Below are positions 1 to 52,051 of a stretch of 52,051 nucleotides of DNA, one piece after another (the stretch's first letter is position 1; every line of letters starts with the position of its first letter). The stretch spans positions 1 to 52,051 of the forward strand of contig CAMMVQ010000007.1 of NCBI GenBank assembly GCA_946500425.1, given 5' to 3'. Position numbers and translations under genes: made by a program. The stretch comes from an uncultured Mollicutes bacterium. Its GTDB lineage: Bacteria > Bacillota_I > Bacilli_A > RF39 > UBA660. The notes under the pieces are model-generated. The model had not been told where the DNA came from and searched no databases. It worked only from the letters and a program-made list of their open reading frames with translations.

Positions 1-240
1 CCAGTAGGGCCAGTCACACCTTGAGGCCCAGTAACACCTTGAGGTCCGGTTGCACCAGTAGGACCGGTTACACCTTGAGGCCCAGTAGCACCAGTAGGGC
101 CAGTCACACCTTGAGGCCCAGTAGCACCAGTAGGGCCGGTTACACCTTGAGGTCCGGTAGCACCTCTTGGACCAGTAGGTCCGGTAGGACCTGGGCAACC
201 GTCACATCCTCTTGGCCCGGTAGGACCAGTAGGTCCCGTG
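1..240 (-). repeat. Collagen-coding tandem repeats, 36-bp unit
   Basis: On the minus strand a unit of about 36 bases encoding [12 protein letters not shown] recurs with small synonymous changes, flanked by shorter 9- and 18-base GPT/GPR units. The high GC of this stretch against the AT-rich surroundings follows from the Gly/Pro codons. Such tracts expand and contract easily by slippage, so copy number may differ between strains. Confidence 0.85.
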
Positions 241-344
241 CAATCATTTACCAAGCATTTGATAACTTCGCATAAGCAGTCATCTTTTTTGCAAGGTTTT
301 TTAATCATTTCATTTAAATTTAGATTTTCTATATCGTTGTTCAT
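1..344 (-). CDS. Collagen-like spore-surface protein, 5' part (runs off the window)
   Basis: The minus strand reads an ATG at 344 behind an AGGAGG-type ribosome site (about 356-362). The first 35 residues hold a short N-terminal domain with several Cys ([11 protein letters not shown]), then Gly-X-Thr triplets start ([12 protein letters not shown]) and continue as [12 protein letters not shown] repeats to the window edge, so the C-terminal domain is not visible. Gly-Pro-Thr collagen-like tracts behind a short N-terminus are typical of exosporium or spore-surface filament proteins of the BclA type; that role is inferred from the family and from the other spore genes in this window. A surface adhesin is the alternative. 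The upstream minus-strand site CATATTCTA (371-379) fits a mother-cell sigma -10 element. Confidence 0.8.
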
Positions 345-463
345 TTTTATTTTTTTCCTCCTTTCAATACTAGAATATGTTGGTAACAAAAATATGACCG
401 AGCGAATATAATATAGGTTATAGCATGATGGTTATATAACATAGATAAGTTCGTTTTATCTGA

Positions 464-493
464 TTGACATTTAATAATCAAACAAGTTAAAAT
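464..493 (+). promoter_or_regulatory. SigA-type promoter for fabG
   Basis: TTGACA at 464-469 and TAAAAT at 488-493 are separated by 18 bases and lie about 30 bases before the fabG start codon. Confidence 0.65.
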
Positions 494-521
494 AAAATTA
501 GAAAAAATATGGAGGTGTAAG

Positions 522-1265
522 ATGCTAGAAGGTAAAGTTGCCGTTGTAACCGGTGGAACAAGAGGTATTGGTTTTGCAACAGTAAAGAAATTTTTAGAAA
601 ATAATGCAAAGGTGGTTCTTTTCGGTTCTAAAGAAGAAAGCGTAAAAAAAGCGGTAGAGGAATTAAAAAGGATTGATGAGGGTTATGATGTTATCGGTTT
701 TTATCCTAATTTGAATGATTTTAATGGGTTAGAAAAGGTATTTAACGATATAAAAGAACGTTATGGAAAGATTGATATTTTGGTAAATAACGCTGGTATA
801 AGTGCAAGAGATAGCATATATGATTATAAGACAGAAGATTTTAATAAAATTATTAACTTAAACGTTAACGCGGTATTTAACTGTACTAAAGCGGCTTGTA
901 AAATGATGAAAGAGCAAGGTGGAGGTGTTATTTTAAACACAAGTTCAATGGTTAGTATATATGGTCAAGCTGCAGGCTGCGGTTATCCTGCTAGTAAATT
1001 TGCTGTAAATGGTCTTACTAAATCCCTAGCAAGGGAACTAGGGCCTGATAACATTAGGGTAAACGCTGTTGCGCCGGGTGTTATTTATACTGATATGATG
1101 AAAGACGTACCAGAAGAATTAATAAAACCAGTTATCGCTGGAATACCACTTGGAAGAATAGGAAAGCCAGAAGACATCGCTAACGCATTTTTGTTTTTGG
1201 CAAGTGACATGGCAAGTTACGTAACTGGTGAGATTTTATCAGTTGATGGAGCTGCAAGGAGTTAA
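522..1265 (+). CDS. fabG: FabG-like short-chain dehydrogenase/reductase
   Basis: A 247-residue classical SDR. The cofactor motif TGGTRGIG is at residues 10-17, NNAG at 89-92, the catalytic Ser near 141-142 and Tyr155/Lys159 (YPASK). The length and motif set fit 3-oxoacyl-ACP reductases, which reduce beta-ketoacyl groups with NADPH in fatty-acid synthesis. No other fab genes are adjacent, so another ketone or hydroxyl substrate is possible. The start has a good GGAGGTG site. It is followed with almost no gap by a flavin reductase/rubredoxin gene, which suggests a two-gene redox operon. Confidence 0.8.
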   Translation: MLEGKVAVVTGGTRGIGFATVKKFLENNAKVVLFGSKEESVKKAVEELKRIDEGYDVIGFYPNLNDFNGLEKVFNDIKERYGKIDILVNNAGISARDSIYDYKTEDFNKIINLNVNAVFNCTKAACKMMKEQGGGVILNTSSMVSIYGQAAGCGYPASKFAVNGLTKSLARELGPDNIRVNAVAPGVIYTDMMKDVPEELIKPVIAGIPLGRIGKPEDIANAFLFLASDMASYVTGEILSVDGAARS

Positions 1266-1266
1266 A

Positions 1267-1911
1267 ATGGATAAGAAAGTTTTAAGAAATTTATCGTATG
1301 GTGTATATGTTGTAACAAGTAAAGATGATGATAGAAACGTTGGCTGCATCGCTAACAGCATAATGCAAGTAACCTCAAATCCAATGACGGTTGCAGTAAG
1401 TATAAATCATGATAATTACACTAATTCTTGTATTAAAAAAAGTGAAAAACTTGCTATTTCAATTCTAAAAGAAGATAGTGATGCAAAAATAATTGGTGAG
1501 TTTGGTTTTAAAACAAGCCGTGATACTGATAAATTTGAAAATATAAGTTATAGTATGGTAGATGATCTTGCGGTAATTGATGATTCTTGTGGGTACCTTA
1601 TTTGTGAAGTGATAGATAAAATGGAAACAGATATTCATACGGTGTTTTTAGCAAAAATAACAAACGCTGATGGATACACTACCAATAATCCAATGACTTA
1701 TAAATACTACCATGAAAAGTTAAAAGGAACGTCTCCTAAAAACGCTCCTACTTATCAAGAAGAGTCTAAAGCTGAAGATGTTTCTGAAAAAAAGGTTCAA
1801 AGATGGCGCTGCAAAGTGTGCGGTTACATCTACGAAGGAGAAGAACTTCCTTCTGATTTTATCTGTCCAATTTGCGGACAACCAGCAAGTGAGTTTGAAA
1901 GAATGGATTAA
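1267..1911 (+). CDS. Flavin reductase-like protein fused to rubredoxin (high-molecular-weight rubredoxin)
   Basis: A protein of 214 residues when started at the ATG at 1267, which sits 5 bases after AAGGAG inside the 3' end of fabG. Residues 1-150 look like an FMN-binding split-barrel flavin reductase. The last 38 residues are a rubredoxin domain with CxxCG at 182/185 and CPxCG at 200/203, the four Cys that would bind one iron. Fusions of this kind are known as electron donors to flavodiiron NO/O2 reductases in anaerobes (Hrb of Moorella). A detoxifying electron-transfer role is inferred; no flavodiiron partner is seen in this window. Confidence 0.85.
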   Translation: MDKKVLRNLSYGVYVVTSKDDDRNVGCIANSIMQVTSNPMTVAVSINHDNYTNSCIKKSEKLAISILKEDSDAKIIGEFGFKTSRDTDKFENISYSMVDDLAVIDDSCGYLICEVIDKMETDIHTVFLAKITNADGYTTNNPMTYKYYHEKLKGTSPKNAPTYQEESKAEDVSEKKVQRWRCKVCGYIYEGEELPSDFICPICGQPASEFERMD

Positions 1912-1933
1912 CTAGCCTTGGGCTAGTTTTTTT
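1911..1933 (+). terminator. Terminator after the fabG operon
   Basis: ACTAGCC (1911-1917) and GGCTAGT (1921-1927) pair over a 3-base loop and are followed by a T run. The hairpin begins in the stop codon of the rubredoxin gene. Confidence 0.85.
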
Positions 1934-1974
1934 AAATTTAAAATGTTATATTAATAAAGAGGTGATTACTTTAT

Positions 1975-3213
1975 ATGTATGATGTTACCATAATAGGTGC
2001 CGGAGCATCAGGAGTTATGTGCGCGTTAGCACTAAAAGAAAAAGATAAAAACTTAAAAGTATTATTACTTGAAAAAAATGATAAATTAGGTAAGAAACTT
2101 TCCATAACGGGAAATGGCCGTTGTAATTTGGGAAACATAAATACTGATGTTTCTAATTTTAATAGCAAGTCAGATCTAAGTAATTTTAAAAAAGCACTTG
2201 AAATAGATAATTTTAAATTTTTAAATAAATTAGATAATCTAAACAATTTAGAAAGTTATTATGATTATTTAATTCGCTTTGGCGTTTTGTTAACAAAAGA
2301 AAAAGAGTATTTATATCCATACTCGATGCAAGCAATAAGTGTTTGTAAGTCCTTTGAAAGATGTTTAAATTATTTAAATGTAGAAATAAAGTATAATTAT
2401 GATGTTTTAAAAGTTTCCAAAAAAGACGATGTTTTTACTATAAATGATGATATAAAAAGTAAGATTGTTGTTATTGCAACCGGAGGAAAAACATACCCTA
2501 AAACTGGTTCTACCGGGTTTGGCTATGATATATTAAAAAGTTTTGGACATACCATTACTGATTTGTATCCTTCCTTAACTAAGCTTAAAACTGATTATAA
2601 ATACATTAAGGATTTACAGGGCGTAAGAGTAAACGCGAAAACTAGTTTAAGTGTTAACGAAAAAATAGAAAAACAAGAAACAGGTCAGGTTCAATTTACT
2701 TCTGATTCATTATCTGGAATATGCATATTTAACTTATCTAGAGACGTTAAAAATTATTTAAATGAAAATAAAACAGTTAAGATAATAATGGATTTGGTAC
2801 CAGATTATAGTAATATTGAATTACAAAATTATATAAAAGGTTTCTCCTCATACAATATTTCCGATGCCTTATCCTGCATTATAAATAATAAACTTGCTAA
2901 AGTTATAACAAAAGAACTAAAACTTGTTAATAAAACGATAAAAGAACTAACTAAAAACGAACTTGATGGTGTTTGCTTTGCTCTTAAAAATATGCATTTT
3001 AACATAACTGGTACGGGTGATTTTAATACTGCGCAAGTAACTAATGGAGGTGCGGTATTAGATGAATTTACGAGAGATTTAGAGTCAACCAAGTGTAAAG
3101 GATTGTACGCTATAGGAGAAGTGTTGGACGTTGACGGTAAGTGCGGTGGATACAATCTTTCATGGGCATTTACTAGTGCGATAATAGCGGCAAATGATAT
3201 TTTAAGAAGATAA
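1975..3213 (+). CDS. HI0933-family NAD(P)/FAD-dependent oxidoreductase
   Basis: A 412-residue flavoprotein. The N-terminus has the dinucleotide motif GAGASG (residues 8-13) followed by the family signature LGKKLSITGNGRCNLGN. The C-terminus has GEVLDVDGKCGGYNL, the second hallmark of the HI0933/YhiN family. Members bind FAD; BaiN acts on bile-acid intermediates, but the substrate of most members is unknown, so no reaction can be assigned. The gene stands alone between two hairpins, with an AGAGGTGATT ribosome site. Confidence 0.85.
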   Translation: MYDVTIIGAGASGVMCALALKEKDKNLKVLLLEKNDKLGKKLSITGNGRCNLGNINTDVSNFNSKSDLSNFKKALEIDNFKFLNKLDNLNNLESYYDYLIRFGVLLTKEKEYLYPYSMQAISVCKSFERCLNYLNVEIKYNYDVLKVSKKDDVFTINDDIKSKIVVIATGGKTYPKTGSTGFGYDILKSFGHTITDLYPSLTKLKTDYKYIKDLQGVRVNAKTSLSVNEKIEKQETGQVQFTSDSLSGICIFNLSRDVKNYLNENKTVKIIMDLVPDYSNIELQNYIKGFSSYNISDALSCIINNKLAKVITKELKLVNKTIKELTKNELDGVCFALKNMHFNITGTGDFNTAQVTNGGAVLDEFTRDLESTKCKGLYAIGEVLDVDGKCGGYNLSWAFTSAIIAANDILRR

Positions 3214-3241
3214 TGATTACAAATCATATATCTTTTTTAAA

Positions 3242-3270
3242 TTGTTTAATAAAACAATTGATAGTATAAT
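3242..3270 (+). promoter_or_regulatory. Promoter of the YerB-like gene, with an overlapping inverted repeat
   Basis: TTGTTT (3242-3247) and TATAAT (3265-3270) are 17 bases apart. The -35 region lies inside the inverted repeat AATTGTTT-AATA-AAACAATT (3240-3259), which could be an operator or part of a weak hairpin after the preceding gene. Confidence 0.5.
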
Positions 3271-3297
3271 AGAATTATAAAGGATAGGAGAAGTAAT

Positions 3298-4437
3298 ATG
3301 AATGATGAGTTTAGAATGATAGAAGAACCTGATGAAAATGAAAATAACACTATGAAATCTAAAAAACATAAAAAGAAAAGAAAAAAACTTAGTAAAAAAG
3401 CAAAAATTATAATCGTAGTTATTTTATTAATTATAATAGGGGCTCTAGCTTTTGTTTTATTAACGCAAGATAAGAACTATGCAAAAACAAAAGAACCAGA
3501 AAAAAAGAAAAAAGAAGTAACAGAAGAAGAAAAACAAGTTCAAATCGTCGATTTATCATCAAACGCAAGACCATACGCTGTTATGATTAACAACAACAAA
3601 GCAGTTTGGGGATACCAAGCAGGATTACAAGATGCATACATAACGTACGAAATGATTGTGGAAGGCGGAATAACAAGAATGATGGCCTTGTTTAAAGATA
3701 AAAATACAGCAAGGATTGCATCGGTTAGAAGTGCAAGACATTATTATTTAGATTACGTAATGGAAAACGATGCAATATACGCACATATTGGATGGAGCCC
3801 TCAAGCGCAAAGCGATATTAGTTCATACGACATAGATGTTATAAACGCAAATAATTCAAGTGCGTTTACTTGGGATAGTGCTTTAAGAAATATTGCAAGA
3901 GAACACCGTGCATATACTTCTATGGCAAAATTAAAAGAAGTTGCCGCAAAAAAAGACTATAGAACAACAACGGAAGAAGATTTGCTTTTAAAATATCAAG
4001 CAGAGCCACTTGATTTAGCAAGTTATGAAGGAGCAGTTCCAGCAAACACGGTTAGAATTCCATATTCATCTAGTCATTTAACAAGTTATGGATATGATGC
4101 TGAAAACAAAGTCTATAAAAGGTATCAAAACAATACGGAGCATAAAGATTATGTAACAGGACTTCAGTATACCGCTAAAAACATCATTACTTATAAAGTG
4201 CATAATTATACTTTAAATGATGGATATTCCGGCGGAAGACAAGGTTTAAATAACGTTGGAAGTGGTGAAGGATATTATATTTCAGAAGGTTATGCTATTC
4301 CAATTACGTGGGAAAAACACGCTCGTTCAAGCAAAACGATTTACAAAGTAAAAGCAACGGGCGAGGAGTTAGTTGTAAATGACGGAAATACGTTTATCCA
4401 AATACAACCAGACAGTCAAACGTTAACAATTGAATAA
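3298..4437 (+). CDS. YerB-like DUF3048 membrane-anchored protein
   Basis: 379 residues. A Lys-rich cytoplasmic N-terminus (about 1-36) is followed by one membrane segment (about 37-57) and a large outside domain. That domain starts with ARPYAVMINN and contains VEGGITRMMALF and the SVRSAR segment, which are characteristic of DUF3048 (YerB of Bacillus). YerB is a lipoprotein of unknown biochemical role; here the anchor is a transmembrane helix without a lipobox Cys. AGGAG precedes the start. A hairpin after the stop overlaps the next start codon. Confidence 0.8.
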   Translation: MNDEFRMIEEPDENENNTMKSKKHKKKRKKLSKKAKIIIVVILLIIIGALAFVLLTQDKNYAKTKEPEKKKKEVTEEEKQVQIVDLSSNARPYAVMINNNKAVWGYQAGLQDAYITYEMIVEGGITRMMALFKDKNTARIASVRSARHYYLDYVMENDAIYAHIGWSPQAQSDISSYDIDVINANNSSAFTWDSALRNIAREHRAYTSMAKLKEVAAKKDYRTTTEEDLLLKYQAEPLDLASYEGAVPANTVRIPYSSSHLTSYGYDAENKVYKRYQNNTEHKDYVTGLQYTAKNIITYKVHNYTLNDGYSGGRQGLNNVGSGEGYYISEGYAIPITWEKHARSSKTIYKVKATGEELVVNDGNTFIQIQPDSQTLTIE

Positions 4438-4445
4438 ATTAAAGC

Positions 4446-4482
4446 AAAAAACATACAATTTAATGGTGGTTGTATGTTTTTT
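4446..4482 (+). terminator. 13-bp hairpin overlapping the start of the DUF368 gene
   Basis: AAAAAACATACAA (4446-4458) pairs perfectly with TTGTATGTTTTTT (4470-4482) over an 11-base loop. The 3' arm ends in six T, as in an intrinsic terminator for the YerB-like gene, but the same arm contains the ATG (4474) of the next gene and the loop holds its ribosome site TGGTGG. Confidence 0.75.
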
Positions 4483-5295
4483 ATATACCTATTTTTAGTT
4501 GGCATTATAATTGGAACAGCCATGATAATTCCAGGTGTAAGTGGGGGAGTTATGGCGGTTATCTTTAACGTGTATAACAAGATGATAGAGGCACTTACAA
4601 ACCTTTTTAAAGATTTCAAGAAGAATTTTATCTTTTTAAGCGTTTTGGGGTTAGGAATCCTAGTGGGAGCAATCTGGTTTAGTAGAATTATGATGTTTTT
4701 ATACGTTCATCACGAGGTCGAAACTAAACTTTCTTTTATTGGTTTAATATTAGGTGGTGTGCCTTATCTTTTTAAAGAAGTCAAAAAAAATACTAACAAA
4801 ACGGTTGATTATAAAGTTATGTTAATTACCATTATTTTATCATTAGTATTATGGTATGTTTCTTGTAACATAGTAAAAATAGATTTAGATTCTTCAAATA
4901 ACTTATTTATTGGAACTTTTAATTTGTTTTTAGCTGGCTTTATTTATTCGGTAGGTAAGGTTATTCCGGGAGTAAGTGGGTCTTTTTTATTAATAATAAT
5001 AGGAATGTACGAATACGTTCTAAAAGTTATTTCAAGCCCGTTTTCCTTGACTAAAATAGAACTTTTGAAATTAATTCCATTTCTTATTGGATTAATACTC
5101 GGAGTATTTATATTATTAAAGCTAATAAATCGTCTTTTAAAAAAGCGTTTCAGGTTAGTTTATAGTATTATAATCGGCTTTGTTATAGGCTCGATTCCCG
5201 CTGTTATTCCGACCATTTCAGTAAGTTTTAATACTATTATTGGTTTAATATTTATGCTTTTTTGTTTCTTTTTGTCTTTTAAATTATCAAAGTAG
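4474..5295 (+). CDS. DUF368 polytopic membrane protein (PopT-like undecaprenyl-phosphate translocase candidate)
   Basis: 273 residues, almost entirely hydrophobic, with about eight predicted membrane segments. It carries the paired motif typical of DUF368: IIPGVSGGVMAV near residue 20 and VIPGVSGSFLLI near 165. DUF368 proteins (PopT) were shown to help recycle the undecaprenyl-phosphate lipid carrier across the membrane for wall polymer synthesis; this role is transferred by family only. No other in-frame start is available upstream, so translation must begin inside the preceding hairpin. Confidence 0.85.
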   Translation: MFFIYLFLVGIIIGTAMIIPGVSGGVMAVIFNVYNKMIEALTNLFKDFKKNFIFLSVLGLGILVGAIWFSRIMMFLYVHHEVETKLSFIGLILGGVPYLFKEVKKNTNKTVDYKVMLITIILSLVLWYVSCNIVKIDLDSSNNLFIGTFNLFLAGFIYSVGKVIPGVSGSFLLIIIGMYEYVLKVISSPFSLTKIELLKLIPFLIGLILGVFILLKLINRLLKKRFRLVYSIIIGFVIGSIPAVIPTISVSFNTIIGLIFMLFCFFLSFKLSK

Positions 5296-5326
5296 TATAA
5301 AAATTATAAAAATTTATTATTCTTAC

Positions 5327-5356
5327 TTGACAATAATACCAAAATTTTAGTATACT
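5327..5356 (+). promoter_or_regulatory. Promoter of the tRNA-Asp/tRNA-Phe unit
   Basis: TTGACA (5327-5332) and TATACT (5351-5356) with an 18-base spacer, about 26 bases before tRNA-Asp. Confidence 0.75.
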
Positions 5357-5381
5357 TAAAGAGCTTTGAATAAAGTTTTAT

Positions 5382-5457
5382 GGTTCCGTGGTGTAGGGGT
5401 TAACACGTCTGCCTGTCACGCAGAAGATCGCGGGTTCAAATCTCGTCGGAACCGCCA
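5382..5457 (+). tRNA. tRNA-Asp (GTC)
   Basis: Acceptor arms GGTTCCG (5382-5388) and CGGAACC (5447-5453) pair fully. The anticodon loop CTGTCAC gives GTC at 5415-5417. The T-loop is GGGTTCAAATC and CCA is encoded at 5455-5457. Co-transcribed with tRNA-Phe 11 bases downstream. Confidence 0.97.
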
Positions 5458-5468
5458 TTTTTTTATAT

Positions 5469-5544
5469 GGCTCTATAGCTCAGTCGGTAGAGCAAAGGAC
5501 TGAAAATCCTTGTGTCGGTGGTTCGATTCCACCTGGAGCCACCA
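5469..5544 (+). tRNA. tRNA-Phe (GAA)
   Basis: Acceptor arms GGCTCTA (5469-5475) and TGGAGCC (5534-5540) pair with one G-T. The anticodon loop CTGAAAA gives GAA at 5502-5504, and CCA is encoded at 5542-5544. Confidence 0.97.
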
Positions 5545-5558
5545 GTTTTTAAAAAATG

Positions 5559-5585
5559 ACTAACCATTAGGGTTAGTTTTATTTT
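5559..5585 (+). terminator. Terminator of the tRNA-Asp/Phe unit
   Basis: ACTAACC (5559-5565) and GGTTAGT (5571-5577) pair over a 5-base loop, followed by TTTATTTTT. Confidence 0.85.
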
Positions 5586-5696
5586 TCATTTGCTTAATTT
5601 AGTTTTATAATTGAAATTTTGTGAGTTTATGTCATTTTGATAATTTTATTAACGTTAGTATGTGTTATAATTATTTTAGAAAGTAGTTGAGATGAC

Positions 5697-6188
5697 ATGA
5701 AAAAACAAATAGTTGTAATAAATGGAACTGGTGGTAGTGGTAAGGATACCTTTATTGATTTTTGTTCAAAATATTGTGAAACATTTAATTTTTCATCAAT
5801 AACTAAAATCAAAGAAATTGCTAAATTAATGGGTTGGACTGGTAGCAAAACAGAAAAAGATAGAAAATTTTTGGCGGATTTAAAATCACTTTCAACTAAT
5901 TATAATGATATGCCTTATAATAATACAAAAAACGCTATTGATGATTTTTATAAAAGTAGTGCTTTAATCATGTTCATTCATGTACGTGAGCCAGAAGAAA
6001 TAACAAAAATTGTTTCTGCGTTTGGGGCTATAACATTATTAATAAAAAGAAAAAATTATAAATTAATAACTTCTAATTTATCGGATGCAAATGTTGAAAA
6101 TTATAATTATGATTATATAATAACAAATGATACCTTAGAATCTTTAGAAGTTTCCGCAAAAGAATTTGTTAAAGAGATTGTTAAATAA
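5697..6188 (+). CDS. Orphan P-loop kinase resembling (deoxy)nucleoside monophosphate kinases
   Basis: 163 residues with a Walker A motif GTGGSGKD at residues 10-17 directly after the first beta strand, and a segment VREPEEITKI near 100 that resembles the substrate or lid region of small nucleotide kinases. It most resembles the dNMP kinases found in phages and, more distantly, dephospho-CoA kinase; the substrate cannot be named. Codon use is very AT-rich. The gene is alone between two tRNA units with a weak ribosome site (GTTGAG), which could suggest acquisition next to tRNAs. Confidence 0.55.
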   Translation: MKKQIVVINGTGGSGKDTFIDFCSKYCETFNFSSITKIKEIAKLMGWTGSKTEKDRKFLADLKSLSTNYNDMPYNNTKNAIDDFYKSSALIMFIHVREPEEITKIVSAFGAITLLIKRKNYKLITSNLSDANVENYNYDYIITNDTLESLEVSAKEFVKEIVK

Positions 6189-6268
6189 TGTCTTTATCTT
6201 GATGATATAGATAAACTAACTTTAAATTTATAAAGATAATAAGTATATTTTAACATTTATAAAAACTA

Positions 6269-6297
6269 TTGATAATTTATAATTTACGTGATATAAT
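6269..6297 (+). promoter_or_regulatory. Promoter of tRNA-Arg (ACG)
   Basis: TTGATA (6269-6274) and TATAAT (6292-6297) with a 17-base spacer. Confidence 0.75.
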
Positions 6298-6335
6298 TAA
6301 AAGCGTCGCAGGGATTCTCTGTGATTGCTAGTATT

Positions 6336-6412
6336 GCGCTCGTAGCTCAGCTGGATAGAGCACTTGGCTACGAACCAAGGGGTCAGGGGTTCGAATCCCT
6401 TCGAGCGCGCCA
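6336..6412 (+). tRNA. tRNA-Arg (ACG)
   Basis: Acceptor arms GCGCTCG (6336-6342) and CGAGCGC (6402-6408) pair fully. The anticodon loop CTACGAA gives ACG at 6370-6372 (A34 presumably edited to inosine to read CGU/CGC/CGA). CCA is encoded at 6410-6412. Confidence 0.97.
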
Positions 6413-6490
6413 TTAAAATAAATGTTTTTTTATAATAATTATTTTAAGTAGCGTATTAATAAAAAAACATTGTAAATAATAATTTAGGTA

Positions 6491-6519
6491 TTGATTTTTA
6501 TAAATGTTTTTGATATTAT
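6491..6519 (+). promoter_or_regulatory. Promoter of tRNA-Ala
   Basis: TTGATT (6491-6496) and TATTAT (6514-6519) with a 17-base spacer, 26 bases before the tRNA. Confidence 0.6.
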
Positions 6520-6545
6520 TAATATGCGTTAATTAAATGTTTATT

Positions 6546-6622
6546 GGGGCTTTAGCTCAGCTGGCTAGAGCGCCTCGTTTGCACCGAGGAGGTCAGGGGT
6601 TCGAATCCCCTAAGCTCCACCA
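6546..6622 (+). tRNA. tRNA-Ala (TGC)
   Basis: Acceptor arms GGGGCTT and AAGCTCC pair with one G-T. The anticodon loop TTTGCAC gives TGC at 6579-6581, and CCA is encoded at 6620-6622. Confidence 0.97.
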
Positions 6623-6632
6623 ATATTAAAAT

Positions 6633-6664
6633 AACTCTTGATTTTTCAAGAGTTTTATTTTTTT
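6633..6664 (+). terminator. Terminator after tRNA-Ala
   Basis: AACTCTTGA (6633-6641) and TCAAGAGTT (6646-6654) form a 9-bp stem followed by TTATTTTTTT. It separates the plus-strand tRNA from the converging minus-strand tRNA-Pro. Confidence 0.85.
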
Positions 6665-6665
6665 A

Positions 6666-6742
<77 letters not shown>

Positions 6743-6748
6743 AAAGTA

Positions 6749-6825
6749 TGGCGCTCGCGATGAGAATCGAACTCATGACCTTTGCCTTCGGAGGGCAACG
6801 CTCTATCCAACTGAGCTACGTGAGC
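6749..6825 (-). tRNA. tRNA-Arg (CCG), with an A-C mismatch in the acceptor stem
   Basis: On the minus strand the acceptor arms are GCTCACG and CGCGAGC; six pairs form and position 5-68 is A opposite C. The anticodon loop CTCCGAA gives CCG, the T-stem ATGAG/CTCAT is intact and CCA is encoded. It would read the rare CGG codon. Confidence 0.93.
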
Positions 6826-6834
6826 AACAATACA

Positions 6835-6863
6835 ATTATAATTCTTTTAGCCTAATTTTGCAA
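6835..6863 (-). promoter_or_regulatory. Promoter of the minus-strand tRNA-Arg/tRNA-Pro unit
   Basis: Read on the minus strand, TTGCAA (6858-6863) and TATAAT (6835-6840) are 17 bases apart. Confidence 0.75.
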
Positions 6864-6866
6864 ATG

Positions 6867-6895
6867 AAAAGTCTCTAAATATTATAGAGACTTTT
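6867..6895 (-). terminator. Terminator of the exonuclease III gene
   Basis: AAAAGTCTCTA (6867-6877) and TAGAGACTTTT (6885-6895) form an 11-bp stem with a 7-base loop, overlapping the stop codon of the minus-strand gene and ending just before the tRNA promoter. Confidence 0.8.
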
Positions 6896-7649
6896 AGAAT
6901 TTTAATTCTATTCCAATAGGGCAGTGGTCACTTCCGTATACGTCAGTATAAATTATGGGGTCAGAAACGTTTTTAATTATTGATTTTGAAACCAGAAAAT
7001 AATCAATTCTCCAGCCAATGTTTCTTGCTCTACAATTTCCGATGTAGCTCCACCAAGAATAAGCATCCCTTTTATCCGGGTTAAAATATCTGAAAGTATC
7101 AACGAACCCAGCCTTTAACAACTCAGAAAATTTTTCTCTTTCCTCGTAAGTAAAGCCTGCGTTTCCTATGTTAGCCTTAGCGTTTTTTATGTCGATTTCT
7201 TCATGCGCAACATTGAAATCTCCGCAAACTACTACTGGTTTTTTCGTTTCAAGGTTTTTTAAATATTTTTTAATATCTTCTTCCCATTCCATTCTATATT
7301 CCATCCTTGATAAGTCCCTTTTAACGTTTGGCACGTACTGATTAACCAAAAAGAATTTATCAAACTCAAGCGTTATAACCCTTCCTTCATGGTCGTGTTT
7401 ATCAATGCCAATACCATAAGTAACGCTAATTGGCTTATCTAACGTATAAATAAGCGTTCCAGAATATCCTTTTTTATCGGCGGGATTTAAATAACAATAG
7501 TAATCTTTTGGTTCAAAATCTATTTCATCAAGTTGTGCTTTTACCTCTTGCAAACAAACTATGTCGGCGTCGGCAGTATAGAAAAAATCTTCGAATCCTT
7601 TTTTTAGGCAAGCCCTAAAACCCGCTACGTTCCAAGAAATAATTTTCAT
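6894..7649 (-). CDS. exoA: Exodeoxyribonuclease III / AP endonuclease
   Basis: 251 residues, the normal length for ExoA/Xth. Visible motifs: MKIISWNVAGFR at the start (Asn7), metal-binding Glu35 in CLQEVKAQ, GDFNVAH in the middle, and SDHCPI near the end with the catalytic His. It nicks DNA at abasic sites and removes 3' blocking groups in base-excision repair. The start has a GGAGGAATG ribosome site. A promoter of the form TTTACA-17-TATAAT is visible upstream on the minus strand. Confidence 0.95.
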   Translation of the reverse strand: MKIISWNVAGFRACLKKGFEDFFYTADADIVCLQEVKAQLDEIDFEPKDYYCYLNPADKKGYSGTLIYTLDKPISVTYGIGIDKHDHEGRVITLEFDKFFLVNQYVPNVKRDLSRMEYRMEWEEDIKKYLKNLETKKPVVVCGDFNVAHEEIDIKNAKANIGNAGFTYEEREKFSELLKAGFVDTFRYFNPDKRDAYSWWSYIGNCRARNIGWRIDYFLVSKSIIKNVSDPIIYTDVYGSDHCPIGIELKF

Positions 7650-7683
7650 ATCATTCCTCCATGTATTTTAATTAGGTATAAAT

Positions 7684-7712
7684 ATTATATCATGTATAAT
7701 TTTAGATGTAAA
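7684..7712 (-). promoter_or_regulatory. Promoter of exoA
   Basis: Minus-strand TTTACA (7707-7712) and TATAAT (7684-7689) with a 17-base spacer. Confidence 0.65.
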
Positions 7713-7851
7713 TTAACGGATTTAAAATGGTTTAAATGATGAATTTTACTTGGCTATAATTTAATTTTTTTAGTTATATATCTAATTAAGACATTTGCAC
7801 TACTGATATATTTATGAAAGAAATATAATAATATGGAAGGAGTGAGTATAA

Positions 7852-7995
7852 ATGTACGGATGCTATCCTTATGGATATTACGGATATGGTCAAAGCGGCT
7901 CAAACTGGCTTTGGATTATAATAATAGTATTTATTATATTGTTTCTTTTCTGGGGCGCTAATAACAGGTGCGATAACCACCATAACTGCTGTTAA
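7852..7995 (+). CDS. Small YjcZ-like membrane peptide
   Basis: A 47-residue open frame with a strong GGAAGGAG site 9 bases before the ATG and a strong terminator right behind. A Gly/Tyr-rich head (MYGCYPYGYYGYG) is followed by one hydrophobic helix (about residues 20-34) and a Cys/His tail. Tiny Gly/Tyr-headed single-helix proteins of this type are annotated as YjcZ-family sporulation proteins in Bacilli. Function unknown. Confidence 0.7.
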   Translation: MYGCYPYGYYGYGQSGSNWLWIIIIVFIILFLFWGANNRCDNHHNCC

Positions 7996-8003
7996 AAACG
8001 TTT

Positions 8004-8053
8004 AAAATAATAAGTATTGATAGCTAAAAGCTTTTAATACTTATTATTTTTCT
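8004..8053 (+). terminator. Terminator of the small membrane peptide gene
   Basis: AAAATAATAAGTATT (8004-8018) pairs perfectly with AATACTTATTATTTT (8036-8050), a 15-bp stem with a 17-base loop that can itself pair (AAAAGCTTTT). Confidence 0.8.
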
Positions 8054-8306
8054 ATGAGGCCCGCTTTAATTATATCTTTTAAAAATCGTTTATTTCTACT
8101 GCTGATATTTGAACTTTTATTTATGTAAATTATTTTATTTTTTATTAATACTTCTATTATGGCTGGTTTGTTATTAATACTTCTATTATGGCTGGTTTGT
8201 TATTATAAAATATTATTTTTTTAAAAGTAGGAAAAATTAAGTTGGGTTCGTAGTGAAACCCGTAATCTTTTAAATAATCAATTGGCACACCAGATTTTAT
8301 CTTCAT
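8044..8306 (-). pseudogene. Small gene of unknown function broken by a 29-bp tandem duplication
   Basis: The minus strand has a strong GAGGTGG site and an ATG at 8306. The frame reads MKIKSGVPIDYLKDYGF... and stops at 8157 after 49 residues. The stop arises because a 29-base unit is present twice (8144-8172 and 8173-8201). With one copy removed the frame continues to a stop at 8044-8046, giving exactly 78 codons (77 residues) with a Lys/Asn-rich C-terminal half. The protein is not recognised. The duplication is the only lesion seen, so the break looks recent, or phase-variable. Confidence 0.65.
8144..8201. repeat. 29-bp perfect tandem duplication
   Basis: Two identical head-to-tail 29-base units beginning ATTAATACTTC (8144-8172, 8173-8201). 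Because 29 is not a multiple of three, the second copy shifts the reading frame of the minus-strand gene it lies in. Confidence 0.95.
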
Positions 8307-8445
8307 TTTTAAGTCCACCTCATGATTAATTTTCCCAAATAGAGTAATTTAATTATTGTTTCATTATATTTTATACTTACTTTTAATTTTTCACTAGAGA
8401 CTTATTTTTTTAAAGTTTTTAATATATAATATTTTTTGAAAGGAG

Positions 8446-8564
8446 AGTAATTTGTAGAAGATGAAAATCTAAAAATACGTTAATTACTTTAACAAGGGCT
8501 TTAGAAAAATGAAGTTAATCTAGAAATTAAATATGAAATAGTTTATAAAAAAATACATGACTAA
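8446..8564 (+). pseudogene. Possible decayed small gene
   Basis: A good ribosome site (GAAAGGAGAG, 8438-8447) is followed by no usable start codon. Codon-like segments appear in shifting frames: VEDENLKI from 8454, LITLTRALEK from 8480, and EVNLEIKYEIVYKKIHD from 8511 to a stop at 8562-8564. A terminator hairpin starts at this last stop. This fits a small gene that has lost its start and gained frameshifts, but chance frames in AT-rich DNA cannot be excluded. Confidence 0.3.
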
Positions 8565-8586
8565 TATCATAGTCACGTATTTCTTA
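8551..8586. terminator. Hairpin after the possible decayed gene
   Basis: AAATACATGACTA (8551-8563) and TAGTCACGTATTT (8570-8582) pair over a 6-base loop with one G-T wobble; TTC follows. It could act in both directions. Confidence 0.6.
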
Positions 8587-8690
8587 TGTTATCTAAAGAT
8601 TAGAAAATTTAACGTTGGAATTATTTTTAATAAAATAATCAGATGAAACTTAAAAAACAATAAGGAATTTCTAAGATAAGTAAAAACATT

Positions 8691-8714
8691 AAAAAAACCC
8701 TTAATAAATAAGGG
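8691..8714 (-). terminator. Terminator of tRNA-Pro (TGG)
   Basis: On the minus strand CCCTTA-TTTAT-TAAGGG (8714-8698) is followed by seven T. Confidence 0.85.
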
Positions 8715-8727
8715 ATTATATACTTAA

Positions 8728-8804
8728 TGGTCGGAAAGACAGGATTTGAACCTGCAACCTCATGGTCCCAAACCACGTGCACTACCAAATTGTGCTACTT
8801 TCCG
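8728..8804 (-). tRNA. tRNA-Pro (TGG)
   Basis: Minus-strand acceptor arms CGGAAAG and CTTTCCG pair fully. The anticodon loop TTTGGGA gives TGG, and CCA is encoded. This is the main proline tRNA, similar to the CGG-reading one at 6666-6742. Confidence 0.97.
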
Positions 8805-8817
8805 AAAAAGCAATATG

Positions 8818-8846
8818 ATTATAACATAATCATATTTAAAGTTCAA
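8818..8846 (-). promoter_or_regulatory. Promoter of tRNA-Pro (TGG)
   Basis: Minus-strand TTGAAC (8841-8846) and TATAAT (8818-8823) with a 17-base spacer. Confidence 0.75.
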
Positions 8847-8889
8847 TACCATTTTTTAATATTTTATGAATAATTTATAAAAATGTTAC

Positions 8890-9210
8890 TTATTCATCTG
8901 AATTTAACTGATTAAATTCTTGATTAAGTGTGTTTAGTTCTTGTTGAATTTTATTTTCATCAGCCATTTCAAGGGTGTACCAACCTTTTTTAAACATTAA
9001 GTTATACGTTTCCCTTTGCAATTCACTTGCTTCGTTTAGCATGTCATGAAAATCATTATATAGTTTGTCATTACTAGCTTCCGTTGTTGCGGTTGCATAA
9101 TTTTTAACAATTTCCTTTTCAACGTTTAAAATGCTTGTAACGTAATCTTTATCATTCATTTTGCTAGTATTTGGCACTTCAGTTTTTGGGTTACTTATTT
9201 TATTGTTCAT
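8890..9210 (-). CDS. CotF-like spore coat protein
   Basis: 106 residues, all helical. After a 20-residue disordered head comes NDKDYVTSILNVEKEI, then a second long helix ending in QRETYNLMFKKGWY and a Glu/Asn-rich tail. This two-helix pattern with the terminal KGWY is the Coat_F (CotF) domain of spore coat proteins, related in fold to ferritin-like bundles. An AGGAGGA site precedes the ATG. It is the second gene of a pair with the 69-residue gene at 9220-9429. It shows sporulation capacity, or its remains. Confidence 0.8.
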   Translation of the reverse strand: MNNKISNPKTEVPNTSKMNDKDYVTSILNVEKEIVKNYATATTEASNDKLYNDFHDMLNEASELQRETYNLMFKKGWYTLEMADENKIQQELNTLNQEFNQLNSDE

Positions 9211-9219
9211 TTTTCCTCC

Positions 9220-9429
9220 TTATTGTAATATGTTTAATACTGCTTTAGCATGTTCTTTGTGGGTATCTGCTATTTTTTCCAAAAGAGCTTTTATCTCTTC
9301 GTCAGTCGCTTCATTTGAAAAGTGTTTTGCTAACTTGGAAGCATTAAAGTTCCAGTTGTAGATATCACACAAGTAGTTCAAATCCTTTCCAGAAATAATA
9401 TTTGGTACTTCTTCATAATTTTGTTTCAT
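9220..9429 (-). CDS. Small helical protein, partner of the CotF-like gene
   Basis: 69 residues with an AAGGAGGA ribosome site. It contains one helix-turn-helix pair ending in ADTHKEHAKAVLNIL, similar in layout to the second half of a Coat_F or ferritin-like bundle. Two-gene arrangements of short coat proteins of this kind are common in spore formers; the role is inferred from the neighbour 9 bases downstream. On the minus strand upstream, CATAATATT (9445-9453) is one base off the CATANNNTA pattern of late mother-cell promoters. Confidence 0.6.
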   Translation of the reverse strand: MKQNYEEVPNIISGKDLNYLCDIYNWNFNASKLAKHFSNEATDEEIKALLEKIADTHKEHAKAVLNILQ

Positions 9430-9477
9430 AAATCCTCCTTCAACAATATTATGGCTGGAAAAATAAAATTATAAACA

Positions 9478-9508
9478 GTAAAAAGAGTTTATATACAACT
9501 CTTTTTAC
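9478..9508. terminator. 12-bp hairpin upstream of the coat gene pair
   Basis: GTAAAAAGAGTT (9478-9489) and AACTCTTTTTAC (9497-9508) pair perfectly over a 7-base loop. No classical T tract follows on either strand, so it may be a protein-binding or RNA element rather than a terminator. Confidence 0.45.
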
Positions 9509-9509
9509 T

Positions 9510-9823
9510 TAAATAATTAACCGCGTATTTGATTAATGTTTCTAATTTTTGTATCACTTATGTTACTTTCTATTGCCATGCTTTAATTCTCAACTTAAGG
9601 CAGGTCCTTAGTGTCTGGTAGATGTAATATATAAGTCCGCTAATTAGTTACAATTGATGCTTAGAATTTAAACAAGGTTATAGGATGTAGTATTAAGAAT
9701 ATCACTCAAGCCAAACTCCCCTAAATTCGCTATCGAAGATGCATCTTCATTTATATAATATTCAAAAATAAAAATATGTAGCTTTAATCCGCCCTCATGT
9801 GTTGAATATATCTATCATTTAAA
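9510..9823. other. Gene-poor stretch, nothing recognised
   Basis: About 310 bases between the coat gene pair and the terminator of the activase operon. Base composition is less AT-rich than the other spacers in this window. A 20-codon minus-strand frame (start near 9581) lacks a ribosome site. No tRNA, tmRNA, riboswitch or repeat was recognised; an unknown structured RNA or gene remnant is possible. Confidence 0.4.
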
Positions 9824-9856
9824 AAATCTTAATTAGTAACTTACTAACTAAGATTT
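9815..9856 (-). terminator. Terminator of the acyl-CoA dehydratase activase operon
   Basis: Minus strand: AAATCTTAGTTAGTAA pairs with TTACTAATTAAGATTT with one mismatch (9856-9824), followed by TTT. Confidence 0.75.
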
Positions 9857-9857
9857 G

Positions 9858-10805
9858 CTATTTAAAATACGAACCTTTATCACAACGGTTACCCCATGAG
9901 TCTAATTTTTCTCCATCTTTTTTCACTACGATTACTTCACAGTGGTTTGGACACCCCTTACATTCAACAGCCTTTGTTTCAAAATCACTGTTTGAAACGT
10001 TAAAGCTAAAAGGCCTTTCTACGTTCTTTTTCATTGCTAGTATCGCACATCCTAAAGCTCCCATTAAATGACCGTTTTCGTCAGTTATAACTTTTTCGTT
10101 TAATATTTTTTCAAACGCGGTTTTAACACCTATATTTTTACTTACTCCTCCTTGAAATATAATAGGGGATTCAAGCTTTTTTCCTTTAGCTACGTTGTTT
10201 AAATAATTTTGGGCAACACTGTTACATAATCCTGCAATTATGTCTTTTTGACTATATCCCATTTGTAATTTATGAACTAAGTCACTTTCGGCAAAGACGG
10301 TACAACGGGCGGCGATGTTGGTTGGGTGCTTGCTAGTTAGGGCGATTTCTCCAAAATCTTCAACTCTTATTCCTAGCCGTTTTGCCTGACTCGAAAGAAA
10401 GCTTCCGGTTCCTGCCGCACAAAGCGTGTTCATGGCATAATCAGTTACAACCCCGTCTTCAAGCAATATGATTTTAGAGTCTTGACCACCGATTTCGATT
10501 ATGGTTCTAACGTCTTTGTGTAAAGATAGTGTTCCTATCGCGTGAGCGGTAATCTCGTTTTTTATTACAGTTGCCCCTAACATTGTTCCAATAAGTTTTC
10601 TTGCCGAACCGGTAGTTCCTACCGCAACGATATTTATTATTTCTTCATCAATTTGCTGCCTTAATTCTTTTAATACCTTTTTAACGGCTAGAACCGGATT
10701 ACCTTCGGTCCATAAGTAAGAACTTGCGATGATTTTTTCATCTTCATTTATTATTACCCCCTTAGTTGAGATTGAACCAATATCAATTCCTATGTATCCT
10801 TTCAT
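9858..10805 (-). CDS. 2-hydroxyacyl-CoA dehydratase activase (BcrA/BadF/HgdC family ATPase)
   Basis: 315 residues from the ATG at 10805, chosen because AAGGAAG lies just upstream; a longer frame has no such site. ASKHA ATPase motifs are present: GIDIGSISTKG at the N-terminus, GGQDSKII, and FQGGVSKN. The segment NTLCAAGTGSF carries the Cys that, one per subunit, ligates the bridging 4Fe-4S cluster. The C-terminus has a CxxCxxxC-type cluster plus a further Cys. Such proteins use ATP to push an electron into a partner dehydratase. It overlaps the preceding gene by 23 bases, so the two are translationally coupled. Confidence 0.85.
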   Translation of the reverse strand: MKGYIGIDIGSISTKGVIINEDEKIIASSYLWTEGNPVLAVKKVLKELRQQIDEEIINIVAVGTTGSARKLIGTMLGATVIKNEITAHAIGTLSLHKDVRTIIEIGGQDSKIILLEDGVVTDYAMNTLCAAGTGSFLSSQAKRLGIRVEDFGEIALTSKHPTNIAARCTVFAESDLVHKLQMGYSQKDIIAGLCNSVAQNYLNNVAKGKKLESPIIFQGGVSKNIGVKTAFEKILNEKVITDENGHLMGALGCAILAMKKNVERPFSFNVSNSDFETKAVECKGCPNHCEVIVVKKDGEKLDSWGNRCDKGSYFK

Positions 10806-11871
10806 TTTCTTCTTCCTTTCTAATCGATAATAAGTCATAGAATGCTTCTATTCTTGTTTTTAATCCCTCATTACTTGTTTGCTCATCAAAAGATAAAAAA
10901 ATAATCGGCATCTTTTTTTCTTTGGCAACCCTCATTATAATCGGAATGGCACCTATTTCTGGCGTACAACCAGTTGGTTTGGTATGGATTATTCCATCAA
11001 ACTTATGCTTTGAAAGCCAAAGGGTTCGGTAAACGTTATCAAGCCCGTCAGCGCCTAATTTATATTTACAATATCGTTTGCTTTTCCACTTTATGTATGG
11101 CGCAAATAGAGCCTTTTTCCATAAAAGGTAAGTTAAGTTAGTAAAACGTTTGATTTCTACGTGATAAGATGCTAACATTTTCTCAAGTTCATAAGTAGAA
11201 AAGGGTTCCATTGCCGTATAAAGTTCTCCAATTATACCAACTTTAATGCAATTTTTAGGCTTATTTATTTTTACTTTTTTTATTTTCCTTTTATACTTAA
11301 AAAAACATCGTTTTAAACTTAAGAATCCTTTTGTTTTATCAGCTTCTTTTAAAAAGTTATTTTTAAGTTTTATAAAGGAATTCTTTTTTTCCTCAAAACC
11401 GATTCTTTCTCTAATTAATTCTTCTATTTTATCTAAGTACTTTATGTAGAAAAAGGTTGTTATTAGTTCGTGAATTAACTTTCTTTTTTTTAATTTTGGA
11501 TTAAGTTTTTTTAATAACTTGTATATTTCGTTTAGCCTTAAATGACTTTTTCCAATTATTTGAATAAATTTAAATTCATATCCTAAATCTCTTAATATTG
11601 TTTCTTGAACTTCGGCGTAATACCGGTAGCGACATCCCCCTCCGGCCTGAATTAAAACGGTAGCACCTTGCTCTAACGCCTCGATATAGTTTCCAAGATT
11701 GTACTTAAATGGTACGCAAACTGAATCCGGACTATATTTGCTACCCATGTTTATGGTTTTTTTGGTAATTTGCGGGGTGTCCATAACTTTTTGATTAGTG
11801 GTGTTTTTTAGTAACCTTTTTATCGGATGGCAATAGCTCCCTAAGTGGGGGAAGGCAATTATTTCTTTCAT
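10783..11871 (-). CDS. 2-hydroxyacyl-CoA dehydratase-like protein (DUF2229-related, second subunit)
   Basis: 362 residues. The N-terminal part contains SPDSVCVPFKYNLGNYIEAL and QAGGGCRYRYY, with Cys placed as in the cluster-binding subunits of the 2-hydroxyglutaryl-CoA dehydratase (HgdB/YjiM) family. The C-terminal part has HTKPTGCTPEIG, a further Cys site, and ends in a family-typical FDEQTSNEGLKTRIEAF segment. In many Firmicutes these parts are fused to the activase as one large protein of unknown substrate; here they are split. Starts with an ATGA overlap of the gene upstream. Confidence 0.75.
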   Translation of the reverse strand: MKEIIAFPHLGSYCHPIKRLLKNTTNQKVMDTPQITKKTINMGSKYSPDSVCVPFKYNLGNYIEALEQGATVLIQAGGGCRYRYYAEVQETILRDLGYEFKFIQIIGKSHLRLNEIYKLLKKLNPKLKKRKLIHELITTFFYIKYLDKIEELIRERIGFEEKKNSFIKLKNNFLKEADKTKGFLSLKRCFFKYKRKIKKVKINKPKNCIKVGIIGELYTAMEPFSTYELEKMLASYHVEIKRFTNLTYLLWKKALFAPYIKWKSKRYCKYKLGADGLDNVYRTLWLSKHKFDGIIHTKPTGCTPEIGAIPIIMRVAKEKKMPIIFLSFDEQTSNEGLKTRIEAFYDLLSIRKEEENERIHRN

Positions 11872-12776
11872 AGGTGAATTCCTCCTTTTAACATGTCTAA
11901 GAAACTTTCTAATCTTGTTAATAAAGCTATGTTACTATTTAATTCTTCAAAGGTTAAAAGAAGAACTTTTGCGTTTGCTTTCTTTCTTAGAATCATTTCG
12001 TTGGTTAATGAATCTGGTCCACAAGGAAAAGCACTAATTACGATTACGCCATCAACCTTATCTTTGTAATACATGAACGAAGCTAAAAGCTCTTTATTCA
12101 TTGTCCAGTGAACTTTAGGTGATATTTTTTTAGCGTATTTATTTACTAACTTTTCATTAAAGATATCGCTATATATTATTTCTACCGGGTAATTGGAAAG
12201 AAAATCAGTTATGCTTTTTCCAATTAGACAATCTTTTGTGTTGTAAGGATGACCTAAAATTAAAATCTTTTTTTTGTTTGTTTTTAACTTGATATTTTGA
12301 TTTTGTTCCTTTTTTTCTTTTTCAATTTTTTCTTGGCTCTTAGCAAAAGCATAAGCTTTCTTGGACTTTAATTTGCTAAATCCAAGTGTGTTTCCCATTG
12401 CTATGAAGGCTTTTTTTTCACTTTTATGATGTTTTACATCAATGTTATAATTAAGAATGTTTAATTCTGGATAAACGTTTTTTATTAAATCGTAAAGACA
12501 ATTGAAATTGGTGCATACTTGCTCATCTTTTTCTAATGAGTATATTCTTGGAACGAGAACGTAATCACACTTGTTTTTTAAGCTTTCTACGTGGCCAATG
12601 AATAGTTTAAGTGAAAGACAAGCTTCATCGATACTTTTTTTCTTGCCTTTTTCTAGTAAAAGCAAGTTGCTTTCTTCACTAACCATAACCGGAACGTTTA
12701 AGGCTTTGAAAAATGATTTCCATAACGTTTCGTAGCGATAATAAAGTAGTCCCTTAGGTAGTCCAACTGTTTTCAT
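11868..12776 (-). CDS. DUF2229-type acyl-CoA dehydratase activase-related protein
   Basis: 302 residues. The start MKTVGLPKGLLYYRYETLWK is the family signature of DUF2229 (acyl-CoA dehydratase activase-related proteins). It contains SIDEACLSLKLFIGH and, near the end, FPCGPDSLTNEM and TFEELNSNIALLTRLESF, which parallels the ending of the next gene, so the two subunits are probably homologous. First gene of the trio. A minus-strand site ATCGTCGAATT about 60 bases upstream resembles a Spo0A box imperfectly. Confidence 0.75.
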   Translation of the reverse strand: MKTVGLPKGLLYYRYETLWKSFFKALNVPVMVSEESNLLLLEKGKKKSIDEACLSLKLFIGHVESLKNKCDYVLVPRIYSLEKDEQVCTNFNCLYDLIKNVYPELNILNYNIDVKHHKSEKKAFIAMGNTLGFSKLKSKKAYAFAKSQEKIEKEKKEQNQNIKLKTNKKKILILGHPYNTKDCLIGKSITDFLSNYPVEIIYSDIFNEKLVNKYAKKISPKVHWTMNKELLASFMYYKDKVDGVIVISAFPCGPDSLTNEMILRKKANAKVLLLTFEELNSNIALLTRLESFLDMLKGGIHL

Positions 12777-12909
12777 AATAAAATCGTCCTTTCGGTTAAT
12801 AATATGAACACTAACTTATTTTTTGTAAAATTTAATTCGACGATTTATTATAATATTCTGAAATTTCATTAATTTACTTATAAAAAACATAAAAAATTAA
12901 AAAAATATA

Positions 12910-12938
12910 TTGCAATTTTATTTTTTCTATAGTAGAAT
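12910..12938 (+). promoter_or_regulatory. Promoter of tRNA-Ile/tRNA-Glu
   Basis: TTGCAA (12910-12915) and TAGAAT (12933-12938) with a 17-base spacer. Confidence 0.65.
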
Positions 12939-12970
12939 TAAATAGTCAGTTTTATCTGTTACAAAAAAAT

Positions 12971-13047
<77 letters not shown>

Positions 13048-13068
13048 TTTTGTTTGTTAAAACTAGCT

Positions 13069-13145
13069 GGCACGTTGGTGAAGTGGTTTAACACACCGCC
13101 CTTTCACGGCGGCATTCATGGGTTCAAATCCCATACGTGTCACCA
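13069..13145 (+). tRNA. tRNA-Glu (TTC)
   Basis: Acceptor arms GGCACGT and ACGTGTC pair with one G-T. The anticodon stem CCGCC/GGCGG holds the loop CTTTCAC, giving TTC at 13103-13105. CCA is encoded at 13143-13145. Confidence 0.96.
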
Positions 13146-13156
13146 ATTAAGTAAAA

Positions 13157-13192
13157 AAAGTCCTGTCGAAAGATAAGGGCTTCTTTTTTATT
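13157..13192. terminator. Bidirectional terminator between tRNA-Glu and rodA
   Basis: AAGTCCT...AGGGCTT (about 13158-13182) forms a stem flanked by A runs on the left and T runs on the right, so it can end both the tRNA unit and the converging rodA transcript. Confidence 0.75.
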
Positions 13193-13214
13193 TTTAATTA
13201 AAATTTCTTGTTAT

Positions 13215-14315
13215 TTATTTTTTACCATCGTAATTTAGTATTAATGAAATTGCTAGCATGTAACTTAAAAGGGAAGAACCACCATAACTTATAAAGGGTA
13301 AGGTAATTCCCGTAATCGGAAGAACACCGACGTTCATTCCTATGTTTTGTACTTGTTGGTATACTATCATCGCACCAAACCCCGCGATTATATAACGTAG
13401 GTTTTTATCATTGGTTTCGTCCGATACTTTAAATAGTAACACGTCAAACACCGTAATCATGGTGATTAGGATTAACGCTCCAATAAATCCAGTATTACTA
13501 GCATAAACAGAAAAAATAAAATCAGTGTGTGGTTCGGGAATGTAAATAGGGGTGTTTCCTATGCCAAAACCAAATAAACCGGCTGCTTTTATGGCTGCTA
13601 AAGCGTTGGTAAGTTGCATGCCACTTTTATTTGACCAATCTAATAGTCTGTCGATTCGGTAAAAAAACGAAGTTCCAAAAATATTAATAAAGGTATCTTG
13701 ATAATTAAAATAGAAGGTTAAAAATACTGCCAGAATAATAATTAACATAACTATTATGACTATAAATATACTTTTTCTTATTCCGTAGATGAAAAGCATA
13801 ACAAAAGAAATTAAGAAGTATATTATTACCATTCCCGTGTCCGGTTCTAAAAAGGTTAACACACTCGGAATTAAAGTTACGAACATAACGACAAAGAAGG
13901 TTCTAAGGTCATCTTTTAGGGTTCTCTTATCATGTTTTTTATTTTCATGATCAAAGATTTTTACGTTTGTTAAAATAAGAATGATTTTCATGAACTCGCT
14001 CGGTTGTACAGAACCAATTCCGGGAATAACGAACCAGCACTTTGAGTTGTTTACCTCTGTTCCGAAAATAAGAAGTAAAAAAAGTAAAACGTTTCCTAAA
14101 ATATATAGTAAAAAAGCATAATCAATTATTTTTTTACACTTAAACTTTGTCGTTACACCAATTATTATAAATCCTATTATGTACCACATAATTTGTTTTA
14201 AAATGATGTCTTTACTATGAAAGTTTATTGAGGCAGCATAAATGGAGCTTATACTTATTATAAAGAATATAAAAAGAGGGATTAGTATTTTGTTTTTAGT
14301 AATGTATTTTTTCAA
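13215..14315 (-). CDS. rodA: RodA/FtsW/SpoVE-family peptidoglycan glycosyltransferase
   Basis: 366 residues with about ten membrane segments. Family marks: SVQPSEFMKI, EPDTGMVI (with the conserved acidic residue of SEDS polymerases), HTDFIFSVYASNTGFIG, and the C-terminal GVLPITGITLPFISYGGSS. SEDS proteins polymerise lipid II into glycan strands together with a class B penicillin-binding protein. The sequence fits RodA (elongation) somewhat better than FtsW, but a sporulation SpoVE role is possible. No penicillin-binding protein gene is adjacent. Confidence 0.85.
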   Translation of the reverse strand: MKKYITKNKILIPLFIFFIISISSIYAASINFHSKDIILKQIMWYIIGFIIIGVTTKFKCKKIIDYAFLLYILGNVLLFLLLIFGTEVNNSKCWFVIPGIGSVQPSEFMKIILILTNVKIFDHENKKHDKRTLKDDLRTFFVVMFVTLIPSVLTFLEPDTGMVIIYFLISFVMLFIYGIRKSIFIVIIVMLIIILAVFLTFYFNYQDTFINIFGTSFFYRIDRLLDWSNKSGMQLTNALAAIKAAGLFGFGIGNTPIYIPEPHTDFIFSVYASNTGFIGALILITMITVFDVLLFKVSDETNDKNLRYIIAGFGAMIVYQQVQNIGMNVGVLPITGITLPFISYGGSSLLSYMLAISLILNYDGKK

Positions 14316-14381
14316 ATTTTAGCACCACCTTAGTATTAAAGCTTTTGTTTTTTCATAATATTTTTATAGGAGGAATATTGT

Positions 14382-14708
14382 ATGAAAGATAAACATCCGG
14401 AAATTTATAAAAATAAGATTGACAAGTCACGTTTTAAGTTTCAAAAAGAATATTATGTTAGTTCAAACCAGGCTGCCGAAAAAAAAGAAGACAGAAACGG
14501 TTCGCGCCAAATGGTTGATAAAGCAGCGCTCTTAAGAAAAATAAACGGCATTTTCCAAAGGCCAGATTACGTTTATCAAGCAGATGTTAATATTATGTAC
14601 AAAAACGGGGAAAATATTGAAAAAAAGGTGGTAGGAGTTAGAGATAATTACTTAATAACAATAGATAACGAAAGAATATTAATTGACGATATTTTGGACA
14701 TAAAATAA
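14382..14708 (+). CDS. Small protein of unknown function divergent from rodA
   Basis: 108 residues, no signal peptide or membrane helix. The first 45 residues are charged and probably flexible. The rest (from about residue 50) alternates short strands, ending in NYLITIDNERILIDDILDIK, which could be a small beta-barrel. It has an AGGAGG ribosome site and its own terminator, so it is very likely a real gene. Not recognised. Confidence 0.6.
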   Translation: MKDKHPEIYKNKIDKSRFKFQKEYYVSSNQAAEKKEDRNGSRQMVDKAALLRKINGIFQRPDYVYQADVNIMYKNGENIEKKVVGVRDNYLITIDNERILIDDILDIK

Positions 14709-14710
14709 AA

Positions 14711-14736
14711 GACCACTTAATAAGTGGCCATTTTTT
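14711..14736. terminator. Terminator between two converging genes
   Basis: CCACTTA (14713-14719) and TAAGTGG (14721-14727) with flanking G/C pairs, followed by CATTTTTT; it overlaps the stop region of the CotZ-like gene on the other strand and can serve both. Confidence 0.8.
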
Positions 14737-15142
14737 AAACACCTTCAACGAAAGTATCAGCTAAGCATTTTATGGTGCATAAGCAGTCTGTGTTGACTGT
14801 GAAAAATGAATTTGTTGATGTGTATGTTGATGTTCCGGTATTAAATACCAAGACTCTTAACGTAGCGCAACAACCGTCTATTTTTTCTACCCTGAAAATG
14901 TTTGATGTTGTCGTTTCACCAGGTGTGTTTGAAACTGGCATTGTAACTGGAGTACCATTGCAGTAGTATAATGTTACTGGTCTGGTGTTAAAGTCAACTG
15001 ATGAATTAGGTCCGAAGAAAGCTCTTGTACATGTTTCCAAGCAAGACGTACCAGGACATACTTCACATTGAAGAATGTTTATAACTTTTAATATTTCAGC
15101 AATGCAGTTGCATTTTGAACTTGAGTTAGAATTGTCACACAT
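14735..15142 (-). CDS. Cys-rich CotY/CotZ-like spore coat protein
   Basis: 135 residues when started at the ATG at 15142, which has an AAAGGGTG site; the longer frame to 15184 lacks one. The protein starts with a Cys-rich segment (SSSKCNCIAEILKVINILQ) and continues with CEVCPGTSCLETC and a beta-rich C-terminal part with CNGTP and CLCTIKC. This Cys pattern and the order of segments match CotY/CotZ proteins of the spore crust or exosporium basal layer. Minus-strand AATAAGCTA upstream is one base off CATANNNTA. Confidence 0.7.
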   Translation of the reverse strand: MCDNSNSSSKCNCIAEILKVINILQCEVCPGTSCLETCTRAFFGPNSSVDFNTRPVTLYYCNGTPVTMPVSNTPGETTTSNIFRVEKIDGCCATLRVLVFNTGTSTYTSTNSFFTVNTDCLCTIKCLADTFVEGV

Positions 15143-15296
15143 AATATTCACCCTTTCTATCTTTTTCATTAGTAGCTTATTCAAAACTCATTAATTAGTA
15201 CCACTTTAAAAGCCCGAGTGTGGGTTATATTCTTAAAAAATAACTTTGCTTGCATTTTTATTATGCTTGTTATATAATTTCAAGTAGGGTGATAAA

Positions 15297-15611
15297 ATGA
15301 TAAAATACGTTATTATTATTGCGGTTCTTGTTTTGATTGCATTAGTAATCATAAAGGCAAGCAAACCGGATTTCAAGTACGAGGCTAATAAGTTGGTTGA
15401 GTATTTAGGGGGAATAAAAAACATTACTAACATGGAAGTTAGCGTTTCAAGGTTTAAAGTAACCCTTAAAGATCCATCTAAGGTTAATAAAGAAGGAATT
15501 CAAAAGCTTGGGGCTAGGGGAATTGTCGAAATTGATAACACGATTAAAATAATTTTTCAAGATGACGCTAAAAAACTAAAAAAATGTATTGAGCAGTTAA
15601 AAGACGAATAA
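15297..15611 (+). CDS. Membrane-anchored PTS EIIB-like protein without the phosphorylated Cys
   Basis: 104 residues: one N-terminal membrane helix (about 3-20), then a glucose-type EIIB fold (LVEYLGGIKNITNMEVSVSR, then LKDPSKVNKEGIQKLGARGIV). In active EIIB proteins the segment after the N-terminal helix reads A-C-x-T-R-L-R and the Cys is phosphorylated; here it reads VSVSRFK, so Ser stands where Cys should be. It can therefore not carry phosphate by the usual route and may be a regulatory or structural relative. It ends 90 bases before an orphan sensor kinase. Confidence 0.75.
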   Translation: MIKYVIIIAVLVLIALVIIKASKPDFKYEANKLVEYLGGIKNITNMEVSVSRFKVTLKDPSKVNKEGIQKLGARGIVEIDNTIKIIFQDDAKKLKKCIEQLKDE

Positions 15612-15642
15612 ATTTTACATTTTTTTGTATATTATTACAAAA

Positions 15643-15671
15643 TTCGACAAAAAACGATTCGGAAGTATACT
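15643..15671 (+). promoter_or_regulatory. Promoter of the orphan histidine kinase with a Spo0A-box-like site
   Basis: TTCGACA (15643-15649) within AATTCGACAAAA matches the Spo0A recognition sequence (TTCGACA, complement TGTCGAA) and lies where the -35 element would be; TATACT (15666-15671) is 16 bases downstream. Confidence 0.5.
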
Positions 15672-15700
15672 ATAATCCAATTATCAAAGGTGGGGTTTAT

Positions 15701-16909
15701 ATGTTTACTTCTGTTTTTTTAGATTTAGTTTATTTGTTCTTTCCAATTTCAATTTATTTTTTATATCTTGTTTATAGCAAGGCGACTTACGAAAAAGAAA
15801 AAACGATTTTTCTTGATTTAGCTCTTTTTACAAGCTATTATTTATGTAGTAAATTTGCTACCGAAACCTCTGTTTCCGTACTGTTAATAGGGGTTGCCTT
15901 AATCATTGCAATTCATAAAAAAAGAATAATTTCTAGTACTCTATTAATTTTTGGAATATCATTTTTCTTTTCGAAGGTATATGACGTTAACGTTTCCATT
16001 AGCCTATTTAGTTATGCTTTGATTTTTGCTTTGGGCTTCTTAACAAGATTTAAAATATCGGATATTTATGTTTTGGTAAGAATATTATTTGACTTAATAA
16101 TTATGATTTTTACTCCCAATGAGTATTTTACGTTTGATAACTTTATTTTCTTTTTGATATCATGGATGCTAATGTACGTTGTTTATTATTTTATTATATG
16201 GCTTTATACCAAAGTTGAAACGGTAGTAAAAATGTATCGCTCGTTTGATGAAATAATGAAAGAAAAAACACTTTATGAATCACTTTTTAAGATTACGCAC
16301 GAAATTAAGAATCCGCTTGCGGTTTGTAAGGGATATTTAGATATGTTTGATATTAAAAACGCCTCACGTGCTAACAAATACATTGGGATAATAAATCAAG
16401 AGATTGATCGTACCCTTGTTTTACTTCAGGATTTTTCTAACGCTTCAAAATTAAAGATTGAAAAAAACGAAACCGATATAACGATGTTAATGGAAGACGT
16501 TTGCGATGAATCTAGAATGGTTCTTAAAGGAAACATTAAATTTGAGTACTACTTAGATGATAAGGAAATTTATATTAACGGTGATTATAACCGGCTTAAA
16601 CAAGTTTTTATAAACGTAATTAAAAACGCAAAGGAAGCGATTAAAGAACGGGGAATAGTAAAATTAGAGGCAAGGAAAGTAAAGGAAAACTACGTTGTTA
16701 CTATTAAGGATAATGGTGGTGGTATGGATAAGGAAACGATTGATAAAATAGGAACTCCGTTTTATACCACTAAAAAGTGTGGCACCGGCTTAGGAGTTTG
16801 TTTTTCTAAAGAGATAATTGAAAAGCATGGCGGAGTAATGGAATATAAATCTAGGAAAAACCATGGTACAACCGTAAAAATAACGTTACCAATACTAAAA
16901 CATAAATAA
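15701..16909 (+). CDS. Orphan multi-membrane sensor histidine kinase (sporulation-kinase type)
   Basis: 402 residues. About six membrane segments fill residues 1-170. The dimerisation box FKITHEIKNPLAVCKGYL places the phosphorylated His at 200. The ATP-binding domain shows NAKEAI (N box), DNGGGM (G1), GTPFYTTK and GTGLGVCFSK (G2), and ends near HGTTVKITLP. The H-box and the membrane-only sensor resemble KinB/KinD-type kinases that feed the Spo0 phosphorelay. No response regulator is adjacent, as expected for such kinases. An AAGGTGGGG ribosome site precedes the ATG. Confidence 0.8.
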   Translation: MFTSVFLDLVYLFFPISIYFLYLVYSKATYEKEKTIFLDLALFTSYYLCSKFATETSVSVLLIGVALIIAIHKKRIISSTLLIFGISFFFSKVYDVNVSISLFSYALIFALGFLTRFKISDIYVLVRILFDLIIMIFTPNEYFTFDNFIFFLISWMLMYVVYYFIIWLYTKVETVVKMYRSFDEIMKEKTLYESLFKITHEIKNPLAVCKGYLDMFDIKNASRANKYIGIINQEIDRTLVLLQDFSNASKLKIEKNETDITMLMEDVCDESRMVLKGNIKFEYYLDDKEIYINGDYNRLKQVFINVIKNAKEAIKERGIVKLEARKVKENYVVTIKDNGGGMDKETIDKIGTPFYTTKKCGTGLGVCFSKEIIEKHGGVMEYKSRKNHGTTVKITLPILKHK

Positions 16910-16933
16910 AACAGCTTTTAAGCTGTTTTATTT
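16904..16933. terminator. Bidirectional terminator shared by kinase and phosphoesterase genes
   Basis: AAATAAAACAGCTT (16904-16917) and AAGCTGTTTTATTT (16920-16933) are perfect 14-base arms with a 2-base centre. The palindrome contains the stop codons of both converging genes. Confidence 0.85.
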
Positions 16934-17748
16934 AGTCTGTATAAGTAAATGGTGGGGTGGTTAAATAACCTTATTTTTATTTTACTTGTTCCTATTCCTG
17001 GGTTAACGAATAATTTGGTTTTATTTACTTTTTGGTAATTATTTTTATATTCACTATCAATTAGTAAGTCTTTTATTTTAGGAATGTTTATTTGTCCGTT
17101 ATGCGTGTGACCTGACATTGCCAAATCAAAATCATAATCCTTAAACTCATTAATGTCATCGGGGTCATGCAATGCTAATACCTTAAACGGTGGGATGGCT
17201 TGTCCGCTTTCAAAAAAGGATTTTACCGCGTTTTTTCCAATTAATAAAATTGGTTGCCAAGAATCATTGTAAATTAATTGAGCGTTATTGTTAAGGTTTT
17301 CAAATCCTGATAAATTTAGGATTGAAACCGCTTCTTCAAAATCTTCTTCGCCGGTTACGTAATACTTTCCCAATTCTGCGTTTATGTTACCTAATTCTTT
17401 TATTATTTTTTGCTTTTCTTTTTCTTCTAACTTATAATTTTCGTCGATTAAATCTCCGGTAAAAATCACAACGTCAGGCTTGGTTTGGTTTATTTTTTTG
17501 GTTAACGAACTTACGGTTTTTATGTTTACCGTTGAACCATAGTGCAAGTCTGAAAACTGTAAGATTTTAAGGCCGTGCATACTATCATCTATTTTTGATG
17601 ATTCAACCTTAAATTCTTTTATAAAAATTCCTTTGGTTGCCAGCGTAAACGAATACGTAATTATTAGTATGATAATGATTAATAATTTTATTTGCCATCT
17701 TAGTTTTATTCTTTTTTTCTTTTCCTCTTTTTTTTCTTCCTTTACCAT
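16918..17748 (-). CDS. Membrane-anchored metallophosphoesterase (YkuE/YaeI-like) with an altered metal motif
   Basis: 276 residues. A Lys-rich head and one membrane helix (about 22-44) lead into a calcineurin-type domain: FSDLHYG, FTGDLID, ALHDPDD, and SGHTHNGQI near the end. The usual GNH(D/E) motif is replaced by GEED (VTGEEDFEEA), which lacks the Asn metal ligand and the catalytic His. Relatives hydrolyse phosphate esters outside the membrane, e.g. UDP-glucose or lipid pyrophosphates; activity here is uncertain. One base separates it from the protease gene upstream. Confidence 0.75.
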   Translation of the reverse strand: MVKEEKKEEKKKRIKLRWQIKLLIIIILIITYSFTLATKGIFIKEFKVESSKIDDSMHGLKILQFSDLHYGSTVNIKTVSSLTKKINQTKPDVVIFTGDLIDENYKLEEKEKQKIIKELGNINAELGKYYVTGEEDFEEAVSILNLSGFENLNNNAQLIYNDSWQPILLIGKNAVKSFFESGQAIPPFKVLALHDPDDINEFKDYDFDLAMSGHTHNGQINIPKIKDLLIDSEYKNNYQKVNKTKLFVNPGIGTSKIKIRLFNHPTIYLYRLNKTA

Positions 17749-17749
17749 T

Positions 17750-18472
17750 TTATCCTCCTAGTATTTGGGTGGATACCAAAATAAAATTATGTAGCATGTG
17801 AACCATGATTGGCAAAGCTATATTGTTTGTTTTGGAAAGCAAAAAGGCAAAGGCACATCCCATTGAGCCATAAGGAACCACGTATAAAAAATCATCAAGG
17901 GAGTTATAGCTACCCAAAACGTGTAACAAACCAAATCCAAGCCCACTTATCATAATGAAAATCCATTTGTTTTTAATTATTCCTTGCAAAGCTTTTCTAA
18001 AGGTCATTTCCTCTAATACGGGCGCCACAATGGTGCAACTAAAAAGCATGTAAAAAGGAGCTATTTGAATGCTTTGCCTTACCAACGCTTCGTTGTTTGA
18101 AACGTTTTGGTTAGAAACAAGACTTATTAATAGTGAGGATATGGTCATTATAACGCAACCACTAACCCAGCAACAAATTGCTATAAAAGCTCTATCACTA
18201 AAGTGCTCTTTTAAATCTTTTATCCCTGATATTATATCTTTCTTAAAGATAAATAACATTAAAAATACGTATACTAAGTCGTTTGCTATCAACGCCATGA
18301 AATATGGGTAGCCGCTTAAATCACTTATGTTTAAACCAATCATCCTAAATAAATTAATTAAGAAGTTAGCTTGGTATAAAAAGTACAATAATATTACTAG
18401 TAAAAATTTATAGTACTTTTTAAACCAGCATTTAACTTCGCTAAAAGCATTTGCTATTATATCATCCGTCAA
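17750..18472 (-). CDS. CPBP-family intramembrane metalloprotease
   Basis: 240 residues when started at the TTG at 18472, six bases after AGAGGTG; a GTG at 18481 lies inside that ribosome site. About seven membrane segments. The CPBP/CAAX motifs are present: APVLEEMTFRKAL (EExxxR), FGLLHVLG, and HMLHNFI. Family members cleave prenylated proteins or process peptides; in Firmicutes many have roles in bacteriocin immunity. The substrate is unknown. First gene of a two-gene operon with the phosphoesterase. Confidence 0.8.
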   Translation of the reverse strand: MTDDIIANAFSEVKCWFKKYYKFLLVILLYFLYQANFLINLFRMIGLNISDLSGYPYFMALIANDLVYVFLMLFIFKKDIISGIKDLKEHFSDRAFIAICCWVSGCVIMTISSLLISLVSNQNVSNNEALVRQSIQIAPFYMLFSCTIVAPVLEEMTFRKALQGIIKNKWIFIMISGLGFGLLHVLGSYNSLDDFLYVVPYGSMGCAFAFLLSKTNNIALPIMVHMLHNFILVSTQILGG

Positions 18473-18565
18473 ATTATTCACCTCTATATTAAATTATATC
18501 ACAATTTAATATGCTTTAAACTCATAAGTAGCAGTTTACGAAAGATAAATATTTTTATAAAAAGC

Positions 18566-18594
18566 ATTGAAATATATATTTATTATGTTATAAT
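18566..18594 (+). promoter_or_regulatory. Promoter of the rimP-nusA-infB operon
   Basis: TTGAAA followed by TATAAT near 18589-18594, about 60 bases before rimP, with a hairpin leader between. Confidence 0.6.
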
Positions 18595-18606
18595 ACTTGT
18601 AGCAAC

Positions 18607-18635
18607 AAAGAGTGGGGCTTTAAGTCCTGCTCTTT
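18607..18635 (+). ncRNA. Hairpin in the rimP leader
   Basis: AAAGAG (18607-18612) pairs with CTCTTT (18630-18635), with GGGG/TCC pairing inside. An AGAGTGGG-type hairpin in front of rimP is recalled from other Bacilli, where it may regulate the nusA operon. A TTATAATTAAGGAGG segment follows directly, so a terminator/antiterminator switch is possible but not shown. Confidence 0.45.
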
Positions 18636-18655
18636 ATAATTAAGGAGGAATGAAA

Positions 18656-18907
18656 ATGGAAGAAAGGGTAAAGACGTTAATTGAGACGCCTTTAAAAGAA
18701 GTTAACATTAAACTTTGTGGAGTTGAATATGTTAAGGAAGGTGGAACGTATTTTTTAAGAATAACGATTGATAAAGAACCGTTTGTTGACGTCGATACCT
18801 GCGTTATGGCAACGGAAATCATTAATCCTTTAGTTGATGAAATAGAAGATGAATTTAAAGAAGCGTACGTGCTTGACGTATGTTCTAAAGAAAAAGGAGA
18901 AAAATAA
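18656..18907 (+). CDS. rimP: RimP ribosome maturation factor, N-terminal domain only
   Basis: 83 residues from the ATG at 18656 (7 bases after AGGAGG; an ATG at 18650 is too close). It matches the RimP N-terminal domain: VKTLIETPLKEV, GVEYVKEGGTYFLRITIDK, VDVDTCVMATEIINPLVDE. A full RimP has about 150 residues with a second SH3-like domain; here the frame ends right after the first and nusA begins one base later. RimP helps mature the 30S subunit. Placement in front of nusA is the canonical one. Confidence 0.85.
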   Translation: MEERVKTLIETPLKEVNIKLCGVEYVKEGGTYFLRITIDKEPFVDVDTCVMATEIINPLVDEIEDEFKEAYVLDVCSKEKGEK

Positions 18908-18908
18908 A

Positions 18909-19997
18909 ATGAACAGTAAGGAGTTTATAACAGCATTAAAATCTATTTGCAAAGAAAAGGGAATTAGCGAAGATATCATTTTCGATGCGATGAAAACGGC
19001 TTTAGAAAAAGCTTACACAAAAAATACGGGCCTTCCTAACGTAAGAATTGACATAAATAAAGAAACGGGAGAAATAAAAGCTTTTGCTTATTCTAGGGTA
19101 GTAGAAGAGTATGAGGATGAAGAAGAAGTAAAAGAAGACGAGGTTCAAATTTTACTTGAGGACGCCAAGAAAAAGGTTCCTGACATAAAGCCAGGTGAAA
19201 CAATTGAAGAAGAAGTTTCCCTAAAAGACTTTGGACGGGTTGCCACGATGACCGCCAAACAAATATTGGTTCAAAAGGTAAGAGAAGCCGAAAGACAAAG
19301 TATCATGAGTGAGTTTGCTGATAAAGAAGGTGAGCTATTAGTTGGTACGTTATCTAGGGAAGACAGTCAAAATTATTACGTAGACCTAGGAAGAATGCAT
19401 GGGATTTTGCCTAAGAACGAACTTATTAGTGGTGAGGAGTTAAAGATGGGTTCTTCCGTTAAAGTGTACGTAACTAAAATTGATGATACCGGTAAAAGTC
19501 CACTTATTCTTCTTTCAAGAAAGCATTATGGTTTTGTAAAACGCTTACTTGAAAATGAAATTCCTGAGCTTAATGACGGGACGGTTATTTTGTATAGTGT
19601 TGCTCGTGACGCGGGGTCAAGAAGTAAAATTGCCGTTTATTCTGAAGATGAAAACGTGGATGCGGTTGGTGCTTGTATCGGTGAAAAGGGTTCAAGGATT
19701 AACCGTATATCAAACGAACTAGGTGGTGAAAAAATAGACGTTGTTAAGTACGATAAAGACCCGATAACGTTTATTAAAAACGCTCTTTCTCCGGCTCGTG
19801 ACGTTAAGGTTTACATTTTAGATGAAAAGAAAAACGAAGCACTAGCCATTGCCGAAGGTGATAATTTATCTTTAGCAATTGGAAAAAAAGGTCAAAACGT
19901 AAGATTAGCGGCAAGACTTACGCATTACCGGATAGATGTAAAAACTGAAGAACAAGTAAAAGAAGAAAAAATAGACCTTTCTTCAGCTTTATCTTAA
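18909..19997 (+). CDS. nusA: Transcription factor NusA
   Basis: 362 residues from the ATG at 18909, which has AAGGAG upstream. Domain order: RNA-polymerase-binding N-terminal domain (1-125), S1 domain (about 130-200, starting EGELLVGTLSREDSQ), and two KH domains with GACIGEKGSRINRI and LAIGKKGQNVRLAARL. The C-terminal acidic repeats of proteobacterial NusA are absent, as usual for Firmicutes. It modulates pausing, termination and antitermination. Confidence 0.95.
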   Translation: MNSKEFITALKSICKEKGISEDIIFDAMKTALEKAYTKNTGLPNVRIDINKETGEIKAFAYSRVVEEYEDEEEVKEDEVQILLEDAKKKVPDIKPGETIEEEVSLKDFGRVATMTAKQILVQKVREAERQSIMSEFADKEGELLVGTLSREDSQNYYVDLGRMHGILPKNELISGEELKMGSSVKVYVTKIDDTGKSPLILLSRKHYGFVKRLLENEIPELNDGTVILYSVARDAGSRSKIAVYSEDENVDAVGACIGEKGSRINRISNELGGEKIDVVKYDKDPITFIKNALSPARDVKVYILDEKKNEALAIAEGDNLSLAIGKKGQNVRLAARLTHYRIDVKTEEQVKEEKIDLSSALS

Positions 19998-20016
19998 AAC
20001 ATGAAGGTGAAAAAAC

Positions 20017-20286
20017 ATGAAACCAAAAAAGATTCCAATGCGCACTTGCGTTGTTACTAAAGAAAAGTATCCTAAAAAAGAACTAATAAGAATAGTAAGA
20101 GATAACTTAGGAAACGTTTCGGTTGACGTAACCGGACGAGCAAACGGACGTGGGGCGTATTTAAAAAAAGATTTAGAAGTAGTTAATAAAGCTAGAAGTT
20201 CTAAAGCTTTAGAAAGATATTTGGAAGTGCTTATTCCGGAAGGAATATATGAAGAATTAGAAAACATAATAAAAAACGATAAATAA
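20017..20286 (+). CDS. rnpM: YlxR/RnpM RNA-binding protein
   Basis: 89 residues. The family signature PMRTCVVTKEKYPKKELIRI at the N-terminus and GRGAYLKKD in the middle define the DUF448 (YlxR) family. In Bacillus this protein was reported to bind and modulate RNase P RNA and was renamed RnpM. In most Bacilli an L7Ae-like gene (ylxQ) lies between it and infB; here infB follows after 26 bases and ylxQ is missing. Confidence 0.9.
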   Translation: MKPKKIPMRTCVVTKEKYPKKELIRIVRDNLGNVSVDVTGRANGRGAYLKKDLEVVNKARSSKALERYLEVLIPEGIYEELENIIKNDK

Positions 20287-20312
20287 TAGTATAAAGAAAG
20301 AGGTGGGGTATC

Positions 20313-22439
20313 ATGATGAGTGTTTTAGAATACGCACAAGATATGAATAAAGAAGTTAGCGACGTTTTAAAGATGTGTGATAAGCTTGGAATAGAAGCAT
20401 CAAAAGAAGATGACATGCTTAATGATGATGCGATTATCGAGCTTGATAACGCTTTTCAAAGAGAAGAAGAAAACGTAGCTGACGAGGAAATAATTAAAAA
20501 AATCGAAGAAGATGATTACTATGATGAAGTGGTTGACACTTTAATTGACAAAAAAGACGTAATTTATAACAGTGAACAAGCACCCGCTAAAAATAAGAAG
20601 AAAAAAAATAAGTCTAAAGAAAAAGACATAAAAGATGCTAAGAAGGCAATGTATAAAAATAAAGAGAAGTTAGTGTCTAACGAGGTGGAGGATAAAAATG
20701 TTATTTTGTACAAAGATAACATGACCATAAAGGATTTTGCGGACGCACTTGGTAAAAACGTTTCTGAAATAATAAAGAAACTAATGGAGCTTGGCGTTAT
20801 GGCAACGGTTAACACGGCGATTAGCTTTGATGACGCTTCCGTGTTGGCCTTGGAATATGATAAGAGTTTAAAGAAGGAAGAAACTGCTAACATTGCTAAC
20901 TTTGAGGAGTTTATAGTAAATGATAGCGAAGAGGACTTAGTTGAAAGACCACCGGTTGTAACTATCATGGGACACGTAGACCACGGAAAAACATCTTTGT
21001 TAGACGCGATAAGAAAAAGTAGTGTGGTTGACACCGAACATGGTGGGATAACACAGCACATAGGAGCTTATCAAGTTAGCTACAACGGTAAAAAGATTAC
21101 TTTTATCGATACTCCAGGACATGCTGCCTTTACTGAAATGAGGGCAAGGGGAGCTTCTATTACAGATATCGTAATAATAATTGTTGCGGCGGATGATGGG
21201 GTTATGCCACAAACGATTGAGGCAATTGACCACGCTAAAGCCGCCAAAGTACCAATAATTGTTGCGGTAAACAAAATGGATAAACCAGGAGCTGACCCAG
21301 AAAGGGTAATGCGTGAAATGAGTGAACATGGTCTTACTCCGGAAGCTTGGGGCGGAGACACTTTATTTGTTAATATTTCTGCTAAAACCCACCAGGGAAT
21401 AGACAACTTATTAGATAATTTACTGTTGTTAGCGGAAATGCAAGAGCTAAAAGCTAACCCAAAAAGATATGCCTTAGGCACGGTAATAGAATCAAAACTT
21501 GATAAAAACGTAGGTACGATAGTAACCTTACTAGTTCAAAATGGTACGCTAAGATTAGGTGACCCAATCGTTGTTGGGGAGTTCTTTGGAAAGGTTAGAA
21601 CTTTGAAAAACGACTTGGGTAACGAGGTGGTGGAAGCTTTACCATCAACTCCGGTTGAAGTTACTGGCATTTCTGGCGTTCCAACCGCCGGTGATAAATT
21701 CATGGCTTTTGAATCAGAGAAACAAGCTCATAGTGTTGCCGAGCAAAGAAGCGAAACCGCTAAACTCAAGGCTAATACCTTAGCAAGCGCAATAAGTTTA
21801 GATGATTTATTTGGAAAAATCTCAGAGGGTTTAAAAGAGATAAACATCGTCTTGAAAGCGGACGTTAAAGGTAGTGAGGAAGCGGTTAAGAATACTTTAT
21901 CAAAAATAGAGGTTGAAGGTTGTAAACTTAACGTAATAAGAAGTGGTGTTGGCACGATAACCGAAAGCGACATTGTTTTGGCAAATGCTTCTAGTGCCAT
22001 AATAATTGGTTTTAACGTAAGACCAAGTGCTAAAATCCTTGACGTTGCAAAAGATTATGGGGTAGACGTAAGATTACACAACATAATTTATAAAGTGGTT
22101 GAAGAAATGGAAGCCGCAATGAAGGGAATGCTTGATCCAGAATATGAGGAAAAGGTTCTAGGGTCTGCTGAGATAAGAAAAATTTACAAGTTTTCTAAGA
22201 CCGGAAACATAGCTGGTTGCTACGTTTTAGATGGGGTTATAAAAATGGGAGCCAAAGCTCGTGTAATCCGTGATGGAATCGTTATTTATGACGGAAAAAT
22301 AAATAGCTTGCAAAGAGAAAAAGACCAAGCTAAAGAAGTTAGGGCTGGCTTTGAGTGCGGTATAACTCTAGAAAACTATGGTGACATTAAAGAAAAGGAC
22401 GTAATAGAAGCTTACGAGCTTGTTGAAATAAAGAGGTAA
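20313..22439 (+). CDS. infB: Translation initiation factor IF-2
   Basis: 708 residues. Two IF2-N modules (about 1-50 and 135-185) are joined by an acidic and Lys-rich linker, followed by the GTPase domain with GHVDHGKTS (G1), DTPGH (G3) and NKMD (G4), a beta-barrel domain, and the C-terminal domains that bind the formyl-Met-tRNA. Two adjacent ATG codons are possible starts. IF-2 places initiator tRNA on the 30S subunit. Fifth-last step of the canonical operon; rbfA follows 4 bases later. Confidence 0.97.
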   Translation: MMSVLEYAQDMNKEVSDVLKMCDKLGIEASKEDDMLNDDAIIELDNAFQREEENVADEEIIKKIEEDDYYDEVVDTLIDKKDVIYNSEQAPAKNKKKKNKSKEKDIKDAKKAMYKNKEKLVSNEVEDKNVILYKDNMTIKDFADALGKNVSEIIKKLMELGVMATVNTAISFDDASVLALEYDKSLKKEETANIANFEEFIVNDSEEDLVERPPVVTIMGHVDHGKTSLLDAIRKSSVVDTEHGGITQHIGAYQVSYNGKKITFIDTPGHAAFTEMRARGASITDIVIIIVAADDGVMPQTIEAIDHAKAAKVPIIVAVNKMDKPGADPERVMREMSEHGLTPEAWGGDTLFVNISAKTHQGIDNLLDNLLLLAEMQELKANPKRYALGTVIESKLDKNVGTIVTLLVQNGTLRLGDPIVVGEFFGKVRTLKNDLGNEVVEALPSTPVEVTGISGVPTAGDKFMAFESEKQAHSVAEQRSETAKLKANTLASAISLDDLFGKISEGLKEINIVLKADVKGSEEAVKNTLSKIEVEGCKLNVIRSGVGTITESDIVLANASSAIIIGFNVRPSAKILDVAKDYGVDVRLHNIIYKVVEEMEAAMKGMLDPEYEEKVLGSAEIRKIYKFSKTGNIAGCYVLDGVIKMGAKARVIRDGIVIYDGKINSLQREKDQAKEVRAGFECGITLENYGDIKEKDVIEAYELVEIKR

Positions 22440-22443
22440 CGTT

Positions 22444-22791
22444 ATGAGTGTTAAAACAAAAAGAATCGCAAGTTTATTAATGCAAGAAATAAGTGATATC
22501 ATTCAAAACGAAGTATATGATAAAGACATAAGCTTCGTTACTTTGACTGGTTGTAAAGTTGATACCGACCTTTCTTTAGCCCAGGTTTATTGCACCGTTT
22601 TTGACGAGTCAAAGAAAGACAAATGTATTCATGACCTTAACGCCGCTAAAGGATTCATTAAGTCTGAACTAGCTAAAAGAAAATTAGAAATAAGACGAAT
22701 TCCAGATTTAAGATTCATATACGATGAATCAGTTAGTTACGGAAATAAGATAGAAGAGATAATTGACGAAATAAAAAAAGATGAACAATAA
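22444..22791 (+). CDS. rbfA: Ribosome-binding factor A
   Basis: 115 residues with the single KH-like fold of RbfA: IASLLMQEISDIIQNEVYD at the start, VTLTGCKVDTDLSLAQVY in the centre, and the IPDLRFIYDESVSYGNKIE ending. It helps mature the 5' end of 16S rRNA. It ends the operon; a terminator overlaps its last codons. Confidence 0.95.
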   Translation: MSVKTKRIASLLMQEISDIIQNEVYDKDISFVTLTGCKVDTDLSLAQVYCTVFDESKKDKCIHDLNAAKGFIKSELAKRKLEIRRIPDLRFIYDESVSYGNKIEEIIDEIKKDEQ

Positions 22792-22814
22792 CTTAAAAAA
22801 TGTTCATCTTTTTT
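22774..22814 (+). terminator. Terminator of the rimP-rbfA operon
   Basis: AAAAAAGATGAACA (22774-22787) pairs perfectly with TGTTCATCTTTTTT (22801-22814), a 14-bp stem overlapping the end of rbfA. Confidence 0.9.
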
Positions 22815-22884
22815 GTTGTATTTTGTAGAAATAAAAGTAAAAAAAGGTTATAATTATATTAATGTCAGGGTAGGTGATAATTTT

Positions 22885-24246
22885 ATGATTAGTTTAATTA
22901 AGAAAGATAACGTTAGTTTGTCAATTTTGGAGACTGACTTTGATGTTTTTACGGATATAGTAAGTACCTTTAGTGATGAAACTTTAAAAAAGGATTGCTT
23001 GATTAGTTTGGATGAGTATGTTATTCCCGAATATTTTAGAAACAAAATGACACTTTCTTTGCAAACCGGTAAAACGCTTATTGGTTACGTGATTTTTGAG
23101 TTTAAAAATAATAATAACATTTCACAGGTTCAAATAGATAAATTATGTGTTTTAGAACGGTTTAAAGATAAAAACATGGAAGTATTACTCCTTGAGGGAG
23201 TGATGTATATTGCGGGGGAAATAGGCTCTAGAAACGTTATTGTAACGGCTAAGGACACTGACACAAAGATAATTGGTATTTATCAAGCCCTAGGTTTTTA
23301 TGAAGTTGGAATAAGTGAAAATGGTAATTTATATAGCGTAAGTGTTAGTACCGCGGTAAACTCCTTAAAATTAAACGAACGTTTTAGAAACATTGAACCT
23401 GATGCCGTTGATTATAAAAGCTTAAAGTTAATTAAGAAAATTACGGCGGGAAGGTCTGGTAACATATATCTAACCCAAGATGGTAGGATTTTAAAAATGT
23501 TTACCTCTTCTTCCTTTACTTACGTAAAAGACCGTGAAGAAACTTTAAAGTACATTAAGAACTTAGACGTTAAGGAAGTGGTAAAACCAAAACACTTAGT
23601 TTATTATGACGGGGTATTCGTTGGTTACATAATGGAGTATTTACCCGAGGGAGAACCTTTATGGTCAAGGAGTAATGAGTATAGTTTTGAACAGAAACTA
23701 GATAAAATAAAAGCAATTGAAAACGTCATGAAAAAACTTCATAAAAAGAATATTTATATATGTGACTTAAATCCTGATAACATATTTTTTGATAAAGAAG
23801 GTAACGTTAAATTCATTGACTGCGATTCGTTCGTAATAAAAAATAACGTTATAAACGTTGAGGTTGACCCGGTATATCGTGATCCATACAACCGAATAGT
23901 TTCTTCAAAAACCGATTTATATGCTTTTGCAATAACTTCTTTACAGCTTTTAATTGATGAAAAATTTGATAAAAATGCAACTTCTTTGGACATTGAAAAA
24001 ATATATAATAAAAATAAGAATAAATTACCAGTAAGTTTTAAAAATTACTATGATAAGTTGTTTAAGACCAAAGAACGGTATTATTTAACCGAAGCTTACG
24101 AAAAGTATTTGGACGAGATATATAACGAAGAGGAAAGCAGTACTTCCGAAAATAAAAAAAGTGGCAAAATAAGCGTTATAATCCTTTCGTTCATCATGGT
24201 TTTAATAGCCGTAATAGGATACGTGGTATTTAGGATTAGCAGGTAA
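22885..24246 (+). CDS. GNAT acetyltransferase - protein kinase-like - transmembrane fusion
   Basis: 453 residues from the ATG at 22885 (ribosome site AGGTGAT; a longer frame starts inside the upstream terminator). Residues about 60-150 look like a GNAT domain (VCVLERFKDKNMEVLLLEG, then the closing YQALGFYEVG). Residues about 180-400 form a protein kinase-like domain: Gly-rich TAGRSGNIYL, Lys204, ICDLNPDNI (Asp294, Asn299) for the catalytic loop, FIDCDSF (Asp312) for DFG, and TDLYAFAI. A single C-terminal helix (428-449) with a short basic tail would anchor it with both domains in the cytoplasm. Catalytic residues look complete, so activity is plausible. Substrates are unknown. Confidence 0.7.
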   Translation: MISLIKKDNVSLSILETDFDVFTDIVSTFSDETLKKDCLISLDEYVIPEYFRNKMTLSLQTGKTLIGYVIFEFKNNNNISQVQIDKLCVLERFKDKNMEVLLLEGVMYIAGEIGSRNVIVTAKDTDTKIIGIYQALGFYEVGISENGNLYSVSVSTAVNSLKLNERFRNIEPDAVDYKSLKLIKKITAGRSGNIYLTQDGRILKMFTSSSFTYVKDREETLKYIKNLDVKEVVKPKHLVYYDGVFVGYIMEYLPEGEPLWSRSNEYSFEQKLDKIKAIENVMKKLHKKNIYICDLNPDNIFFDKEGNVKFIDCDSFVIKNNVINVEVDPVYRDPYNRIVSSKTDLYAFAITSLQLLIDEKFDKNATSLDIEKIYNKNKNKLPVSFKNYYDKLFKTKERYYLTEAYEKYLDEIYNEEESSTSENKKSGKISVIILSFIMVLIAVIGYVVFRISR

Positions 24247-24328
24247 TAAGTAATTGTTTTACTCGAAAACTTTATAGAAAAGTATAATATAGAATTATAA
24301 GTTGTTTTATTAGTTAGGAGGGTTTGGG

Positions 24329-25084
24329 ATGACAACTTTAAAATCGCACGTAGATTCAAGAACGCTTAACGCGCTAAATAAAAACGTGGGTAAAAATTTA
24401 TCATTTTATTATTTAGTAAAGGATAATTTATGCTCGATAGATGATGAATGTTTAGAAGATATTTCGCAACTTGACCATTTGAAAGTAATGGGTGAAATGT
24501 ATGTTCCTTTTATAGATTATAATTTTTCCCTTGTGTATGTTATAAATCATGACACCGGGAAAATAATATATAAAAACTTATATCCAATGGATCATAAAAT
24601 AGATACTTTATATAAAAAAATAAAAGCTATTCTAGCGTGCTTTGGAAGAGAAGAAGCTGAAAAATACCTTAATTTAGTAAAAGAACAAGAGGAATATTAT
24701 GCTAACATAAAATCTAAAGATGATGATTGGTTTTTAAAGTACAAGAATATGTTGTTAAAGGAAAGTTGTAAATTGATTAACCCGAAGCTTGTTAAAAATT
24801 GGAAGACGATGATTGATGCAAATATAAAAGATGCTTATAAACTAAGGGGATTAGAAGTTTCGATTATCATCATGAAAGAGCTTACGTGCGGTGCTAATTT
24901 TGATGAGGTTTATAATGCTATATGTGGTATGCATTTACCCCGTGACTTAGTTGAGTTTTCCTTTTCGTTAATATTTGGATTTTATAATAATCGTAGTCTT
25001 TATTTTGGCTTTAGTGCGTATTGGGGTTCTAAACATGTTTCAAAAGAAGATAAGAATGCGTCAAAAAAGTTATTAAAAAAGTAA
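24329..25084 (+). CDS. Protein of unknown function, 251 residues
   Basis: Soluble, no signal peptide or membrane helix. The N-terminal 85 residues look mixed alpha/beta (FYYLVKDNLCSIDDE, FSLVYVINHDTGKIIYK); the rest is mostly helical, with RGLEVSIIIMKELTCG and a conserved-looking FSLIFGFYNNRSLYFGFSA end. An AGGAGGG ribosome site, a terminator behind it and even codon use support a real gene. It follows the kinase fusion by 82 bases, with a separate promoter-like TATAAT. Not recognised. Confidence 0.6.
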   Translation: MTTLKSHVDSRTLNALNKNVGKNLSFYYLVKDNLCSIDDECLEDISQLDHLKVMGEMYVPFIDYNFSLVYVINHDTGKIIYKNLYPMDHKIDTLYKKIKAILACFGREEAEKYLNLVKEQEEYYANIKSKDDDWFLKYKNMLLKESCKLINPKLVKNWKTMIDANIKDAYKLRGLEVSIIIMKELTCGANFDEVYNAICGMHLPRDLVEFSFSLIFGFYNNRSLYFGFSAYWGSKHVSKEDKNASKKLLKK

Positions 25085-25107
25085 GTTTTATTATGAACTT
25101 ACTTTTT
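25076..25107 (+). terminator. Terminator after the 251-residue unknown gene
   Basis: AAAAGTAAGTT and AACTTACTTTTT pair across TTATTATG, starting within the last codons of the gene. Confidence 0.8.
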
Positions 25108-25130
25108 GTTTTTTATGTTTTAACCGGGTA

Positions 25131-25159
25131 TTGACAAATGTAATTTATTGTGATAACAT
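25131..25159 (+). promoter_or_regulatory. Promoter of the coiled-coil protein gene
   Basis: TTGACA (25131-25136) and TAACAT (25154-25159) with a 17-base spacer, 35 bases before the start codon. Confidence 0.6.
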
Positions 25160-25193
25160 AATCGGCATTCAAACAAAAGGGGGAGATTTGAAT

Positions 25194-27080
25194 ATGTTTA
25201 ATAATGAAGTTACGAAAAAATTTAATGATTTAGCTAAAGAGCAATTTATGTTAGTGTATGATGAATTAAAGAAAATGATAGATGAAAAGTATGCTAATTT
25301 AAATGACGTACAAGCTGAATTGGCTAGTTATCATGTTAAGCTTGATACGCTTTTAAAAGAAGGTAAATACGATGAAATGGGTGAGTTATCAAAAGAAACT
25401 CAAAAAATTTCAAATGAGTTACCATCGTTAACAAAAGAGTATGAGGAAATCAAAAATATTTTTGATTTAATAGAGAAATATTACCATAATATTTCTAATT
25501 ATAATTTTACTGAGCTATTGAACGTTCAAAAAGTAATTTCTGATATAGTTTCTAAGTTTGGATTAGAAAACGAAAAAAAGAAAGTAAAAGAATTAAAATC
25601 AGAGATTGATTATTATTGGGAGTTAGCTCAGTTAACGCATGATGAAAGGTATTATCAATATGCTAAAGATGCTTATGATGATTTAGTTCCTGTTTCAAGG
25701 AATCATAAAGTAGAATTAGCCGCTGAACCTATTAAAGGTAAAAAAGATGATGAAGTACCTAAAGAAATTCCTACTGAGGAAGAACTTGTTAACCTAGATG
25801 AACAAAAGGCTACCGAAGTAAGAGATAATCTTGAAAAGGCTTTAAAAACTGGCGAAAAGAAGTATTTAACAGCTGCCGCAGAGTTAATGTCAGAGTTATC
25901 TTCTAATAAAGAGTTAAGTGAAGCGTTAAAAAAAGAGTATAAAGAAACCGAATTTAAGGTTGAAAGAAAAGAAAACATAGATGAAGTAAACAGATTATTA
26001 GCAGAAGTAGAAAGAAATAGTAATGAAAAGAGTTTAGAAAAAGCTTTAAGTATCATTGAGTCTTTTGAAGATTGTGACGAGAAAAAAAGATTGTTAGAAA
26101 GAGTTAATTCGTTAAAAGCTCGTATGCCAGAAATGGAATTTAAATCTATACTTAGTGAACTTGAAGAAAAAAACGAAGCAAATGAAGAAATTAATGGTGA
26201 TAAGTTATCAGCACTTATAGAAAAATTTAATAGATTACCAGATTCTACGCAAGATATTTATAAATCAAGAATGAACGATATAATTGGTTCTTACAACCAA
26301 ACACAACAATATAAAAGCCAAAAAATGGCAAGTGAAGAGTACTCTAAAAAAGATGTTATTAAAAAGAAAATAACCGAATTTTTTGGAGCGGCCATTAACG
26401 CTGTTTGCGGAAGTAAGTTATACAGAAAATACGTATCTAAGAAAATAAAAAAATATAAAGAAGAACAAAATGATGAAAAATTAGAAAAATATCAAAACAT
26501 AAGAAAAGAATTTGGTATTGCTGGCGGAATAAGATTATTCTTAAGAAAAGATAAACTAGAAAGAATGAAGTTAAAGTTGTATAAAAAACAACCAAAAGAT
26601 ATAACGACGAAAGATGAGCTTAATTATACTAAGTCTGCTAACAGGTTTGCTGGAATATTAGATAAAAAGTTAAATAAATATGCCGTTGTTGACATCGAAA
26701 ACTTAAAGGATGCTGAAGAACTTTACGGAGATGCCGCAAATGATATAGTAAAAAACATAATTAGACAAAAAATAGAAGCTTGTAGTACGATTGCTTTTAA
26801 TTACCCGGTTATGAGAAATACTGAAGGTAAAAAAGAAGAAGTAACCGAGGTTAATGATAAGCTTGACGAACTAAAAAAATACGTTTTAAAAGCATATAAG
26901 ACGGGAATTATTAATAGTAATGAATGTTGGGGTTATATTTCGGAAATTTGTGATATTCAAAGTTATTATCAGGTAAATGATATACCATATCATTACGTGG
27001 ATAAAGACGTTGACAAAGCAATTGAATATTACTCTGATGATGTTCATTCAGATAAAATTATGCATGCTAAAATAAGGTAA
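25194..27080 (+). CDS. Large coiled-coil protein of unknown function
   Basis: 628 residues from the ATG at 25194, which has an AGGGGGAG site; the longer frame runs through the promoter. Nearly all helical, rich in Glu and Lys. Residues about 1-150 and 200-400 have heptad-like patterns. A short hydrophobic patch (FFGAAINAVCGSKLYRKYVS) near residue 400 precedes a very basic stretch (KKIKKYKEEQ), then a helical C-terminal domain. It could be a scaffold or a chromosome- or membrane-associated structural protein. No family is recognised. Flanked by its own promoter and terminator. Confidence 0.6.
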   Translation: MFNNEVTKKFNDLAKEQFMLVYDELKKMIDEKYANLNDVQAELASYHVKLDTLLKEGKYDEMGELSKETQKISNELPSLTKEYEEIKNIFDLIEKYYHNISNYNFTELLNVQKVISDIVSKFGLENEKKKVKELKSEIDYYWELAQLTHDERYYQYAKDAYDDLVPVSRNHKVELAAEPIKGKKDDEVPKEIPTEEELVNLDEQKATEVRDNLEKALKTGEKKYLTAAAELMSELSSNKELSEALKKEYKETEFKVERKENIDEVNRLLAEVERNSNEKSLEKALSIIESFEDCDEKKRLLERVNSLKARMPEMEFKSILSELEEKNEANEEINGDKLSALIEKFNRLPDSTQDIYKSRMNDIIGSYNQTQQYKSQKMASEEYSKKDVIKKKITEFFGAAINAVCGSKLYRKYVSKKIKKYKEEQNDEKLEKYQNIRKEFGIAGGIRLFLRKDKLERMKLKLYKKQPKDITTKDELNYTKSANRFAGILDKKLNKYAVVDIENLKDAEELYGDAANDIVKNIIRQKIEACSTIAFNYPVMRNTEGKKEEVTEVNDKLDELKKYVLKAYKTGIINSNECWGYISEICDIQSYYQVNDIPYHYVDKDVDKAIEYYSDDVHSDKIMHAKIR

Positions 27081-27108
27081 GAAAGTGACTTTCACTTTCT
27101 TTTTTTTA
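27079..27108 (+). terminator. Terminator after the coiled-coil gene
   Basis: AAGAAAGTGA (27079-27088) and TCACTTTCTT (27092-27101) pair over a 3-base loop; T run follows. Confidence 0.9.
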
Positions 27109-27140
27109 TCTAGTTTGTTAAAATAGTGCTGGTGATATAA

Positions 27141-27995
27141 ATGGATGGGGTATTAGTAATTGATAAACCGAAGAACATGACTAGTAGAGACGTAGTAAAT
27201 GAAGTTTGTAAGGTTTTGAATACCAAGAAAGTAGGTCATACCGGAACGCTTGATCCAATTGCAACCGGGGTACTTGTTTTGTGCGTTGGAAGGGCAACTA
27301 AGTTAGTGGAAGTGTTAACTAGTTATGATAAAGCTTATGTTGCGACCGTAAAAATAGGAGTATTAACCGATACTTTAGATACTGATGGTAAGGTTTTGAA
27401 AGAAAGCAATGACGTTTTAGATGAAAAAAAATTAAAAAAAGTAATAGAGTCTTTTAAAGGAACGTACGAGCAGGAAGTTCCGGCTTATAGTGCGGTTAAA
27501 ATAAAGGGAAAAAAATTGTATGAATACGCAAGAGAAGACGAAGAGGTTTTGCTACCTAAGAGGAAGGTTGAAATAAAAGACATTAAACTTCTTAAGTGTA
27601 AGAAAAATGAGTACGTGTTTTATGCAGAAGTATCAAAGGGAACTTACATAAGGAGTCTTATAAGGGACATTAATGATAAATTAGGTATTATTGGTTCAAT
27701 GGGTGATTTAAGAAGAATAAGACAAGGAGAGTTTGGAATTGAAGAATCCTATAGTTTACAAGAAATAAGAAAGAAAAATTTTAAAATTATTTCCATAAAG
27801 GACTTGTTAAAAGATTATTATAGTGTTAGAATTGATAGTAATTTGTTATTAAAAAAGGTTACTTGTGGAGCTTTAATTGATAACGTTTATAATGAGAATA
27901 TGGTTGTTTTTATCCATGAGGATGAAGTAATTGCAATCTATAAAACTTATCAAAAAGATAAGACAAAGTTAAAGCCTTTTAAAATGTTTTTATAA
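27141..27995 (+). CDS. truB: tRNA pseudouridine(55) synthase TruB
   Basis: 284 residues. The catalytic Asp38 lies in GHTGTLDPIATG; further motifs are DKAYVATVKIG, YSAVKIKGKKLYEYAR and GTYIRSLIRDI. A C-terminal part of about 80 residues follows, as in other Firmicutes. It makes the universal pseudouridine at position 55 in the T-loop. In many genomes truB follows rbfA directly; here three unknown-function genes stand between. Confidence 0.97.
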   Translation: MDGVLVIDKPKNMTSRDVVNEVCKVLNTKKVGHTGTLDPIATGVLVLCVGRATKLVEVLTSYDKAYVATVKIGVLTDTLDTDGKVLKESNDVLDEKKLKKVIESFKGTYEQEVPAYSAVKIKGKKLYEYAREDEEVLLPKRKVEIKDIKLLKCKKNEYVFYAEVSKGTYIRSLIRDINDKLGIIGSMGDLRRIRQGEFGIEESYSLQEIRKKNFKIISIKDLLKDYYSVRIDSNLLLKKVTCGALIDNVYNENMVVFIHEDEVIAIYKTYQKDKTKLKPFKMFL

Positions 27996-28007
27996 TGGGA
28001 GTATGAT

Positions 28008-28955
28008 ATGTTAACATTTAGTGAGAGAAAATTTTTATCTAAGCTTGATAAAGCGGTAAAAAAAGGAGATTATGATTTTTTTGAAAACGTTTTTAATAAG
28101 TACGGAAGTGAAGTTTTAGATTTTCTTTTAAAAAACGTAAGTGATGATTTCATTTTAAAAAACGAGAAGAATTGTACAAACTATTCTTTAATGATTGAAA
28201 TGGCACTTAAAACCGGGGTGTTTGATTCATACGTTTTAAGTAAAATATGTGATAATAACCAATTTCATTTAATTAGTAGCTTTTATGATGAAAATCCTGA
28301 GTTAGTTTTTAATTATTTAGAACATAAAAGAATTACAAGGGATTTATATGAGAATGTATCTGCGTTATTAGACACTGACCAAAAAAGAAGTTTATTAAAG
28401 AAATTGTCATCTGATTTAAGCGAAATTTCAAAAAACATAAAATATTTTTCTGATTTACCTAGTGATGAACGGGAATACTTAGCGTTACTCATTTTGGAAA
28501 ACAATGACGTTACCTCAGAAATGTTATATAAACTTTTATATTTTAAGATGACAACGCTAAAGCAAACCGATAAAGCGGTTATGTTACTAAGTAACATGAG
28601 TGATGCTAAGTTTATTTACCGAACACTTATGGACGTAGCATTAACGGAAGATAATAAGGTACTTTTAGAAAAAAGACTTAAAGCAACAAAGAGTTTAGAA
28701 TATAATTTTTATTATGAATTTTATAAAAGAATTGATGATTTTTTGATTTTATTTGGGAGTTTTATGGCATTAAAAATGTTTTTGGAAAATAGTTTGCTTT
28801 TCAAAGATAAAATGGAATTCTTAAAGCTAAAGAATTTAATTAACGATAAGGCTAAGGACGAGATAAATAATTTCAAAAGCTTAGCTAGTGGTTTGGTGTT
28901 TAGTGACGCTGGTGAGGCTAATAAAGGCTTGGCTTTAAAAAATAAGGTGTCATAA
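28008..28955 (+). CDS. Helical protein of unknown function downstream of truB
   Basis: 315 residues, nearly all helical, without signal peptide or membrane helix. Pairs of helices of 30-35 residues follow one another (for example FHLISSFYDENPELVFNYL), which suggests a HEAT- or ankyrin-like solenoid. In most Bacilli ribF follows truB; this gene is unrelated in sequence. It starts 12 bases after truB with a GGGAG site, so the two are co-transcribed. Function unknown. Confidence 0.55.
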   Translation: MLTFSERKFLSKLDKAVKKGDYDFFENVFNKYGSEVLDFLLKNVSDDFILKNEKNCTNYSLMIEMALKTGVFDSYVLSKICDNNQFHLISSFYDENPELVFNYLEHKRITRDLYENVSALLDTDQKRSLLKKLSSDLSEISKNIKYFSDLPSDEREYLALLILENNDVTSEMLYKLLYFKMTTLKQTDKAVMLLSNMSDAKFIYRTLMDVALTEDNKVLLEKRLKATKSLEYNFYYEFYKRIDDFLILFGSFMALKMFLENSLLFKDKMEFLKLKNLINDKAKDEINNFKSLASGLVFSDAGEANKGLALKNKVS

Positions 28956-29021
28956 AAAGTAAAAAAGGTTAAAAAACACTTGAAATAACATAAGAATAAT
29001 AGTATATTATTATTGTTACCG

Positions 29022-29059
29022 GTTCTTGGTATTAGGATTCTCCAACCAGTACCCAGAAC
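29022..29059 (+). ncRNA. Structured rpsO leader (candidate S15 autoregulatory element)
   Basis: GTTCTTGGTA (29022-29031) pairs with TACCCAGAAC (29050-29059) with one mismatch, enclosing a small GGA-TTC-TCC hairpin. It lies about 30 bases before the rpsO start, where S15 is known to regulate its own mRNA in several bacteria through different structures. S15 binding is inferred from position. Confidence 0.5.
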
Positions 29060-29089
29060 ATGGCGAATAAATAGAATAGGAGGATAAGA

Positions 29090-29356
29090 ATGTTAAGAAA
29101 AGATGTTAAAAAATCAATTATCGAAAAGTATGCAACACACGAAGGAGATACTGGTTCTCCAGAAGTACAAGTTGCGGTATTAACCGAAGAAATTAACGTG
29201 TTAACGGAACACTTAAAAAACAACATTCATGATTTCCACTCAAAAAGAGGATTATTAATGAAGGTTGGTAGAAGACGTAACTTACTTAACTACTTAAAGA
29301 AAACTGACGTTAATAGATACCGTGAGTTGATTAAGAAGTTAGGCTTAAGAAAGTAA
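29090..29356 (+). CDS. rpsO: 30S ribosomal protein S15
   Basis: 88 residues, the usual length. Family sequence: [38 protein letters not shown]15 binds the central domain of 16S rRNA and starts platform assembly. An AGGAGGA site precedes the ATG. A terminator separates it from pnp, as in many bacteria. Confidence 0.98.
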
Positions 29357-29372
29357 TTTATTAAAAAAAGTA

Positions 29373-29397
29373 GGCACTCTTTTTTGGGTGCCTTTTT
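29373..29397 (+). terminator. Terminator between rpsO and pnp
   Basis: GGCACTC (29373-29379) and GGGTGCC (29386-29392) pair over a T-rich loop, followed by TTTTT. Partial read-through probably feeds pnp. Confidence 0.85.
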
Positions 29398-29419
29398 ACA
29401 TATGAAAGGAAGCATTAAA

Positions 29420-31627
29420 ATGGAAAAAAGAGTATTTGAAACTAATTTTAGGGGAAGAAACTTAACCGTTGAAATAGGAGAGTTAGCTAAACAAGCACAA
29501 GGGGCGGTTCTTGTAAGATACGGTGATACGGTCGTTTTATCAACTGTTTGCGTAAGCGAAGAAGCTAACGTTTTATCTGATTTTTTTCCGCTTATGGTTT
29601 TATATCAAGAAAAATTATATTCAGTAGGAAAAATACCTGGTGGATTCATTAAAAGAGAGGGAAGACCAAGTGAAGCCGCTACGCTGGCTGCTAGGATGAT
29701 AGACAGACCAATGAGACCACTTTTTCCAGAAGATTTTAGAAACGAAGTGCAAATAGTAAATACTATTTTGTCGGTTGATCCCGATAATTCTCCGGAACTT
29801 GCGGCTATGTTTGGCTCTTCACTTGCAACTTCAATTAGTAAGGTTCCGTTTAACGGCCCAATCGCTGGCGTTAAGGTGGGAAGGGTTGAAGGAAAGTTTG
29901 TTATTAACCCAACCGTAGAAGAAACCGATGAAAGTGATATTGATTTAACTGTTGCTGGTACTAAAGATGCCATTAACATGGTCGAAGCAGGTGCCAAAGA
30001 AGTAAGTGAAGAAGACATGCTAGAAGCCTTAATGTTTGGTCATGAAGCGGTAAAAGAGCTTATTAAGTTTGAGGAAAAAATAATTGAAGAAGTTGGTCAG
30101 GAAAAAATGAAATATGAAGTTTTAGAAATAACTGACGAGCTTAAAGACGAAATATATTCGCTTGCTAAGGAACCATTGGATAACGCGATGAGAATTAAAG
30201 GCAAATTGGAAAAATACGCCGCAATAGACAAGGTAAAAGAAGACGTAATAGCTAAATTTGAGTACGAAAATGAAAGCATGGACAAAGATGCGTTAAATGA
30301 ACTTATAACCAAAGTTAAACTTTGCTTATCGAAAGTAGAGTATGAGGTGTTTAGAAAGATAGTCGTAAAAGAAAAAAAACGTGCCGACGGACGAAAGATG
30401 ACCGAAATAAGGCCACTTTCAACCGACATAGATTTACTTCCTAGAACGCATGGGTCAGCGTTATTTACCAGAGGGGAGACGCAAAGTTTATCGGTGGTGA
30501 CTTTAGGGGCTTTAGGTGAACACCAAATAATAGATGGACTTTCACCAGAAGATGAAAAAAGATTCATGCTTCATTATAATTTTCCTCAGTTCTCGGTTGG
30601 CGAAACAGGAAGATACGGAGCGCCTGGACGACGTGAAATAGGTCACGGAGCTTTAGGTGAAAGAGCACTTTTACAAGTTATTCCGTCAGAAGAAGAGTTT
30701 CCTTACACAATCCGTGTTGTATCAGAGATATTAGAATCTAATGGCTCTTCATCACAAGCCTCTATTTGTGCGGGTTGCATGGCACTAATGGCCGCGGGAG
30801 TCCCTATTAAAGCTCCGGTTGCAGGTATCGCCATGGGACTTATTACCGATGGTGATGATTATACCATTTTAACCGATATTCAAGGAATGGAAGACCATTT
30901 AGGAGACATGGACTTTAAGGTTGCTGGTACTAAAGATGGTATTTGTGCGCTTCAAATGGATATTAAGATAAAAGGAGTTACTAAAGAAATATTAAAAGAA
31001 GCGTTGGAACAAGCTAAAAAGGCAAGACTTGAAATTTTAAAAGTAATTACAAAACAAATAAAAGAACCAAGAAAAGAAGTAAGTAAGTATGCTCCTAAAA
31101 CTTTAACCTTTACGATTGATCCGATGAAAATTAAAGACGTTATTGGTAAAGGCGGAGAAATGATTACCAAGATTATACTTGAAGCTTCAAACGTTGATAC
31201 GGTAAACGATATGAACGCGGTTAAGGTAGACTTGGAAGATGACGGCAGGGTAATTATTTATCACACTGATAAAGAAATAATCGACCGTACTGCTGAAATG
31301 ATTAAAAACGTTGTAAAAGAAGTTGAAGTAGGAAAGATTTATACCGGAAAAGTTGTTAAGGTAATTGATGAGCTTGGATGCTTTGTAGAGTTATGGGAAG
31401 GCTGCGAAGGACTTGTTCATATTTCTCAGTTATCCGATAAGAGGGTTGCTAAAACATCAGACGTAGTAAGTGAAGGAGACGAGATAATCGTTAAGGCAAC
31501 CGGATATAAAAATGGTAAGTTAACTTTATCTAGAAAAGAAGTATTATTAAAAGACAAAATTAAAGATGAAGGACTAAATAAGAAAAAAACAACTAAAGAA
31601 GAAAAAAAGGAAGAAAAAGCTGAATAG
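29420..31627 (+). CDS. pnp: Polyribonucleotide nucleotidyltransferase (PNPase)
   Basis: 735 residues from the ATG at 29420 (AAGGAAG site); the open frame extends upstream into the rpsO terminator. Two RNase PH-like domains are linked by a helical domain; then a KH domain ([20 protein letters not shown]) and an S1 domain ([20 protein letters not shown]), ending in a Lys/Glu tail. It degrades RNA 3' to 5' with phosphate. Confidence 0.97.
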
Positions 31628-31643
31628 TGGCTTTTTCTTTTTT
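31611..31643 (+). terminator. Terminator of pnp
   Basis: AAGAAAAAGC (31611-31620) and GCTTTTTCTT (31630-31639) form a perfect 10-bp stem whose loop contains the pnp stop codon. Confidence 0.85.
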
Positions 31644-31659
31644 ATATATAGAATTTATT

Positions 31660-31688
31660 TTGACACATTTTAAACAAAGCATTATAAT
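31660..31688 (+). promoter_or_regulatory. Consensus promoter of the two-component operon
   Basis: TTGACA (31660-31665) and TATAAT (31683-31688) with exactly 17 bases between. Confidence 0.85.
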
Positions 31689-31713
31689 ACAATGTGTTTA
31701 ATGGAGGTGTTAC

Positions 31714-32358
31714 ATGTTTAAAGTATTAATAATAGAAGATGAAAAAAACATTAGAACAATTATTAGTAAATATTTAAAAAGATTTGATATTACTTGTATC
31801 GAAGCTGATAATGGTGTTGTCGGATTGAGTACCTTTTTAAAACACAAAGACTCTATAGACTTAGTTATTATGGACATCATGATGCCAGAAATGGACGGGA
31901 ATGAGTGTACGAAAAAAATAAGAGAAATAAGCGAGGTTCCAATCATAGTTTTAACGGCTAAAAATCAAGATGAAGACGAAATAGAGGCCCTTGAAAATGG
32001 TGCTAATGATTTTATTACTAAACCATTTAACTTGGACGTTTTACTTCTTAGGATAAAGAATTTAACTAATTTTCAAAGAACAAGTCCTTTAGAGTTAGTG
32101 CCAGAACAACGGGCGGTAAGAAAAAATGGCAGACTAATTGACTTGACCAAGAAAGAGTATTTGATATTAGAATATTTCTTCGAAAATCCAAACATTATTT
32201 TAACTCGTGACCAGATTCTTAATCACGTTTGGGGAATTGATTATTTTGGCGATGATAGGGTGGTTGACACCAACATAAAAAGAATAAGAAAAAAGATAGA
32301 TGAAGAAAAGAAGTACATAAAAACGTACTCGGGAACGGGTTATGTCTTCATTAAATAG
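31714..32358 (+). CDS. OmpR/PhoB-family response regulator
   Basis: 214 residues, somewhat shorter than the usual 225-235. Receiver domain with acidic pocket IIEDE (8-10), phosphorylated Asp54 in IMDIMMPEMDG, and Lys in VLTAKNQ. The C-terminal winged-helix domain includes RDQILNHVWG and GYVFIK at the end. The partner sensor kinase follows with a 17-base overlap. Stimulus and regulon unknown. Confidence 0.92.
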   Translation: MFKVLIIEDEKNIRTIISKYLKRFDITCIEADNGVVGLSTFLKHKDSIDLVIMDIMMPEMDGNECTKKIREISEVPIIVLTAKNQDEDEIEALENGANDFITKPFNLDVLLLRIKNLTNFQRTSPLELVPEQRAVRKNGRLIDLTKKEYLILEYFFENPNIILTRDQILNHVWGIDYFGDDRVVDTNIKRIRKKIDEEKKYIKTYSGTGYVFIK

Positions 32359-33787
32359 TAAAAAAAGAATATCAATAAAAGCTAAAATATTTATTGGTGT
32401 TTGCTTATTTGTTATCGTAAACCTCATATTAAACATATTAATTTTAAGATTTTCAGTTAACGATATATATATAGGCCTGGAAAAAAGAGAATTAAAAAAA
32501 CAATATAACTTAGTTAAAAATAATATTAGTAACGAAAACAATTTAATTAACATCATATATGATGCTAATAGTAACGGAATAAAAATAAAAATATTAGATG
32601 AAGCCCTTGATTTGATGTACAGTATTTTTAGTGATAAAATGGATCGTAATTTTACTAACTTTGATTTGGCACTTTTAAAATCGTTAGGTAATAAAAACAG
32701 TCTTTTGGTAACTTTAAAAGATTATAAAAACAGCGGTTATGATTTATACTTAGTAGGAAAAGCTGAAAATAATTATGTTATTTTATCATCTTCCGTTGAA
32801 GTTTTGAAAAAAGACGCTAAAACAGCTACGGTTGTAATTGCTATAACTTCTTTTATAAGCTTTTTAATATTACTAATTTTGGCTTACTTTATTTCTAAAA
32901 TATTTGGAAAAAAAGTAAATGAGATAAAAGCAGTTACAAGTGATATATCTAACCTTAAGTTTGATAAAAAACTAGAAATAAAGTCTAATGATGAGTTAGG
33001 AGATTTGTTTAGTAACATTAATGATATGAGTGATAAACTTGAAAGTAGCATTAAACAACTAGAAACAGCAAACGAAAAGTTAAAGCAAGACTTAATTGAA
33101 AAAGAAAAACAAGAAATCGCTAGAAAACAACTTATTGCCAATATTTCTCATGAGTTTAAAACCCCATTAACCATTATTTCCGGATATAGTCAGCTTCTTT
33201 TAGATGACGTAAAATCAAAAGAGAGTAAGGAAAGCCTTGGACTCATAATAAATGAAAGTGAACGTTTAAGTGATTTGGTTTATGAGTTCTTAGATTTATC
33301 TAAACTTGAAAGTGGCGCTATAAAGCTAAAAAAAGAAAGGACTAACGTTAATGAGTTAATCAAAGACGAACTAAAGAAATTAAGCGTAAGAATAAAAGAT
33401 AGAAGGTTAAAAGTAGAGACTAATTTTACTAGTGATGAAAATATTTTAGTAGATAAAAAATTAATTATAAGAGTAATAGATAACCTACTTACTAACGCAA
33501 TTAAGTTTGCTGATAAAGGTGGCGTAGTAAAAATAACCACAAGTTGTTGTGATGATGATTTTAAATTTTCGGTTTATGATTCTGGGAGCAAGATAAAACA
33601 GCAAGATTTGGAAAATATTTTTAATTCTTACTACAAAGATAAAAGTAGCAGAAACAAAGAAGGTACCGGGCTTGGTTTGACGATTGTTAATGCCATCGTT
33701 AAACTTCATAATGGAAGCTGTCATGCTAAAAATGTAACTGATGGTGTTTTATTTGAGGTTATATTAAAAAATGAAAGAGGAACTTAA
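32342..33787 (+). CDS. Sensor histidine kinase of the two-component pair
   Basis: 481 residues. Membrane helices at about 13-36 and 162-186 bracket an extracellular domain of about 125 residues. Then a HAMP-like linker, a coiled coil, His270 in IANISHEFKTPLTII, and an ATPase domain with NLLTNAIKFA, VYDSGSKI and GTGLGLTIV. The start overlaps the end of the regulator, which is a typical coupled pair. The class resembles cell-envelope stress or VanS-type kinases, but the signal is not known. Confidence 0.92.
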   Translation: MSSLNSKKRISIKAKIFIGVCLFVIVNLILNILILRFSVNDIYIGLEKRELKKQYNLVKNNISNENNLINIIYDANSNGIKIKILDEALDLMYSIFSDKMDRNFTNFDLALLKSLGNKNSLLVTLKDYKNSGYDLYLVGKAENNYVILSSSVEVLKKDAKTATVVIAITSFISFLILLILAYFISKIFGKKVNEIKAVTSDISNLKFDKKLEIKSNDELGDLFSNINDMSDKLESSIKQLETANEKLKQDLIEKEKQEIARKQLIANISHEFKTPLTIISGYSQLLLDDVKSKESKESLGLIINESERLSDLVYEFLDLSKLESGAIKLKKERTNVNELIKDELKKLSVRIKDRRLKVETNFTSDENILVDKKLIIRVIDNLLTNAIKFADKGGVVKITTSCCDDDFKFSVYDSGSKIKQQDLENIFNSYYKDKSSRNKEGTGLGLTIVNAIVKLHNGSCHAKNVTDGVLFEVILKNERGT

Positions 33788-33803
33788 TTGTTCTTCTTTT
33801 TTA
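33774..33803 (+). terminator. Terminator of the two-component operon
   Basis: AAAGAGGAAC (33774-33783) and GTTCTTCTTT (33790-33799) form a stem with a TTAATT loop; T run follows. Confidence 0.8.
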
Positions 33804-33909
33804 ACGCTTATTAAAATTAAGAAGTAAATATGTTTTTTAGATGTTATTATTGTTAATTTTTTAAAAGGTGTTATAATAAGATATAACTAAGAAGGGAAGT
33901 AGTTATATT

Positions 33910-34866
33910 ATGAGTAATATCATTGTGCCCAAATTATCAATTTTAAGTGAAGAACAAGTATATGGAGAGAATAAATTAAAAATTTTTGACTTAATTAGAA
34001 CGGAAGCTTCTTTAACCGATACCGCCATTATAAGGGGTGCCATGGTATCAGGATGTCATTTAGATGGAAATGATGATAACCTTAAAAGTAGAACGGGTTA
34101 TTATTATCTTAAGGATACAGATGGTTACGGAGATGTTTCTATCGTTGATAATAAAGGTGGGTACGGAGGTATTTACTGTGATTCTAGAAACGGAGGAATT
34201 AGACTAACCATACCATATTCTTTGGTTAAACATTTAGTTTTAAACATTACCGAAGGCTTAGATGGATTGTTAAGGGTTGAATATGGTGGCTATTCTGAAA
34301 ATGCTTTAGATATATTTGAACAAGCAACGTTAAATGATTTTTACGACAATAAGAAACTAGATGAATTAAGTCAAGGGTGTGTATTTGATTCAAGAAAACA
34401 TGATGAATATAATGACGGCTTTTTGCTAGAAAGTCAAACTTATTATGAACACAATAAAGAAATAAAGGCTAGAATAAGGGTAAACTCTAGTTATAGTAAG
34501 GTTCTTTTATCAAATAATATGGAATATGGTAATAAAGATTATGTATGGACTAGAGTTAAACCAGTTATTTGGTTAAAACATCCGGATGAAGATTTAATGG
34601 TGTCTGAAAAACTTATTTCATCTGGCGTTAGATTTTATAATCAAAGTAGCGGTTATGATGGTAATTTTGACAAAACCGAACTAAAGTGGTATTTAGATAA
34701 CTTTTTATCAAGAGAAATATTTATGATTAATGAATTGATGCTTAATGCTGATAAAAACGATGAGGATGATTATAAAGAAACAATTAATAATTTTATTTTT
34801 TATAAAGATGGTATGCAAAAGAAGGTAAGAATTATTGTAAAAACAAAAAATAGAAAAACTTTATAA
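33910..34866 (+). CDS. Protein of unknown function with a DUF6273-like C-terminal part
   Basis: 318 residues, soluble, no signal peptide. The N-terminal half is Gly/Tyr-rich and beta-like (SRTGYYYLKDTDGYGD, NKGGYGGIYCDSRNGG). The second half contains DYVWTRVKPVIWLKH, LISSGVRFY and YDGNFDKTELKWYLDNF, a pattern recalled from a large uncharacterised family in gut Bacilli related to DUF6273. Such proteins often occur in several copies per genome. Function unknown. A GAAGGGAAG site precedes the ATG. Confidence 0.55.
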   Translation: MSNIIVPKLSILSEEQVYGENKLKIFDLIRTEASLTDTAIIRGAMVSGCHLDGNDDNLKSRTGYYYLKDTDGYGDVSIVDNKGGYGGIYCDSRNGGIRLTIPYSLVKHLVLNITEGLDGLLRVEYGGYSENALDIFEQATLNDFYDNKKLDELSQGCVFDSRKHDEYNDGFLLESQTYYEHNKEIKARIRVNSSYSKVLLSNNMEYGNKDYVWTRVKPVIWLKHPDEDLMVSEKLISSGVRFYNQSSGYDGNFDKTELKWYLDNFLSREIFMINELMLNADKNDEDDYKETINNFIFYKDGMQKKVRIIVKTKNRKTL

Positions 34867-34896
34867 GGAGACTACTTTTTTAGCAGTCTCCTTTAT
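34862..34896. terminator. Bidirectional terminator between the unknown gene and rnjA
   Basis: AAGGAGACT (34865-34873) and AGTCTCCTT (34885-34893) pair around a T-rich loop, between two converging genes. Confidence 0.8.
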
Positions 34897-34904
34897 AAGC
34901 TTTC

Positions 34905-36584
34905 CTATTTTTTAATGTCTAGTATAACTGGTAAGATAATCGGTCTTCTTCCTGTTTTTTCAAAAACGAAGGCTAGTAAGTCGCTTATCAATTGACTTTT
35001 AAGTTCGTTATAGTTAACTACCTTTTTTGTTAATTCTTTATTTATTGTGTTTGTTGCTACTTCTTCTATTTGGTTTAGCAACTCTTCGTTTTCGTTAACC
35101 AAGATAAAACCTCTTGTCGTGATGTTTACTTTCCCAAGTAACTTATGTGTTGTCATGTTAATGTTGCTTATGGCAACTAAGATCCCGTCGTTGGCCATTA
35201 TCTTTCTGTCCTTTATAACAACGTTTCCGATGTCACCAATTCTGTTACCATCAACGTAAACGTCATCTGCTCCAACGTTACCAGCTTTTCTAATACCAGT
35301 TTTACTCATTGCAAGAACGTCTCCGTTTTGAAGTAAAAACGTTTTTTCTTTTGGAATGCCACAGTCTATTGCAATGTCTTGGTGTGCTTTTAGCATGCGG
35401 TATTCACCGTGAATTGGCATGAAATATTCAGGTTCAATTAACCTTATCATTAGCTTTAATTCTTCCTGGTTACCATGACCCGAAGTATGAATTTCGTTTT
35501 CAGCGTTATTTACGAAAACGTTAACACCTTGTAGGTATAATGCGTTAATGGTCTTTGCCACACTAGCGTTATTACCCGGAATTGGATTGGAAGAGAAGAT
35601 TACCGTGTCGGTAGGTCTTAATTTTATTTGTTTATGGGTTCCGTTAGCTATTCTTGAAAGCGCCGCTAGTGGTTCTCCTTGAGACCCGGTGCAAAGTAGG
35701 CATACCTCTTCCGGTGGTAAGGTGTTAGCAACCTCGGGAGAAATGAATATTTTATCGTCTTTTATGTAACCACCTTCAATTGATATTTCGATGTTATTTT
35801 CCATGCTACGACCAAATAGGGCCACCTTACGGTTGTTTTTCTTACAAGTTTCAACGATATGTTTTAAACGGTAGATGTTAGAAGCAAAGGTTGCAACTAT
35901 TATCCTTCCTTTTTTCTTTTCAAAGATTTCTCCAAGTTCTTCTTCAACCTTAGATTCACTCATGGAAAAGCCAGGTGATAAAGCGTTGGTTGACTCACTC
36001 ATTAGAAGTCTAACCCCGTCCTTACCGGTATCAGACATCTTATGAATGTTACTCATTGGCCCGATTGGGGTTAAGTCGAACTTGAAGTCTCCCGTTTCAA
36101 CTATTTTCCCGTTCGGGGTAGAAATTATTATTCCGTGAGAATCAGGAATAGAGTGGGTAGTTGCAAAGAACTCAACCGTAAAATGTTTGAATTTTACCTT
36201 TGTTTCCTCGTTATAAACCTTTAAGTTATCATAGCTTATGTTCCTGTCAATTAACTTTCTTTTAATAAGCCCACACGCTTGGTTAGGAGCATAAATTACA
36301 GGAATGTTAACCGTTTGTAAAAGAAAAGTAATTCCTCCTATATGGTCCTCGTGTCCGTGGGTTATAAAAAGTGCCTTTATTTTACTTTCGTTCTTTTTTA
36401 AAAAAGTAAAGTCAGGAATTACGTAATCAATCCCCATCAAATCGTCCTTTGGAAACATAACTCCCGCATCAATAATAATTATTTCTTCATCGTGCATTAT
36501 ACAATACATGTTTTTTCCGACTTCTCCTAATCCACCAAGTGAAAACACTAGTGTTTCTGCACGATTACTATCAAAAATTTTCAT
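34905..36584 (-). CDS. rnjA: Ribonuclease J
   Basis: 559 residues. Metallo-beta-lactamase domain with HGHEDHIGG (His76, His78, Asp80, His81), a beta-CASP domain with TFASNIYRLKHIVE and SGHGNQEEL, and HGEYRMLKAHQDIA for later metal and substrate ligands, then a C-terminal oligomerisation domain. RNase J acts as endonuclease and 5'-exonuclease in mRNA decay and rRNA maturation. Minus-strand AAGGAG lies 14 bases before the ATG, a somewhat long spacing. Confidence 0.95.
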   Translation of the reverse strand: MKIFDSNRAETLVFSLGGLGEVGKNMYCIMHDEEIIIIDAGVMFPKDDLMGIDYVIPDFTFLKKNESKIKALFITHGHEDHIGGITFLLQTVNIPVIYAPNQACGLIKRKLIDRNISYDNLKVYNEETKVKFKHFTVEFFATTHSIPDSHGIIISTPNGKIVETGDFKFDLTPIGPMSNIHKMSDTGKDGVRLLMSESTNALSPGFSMSESKVEEELGEIFEKKKGRIIVATFASNIYRLKHIVETCKKNNRKVALFGRSMENNIEISIEGGYIKDDKIFISPEVANTLPPEEVCLLCTGSQGEPLAALSRIANGTHKQIKLRPTDTVIFSSNPIPGNNASVAKTINALYLQGVNVFVNNAENEIHTSGHGNQEELKLMIRLIEPEYFMPIHGEYRMLKAHQDIAIDCGIPKEKTFLLQNGDVLAMSKTGIRKAGNVGADDVYVDGNRIGDIGNVVIKDRKIMANDGILVAISNINMTTHKLLGKVNITTRGFILVNENEELLNQIEEVATNTINKELTKKVVNYNELKSQLISDLLAFVFEKTGRRPIILPVILDIKK

Positions 36585-36707
36585 TTATAAATAAAAAACT
36601 CCTTTCATAAAAATATAGTTAAAAGAATTAACAAAAAAGATTATACTATTTTTTTTACAATTTGTCTATTGTTTGATATAATATTAAAGAATTAGAAGGT
36701 GATTAAC

Positions 36708-37655
36708 TTGGTTAGGATAACCGATAGTATTTTTATTCGTAATGCTCTTGAGGTGTTGTCTAAGGATGATTATTTGGCTAAGATTCTTTTAGATTATGAT
36801 AAGGAAGATAAAAGGGTTTATGACGCGGTAGAAACTCTTACTATAGAAACTAGTAAGGAAGTAATGCAGGAAGCTAAAAAGTTATCAGTGTTGTTTGAAA
36901 AAGTGTTAGAAAGTTTTAAAGGAAAACTGGATGATAAAGTCTCAAAACCAAGGAGTTTTAACGAGTTAGTAAGCATGTATTTGCTTCAAAATTTTAATAG
37001 GTTATGTCCGTCTGATGAAAACGTAATTTATTATGAACGTTTAACTAATTTGGGAAAGACTAATTTTTCAACTCCTTTAATGAAGCTTGCAATACTATTT
37101 AGAACCGCTAAAGTTTTAGAAGAACTTGATGATGTTTCTAAAGAAAGATTAGTAAGACTAATGGAAAGTGGTAGAACTTATGACGAATTAGTTACTTACA
37201 TGATTTATTATGGATTATTTGAAGGTAAGTATGTTACTCCACTTAAAGAACCTAAGGAAAGTGGCAAGGTCATTCGGGCGTTACTTTTAGATGACCATCA
37301 ACTTCCTGATGATATGATAAAGGTGATTTTAACAGATAAAACGCTTTTAGAAGTAGAGCCACCAGGAGCTTTAGCGGTTATGCTTAAAGAAGTTTTTATT
37401 CCTTACACACGAAGTAATGATGAGCGTTTTGAAAACCTTGATACAAGGTACATTATAAATGAAATATTCAACAATGACGTTAAAGACTTAAACAGTAATG
37501 CCGAATTATTAGACGTAAGTGAGTACGTAAACATAATGAGAGGTTACTTTGAGGATGAAGTATCAAGTTCAGAATTAGAATCGTTCCTAAAAGATTTATA
37601 TTCTGGAAAAAAGAAGTTTCCAAAAAGAAAGGAGAGTACACATGGGCTTATTTAG
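36708..37655 (+). CDS. Helical protein of unknown function coupled to ftsY
   Basis: 315 residues from the TTG at 36708, which is placed ideally after AGAAGGTGAT; a GTG at 36699 lies inside that site. Almost all helical, with charged segments and no membrane helix. The C-terminus overlaps the ftsY start by 14 bases, so it is translated together with the SRP receptor. No known protein family was recognised. Its position suggests a role in, or at least co-regulation with, protein targeting. Confidence 0.55.
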   Translation: MVRITDSIFIRNALEVLSKDDYLAKILLDYDKEDKRVYDAVETLTIETSKEVMQEAKKLSVLFEKVLESFKGKLDDKVSKPRSFNELVSMYLLQNFNRLCPSDENVIYYERLTNLGKTNFSTPLMKLAILFRTAKVLEELDDVSKERLVRLMESGRTYDELVTYMIYYGLFEGKYVTPLKEPKESGKVIRALLLDDHQLPDDMIKVILTDKTLLEVEPPGALAVMLKEVFIPYTRSNDERFENLDTRYIINEIFNNDVKDLNSNAELLDVSEYVNIMRGYFEDEVSSSELESFLKDLYSGKKKFPKRKESTHGLI

Positions 37656-38613
37656 TAAGATTAAAGGAGTTTTTAAGAAAGAAGATAAAAGTGTTCAAAC
37701 GTATGAGAAAGGTCTTTCAAAAACAAGACGAAGCTTCGTTAATAAGCTAAGTGACTTATCTAAAGAGTATGAAGAAATTAATGATAATTACTTTGAAGAA
37801 CTAGAAGAACTGTTAATTAATGCCGATATTGGGGTTAATACCGTAATTAAATTCATGGATAAGCTACAGCAAAGGGTAATAAAAGAAAAAATAACAAATC
37901 CAAGCGAACTAACGGAAATAATCGTCGACGAACTTTTTATAATATACGTAAATGATGATATTTTATCTAGCAAGATTAATTATAACGAAAACGGACCAAC
38001 GGTAATTTTGTTTGTTGGCGTAAATGGGGTTGGAAAAACAACTACCATAGCTAAACTTGCAACTAAGTTTAAAAAGGAAGGAAAAAAAGTACTTTTAGTA
38101 GCCGCTGACACATTTAGAGCAGGCGCTAAAGAACAGCTTATTACCTGGGGCGAAAAGATAGGTTGTAAGGTCGTTAGTGATGACACTACAACAGACCCAG
38201 CAAGCGTGGTTTATCAAGGGTTAGATTTAGCAGTTAAGGATAAGTACGACTTGGTTTTAATTGATACGGCAGGACGGCTTCAAAACAAGGTTAACCTAAT
38301 GAAGGAGCTGGAAAAAATAAATAACGTAGGAAAGAAAATAATACCCGATGCTCCTCATGAAACATTTTTAGTAATAGATGCTACAACTGGTCAAAATGGC
38401 ATTACGCAAGCTAAAGCTTTTAAAGAAATAACTAACTTAACCGGTATCGTTTTAACCAAGCTTGATGGAACTGCTAAAGGAGGAATAGTCCTTGCTATAA
38501 AAGAAGAGGTAGACGTTCCCGTAAGATATATCGGCTTAGGAGAGGCGGCTGATGACTTAGAAACCTTTGACATAGAAAAATATATATACGGATTATTTAA
38601 GGACATGATGTAA
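37642..38613 (+). CDS. ftsY: Signal recognition particle receptor FtsY
   Basis: 323 residues. A very short basic N-terminal A-region (1-30) with MGLFSKIKGVFKKE membrane-binding helix, then the N domain and the G domain with GVNGVGKTTT (126-135), DTAGRLQ, and TKLDGTAKGG. It receives ribosome-SRP complexes at the membrane. An AGGAGAG site lies in the upstream gene. The large acidic domain of proteobacterial FtsY is absent. Confidence 0.97.
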   Translation: MGLFSKIKGVFKKEDKSVQTYEKGLSKTRRSFVNKLSDLSKEYEEINDNYFEELEELLINADIGVNTVIKFMDKLQQRVIKEKITNPSELTEIIVDELFIIYVNDDILSSKINYNENGPTVILFVGVNGVGKTTTIAKLATKFKKEGKKVLLVAADTFRAGAKEQLITWGEKIGCKVVSDDTTTDPASVVYQGLDLAVKDKYDLVLIDTAGRLQNKVNLMKELEKINNVGKKIIPDAPHETFLVIDATTGQNGITQAKAFKEITNLTGIVLTKLDGTAKGGIVLAIKEEVDVPVRYIGLGEAADDLETFDIEKYIYGLFKDMM

Positions 38614-38614
38614 T

Positions 38615-38917
38615 ATGAATCAACAACAAAGAAACTATTTAATTATCTTATATGATTATTATGGAGAACTATTAAACGAGGATAACAGAAAGTATTTTGA
38701 AGATTATTATTTTGACAATTTATCACTTGCCGAGATAGCCCAAAATGATAACATCAGTAGAAACGCGGTTCATAAGCACATAAAAAGTACCGAGAGTAAG
38801 CTTCTTTTTTACGAAGAAAAACTATGCCTTTATAAGAAAGAAAAAAGTTTAAAAGAGTTGATTGATAAGGTTAAAGACGAAAATCTAAAAAAAGAATTAT
38901 ATCAAGTTTTTGAGTAA
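38615..38917 (+). CDS. ylxM: YlxM-family helix-turn-helix protein
   Basis: 100 residues. The sequence LYDYYGELLNEDNRKYFEDY followed by LSLAEIAQNDNISRNAVHKH (a sigma-70 region 4-like helix-turn-helix) is the YlxM/p13 family, which is nearly always encoded beside ffh and is thought to modulate SRP. Starts one base after the ftsY stop. Confidence 0.92.
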   Translation: MNQQQRNYLIILYDYYGELLNEDNRKYFEDYYFDNLSLAEIAQNDNISRNAVHKHIKSTESKLLFYEEKLCLYKKEKSLKELIDKVKDENLKKELYQVFE

Positions 38918-38942
38918 TACTGGCTATGAGTCAGTATTTTTG
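38916..38942 (+). terminator. Terminator after ylxM
   Basis: AATACTG (38916-38922) and CAGTATT (38932-38938) pair, followed by TTT. A TATAAT (38944-38949) directly behind could start a separate ffh transcript. Confidence 0.7.
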
Positions 38943-38966
38943 TTATAATTAAAAAAGGTGATAATT

Positions 38967-40274
38967 ATGTTTGAAAGTTTAACAGAAAAATTAGAGGGAG
39001 CAATAAACAAGATAAAGGGTTATGGTAAAATAACAGAAGATAACATTAGTGATGCGATGCGTGATGTTAGGCTTGCACTTTTGGAAGCGGACGTTAACTA
39101 TAAGGTGGTAAAGGAGTTTACTAATAAAGTTAAAGAAAAAGCTTTAGGAGAAGAAGTTAAAAAAAGCCTTAAGCCAGGAGAGATGTTTTTAAAGATTTTA
39201 AAAGATGAATTATTAAGTTTGTTAGGAAATGATAAGGCAGAGCTTGATTTATCTAAGAACCCAAGCATTATAATGCTTGTTGGTCTTCAAGGTTCTGGTA
39301 AGACTACTACCATTGGTAAGTTAGGAAATTTACTTAGAAAGAAAAAAGCTAGAAAACCAATGTTCATCGCGGCTGATGTTTATCGTCCAGCAGCGATTGA
39401 CCAGTTAAAACAGTTAGGTAAAGAACTTAACATTGAAGTGTACGATGAAGGTCAAACAAACGCCGTTACCATCGTTCAAAATGGTATTAACCACGCTAAG
39501 GAAAAAGGTTATGACGTTGTTTTGGTTGATACGGCTGGTCGTCTTCACATTGATGAAAAATTAATGGATGAATTAAAAAGTATTAATGATACGGTAAAGC
39601 CTGGCGAAATTATATTGGTAATAGATGCTATGATAGGACAAGACGCAATCAACGTTATTAATGGCTTTAATGATGCGTTACCTCTTACTGGTACCATTTT
39701 AACCAAAATGGATGGGGATACTAAGGGTGGTGTTGCTTTATCTGCTAAACACCTTACCGGAGTTCCAATTAAGTTTATTGGTACGTCAGAAAAGTTAGAT
39801 GGACTAGATGAATTTAATCCCGAAAGAATGGTTTCTAGAATTCTTGGTAATGGCGACATCATGTCAATCATTGAAAAGGCAGAAAGCGTAATTGATGAAA
39901 AAGAGGCCATGAGTACCGTTAAAAAGTTAAAACAAGGAAAGTTTGACCTTGAGGATTTCTTGGTACAGTTAAAGCAAATTAAAAAATTAGGACCATTAGA
40001 GAACTTGTTAAAGTTATTACCAGGAGCAAGAAAAATGGGACTTAATAACATAAGTATTGATCCTAAACAATTTAGTAAGATTGAGGCCATAATCCAGTCG
40101 ATGACCATTAAGGAAAGAAAAAATCCTGATGTTATAAAAGCATCTAGAAAACAAAGAATAGCCAAGGGAAGTGGTTCAACGGTTCAAGACGTTAACAAAC
40201 TTTTAAATCAGTTTGAGCAAATGCAAAAGATGATGAAAATGATGAAGAACGGTAATTTCAAGATGCCATTTTAA
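38967..40274 (+). CDS. ffh: Signal recognition particle protein Ffh
   Basis: 435 residues from the ATG at 38967 (site AAAGGTGAT; a GTG at 38958 lies within it). N domain, then the G domain with GLQGSGKTTT, DTAGRLH and TKMDGDTKGG, and a Met-rich M domain ending in EQMQKMMKMMKNGNFKMPF. Ffh with 4.5S RNA binds signal sequences on the ribosome. Completes the SRP operon with ftsY and ylxM. Confidence 0.97.
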   Translation: MFESLTEKLEGAINKIKGYGKITEDNISDAMRDVRLALLEADVNYKVVKEFTNKVKEKALGEEVKKSLKPGEMFLKILKDELLSLLGNDKAELDLSKNPSIIMLVGLQGSGKTTTIGKLGNLLRKKKARKPMFIAADVYRPAAIDQLKQLGKELNIEVYDEGQTNAVTIVQNGINHAKEKGYDVVLVDTAGRLHIDEKLMDELKSINDTVKPGEIILVIDAMIGQDAINVINGFNDALPLTGTILTKMDGDTKGGVALSAKHLTGVPIKFIGTSEKLDGLDEFNPERMVSRILGNGDIMSIIEKAESVIDEKEAMSTVKKLKQGKFDLEDFLVQLKQIKKLGPLENLLKLLPGARKMGLNNISIDPKQFSKIEAIIQSMTIKERKNPDVIKASRKQRIAKGSGSTVQDVNKLLNQFEQMQKMMKMMKNGNFKMPF

Positions 40275-40323
40275 TAATTTAACCACGTTAAAGATAAAGA
40301 CCTATTCAAACATTTAAGACTCT

Positions 40324-40332
40324 CATACTATA
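40324..40332 (+). promoter_or_regulatory. Possible mother-cell sigma -10 element before the CotD-like gene
   Basis: CATACTATA fits CATANNNTA (SigK) and nearly CATACANT (SigE), 22 bases before the start codon. No clear -35 element at the right spacing. Confidence 0.4.
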
Positions 40333-40354
40333 AAGTAGATAAGGGGGATTTTAA

Positions 40355-40645
40355 ATGTTTTTTAATAATAACAAATGTTGTGGCGGAGGCCAAATGATGT
40401 TTGCGCAAGGAGGATGCTGTTGTCAAGATAATTGTCAACCAGAATGTCCTTGCCAACCAGTTATTGAACCAACCATTGAAAGGTGTGTTACAAGAGATAT
40501 ATGTCATACCGTAGAACACATTTGCCCAATCCACACCAGAATAATTAATAATCATATAATTCAGCATAATTACACTCCAGAATACACTTGTTCTGAAGAA
40601 AACACCGTAACCAACGTTGATCCTGGTTGCTGCAACAAATTCTAA
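40355..40645 (+). CDS. CotD-like spore coat protein
   Basis: 96 residues, rich in Cys and His. A Cys-rich head (KCCGGGQ, GGCCCQDNCQPECPCQP) is followed by a His-containing part with RIINNHIIQHNY and VTNVDPG, which resemble the conserved core of the inner coat protein CotD family. Such proteins are made in the mother cell and cross-linked into the coat. Strong GGGGGAT ribosome site and own terminator. Confidence 0.75.
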   Translation: MFFNNNKCCGGGQMMFAQGGCCCQDNCQPECPCQPVIEPTIERCVTRDICHTVEHICPIHTRIINNHIIQHNYTPEYTCSEENTVTNVDPGCCNKF

Positions 40646-40672
40646 AAAATTCCAGAATTGGAATTTTTTTTC
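40644..40672 (+). terminator. Terminator of the CotD-like gene
   Basis: AATTCCA (40648-40654) and TGGAATT (40659-40665) with A and T runs on either side. Confidence 0.85.
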
Positions 40673-40708
40673 TTTTTGTGCTATAATTATGATAGCATGG
40701 AGGAAGTT

Positions 40709-41176
40709 ATGGAAAAAGTTAATTATGACCTTGCGTTAAAAAGGATATTAAAGGAAGCTATAAATGAACATATAAATGGTAATGGTGGTAGAGAATACCT
40801 TAGTTATACTGATTTATTTTATCCAAAGTTAGAAACTTTTCTAGGATTAGACGGAATAATGAAAATTGTTGATGGGAATGACGTTAAGGACGCATTCGTG
40901 GAAGTTGGTCTTGACGATGAAGATTATTTAGCGATTAGCAGGATATTCGCATATGGTTTTTACGAGTGGAATAATAATCCAACCGAAGAAAGATTAGAGG
41001 AAATCGAAAACATTAGTGATAAACTTTTAGCGGGTTACGTTGATAAGGTAAGAATGCATAAAATAACAAACAGACAGGATGTAAATGGTTTTGATGAGGC
41101 GGTTGGTACCTTCTTTAATAATGAAAGTAGGATATTTACTGGTGAACTGGAAGAAAAACAAAGAAGAATAGCATAA
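40709..41176 (+). CDS. Protein of unknown function, 155 residues
   Basis: The ATG at 40709 follows GGAGGAAG and a TATAAT (40682-40687); the longer frame runs into the preceding terminator. Acidic, helical, soluble. Segments ALKRILKEAINEHINGN, FLGLDGIMKIVDG and LDDEDYLAISRIFAYGFYEW are visible, without a recognised domain. Placed before rpoZ; whether the two are co-transcribed is unclear (76-base gap). Confidence 0.55.
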   Translation: MEKVNYDLALKRILKEAINEHINGNGGREYLSYTDLFYPKLETFLGLDGIMKIVDGNDVKDAFVEVGLDDEDYLAISRIFAYGFYEWNNNPTEERLEEIENISDKLLAGYVDKVRMHKITNRQDVNGFDEAVGTFFNNESRIFTGELEEKQRRIA

Positions 41177-41252
41177 TAAAATGTAAAAATATGTATAATT
41201 ACTTGATATTATTTTTACGTGGTGGTATCCTAAGAATAGGAGTGTGATATTA

Positions 41253-41447
41253 GTGATTTATCCATCAATTGATAAGTTATTAAATAAGGTTGGCTCTAAA
41301 TATTTATTGGTTCATGTTGCGGCAAGACGCGCTAAAGAAATGAGCGAAACGAACCACTATCAAATGCCTGAGTCAAAGTATAAATGCAAAAAGAATATTG
41401 GTAGAGCACTTGAAGAAGTGATGGAAGACTTAATACAAATTAAATAG
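41253..41447 (+). CDS. rpoZ: RNA polymerase omega subunit
   Basis: 64 residues from the GTG at 41253, ten bases after AGGAG; another GTG at 41244 is too close to that site. The sequence MIYPSIDKLLNKVGSKYLLV, then AARRAKEM and IGRALEEVMEDLI is a typical Firmicutes omega. It stabilises the beta' subunit in the polymerase core. In many Bacilli rpoZ sits after gmk; here it is next to recX. Confidence 0.9.
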   Translation: MIYPSIDKLLNKVGSKYLLVHVAARRAKEMSETNHYQMPESKYKCKKNIGRALEEVMEDLIQIK

Positions 41448-41483
41448 TATTATGTTTTTTTATATTATAATTATGGAGGTTAA

Positions 41484-42251
41484 ATGAAAATAGAACGCTT
41501 TAAAAAAACTACCAAAGGTAAATATAAATTATATTTAGACAATGGTGAAGTATTATCACTGTATGAAGATGTTATCGTTAATAATAACCTTGTTTTGACA
41601 AAAGAAATAAATGAGAGTATGTTAGATGGCTTAATTGCTCAAAATAATGACGTACATGTTTATGGTGTTAGTATAAACTATTTATCGATAAGACAAAGAA
41701 GTAAAAAGGAATTAGAAGATTATTTGATAAAGAAAGGAGCTTCTAAAGAAGCTATTTCAATTACCATTAATAGGTTGGAAAAAGAAGGATACCTTAACGA
41801 TTTTAAGTTTGCTAAGGCGTTTTCAAACGATCAAATGCTTCTTACTAATAAGGGACCGTACGCAATAAAAAGAGAACTAATAAAAAGGGGAATAACAGAA
41901 GAGGTCGCAAACGAAGTGATAGATGATATTGACGATGAAATCGTAAAAGAAAAACTATTTAATTTAATGGAAAAACAAGTAAGAATAAAAAAGGCGAGTA
42001 GTAGTATGCTTAAGATAAAGTTACTTAATTATTTTACTAACTTAGGGTATGAAAGAGAAATGATACTAAAGTTAATTGGTGGTCTTAAGCTTAAAACCGA
42101 TGTTACTCATTTAAAAAAAGAATATGAAAAATTGATTAATAAATATAAGAATAAGTATGATGAAAACAAGCTTAAAATCATGGTTATTAATAAATTATAT
42201 GCTAAAGGATATAGCGCTGATGAGATAAATAAAATAGGTGGAGACATTTAA
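41484..42251 (+). CDS. recX: Regulatory protein RecX
   Basis: 255 residues, the long Firmicutes type. N-terminal beta-rich extension (YKLYLDNGEVLSLYEDV), then three-helix repeats with YLSIRQRSKKELEDYLIKKG and LEKEGYLNDFKFAKAF, AIKRELIKRGI, ending in YAKGYSADEI. RecX binds RecA filaments and limits recombination. A GGAGG site precedes the ATG; the terminator downstream is shared with the converging foldase gene. Confidence 0.92.
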   Translation: MKIERFKKTTKGKYKLYLDNGEVLSLYEDVIVNNNLVLTKEINESMLDGLIAQNNDVHVYGVSINYLSIRQRSKKELEDYLIKKGASKEAISITINRLEKEGYLNDFKFAKAFSNDQMLLTNKGPYAIKRELIKRGITEEVANEVIDDIDDEIVKEKLFNLMEKQVRIKKASSSMLKIKLLNYFTNLGYEREMILKLIGGLKLKTDVTHLKKEYEKLINKYKNKYDENKLKIMVINKLYAKGYSADEINKIGGDI

Positions 42252-42267
42252 GTCTTCACCTATTTAG
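42230..42267. terminator. Bidirectional terminator between recX and the PrsA-like gene
   Basis: AAATAGGTG (42232-42240) and CACCTATTT (42257-42265), with GAGAC/GTCTT pairing inside; covers the end of recX and the end of the minus-strand gene. Confidence 0.85.
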
Positions 42268-43511
42268 TTTGCAGAAGTAGTTGTGGTTGTAGTAGTAGCT
42301 TCATCAATGTAGTCTTTGTAATCGCTTTTAACGGTTTTATCCTTAATTTTCATATTATATTTTTCTCTTAAAGCAATCATTGCTTTAACACTTACGGTTG
42401 AATCTTCTTCTTTCTTTTGCGCTATTAATTTTTCTGTTATGGTATCTTTCGACTTTTCATAACTTGGTTTTTCTTTTTGACCGGTTTTCATTATTATGTG
42501 ATATCCATAAGTAGTCTTAACTGGCTCCGTGGTATATTCGTTTACGTCTAAAGCATAAGCGGCGTTTTCAAACTCTTCAAGCATGTCTCCCTTGTTAAAA
42601 TATCCTAAGTCTCCGCCTTTTTCCTTAGAGGCCTCATCAGTAGAATATTCTTTGGCTAAGTCATCAAAGTTAGCCCCGTTTTTAAGCTTTTCAATGATTT
42701 CCTCGGCCGTTTTTTTAGCCTTTTCCTCTGCTTCGGTCTTTTGTTCATCAGTTGCGTCATCCTCGTAGTCAAAGGAAATTAAAATATGTTTAGCTGATAT
42801 GTCACCAACTATTTCATCTTCGTAGTACGCTTTCATTTCCTTGTCGGTTAGGTTATCTTTTATGTAGTCTTCCGTTGCACTCGTTAGTTTACTGTTTTTT
42901 ATAAGTAATTCTTTAAGAGCTGCGTCGTTTGCAAGGCCATTGTATTCCAAAAATGATTGATAATTATCACCATAAGTATTTTTATAGCTTTCAATCGTTG
43001 CTTCGGCTGATTCCTTCATTTCATCAGTTGTTTTATACTCTTTATTTAATATGTAATCATCAATTAAGTTTATCGCAACGTTATATCCGCCTTGTTTTTT
43101 AAGTTCGTTATACAGTTCGTTAGCGGTAATCGTTTTACCATCTACTTGGACAACGATGTCATCACCATCTTTAGTTTTGGTGTTTTTAGTAGAAACAAAG
43201 ATTAAAACGATTAACAAGATGGCTATTATTATTACGCCACCAATTATTATTTGTTCTAATGATAAATCATTAAACCATCTTTTTAACTTTGATTCCTTTT
43301 TCTTTTCCTTTAATTTAGCTTCATAAGTATCAATTGCTACTTCTTTGGATTCCTTTTTAGCAGGTTTAGAATTTATCTTTTTTTCTTCAACCTTTTTAGT
43401 ACTTGCTTTTTTATTAGAAGCCTTAGTTGTAGTCTTTTTGTCAGTACTTTTTTTAACAGCATCTTTTGCTTCGCTATTTTTCTTACTTGAAGCTTTCTTT
43501 TTTTCTGCCAT
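42264..43511 (-). CDS. prsA: PrsA-like membrane-anchored peptidyl-prolyl isomerase
   Basis: 415 residues. A Lys/Ala/Ser-rich cytoplasmic head of about 80 residues, one membrane helix (about 88-107), then a SurA-N-like helical domain and a parvulin domain (AKHILISFDYEDD, LAKEYSTDEASKEKGGDLGYF, TTYGYHIIM), ending in a Thr-rich tail (ATTTTTTTSAN). Classical PrsA is a lipoprotein; here a transmembrane anchor replaces the lipobox. It would help fold exported proteins outside the membrane. The gene symbol is by family only. Confidence 0.85.
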   Translation of the reverse strand: MAEKKKASSKKNSEAKDAVKKSTDKKTTTKASNKKASTKKVEEKKINSKPAKKESKEVAIDTYEAKLKEKKKESKLKRWFNDLSLEQIIIGGVIIIAILLIVLIFVSTKNTKTKDGDDIVVQVDGKTITANELYNELKKQGGYNVAINLIDDYILNKEYKTTDEMKESAEATIESYKNTYGDNYQSFLEYNGLANDAALKELLIKNSKLTSATEDYIKDNLTDKEMKAYYEDEIVGDISAKHILISFDYEDDATDEQKTEAEEKAKKTAEEIIEKLKNGANFDDLAKEYSTDEASKEKGGDLGYFNKGDMLEEFENAAYALDVNEYTTEPVKTTYGYHIIMKTGQKEKPSYEKSKDTITEKLIAQKKEEDSTVSVKAMIALREKYNMKIKDKTVKSDYKDYIDEATTTTTTTSAN

Positions 43512-43591
43512 TTTTATATCCTCCTATCAATTTACCTATATATCATAACAAATTATATGCTTTCGTGCAACTTTTTTAACAAGCCCTAGTA

Positions 43592-43619
43592 ACACATTTA
43601 AGCCGATTACCATAAAATA
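43592..43619 (+). promoter_or_regulatory. SigK-like promoter of the YjcZ-like peptide pair
   Basis: CATAAAATA (43611-43619) matches CATANNNTA exactly, and AC (43592-43593) stands 17 bases upstream as in late mother-cell (SigK) promoters. The first peptide gene starts at 43650. Confidence 0.5.
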
Positions 43620-43649
43620 CTTTGAAAAGACAAAAAGGAGGAATGAATT

Positions 43650-43733
43650 ATGGGAAACAATTACGCATCTGGCGCTGGAATTATATTAGTATTATTCATT
43701 TTATTAGTAATCATAATAGGTGCTTACGTTTAA
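43650..43733 (+). CDS. YjcZ-family sporulation peptide, 27 residues
   Basis: A 27-residue frame with a perfect AGGAGG site: MGNNYASGAG followed by one hydrophobic helix (IILVLFILLVIIIGAYV). This is the compact YjcZ-family form (Gly-rich head, helix, IxGA end) known from spore-forming Bacilli. It is followed 25 bases later by a second tiny membrane protein with its own ribosome site. Confidence 0.8.
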   Translation: MGNNYASGAGIILVLFILLVIIIGAYV

Positions 43734-43758
43734 TATAAAAAAAGGAGGTTTATAAACT

Positions 43759-43890
43759 ATGGCATGCTGTGCTTCAACAACTACTAACTGTGGTTCTCCA
43801 TGTACCGGAAGAACTGGCGGTAGAGGTTATTTACTAGTAATAGTTTTATACATTCTACTTGCTATTATAGTAGGTTCATTTATTTGCTAA
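43759..43890 (+). CDS. Small Cys-rich membrane peptide, 43 residues
   Basis: Preceded by AAAGGAGG. The head has Cys residues (MACCASTTTNCGSPC) and a Gly/Arg turn, followed by one hydrophobic helix (about residues 24-42) ending in Cys. It shares the layout of the YjcZ-like peptides and the same transcript, so a spore-membrane role is inferred. Confidence 0.7.
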   Translation: MACCASTTTNCGSPCTGRTGGRGYLLVIVLYILLAIIVGSFIC

Positions 43891-43920
43891 AAGGACATCT
43901 TAAAAGAGTCCTTTTTCTTT
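43889..43920 (+). terminator. Terminator of the small peptide operon
   Basis: AAAAGGAC (43889-43896) and GTCCTTTT (43908-43915), followed by TCTTTT. Confidence 0.8.
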
Positions 43921-43966
43921 TATAATAATGTTAATCTTTGCCATAATAAAATTAGAAGGTGAAAAA

Positions 43967-44827
43967 ATGAATAAAACAGATAAAAAAGCTTTTACTTTTT
44001 TTGTTTCCATGTTATTTATTTGTGTTATATTAATATTATTTAGTTTGGCCAGGTATGAAAATTATACTCCGATAATAAAACTTAATGGTTTAAAAAACGA
44101 AGTTATTTTAATGGGGGAAGTTTATGATGAAAAAGGAGTAAAAGCTTTTAATGGTGCTGATGATATATCTTCTAGGGTTGTGGTTAGCGGGAAAATAGAC
44201 AGTAATAAACCCGGAGTATATAAGCTTAAATATGAAGTTCAAAATCAAGAAGGAAAAACGGCCAGTGAAACAAGGTATGTTACCGTTTTAGAAGGTGAGG
44301 ATAACACTTCTGTTTCGGTCGTTGACGGAGTTACTTATGTTAACGGAGTTATACTAGTTAACAAAAACCATGGTCTTCCTAGTAATTATGACCCTAAAGT
44401 TAATCACGAGGCGTTAAAGAGCCTTAGATTAATGCAAGCAGATGCAAGCGCCTTGGGCTTAGATTTAACCATGGTTTCTGGTTATCGTTCGTATCAAACA
44501 CAAGTAAAATTACATGATTATTACGACTTAAAGTACGGAAAAGAAGTAGCGGATACTTTTTCCGCGGAAGCAGGTTATTCTGAACATCAAACCGGGCTTG
44601 CTTTTGACGTTGGGTATGCAGATTCTAGTTTTGAGTATACTGCGGAAGCTAAGTGGCTAGAAAACAATTGTCACTATTATGGTTTTATTATAAGGTATCC
44701 TAAAGGAAAAGCCGACATAACGGGTTACGTGTATGAGCCTTGGCACGTTAGGTACTTAGGACGAGAACTTGCGTATAAAGTAAAAGAAAGCGGATTAACG
44801 TTAGAAGAGTATTTAGGGGTAAATTAA
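43967..44827 (+). CDS. VanY-type D,D-/L,D-carboxypeptidase with an Ig-like domain
   Basis: 286 residues from the ATG at 43967 (site AGAAGGTG). One membrane anchor (about 8-27), then an Ig-like domain resembling DUF5011 (about 35-115: VYDEKGVKAFNGADDI ... KPGVYKLKYEV), then the VanY peptidase domain with SGYRSYQTQVKLH, GYSEHQTGLAFDVG (Zn-binding His and Asp) and EPWHVRYLG (Zn-binding His). It would trim stem peptides of peptidoglycan outside the cell. The Ig-like domain is a spacer to reach the wall. Confidence 0.88.
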   Translation: MNKTDKKAFTFFVSMLFICVILILFSLARYENYTPIIKLNGLKNEVILMGEVYDEKGVKAFNGADDISSRVVVSGKIDSNKPGVYKLKYEVQNQEGKTASETRYVTVLEGEDNTSVSVVDGVTYVNGVILVNKNHGLPSNYDPKVNHEALKSLRLMQADASALGLDLTMVSGYRSYQTQVKLHDYYDLKYGKEVADTFSAEAGYSEHQTGLAFDVGYADSSFEYTAEAKWLENNCHYYGFIIRYPKGKADITGYVYEPWHVRYLGRELAYKVKESGLTLEEYLGVN

Positions 44828-44866
44828 AAGTAAAGAACTTGTGATAAATAGTTCTTTACTTTATTT
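44826..44866. terminator. Bidirectional terminator between the VanY-like and HIT genes
   Basis: AAAGTAAAGAACT (44826-44838) and AGTTCTTTACTTT (44849-44861) form a perfect 13-bp stem; T run on the plus strand. Confidence 0.85.
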
Positions 44867-45248
44867 TTTCATATATTTCTTCAGGATTATTAATCATTTT
44901 TTCGTCTTTTATCATCTTTATTGATTCTTTATTTTTATAATAGGGCTTTATGTGTAAGTGATAATGTTTTACTTCTTGTACGTCACCATTATTTTGTAAG
45001 TAGGAGATTCCGTTTGCGCCCAATTTATTAGTTAGCATGTTACCTATGTTTCTTGCCACTTTATAAACGTGAAGCAAGGTGTCATCATCGATATCATTTA
45101 TGTCTTTGTAATGCTTTTTAGGTATTACTAAAGTGTGCCCGTCACAATCTGGATTTACGTCTAAGAAAGCTAAAACAACATCATCTTCATACACTTTCAT
45201 TGACGGAATATCACCGTTTACTATTTTACAAAAAATACAATCTTTCAT
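44856..45248 (-). CDS. HIT-family hydrolase
   Basis: 130 residues. CIFCKIVNGDIPS at the start and the histidine triad HYHLHIKPY near residue 97 define the HIT family, which cleaves nucleoside phosphoramidates or dinucleotide polyphosphates. The N-terminal CxxC may bind zinc. Bacillus Hit/HinT-type proteins are the nearest known relatives. An AGGTG site precedes the ATG. Confidence 0.93.
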   Translation of the reverse strand: MKDCIFCKIVNGDIPSMKVYEDDVVLAFLDVNPDCDGHTLVIPKKHYKDINDIDDDTLLHVYKVARNIGNMLTNKLGANGISYLQNNGDVQEVKHYHLHIKPYYKNKESIKMIKDEKMINNPEEIYEKIK

Positions 45249-45384
45249 TTTTTCACCTCTGTATTTATTTTAACATAAAAATAATACAATATGCTATAAT
45301 GTTTAAAGGTACGAAGAAGAAAAATGTGTTAATTTATATGAGATAATTAATTGAAATATAATCAAATTTTTAAGATGAAAAATT

Positions 45385-45413
45385 TTGACAAAACTTTACA
45401 ACAGTGATATAAT
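45385..45413 (+). promoter_or_regulatory. Consensus promoter of the hydrolase operon
   Basis: TTGACA (45385-45390) and TATAAT (45408-45413) with exactly 17 bases between; a palindrome follows directly. Confidence 0.85.
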
Positions 45414-45426
45414 AAATCGCGATTTA
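45413..45426. promoter_or_regulatory. Palindromic candidate operator at the transcription start
   Basis: TAAATCGCGATTTA is a perfect 14-base palindrome beginning at the last base of the -10 element, so it covers the expected transcription start. A bound repressor would block the promoter. Confidence 0.55.
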
Positions 45427-45439
45427 AAGGGGGACTTTT

Positions 45440-46867
45440 ATGTTAGAAAAGTTTTTAGAAAATTATGCAGAATTATTATTATTGAAACATAATAGCGCAA
45501 AAGAAATTGAACAAAGAAACTTAGTTACAAAGGAAGATTATTTAAATATACTAAGACCTGTAGTTGAATTAATTAGAAGCAATAAAGATGATACTTTAGA
45601 TGAATTACGCGAAAAATTATATCAAAAATCTTCTGTTAGTTGGTTTTTAAAAGAAGCAATTTATAATAGAAAAATGGCTCCAGGAGCAGTTGTTTCTTAT
45701 GGAACTCCAAATTATATAAACATAATTTCATTAGGAAGAAGTTCGGATTTTAATGCTGTACTAACCAATGAAGGGACTATTTACGATTTGGCTTCAGTAA
45801 CAAAGTTATTTACTTCTTTAAGTGTGCAGTTATTAACTGAAATGAACATGATAAATTTAAATGATAAAGTAACTGATTATCTTCCTTGGTTACCAGGATT
45901 AAAAAATACAACTATAAATCAGTTGTTAACTTTCAATATGCCTGTTAAAACAAATGGAAGAATAGACAAAGCAAATAGTAAAGAGGAAGCTTTTAGTGTT
46001 TTTAAGACGGTTGAAGTAGACCATGAAAATGACGGGAAACGACCTTATACAGACATTGGCGCCATGATATTAAAGTTTGTTATTGAAAAAGTAACTGGTG
46101 TGCCATTTTATGATTTTATAAACAAACATATTTTAAAAAAAGCTGGTATGAATGATACATTCGTTAAAGTTCCAAATGAAAAACTATGCAACTTGGCATT
46201 AACAGGTAAAGACGGTTTTTATTATAAAGATGGAAATTATAAAATAAATGATTTGGTAAAAGCAGGAGATTGTTACGATGCTAAAGCAAGAATAATGGGA
46301 CAAGGAGACGGAAACTTAAGTGGACATGCGGGATTATTTTCTACAGCAAATGATATGAGTAATTTAGCAACGTCACTTATTAATAGAGAAATAATAAACG
46401 ATTATAATTTGTGCCATATGGCAGATAATGAAACAGGTGTAAAAGGTAAAAGCATTCAATATTTGGGAAGGTTATGTTATAGTAAAAATCCTATTCAAGA
46501 TAGTTCAGAAGTTTATCATCCATTATCTGGTAGAGCTTTTGCTTCTGCCGGATGGACTGGTACACAGTTAACCATTGATCCAGATAATGAAATTTTTTAT
46601 TCACTTTTGTCAAACAGAAGTAACAATAGAATGACATTTATTGATTCTGATAAACAAAAACTTGTATTCAAAGGTTTAAATGGAGAGAAATTAATTACGT
46701 TGCCTAACGGAAAAACGATGGTTGATGCAACTAAATACGCATGGGATAGAGACGAATTTTTAGTTCATCCTGTTATAAGTTTAGCTATTCAAAATAAATT
46801 TTTAGAGGATTGCATAAAACAATATGGGGAAAAAATTTCAAAAACCTATCAGAAAAGACATATATAA
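45440..46867 (+). CDS. Beta-lactamase-fold serine hydrolase (class C/EstB type)
   Basis: 475 residues without signal peptide. After a helical N-terminal region (about 1-75) comes a PF00144-type domain: catalytic SVTK (Ser119, Lys122) in DLASVTKLFT, a YTDIG motif in place of Y-x-N, and GHAGLFSTANDM. This group includes esterases, D-aminopeptidases and cytoplasmic muropeptide hydrolases. With the glutamine-amidohydrolase-like gene behind it, a role in muropeptide or amide recycling is plausible; the substrate is unknown. The GGGGGA site and consensus promoter suggest strong but controlled expression. Confidence 0.82.
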   Translation: MLEKFLENYAELLLLKHNSAKEIEQRNLVTKEDYLNILRPVVELIRSNKDDTLDELREKLYQKSSVSWFLKEAIYNRKMAPGAVVSYGTPNYINIISLGRSSDFNAVLTNEGTIYDLASVTKLFTSLSVQLLTEMNMINLNDKVTDYLPWLPGLKNTTINQLLTFNMPVKTNGRIDKANSKEEAFSVFKTVEVDHENDGKRPYTDIGAMILKFVIEKVTGVPFYDFINKHILKKAGMNDTFVKVPNEKLCNLALTGKDGFYYKDGNYKINDLVKAGDCYDAKARIMGQGDGNLSGHAGLFSTANDMSNLATSLINREIINDYNLCHMADNETGVKGKSIQYLGRLCYSKNPIQDSSEVYHPLSGRAFASAGWTGTQLTIDPDNEIFYSLLSNRSNNRMTFIDSDKQKLVFKGLNGEKLITLPNGKTMVDATKYAWDRDEFLVHPVISLAIQNKFLEDCIKQYGEKISKTYQKRHI

Positions 46868-46881
46868 TTATTGGTGATATT

Positions 46882-47523
46882 ATGAACTTGATTGGAATTA
46901 TAAAAAGAAAAGAAGACAATTATCTAGGTATTTATGTAAATGCCTTGAAGAAATTTAATACCAATGTTCTTATAATTGAAAATTATGATGATGAACAAGT
47001 GATTTTAAATAAAGTTAGATGTTGTAGTGGAATACTATTTACAGGTGGCACTACTTGGGAATTAGTAGATGAGAAGATTTTAAAATATTGTTTAGATAAC
47101 AATGTGCCATTTTTAGGCATATGTTTAGGAATGCAAATGATAGGTGATTATTTTTCTATTAATCATAAACCAGGTGTTGATAAAACTATTAAAACTCCAA
47201 CCAAAATTCATTACTTAAAAGCAACTTATGCTCATGAGGTTATTTTAAAGGACGGAATATTATCTAGGATGTTTGGAATGAATAGAATTTTGGTTAATAG
47301 TTACCATAATTGTTGTGTAAACAATACCGATGATAAAATAATTAAAGGGTATTCTGCCGATGGTGTTATTGAAGCCTTAGAAATACCGGAACACTTTTTT
47401 GGAATAGGGGTACAATGGCATCCGGAAAAAATGATTAATTATGATGAAAATAGTAGAAAACTTATTAGTAGTTTTGTTGATGCCTCTGATGAATATCAAT
47501 ACACAAAGAAAAAAACAAGGTAA
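46882..47523 (+). CDS. Class I glutamine amidotransferase-like hydrolase (peptidase C26)
   Basis: 213 residues from the ATG at 46882 (site TTGGTGAT); the longer frame lies inside the preceding gene. Nucleophile Cys81 in LGICLGMQM, and the His-Glu pair in GVQWHPEK. FTGGTTWEL corresponds to the substrate-binding loop. C26 proteins cleave gamma-glutamyl amides (e.g. gamma-glutamyl-GABA). It follows the serine hydrolase by 14 bases, so both likely act on the same kind of compound. Confidence 0.85.
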   Translation: MNLIGIIKRKEDNYLGIYVNALKKFNTNVLIIENYDDEQVILNKVRCCSGILFTGGTTWELVDEKILKYCLDNNVPFLGICLGMQMIGDYFSINHKPGVDKTIKTPTKIHYLKATYAHEVILKDGILSRMFGMNRILVNSYHNCCVNNTDDKIIKGYSADGVIEALEIPEHFFGIGVQWHPEKMINYDENSRKLISSFVDASDEYQYTKKKTR

Positions 47524-47537
47524 AGCTTGTTTTTTTA
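47511..47537 (+). terminator. Terminator of the hydrolase operon
   Basis: AAAAACAAG (47511-47519) and CTTGTTTTT (47526-47534), overlapping the stop codon of the amidotransferase gene. Confidence 0.85.
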
Positions 47538-47642
47538 AGTTTATTAGTGTCAATCGTAAATTCTTATAAAATACTACTGAATAGGATAGTAGTAGGTAGT
47601 AGAAAAATGATTAAAGATGAGTTTATGATTGGGGGTGATGGT

Positions 47643-48839
47643 ATGAAGTTTAAATATGACTTTCCAATTCTTACTACCGACATTGTGTATTTAGATAATT
47701 GTGCTACCACTTTAAAGCCGCTTGAGGTAATTGATGCGGTTTCTAATTATTATAAAAATTATAGTGCTAGCGTACATCGTGGAGCTTATGAAATAAGTAA
47801 AAAGGTAAATGAGAAATTTGATGAGACAAGACAGAAAGTAAAAAGTTTTATTAATGCTAAAGATAGTTGTGAAATAGTTTTTACGAGCGGAACAACCGAG
47901 AGTTTAAACCTGGCGATAAAAGGATTTTTCCTTAATTATTTAAAAAGTAAAGATGAAATTTTGACGACGAAAGCAGAACACGCCTCACTTTTACTTCCTT
48001 GGTATGAAGTTGCTAAAAAAACGAGTGCTAACATAAGTTACATAGATTTAGAAGATGATTTATCAGTTACCATTAAAAACGTTAAGAAAGCAATAAATAA
48101 AAATACTAAAGTTATATCTTTAGCACATATCACTAACGTGTTAGGTGACATAAGACCGATAAAAGAAATTACCTCATTAGCACATAAACTTGGCATATTA
48201 GTATTGGTTGATGCGGCTCAAAGTATTCCTCATCAAAAAGTGGACGTTCAGGATTTAGACGTTGATTTCCTTGCTTTTTCGGCCCATAAAATGTTGGGAC
48301 CAACCGGAGTAGGCGTGCTTTACGGGAAAAAACATTTATTAGAAAAAGTAAGCCCACTTATAACCGGTGGTGGTATGAATGCTTTTTTTGATAGTATGAT
48401 GAACGTTGTTTACAAAGACTTACCTGATAAATTAGAAGCGGGAACACCTAATATCGCGGGGATAATCGGCTTTTCAAGTGCCATTGATTATTTAAATAAA
48501 CTTGGAATTGACGATGTTCATAAATATGAGGTAGACCTTAAAAAATACGCGATAAGTAAGTTGTCTAATTTTGAATACATAAACGTATATAACAAGGACA
48601 TAGAAAATGGAATTATAACGTTTAACGTTGAAGGGGTACCGAGTAAGGACGTTGCGGAATATTTAAATCAAAAAAACATATGTGTTCGTGTCGGAACCCA
48701 TTGTGCAAAAGCTTTATCTGAAGTTTTAGGAGTTAGAAGTACTTGTCGTGTTAGTTTATATTTTTATAACACAAAAGAGGACATAGATAAACTTGTAAAT
48801 GCTTTAAATGGTGATATATTACTTTTAAAAACTGATTAG
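47643..48839 (+). CDS. Class II cysteine desulfurase (SufS/Csd-like)
   Basis: 398 residues from the ATG at 47643 (site GGGGGTGAT). Class V aminotransferase fold: YLDNCATTLKP at the start, TSGTTESLNLA, DAAQSIPHQKVD, the PLP Lys in FSAHKMLGPTGVGVL, and catalytic Cys in RVGTHCAKAL. The closed loop before the Cys is of the class II type. It takes sulfur from cysteine for Fe-S clusters or thio-modification. No sufB/C/D/U genes are near, so it may serve another acceptor. Confidence 0.9.
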   Translation: MKFKYDFPILTTDIVYLDNCATTLKPLEVIDAVSNYYKNYSASVHRGAYEISKKVNEKFDETRQKVKSFINAKDSCEIVFTSGTTESLNLAIKGFFLNYLKSKDEILTTKAEHASLLLPWYEVAKKTSANISYIDLEDDLSVTIKNVKKAINKNTKVISLAHITNVLGDIRPIKEITSLAHKLGILVLVDAAQSIPHQKVDVQDLDVDFLAFSAHKMLGPTGVGVLYGKKHLLEKVSPLITGGGMNAFFDSMMNVVYKDLPDKLEAGTPNIAGIIGFSSAIDYLNKLGIDDVHKYEVDLKKYAISKLSNFEYINVYNKDIENGIITFNVEGVPSKDVAEYLNQKNICVRVGTHCAKALSEVLGVRSTCRVSLYFYNTKEDIDKLVNALNGDILLLKTD

Positions 48840-48849
48840 ATTTCATTAG

Positions 48850-48875
48850 AAGGTGCCATCCAAGGCATCTTTTGT
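48850..48875 (+). terminator. Terminator of the cysteine desulfurase gene
   Basis: AAGGTGCC (48850-48857) and GGCATCTT (48864-48871) pair with one G-T, followed by TT. Confidence 0.75.
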
Positions 48876-49054
48876 CGTAATTTGTAGGACGAAACTATAA
48901 AAATTAAATTCTGAAATTAATGTAATACTAAAATTTGTGCTTGTAATCTTAATAAAATGATTTTATCATGATTTTTATAATAAATTTTTTATTTTTATTA
49001 TTTTGATATTATTTTTTATATGATATATATTCTCTACTGAAAGGAGAAGAAAAA

Positions 49055-49402
49055 ATGTTAAATCAATTAGTTGTAATAGGAAGGTTAGTGCGTGACCCTG
49101 AACTTAGAAAAACAGAAAACGGAAGAAATGTTACTAACATTACGTTAGCGGTTCCAAGAAGTTTTAAAAATAGTAATGGTGAGTATGAAACGGATTTTAT
49201 TGATTGTGTTTTGTGGAGTGCCGTTGCCGAGTCAACGACTGAGTACTGTCATAAGGGAGATTTGTTAGGTGTTAAAGGAAGGGTGCAAACAAGAAAAATT
49301 GAAACGGAAGACGATAAGGTAAGGCAAGTGACCGAAGTGGTGGCAGAAAAAGTAACGTTCTTATCAAATTCACATACTAAGAGTCAAGAAAACAAGGAAT
49401 AA
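49055..49402 (+). CDS. ssb: Single-stranded DNA-binding protein
   Basis: 115 residues of OB-fold: LNQLVVIGRLVRDPELRKTE, ITLAVPRSFKN, DFIDCVLWSAVAE, and GVKGRVQTRK. It ends after the OB-fold in SHTKSQENKE, without the acidic tail (DDDIPF type) that recruits repair proteins in the main replicative SSB. It resembles the short SsbB/YwpH class used in competence or other special roles. Strong GAAAGGAG site; stands alone. Confidence 0.93.
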   Translation: MLNQLVVIGRLVRDPELRKTENGRNVTNITLAVPRSFKNSNGEYETDFIDCVLWSAVAESTTEYCHKGDLLGVKGRVQTRKIETEDDKVRQVTEVVAEKVTFLSNSHTKSQENKE

Positions 49403-49414
49403 ACCTTGTTTTTA
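49389..49414 (+). terminator. Terminator of ssb
   Basis: AAAACAAGG (49389-49397) and CCTTGTTTT (49404-49412), with the stop codon in the loop. Confidence 0.85.
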
Positions 49415-49548
49415 ATTGCTCTTAAGTTAAATGTTTACAAACGAACATACGCATGGTATTATTAGTAAGTAATCAACGCGAAAAGTATAAGTACGGTGAT
49501 GGTCAACTTGTGAAATTTATTTCACTTTTGTCCTTAAAGGAGAAAGTT

Positions 49549-49896
49549 ATGATTGATACAACATTATGTGAAGTTTTAAAAATTATTAGAATTATAAATA
49601 AAGTTACGGTAAAAGGTTTAGCACGGAAAATAAACGTTTCTCCAACCTATGTTTCACAGATAGAGGAGTTAAAAAGAAAGCCATCTTTTTCAATTATCGA
49701 GAAATATTCTAATAACTTTAGTATACCAGTATTTTTAATTATTGGTATTTCTGAAAAGTATCAAAATCATGAAATTACTAACCGTGATAGGTTAATATCG
49801 TTAGATTTATTTTATTACTATAAAAAAATAAAAACACCAGCTGAAATATTAAGAATAAAAACTAAAAATGACGAATTACCAAGTAAAAGAAAATAA
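49549..49896 (+). CDS. XRE-family helix-turn-helix regulator
   Basis: 115 residues from the ATG at 49549 (site AAAGGAG). The N-terminal half is a Cro/C1-type DNA-binding domain: TVKGLARKINVSPTYVSQIE. The C-terminal half (about 75-115) is helical and basic with no recognised ligand domain. It could control a nearby gene or itself; no obvious operator was found. The short size suits a self-regulating switch protein. Confidence 0.75.
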   Translation: MIDTTLCEVLKIIRIINKVTVKGLARKINVSPTYVSQIEELKRKPSFSIIEKYSNNFSIPVFLIIGISEKYQNHEITNRDRLISLDLFYYYKKIKTPAEILRIKTKNDELPSKRK

Positions 49897-49912
49897 CTTG
49901 GTTATTTTTAAA
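49890..49912 (+). terminator. Short terminator after the XRE gene
   Basis: AAAATAAC (49890-49897) and GTTATTTT (49901-49908) over a 3-base loop. Confidence 0.7.
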
Positions 49913-49943
49913 TTTTAGGTGATATAATTGTATTGGTGATAAT

Positions 49944-51218
49944 ATGAACATAATAGAGATTATTGAAAAAAAGAAGAACAATAAAAAACTTACTAAAGAA
50001 GAAATAAATTACGCGGTTAATGCTTATACGATAGGCGTTGTTTCTGATGCTCAAATGGCCGCCTTATTAATGGCCATTTGCATTAATGAAATGGATGAGG
50101 AAGAAACTTTTTATTTAACTAAGGCAATGATTGAAAGTGGTCGAATGATTGACTTGTCTTCTATTCCGGGAATAAAAGTAGATAAGCACTCAACCGGAGG
50201 GGTTGGGGATAAAACAACTTTAATTGTTGCGCCGATAGTTTCTGCTTGTGGGGTTCCGGTTGCTAAGTTATCGGGTAGGGGTTTAGGTCATACCGGAGGC
50301 ACCATCGATAAGTTAGAATCAATTAACGGGTTTGATTCTGATCTTACCACTGAAGAGTTTGTTAAACAAGTAAAAGAAGTTGGAATGGCTGATGTTGAGC
50401 AAACGGAAGAAATCGTGCCTGCTGATAAAAAATTGTATGCTTTAAGAGATGTTACCGGAACAACCGAGTCCATAAGTCTTATTGCTTCTAGTATCATGAG
50501 TAAGAAAATAGCCGCGGGTGCTGATAAAATATTGCTTGATGTTAAAACTGGTTCTGGCGCACTAATTACCAACTTTGAAGACTCGGTTAAACTTGCTAAA
50601 ATGATGGTTGAAGTAGGAAAAAGATATGGCAAAAAAACCGTTGCTTTTATAACCGACATGAACGAACCTTTAGGAATGACGATAGGTAATGGTCTTGAGG
50701 TAAAAGAAGCAATTAAAACCTTAGAAGGAAATGGGGACGAAAGGTTAACCGAATTGTGCCTTTCACTAGCGGCTAAAATGATTAGCATGGGAAAAGAGGA
50801 GTCTTTAGAAAAGGCAAGAAAAGAAGCAGAAGACGCACTAAAATCTAAACGCGCTTTAGAAAAGTTTAAAGAGTTTGTAAAAGCTCAAAAAGGAGATATT
50901 AATAATATTAAAGTGTCAAAAAATACGTTTAACGTTTATGCAACCAGGGAAGGATACGTATACGATATAGATGAAGTTACGCTTGCGTTAGAGTGTTTAA
51001 ACATGGGTTCTGGGAGAAAACACAAAGATGATAAACTAAAGCTTGGCGTTGGAATTTTAAAACATAAATCAATTGGTGACTACATAAAAGTGGGTGACCT
51101 TTTAGCAACCGTTTATTATGAAGATGTTAAGGCAAACGCAAAAAAAATAGAAAGTGCATTTATGGTCGGAAGCAAGAAACAAGAACACTTTCCTCTTATT
51201 TACGGAGTAATTGAATAA
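49944..51218 (+). CDS. pdp: Pyrimidine-nucleoside phosphorylase
   Basis: 424 residues. Family signature KLSGRGLGHTGGTIDKLESI near residue 110, preceded by VDKHSTGGVGDKTT (phosphate binding), and a C-terminal domain with VYATREGYVYDID. Firmicutes enzymes of this type cleave uridine, thymidine and deoxyuridine with phosphate, salvaging bases and (deoxy)ribose-1-phosphate. A TTGGTGAT site precedes the ATG. No other salvage genes are adjacent. Confidence 0.93.
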   Translation: MNIIEIIEKKKNNKKLTKEEINYAVNAYTIGVVSDAQMAALLMAICINEMDEEETFYLTKAMIESGRMIDLSSIPGIKVDKHSTGGVGDKTTLIVAPIVSACGVPVAKLSGRGLGHTGGTIDKLESINGFDSDLTTEEFVKQVKEVGMADVEQTEEIVPADKKLYALRDVTGTTESISLIASSIMSKKIAAGADKILLDVKTGSGALITNFEDSVKLAKMMVEVGKRYGKKTVAFITDMNEPLGMTIGNGLEVKEAIKTLEGNGDERLTELCLSLAAKMISMGKEESLEKARKEAEDALKSKRALEKFKEFVKAQKGDINNIKVSKNTFNVYATREGYVYDIDEVTLALECLNMGSGRKHKDDKLKLGVGILKHKSIGDYIKVGDLLATVYYEDVKANAKKIESAFMVGSKKQEHFPLIYGVIE

Positions 51219-51249
51219 CCTTTTAATTATTAATGTATAAATTGTAAAT

Positions 51250-51298
51250 AAAGACATATTTTTTACTAGAGGTGTTAAAGTGAAAAAAATATGTCTTT
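51250..51298 (+). terminator. 15-bp hairpin overlapping the start of the carboxypeptidase gene
   Basis: AAAGACATATTTTTT (51250-51264) pairs perfectly with AAAAAATATGTCTTT (51284-51298), followed by TT. The 19-base loop holds the AGAGGTG ribosome site and the GTG start (51280) of the next gene. It probably terminates the pdp transcript and may also affect the start of the next gene. Confidence 0.75.
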
Positions 51299-51783
51299 TT
51301 ATTATTTGTTTTGTATTTGGTCTTTTGGTAGTTAGTGCTGAAGGACAAGAAACAACTACCGCCACTACTACGACTAAAGAAAACGTGGTGGAAAGTAATA
51401 TCGATGAAAGTGGTAAAGTAAACGAGGAGGAAGAAAGCGGTGGCCTTCTAACGGACGGGAAAAGCGCCATAATAATTGAAGCTTCAACTGGAAAAGTTAT
51501 ATATGAGAAAAACGCTCATGAAAGATATGCTCCAGCTTCTATGACTAAGATAATGAGTATGATTCTAATCATGGAAGAAATTGAAAAAGGAAACTTAAAA
51601 TGGGATGATGTTTTAACAACTAGCGAGTATGCATCTTCGATGGGTGGAAGTCAAATATTTTTACAACCAAACGAAAAAATGAGTGTAAAAGATCTTTTTA
51701 AAGCGGTAGCGATTGGTTCAGCAAATGATGTGGCAGTAACCAAAAAGCAGTCGCTAGTTATAAGCGAAGAAATAATAATATAA
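51280..51783 (+). pseudogene. D-Ala-D-Ala carboxypeptidase (DacA/DacF type), interrupted after residue ~153
   Basis: GTG start behind AGAGGTG. Signal peptide (1-20), then a Thr/Glu-rich linker (20-55) and the transpeptidase domain: catalytic SMTK (Ser87, Lys90) and SAN (147-149) in AIGSANDVAV. From about residue 154 (base 51740) the sequence changes to KKQSLVISEEIII and stops, where family members continue with an AE helix, the KTG motif and a C-terminal domain (about 380 residues in all). The product would be inactive. The break coincides with the start of foreign DNA, so this is gene disruption by insertion. Confidence 0.85.
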
Positions 51784-51831
51784 CTACTTTTAAACCTTAT
51801 GTTTTAAAGTATTATTATAAGCTTTATATTT

Positions 51832-51853
51832 AAGCCATGTATATGGCTTTTTT
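51832..51853 (+). terminator. Terminator or attenuator in the element's leader
   Basis: AAGCCAT (51832-51838) and ATGGCTT (51843-51849) over a GTAT loop, with a T run, 7 bases before the ribosome site of the next gene. Confidence 0.75.
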
Positions 51854-51870
51854 ATTTTGGAGGTGTAAAA

Positions 51871-52051
51871 ATGTCAGTTTTTAAAATAGAGAAAAATAGT
51901 AATTATACAGTTATGTCTAATTATCATTTAAGAGATCATAATTTATCATACAAAGCAAAAGGATTGTTATCATTTATGCTTAGTTTGCCTGAAGACTGGG
52001 ATTATTCTTTGGCAGGTCTTTGTTCTATAAGTAAAGAGGGTAGAGATGGAA
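51871..52051 (+). CDS. Replication-initiator/helix-turn-helix protein of a mobile element (5' part)
   Basis: The first 60 residues are visible from an ATG with GGAGGTG: MSVFKIEKNSNYTVMSNYH, LSYKAKGLLSFMLSLPEDW, LCSISKEGRDG. This N-terminal helix-turn-helix module (relaxed or replicated elements, 'replisome organizer' type) is common near one end of integrative conjugative elements and some phages of Firmicutes. The gene runs off the window. Confidence 0.65.
   Translation, partial: MSVFKIEKNSNYTVMSNYHLRDHNLSYKAKGLLSFMLSLPEDWDYSLAGLCSISKEGRDG

Follow-up and report, generated by a model that had tools for sequence, protein, structure and literature searches.

Intervening elements have been reported in sigK, spsM, spoVFB, spoVR, gerE and yabG (PMC4191935, PMC5595907, PMC10747680). 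Like skin in sigK and SPbeta in spsM of Bacillus subtilis, the element described here carries a serine recombinase and splits in frame what appears to be a sporulation gene, in this case dac. As in those systems, precise excision would restore the gene, which has a promoter of apparent mother-cell type; for the dac element, we infer that excision takes place. Unlike skin and SPbeta, the dac element has new targets, a new host lineage and an attP inside the recombinase gene, and it is not phage-like in the parts seen. The gin element in gerE of Bacillus cereus ATCC10987 (PMC5595907) is likewise a non-phage element with a serine recombinase in a sporulation gene. However, gin measures 28.6 kb and has three recombinases, whereas the dac elements have one large serine recombinase (LSR) and measure 2.1 to 16.6 kb in complete examples. 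The NCBIfam models closest to the LSR are the SCC recombinases CcrA, CcrB and CcrC (CcrB, E=6.6e-36), and SCC is likewise a cargo cassette with its own recombinase. The LSR nevertheless scores 124 bits against CcrB, short of the equivalog cut-off of 900, and its target is dac and not rlmH. Sporulation gene-intervening elements with an LSR are known; the targets, the unusual multiplicity and a recombinase gene that spans its own attachment site are new.

Two halves of a carboxypeptidase gene and the crossover point

The window, which is the whole stretch of DNA analyzed, is contig 7 (C7; 52,051 bases) of source genome G000 (1.2 Mb, 50 contigs). The closest relatives of the element are in records titled uncultured Bacilli, Erysipelotrichaceae, Tenericutes and Candidatus Onthousia, with animal guts as the source. 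The features on C7, and their counterparts on contig C6 of the same genome, are as follows.

51236..51262, plus strand: sigma-E-like promoter of dac (TATA at 51236-51239, 15-nt spacer, CATATTTT at 51255-51262)
51280..51728, plus strand: 5' half of dac (S11 D-Ala-D-Ala carboxypeptidase), with signal peptide, SMTK and SAN; Pfam Peptidase_S11
51727..51728, plus strand: crossover dinucleotide GA (attL), center of the attP inverted repeat
51729..51833, plus strand: displaced last 34 LSR codons and stop (CGSNQKAVASYKRRNNNITTFKPYVLKYYYKLYI, then the stop), from frame-specific conservation
51742..51751, plus strand: right arm of the attP inverted repeat, AAAAAGCAGT; partner arm on C6
51832..51859, plus strand: intrinsic terminator directly after the displaced LSR stop (7-bp stem and T run)
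51871..52051, plus strand: HTH_36/replication-initiator-like element gene, ended by the contig edge
G000:C6:49360-50164, minus strand: 3' half of dac, adjoining the LSR gene
C6, before the LSR-side crossover: other arm of the attP inverted repeat, ACTGCTTTTT, from the attP reconstruction

The initial annotation had proposed that a carboxypeptidase gene is cut here by an integrated element with a visible boundary, and it had suggested a search for an integrase or serine recombinase, for the missing 3' part, for a common core between the halves and for an uninterrupted gene in related genomes. The dac open reading frame in the window (51280-51783, GTG start, 167 aa) has the signal peptide, SMTK and SAN that had been read in it and matches Peptidase_S11 with E=1.2e-29 over profile positions 11-109 of 239. 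KTG is absent, and the family likeness ends right after SAND. A profile search of the G000 contigs located Peptidase_S11 positions 101-238 at C6:49750-50166 on the minus strand, and an LSR gene of 571 aa precedes this 3' half on C6. Thus, the proposed interruption holds, and the alternative of an old truncation is refuted, as the 3' half is present in G000 next to the LSR. When the halves were joined at GA, we obtained an intact, in-frame enzyme of 412 aa with SANDATMVFAE at the junction, in agreement with the suggestion that the gene is restorable by precise excision. Uninterrupted genes were found in related genomes with S[AG]NDA intact.

The crossover had been placed at about 51740, with 14 foreign codons before the stop. 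We instead place it at GA 51727-51728, about 12 bases upstream, with the LSR-side crossover at L006 6152-6151. There are 17 element-derived codons (VAVTKKQSLVISEEIII) rather than 14, because AGTAAC (51735-51740) lies within the element and is a near-repeat by coincidence. With the halves joined at AGTAAC, the product would read SANDVAVTARDATMVFAE, with 7 surplus residues unseen in intact relatives, and AGTAAC is also missing from several left ends. Alignment of the halves thus did reveal a common core, but it was GA. In all 11 of the 11 elements with both ends, GA is the only common dinucleotide that gives an in-frame S[AG]ND[AG] on joining. Every readable intact relative has the motif S[AG]NDA (in a scan of 29 loci, of which L028 was misread by the scan); G089, a genome from the genus of G000, has SANDATVVFAE. 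The reconstructed attP, ACTGCTTTTTAGTAACAGCGAGG-GA-TGTGGCAGTAACCAAAAAGCAGT, has ten-base arms and an asymmetric center, which fits the expectation for an LSR site. The predicted attB is TCAGCAAATGATGCTACC and the predicted attP is AGCGAGGGATGTGGCAGTAACC.

attP and the recombinase gene

The LSR contains Resolvase (PF00239, 9e-30), Recombinase (PF07508, 4e-17) and zinc ribbon (PF13408, 7e-9) domains. These three domains in one protein, together with an inverted-repeat attP whose asymmetric core is common with attB, are those of an LSR element. The crossover is downstream of every one of these Pfam domains. After integration, the reading frame of the LSR enters dac out of frame (SEGCYHGFCGKNSRYRRKVC, then a stop), and in the circle form that we reconstructed it continues into the left end (SEGCGSNQKAVASYKRRNNNITTFKPYVLKYYYKLYI, then a stop) to give 588 aa. 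As read from the sequence, the LSR gene extends across the attachment site that the LSR uses, and its displaced tail would be rejoined to it only in the excised circle. Because attP lies inside the LSR gene, integration would swap the conserved last 34 codons for out-of-frame host codons.

The tail is present in 18 of 385 genomes and, where its context was read, lies at the left ends of dac insertions. Among 12 distinct tails, the third codon position had 33 changes, compared with 18 at the first and 16 at the second, so the LSR frame is kept. Amino-acid changes numbered 28, against a permutation mean of 47.7 and a minimum of 31 (2000 permutations). Synonymous codon differences came to 291 in the LSR frame; the two other frames gave 39 and 102. 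Several other elements have hairpins of differing sequence at the same place after the tail stop. The tail is short or absent in about eight elements and is therefore not essential.

About 20 bases upstream of the LSR, there is a conserved 66-aa open reading frame (L006:7831-8031, minus strand) that holds the same place in relatives. It has no Pfam match and is a candidate recombination directionality factor. In L101-L123, a highly conserved block, TTCTTTTTTTcATTTATTCtAATAAGTTTAAATGAGGAGG, follows an inverted repeat upstream of this small open reading frame.

An attachment site inside the integrase gene, broken on integration, is likewise a property of the archaeal "suicidal" SSV-type integrases, and a 2021 review described such an arrangement as exclusive to archaea (PMC8371274). 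In the SSV-type enzymes, which are tyrosine recombinases, the cut yields two inactive parts, whereas the dac LSR keeps all of its known domains and exchanges only its C-terminal tail. It therefore has one hallmark of the self-splitting integrases, an attP inside the coding sequence, and lacks the other, the separation of the catalytic parts of a tyrosine recombinase. Mycobacteriophage BPs (PMC4557955) also has attP in a gene whose product is altered at the C terminus by integration, by 33 residues in BPs; there, however, the gene is that of the repressor and not of the recombinase. We found no precedent for a bacterial serine-recombinase gene spanning its own attP in the literature searched, the coverage of which excludes most subscription journals.

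Recurrence at dac and targets of related recombinases

We followed dac in a family sample of 145 genomes and the LSR in a wider scan of 84,980 species genomes and IMG/VR. dac is intact in most of the 145 genomes and is split after SxN (site A) in about 12. A second position about ten residues before KTG (site B) is split in at least 5 of the 145, by elements whose LSR family is unrelated to that at site A. The wider scan gave about 30 LSRs with 55-99% identity to the G000 LSR, and nearly all are followed directly by the 3' part of an S11 gene, joined at the same codons. On ten single contigs (L068, L070, L071, L106, L111, L117, L118, L122, L123 and L127), the whole element lies with both dac halves. 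Among 33 downstream dac halves, we counted 29 intact ones and 2 cut short by contig ends; the remaining 2, L103 and L149, stop exactly at site B. In L149, site B is followed by an unrelated second LSR, 65% identical to that of L069, so dac there is cut by two elements. Some decay would be expected of a dead gene, and there is none among the 33.

The G000 element is interrupted by the ends of C7 and C6. Its left end is 97% identical to G233 and 85% identical to G347. The replication-initiator-like gene that had been annotated downstream of dac is real, and a full-length homologue (L176:1587-2360) matches HTH_36 at 8.1e-8. The near-identical L101 element (LSR 99%) encodes a 2115-aa SNF2/helicase protein and a 167-aa open reading frame that is also present in G000. 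Contig C30 of G000 (L184, 13.2 kb) carries a VirB4/TraG-like ATPase, an M23 peptidase and an SSB-like open reading frame. It is plausible that C30 is part of a conjugative element and perhaps the missing middle of the G000 dac element, although no link was found. Complete elements range from 2.06 kb (L122), with little beyond the LSR and the preceding small open reading frame, to 16.6 kb (L071). Cargo in L068, L070, L071, L106, L118, L123 and L178 varies by sequence impression, which also gave the types: AlaRS-like, aminoglycoside phosphotransferase-like, GNAT, Nudix, and PHP/aminotransferase/radical SAM clusters.

At L079:11291-11791, the site-B element of G110 has an HTH_36 gene with 90% DNA identity to that of the G000 site-A element, and the LSRs of the two elements are only about 25% identical. 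A common HTH_36 gene in elements with different LSRs suggests an exchange of integration modules between site-A and site-B elements. A search of IMG/VR by attP pattern gave no free circular form, and no assembly contained an excised circle or a rejoined dac. Plasmid and phage records held LSR relatives at <60% identity only and no element like the one in dac.

In a tree of 99 LSRs, we observed one supported clade of 71 with separate groups by target site. The labels cover rows whose downstream gene matched the PBP set of G000, and dac was the sole query for S11 genes. Two groups are in S11 genes, at SxN (n=30) and, in dac paralogues, at SxxK (n=3 or 4; L051 is labelled S11_SxN by match start, yet it lies among the SxxK rows and is probably mislabelled). 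Three groups are in one class B PBP, at SxxK (n=5), at SxN (n=8) and at a PIQQ(I/V)TAV motif (n=6). Rows labelled "none" include a sister clade that adjoins a fragment of an ABC-type binding-protein gene and 13 untraced Clostridial rows; the latter were compared with the G000 PBP set alone, and some of their PBP targets may have escaped detection. The TIGR02214 equivalog model identifies the class B PBP as SpoVD, at 748.8 bits (cut-off, 688), and an mraY-like gene lies downstream of it. Thus, dac, its paralogues and spoVD are the targets of all five LSR subclades with an identified target. Neither this clade pattern nor the position of attP inside the LSR gene is visible from the window alone.

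No intact spoVD was present in 17 of 17 other genomes searched, which were chosen for their spoVD-type LSR. The gene is in three or four pieces in G056, G050, G068, G134 and G023, and its pieces are still open even where there are four. In these genomes and in L256 and L257, we noted spoVD cut by up to three different LSR elements, with SxxK, SxN and the PIQQ motif as the sites. A third gene, spoIVA, is split at one recurrent point in about nine genomes (G089, at C6:29596 and C2:30319; also G052, G021, G046, G002, G093, G111 and G141). An LSR of another, more distant family adjoins the spoIVA 3' part in 3 of the 3 looked at (G089, G052 and G021). A second LSR of G000 (L196, G000:C2:71000-75700), 41% identical, adjoins a gene fragment that encodes 204 aa of an ABC-type substrate-binding protein. 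This is probably a further split gene, and one that is not linked to sporulation.

A probable sporulation link and competing explanations

G000 encodes Spo0A (C17) and SpoIVA (C2). Across the family sample, 116 genomes had both dac and SpoIVA, 5 had dac only, 7 had SpoIVA only and 17 had neither (Fisher p=1.2e-12; dac scored as present at a best E-value <1e-50, with the split copy of G140 counted, and counts tallied by hand from two tables of genomes that are not independent). CATA occurs at -40..-20 in 20 of 27 dac genes with readable upstream sequence, where 2.4 were expected and 10 was the maximum in 2000 shuffles. All of these 20 genes have T at -17, 15 have A at -18 and 16 have A at -16. 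The resulting consensus, (C/T)ATA-N15-CATAnTTT, fits the known consensus for sigma E of the mother cell, and the dac promoter appears to be of the sigma E type. spoIVA is a mother-cell gene. The co-occurrence with SpoIVA, the sigma-E-like promoter and the splitting of spoVD by the same LSR clade all favor dac as a sporulation (mother-cell, DacB-like) carboxypeptidase over the general wall-maintenance gene of the initial annotation. It could instead be DacF-like (forespore), in which case excision would be heritable.

The sequences themselves establish the two halves, their core and the LSR, as well as the recurrence, the empty sites of relatives and the position of attP within the LSR gene. 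We consider it likely that this is a sporulation gene-intervening element of the skin/SPbeta type with new targets and that dac is restored by excision in the mother cell. Relatives of the LSR cut other spore-making genes at active-site codons, which suggests that the cut genes are mended by excision at sporulation. On this reading, an LSR-borne element would have integrated by recombination, at the dinucleotide GA, between its attP and the codons that directly follow SxN in dac. The N-terminal product, which has SxxK and SxN and lacks KTG, would be a secreted and inactive stub, and the C-terminal part would have no promoter; as a sporulation gene, dac could be split without harm to growing cells. 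Excision by the LSR in the mother cell, possibly aided by the 66-aa protein as directionality factor, would restore dac; the forespore would retain the element, by analogy with skin in sigK and SPbeta in spsM. The free and integrated LSRs would differ in their C termini, and one may speculate that this helps set direction. We found no sigma-E-like (CATA-type) promoter upstream of the small open reading frame and LSR operon, a point against the presumed mother-cell expression of the LSR. A more ambitious form of this explanation is tentative: the LSR clade would be specialized on the active-site codons of sporulation PBPs, its elements would be excised together in the mother cell, with the cortex needing up to three simultaneous rearrangements, and at least the dac-SxN subclade would be a bacterial form of self-splitting integrase, with a serine recombinase, in which the C-terminus swap aids direction.

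A little less probable still, and in our judgment unlikely, is that this is a commonplace integrative element with an LSR, for which conserved active-site codons serve as attB owing to their low variability across hosts; dac would then be knocked out, and excision would have no developmental role. LSRs are known in conserved sites of coding genes, such as that for a prolyl isomerase (PMC10083194), the sister LSR clade adjoins an ABC-type binding-protein gene unrelated to sporulation, and the LSR operon has no visible sigma E promoter. However, the targets are non-random in all five subclades identified, another LSR family also splits spoIVA, 0 of 33 split dac genes have decayed and the spoVD pieces, up to four, remain open. 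Young insertions alone may account for the intact dac halves. Sporulation is being lost in this family, as SpoIVA and dac are both missing from several of its genomes, and the split genes might be remnants in such lineages, with elements piling up in unneeded dac, spoVD and spoIVA genes. This origin is improbable, as the element-bearing genomes tested keep SpoIVA and, in all but one, a Spo0A match, the dac halves are intact, and dN/dS for the 3' half between G000 and G089 is about 0.10. That assembly or binning joined unrelated DNA has a negligible chance: two contigs of these MAG data do end inside the element, but about 30 independent assemblies show this junction, and the single contigs with the whole element and both dac halves refute it.

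These results add dac, spoVD and spoIVA to the interrupted sporulation genes, at high frequency and in the small genomes of uncultured gut Bacilli. About a dozen new recombinases now have a predicted attP/attB pair, and there appears to be a bacterial integrase gene with its own attachment site inside it. It may be a mistake to annotate such split sporulation genes as broken or to call their hosts asporogenous.
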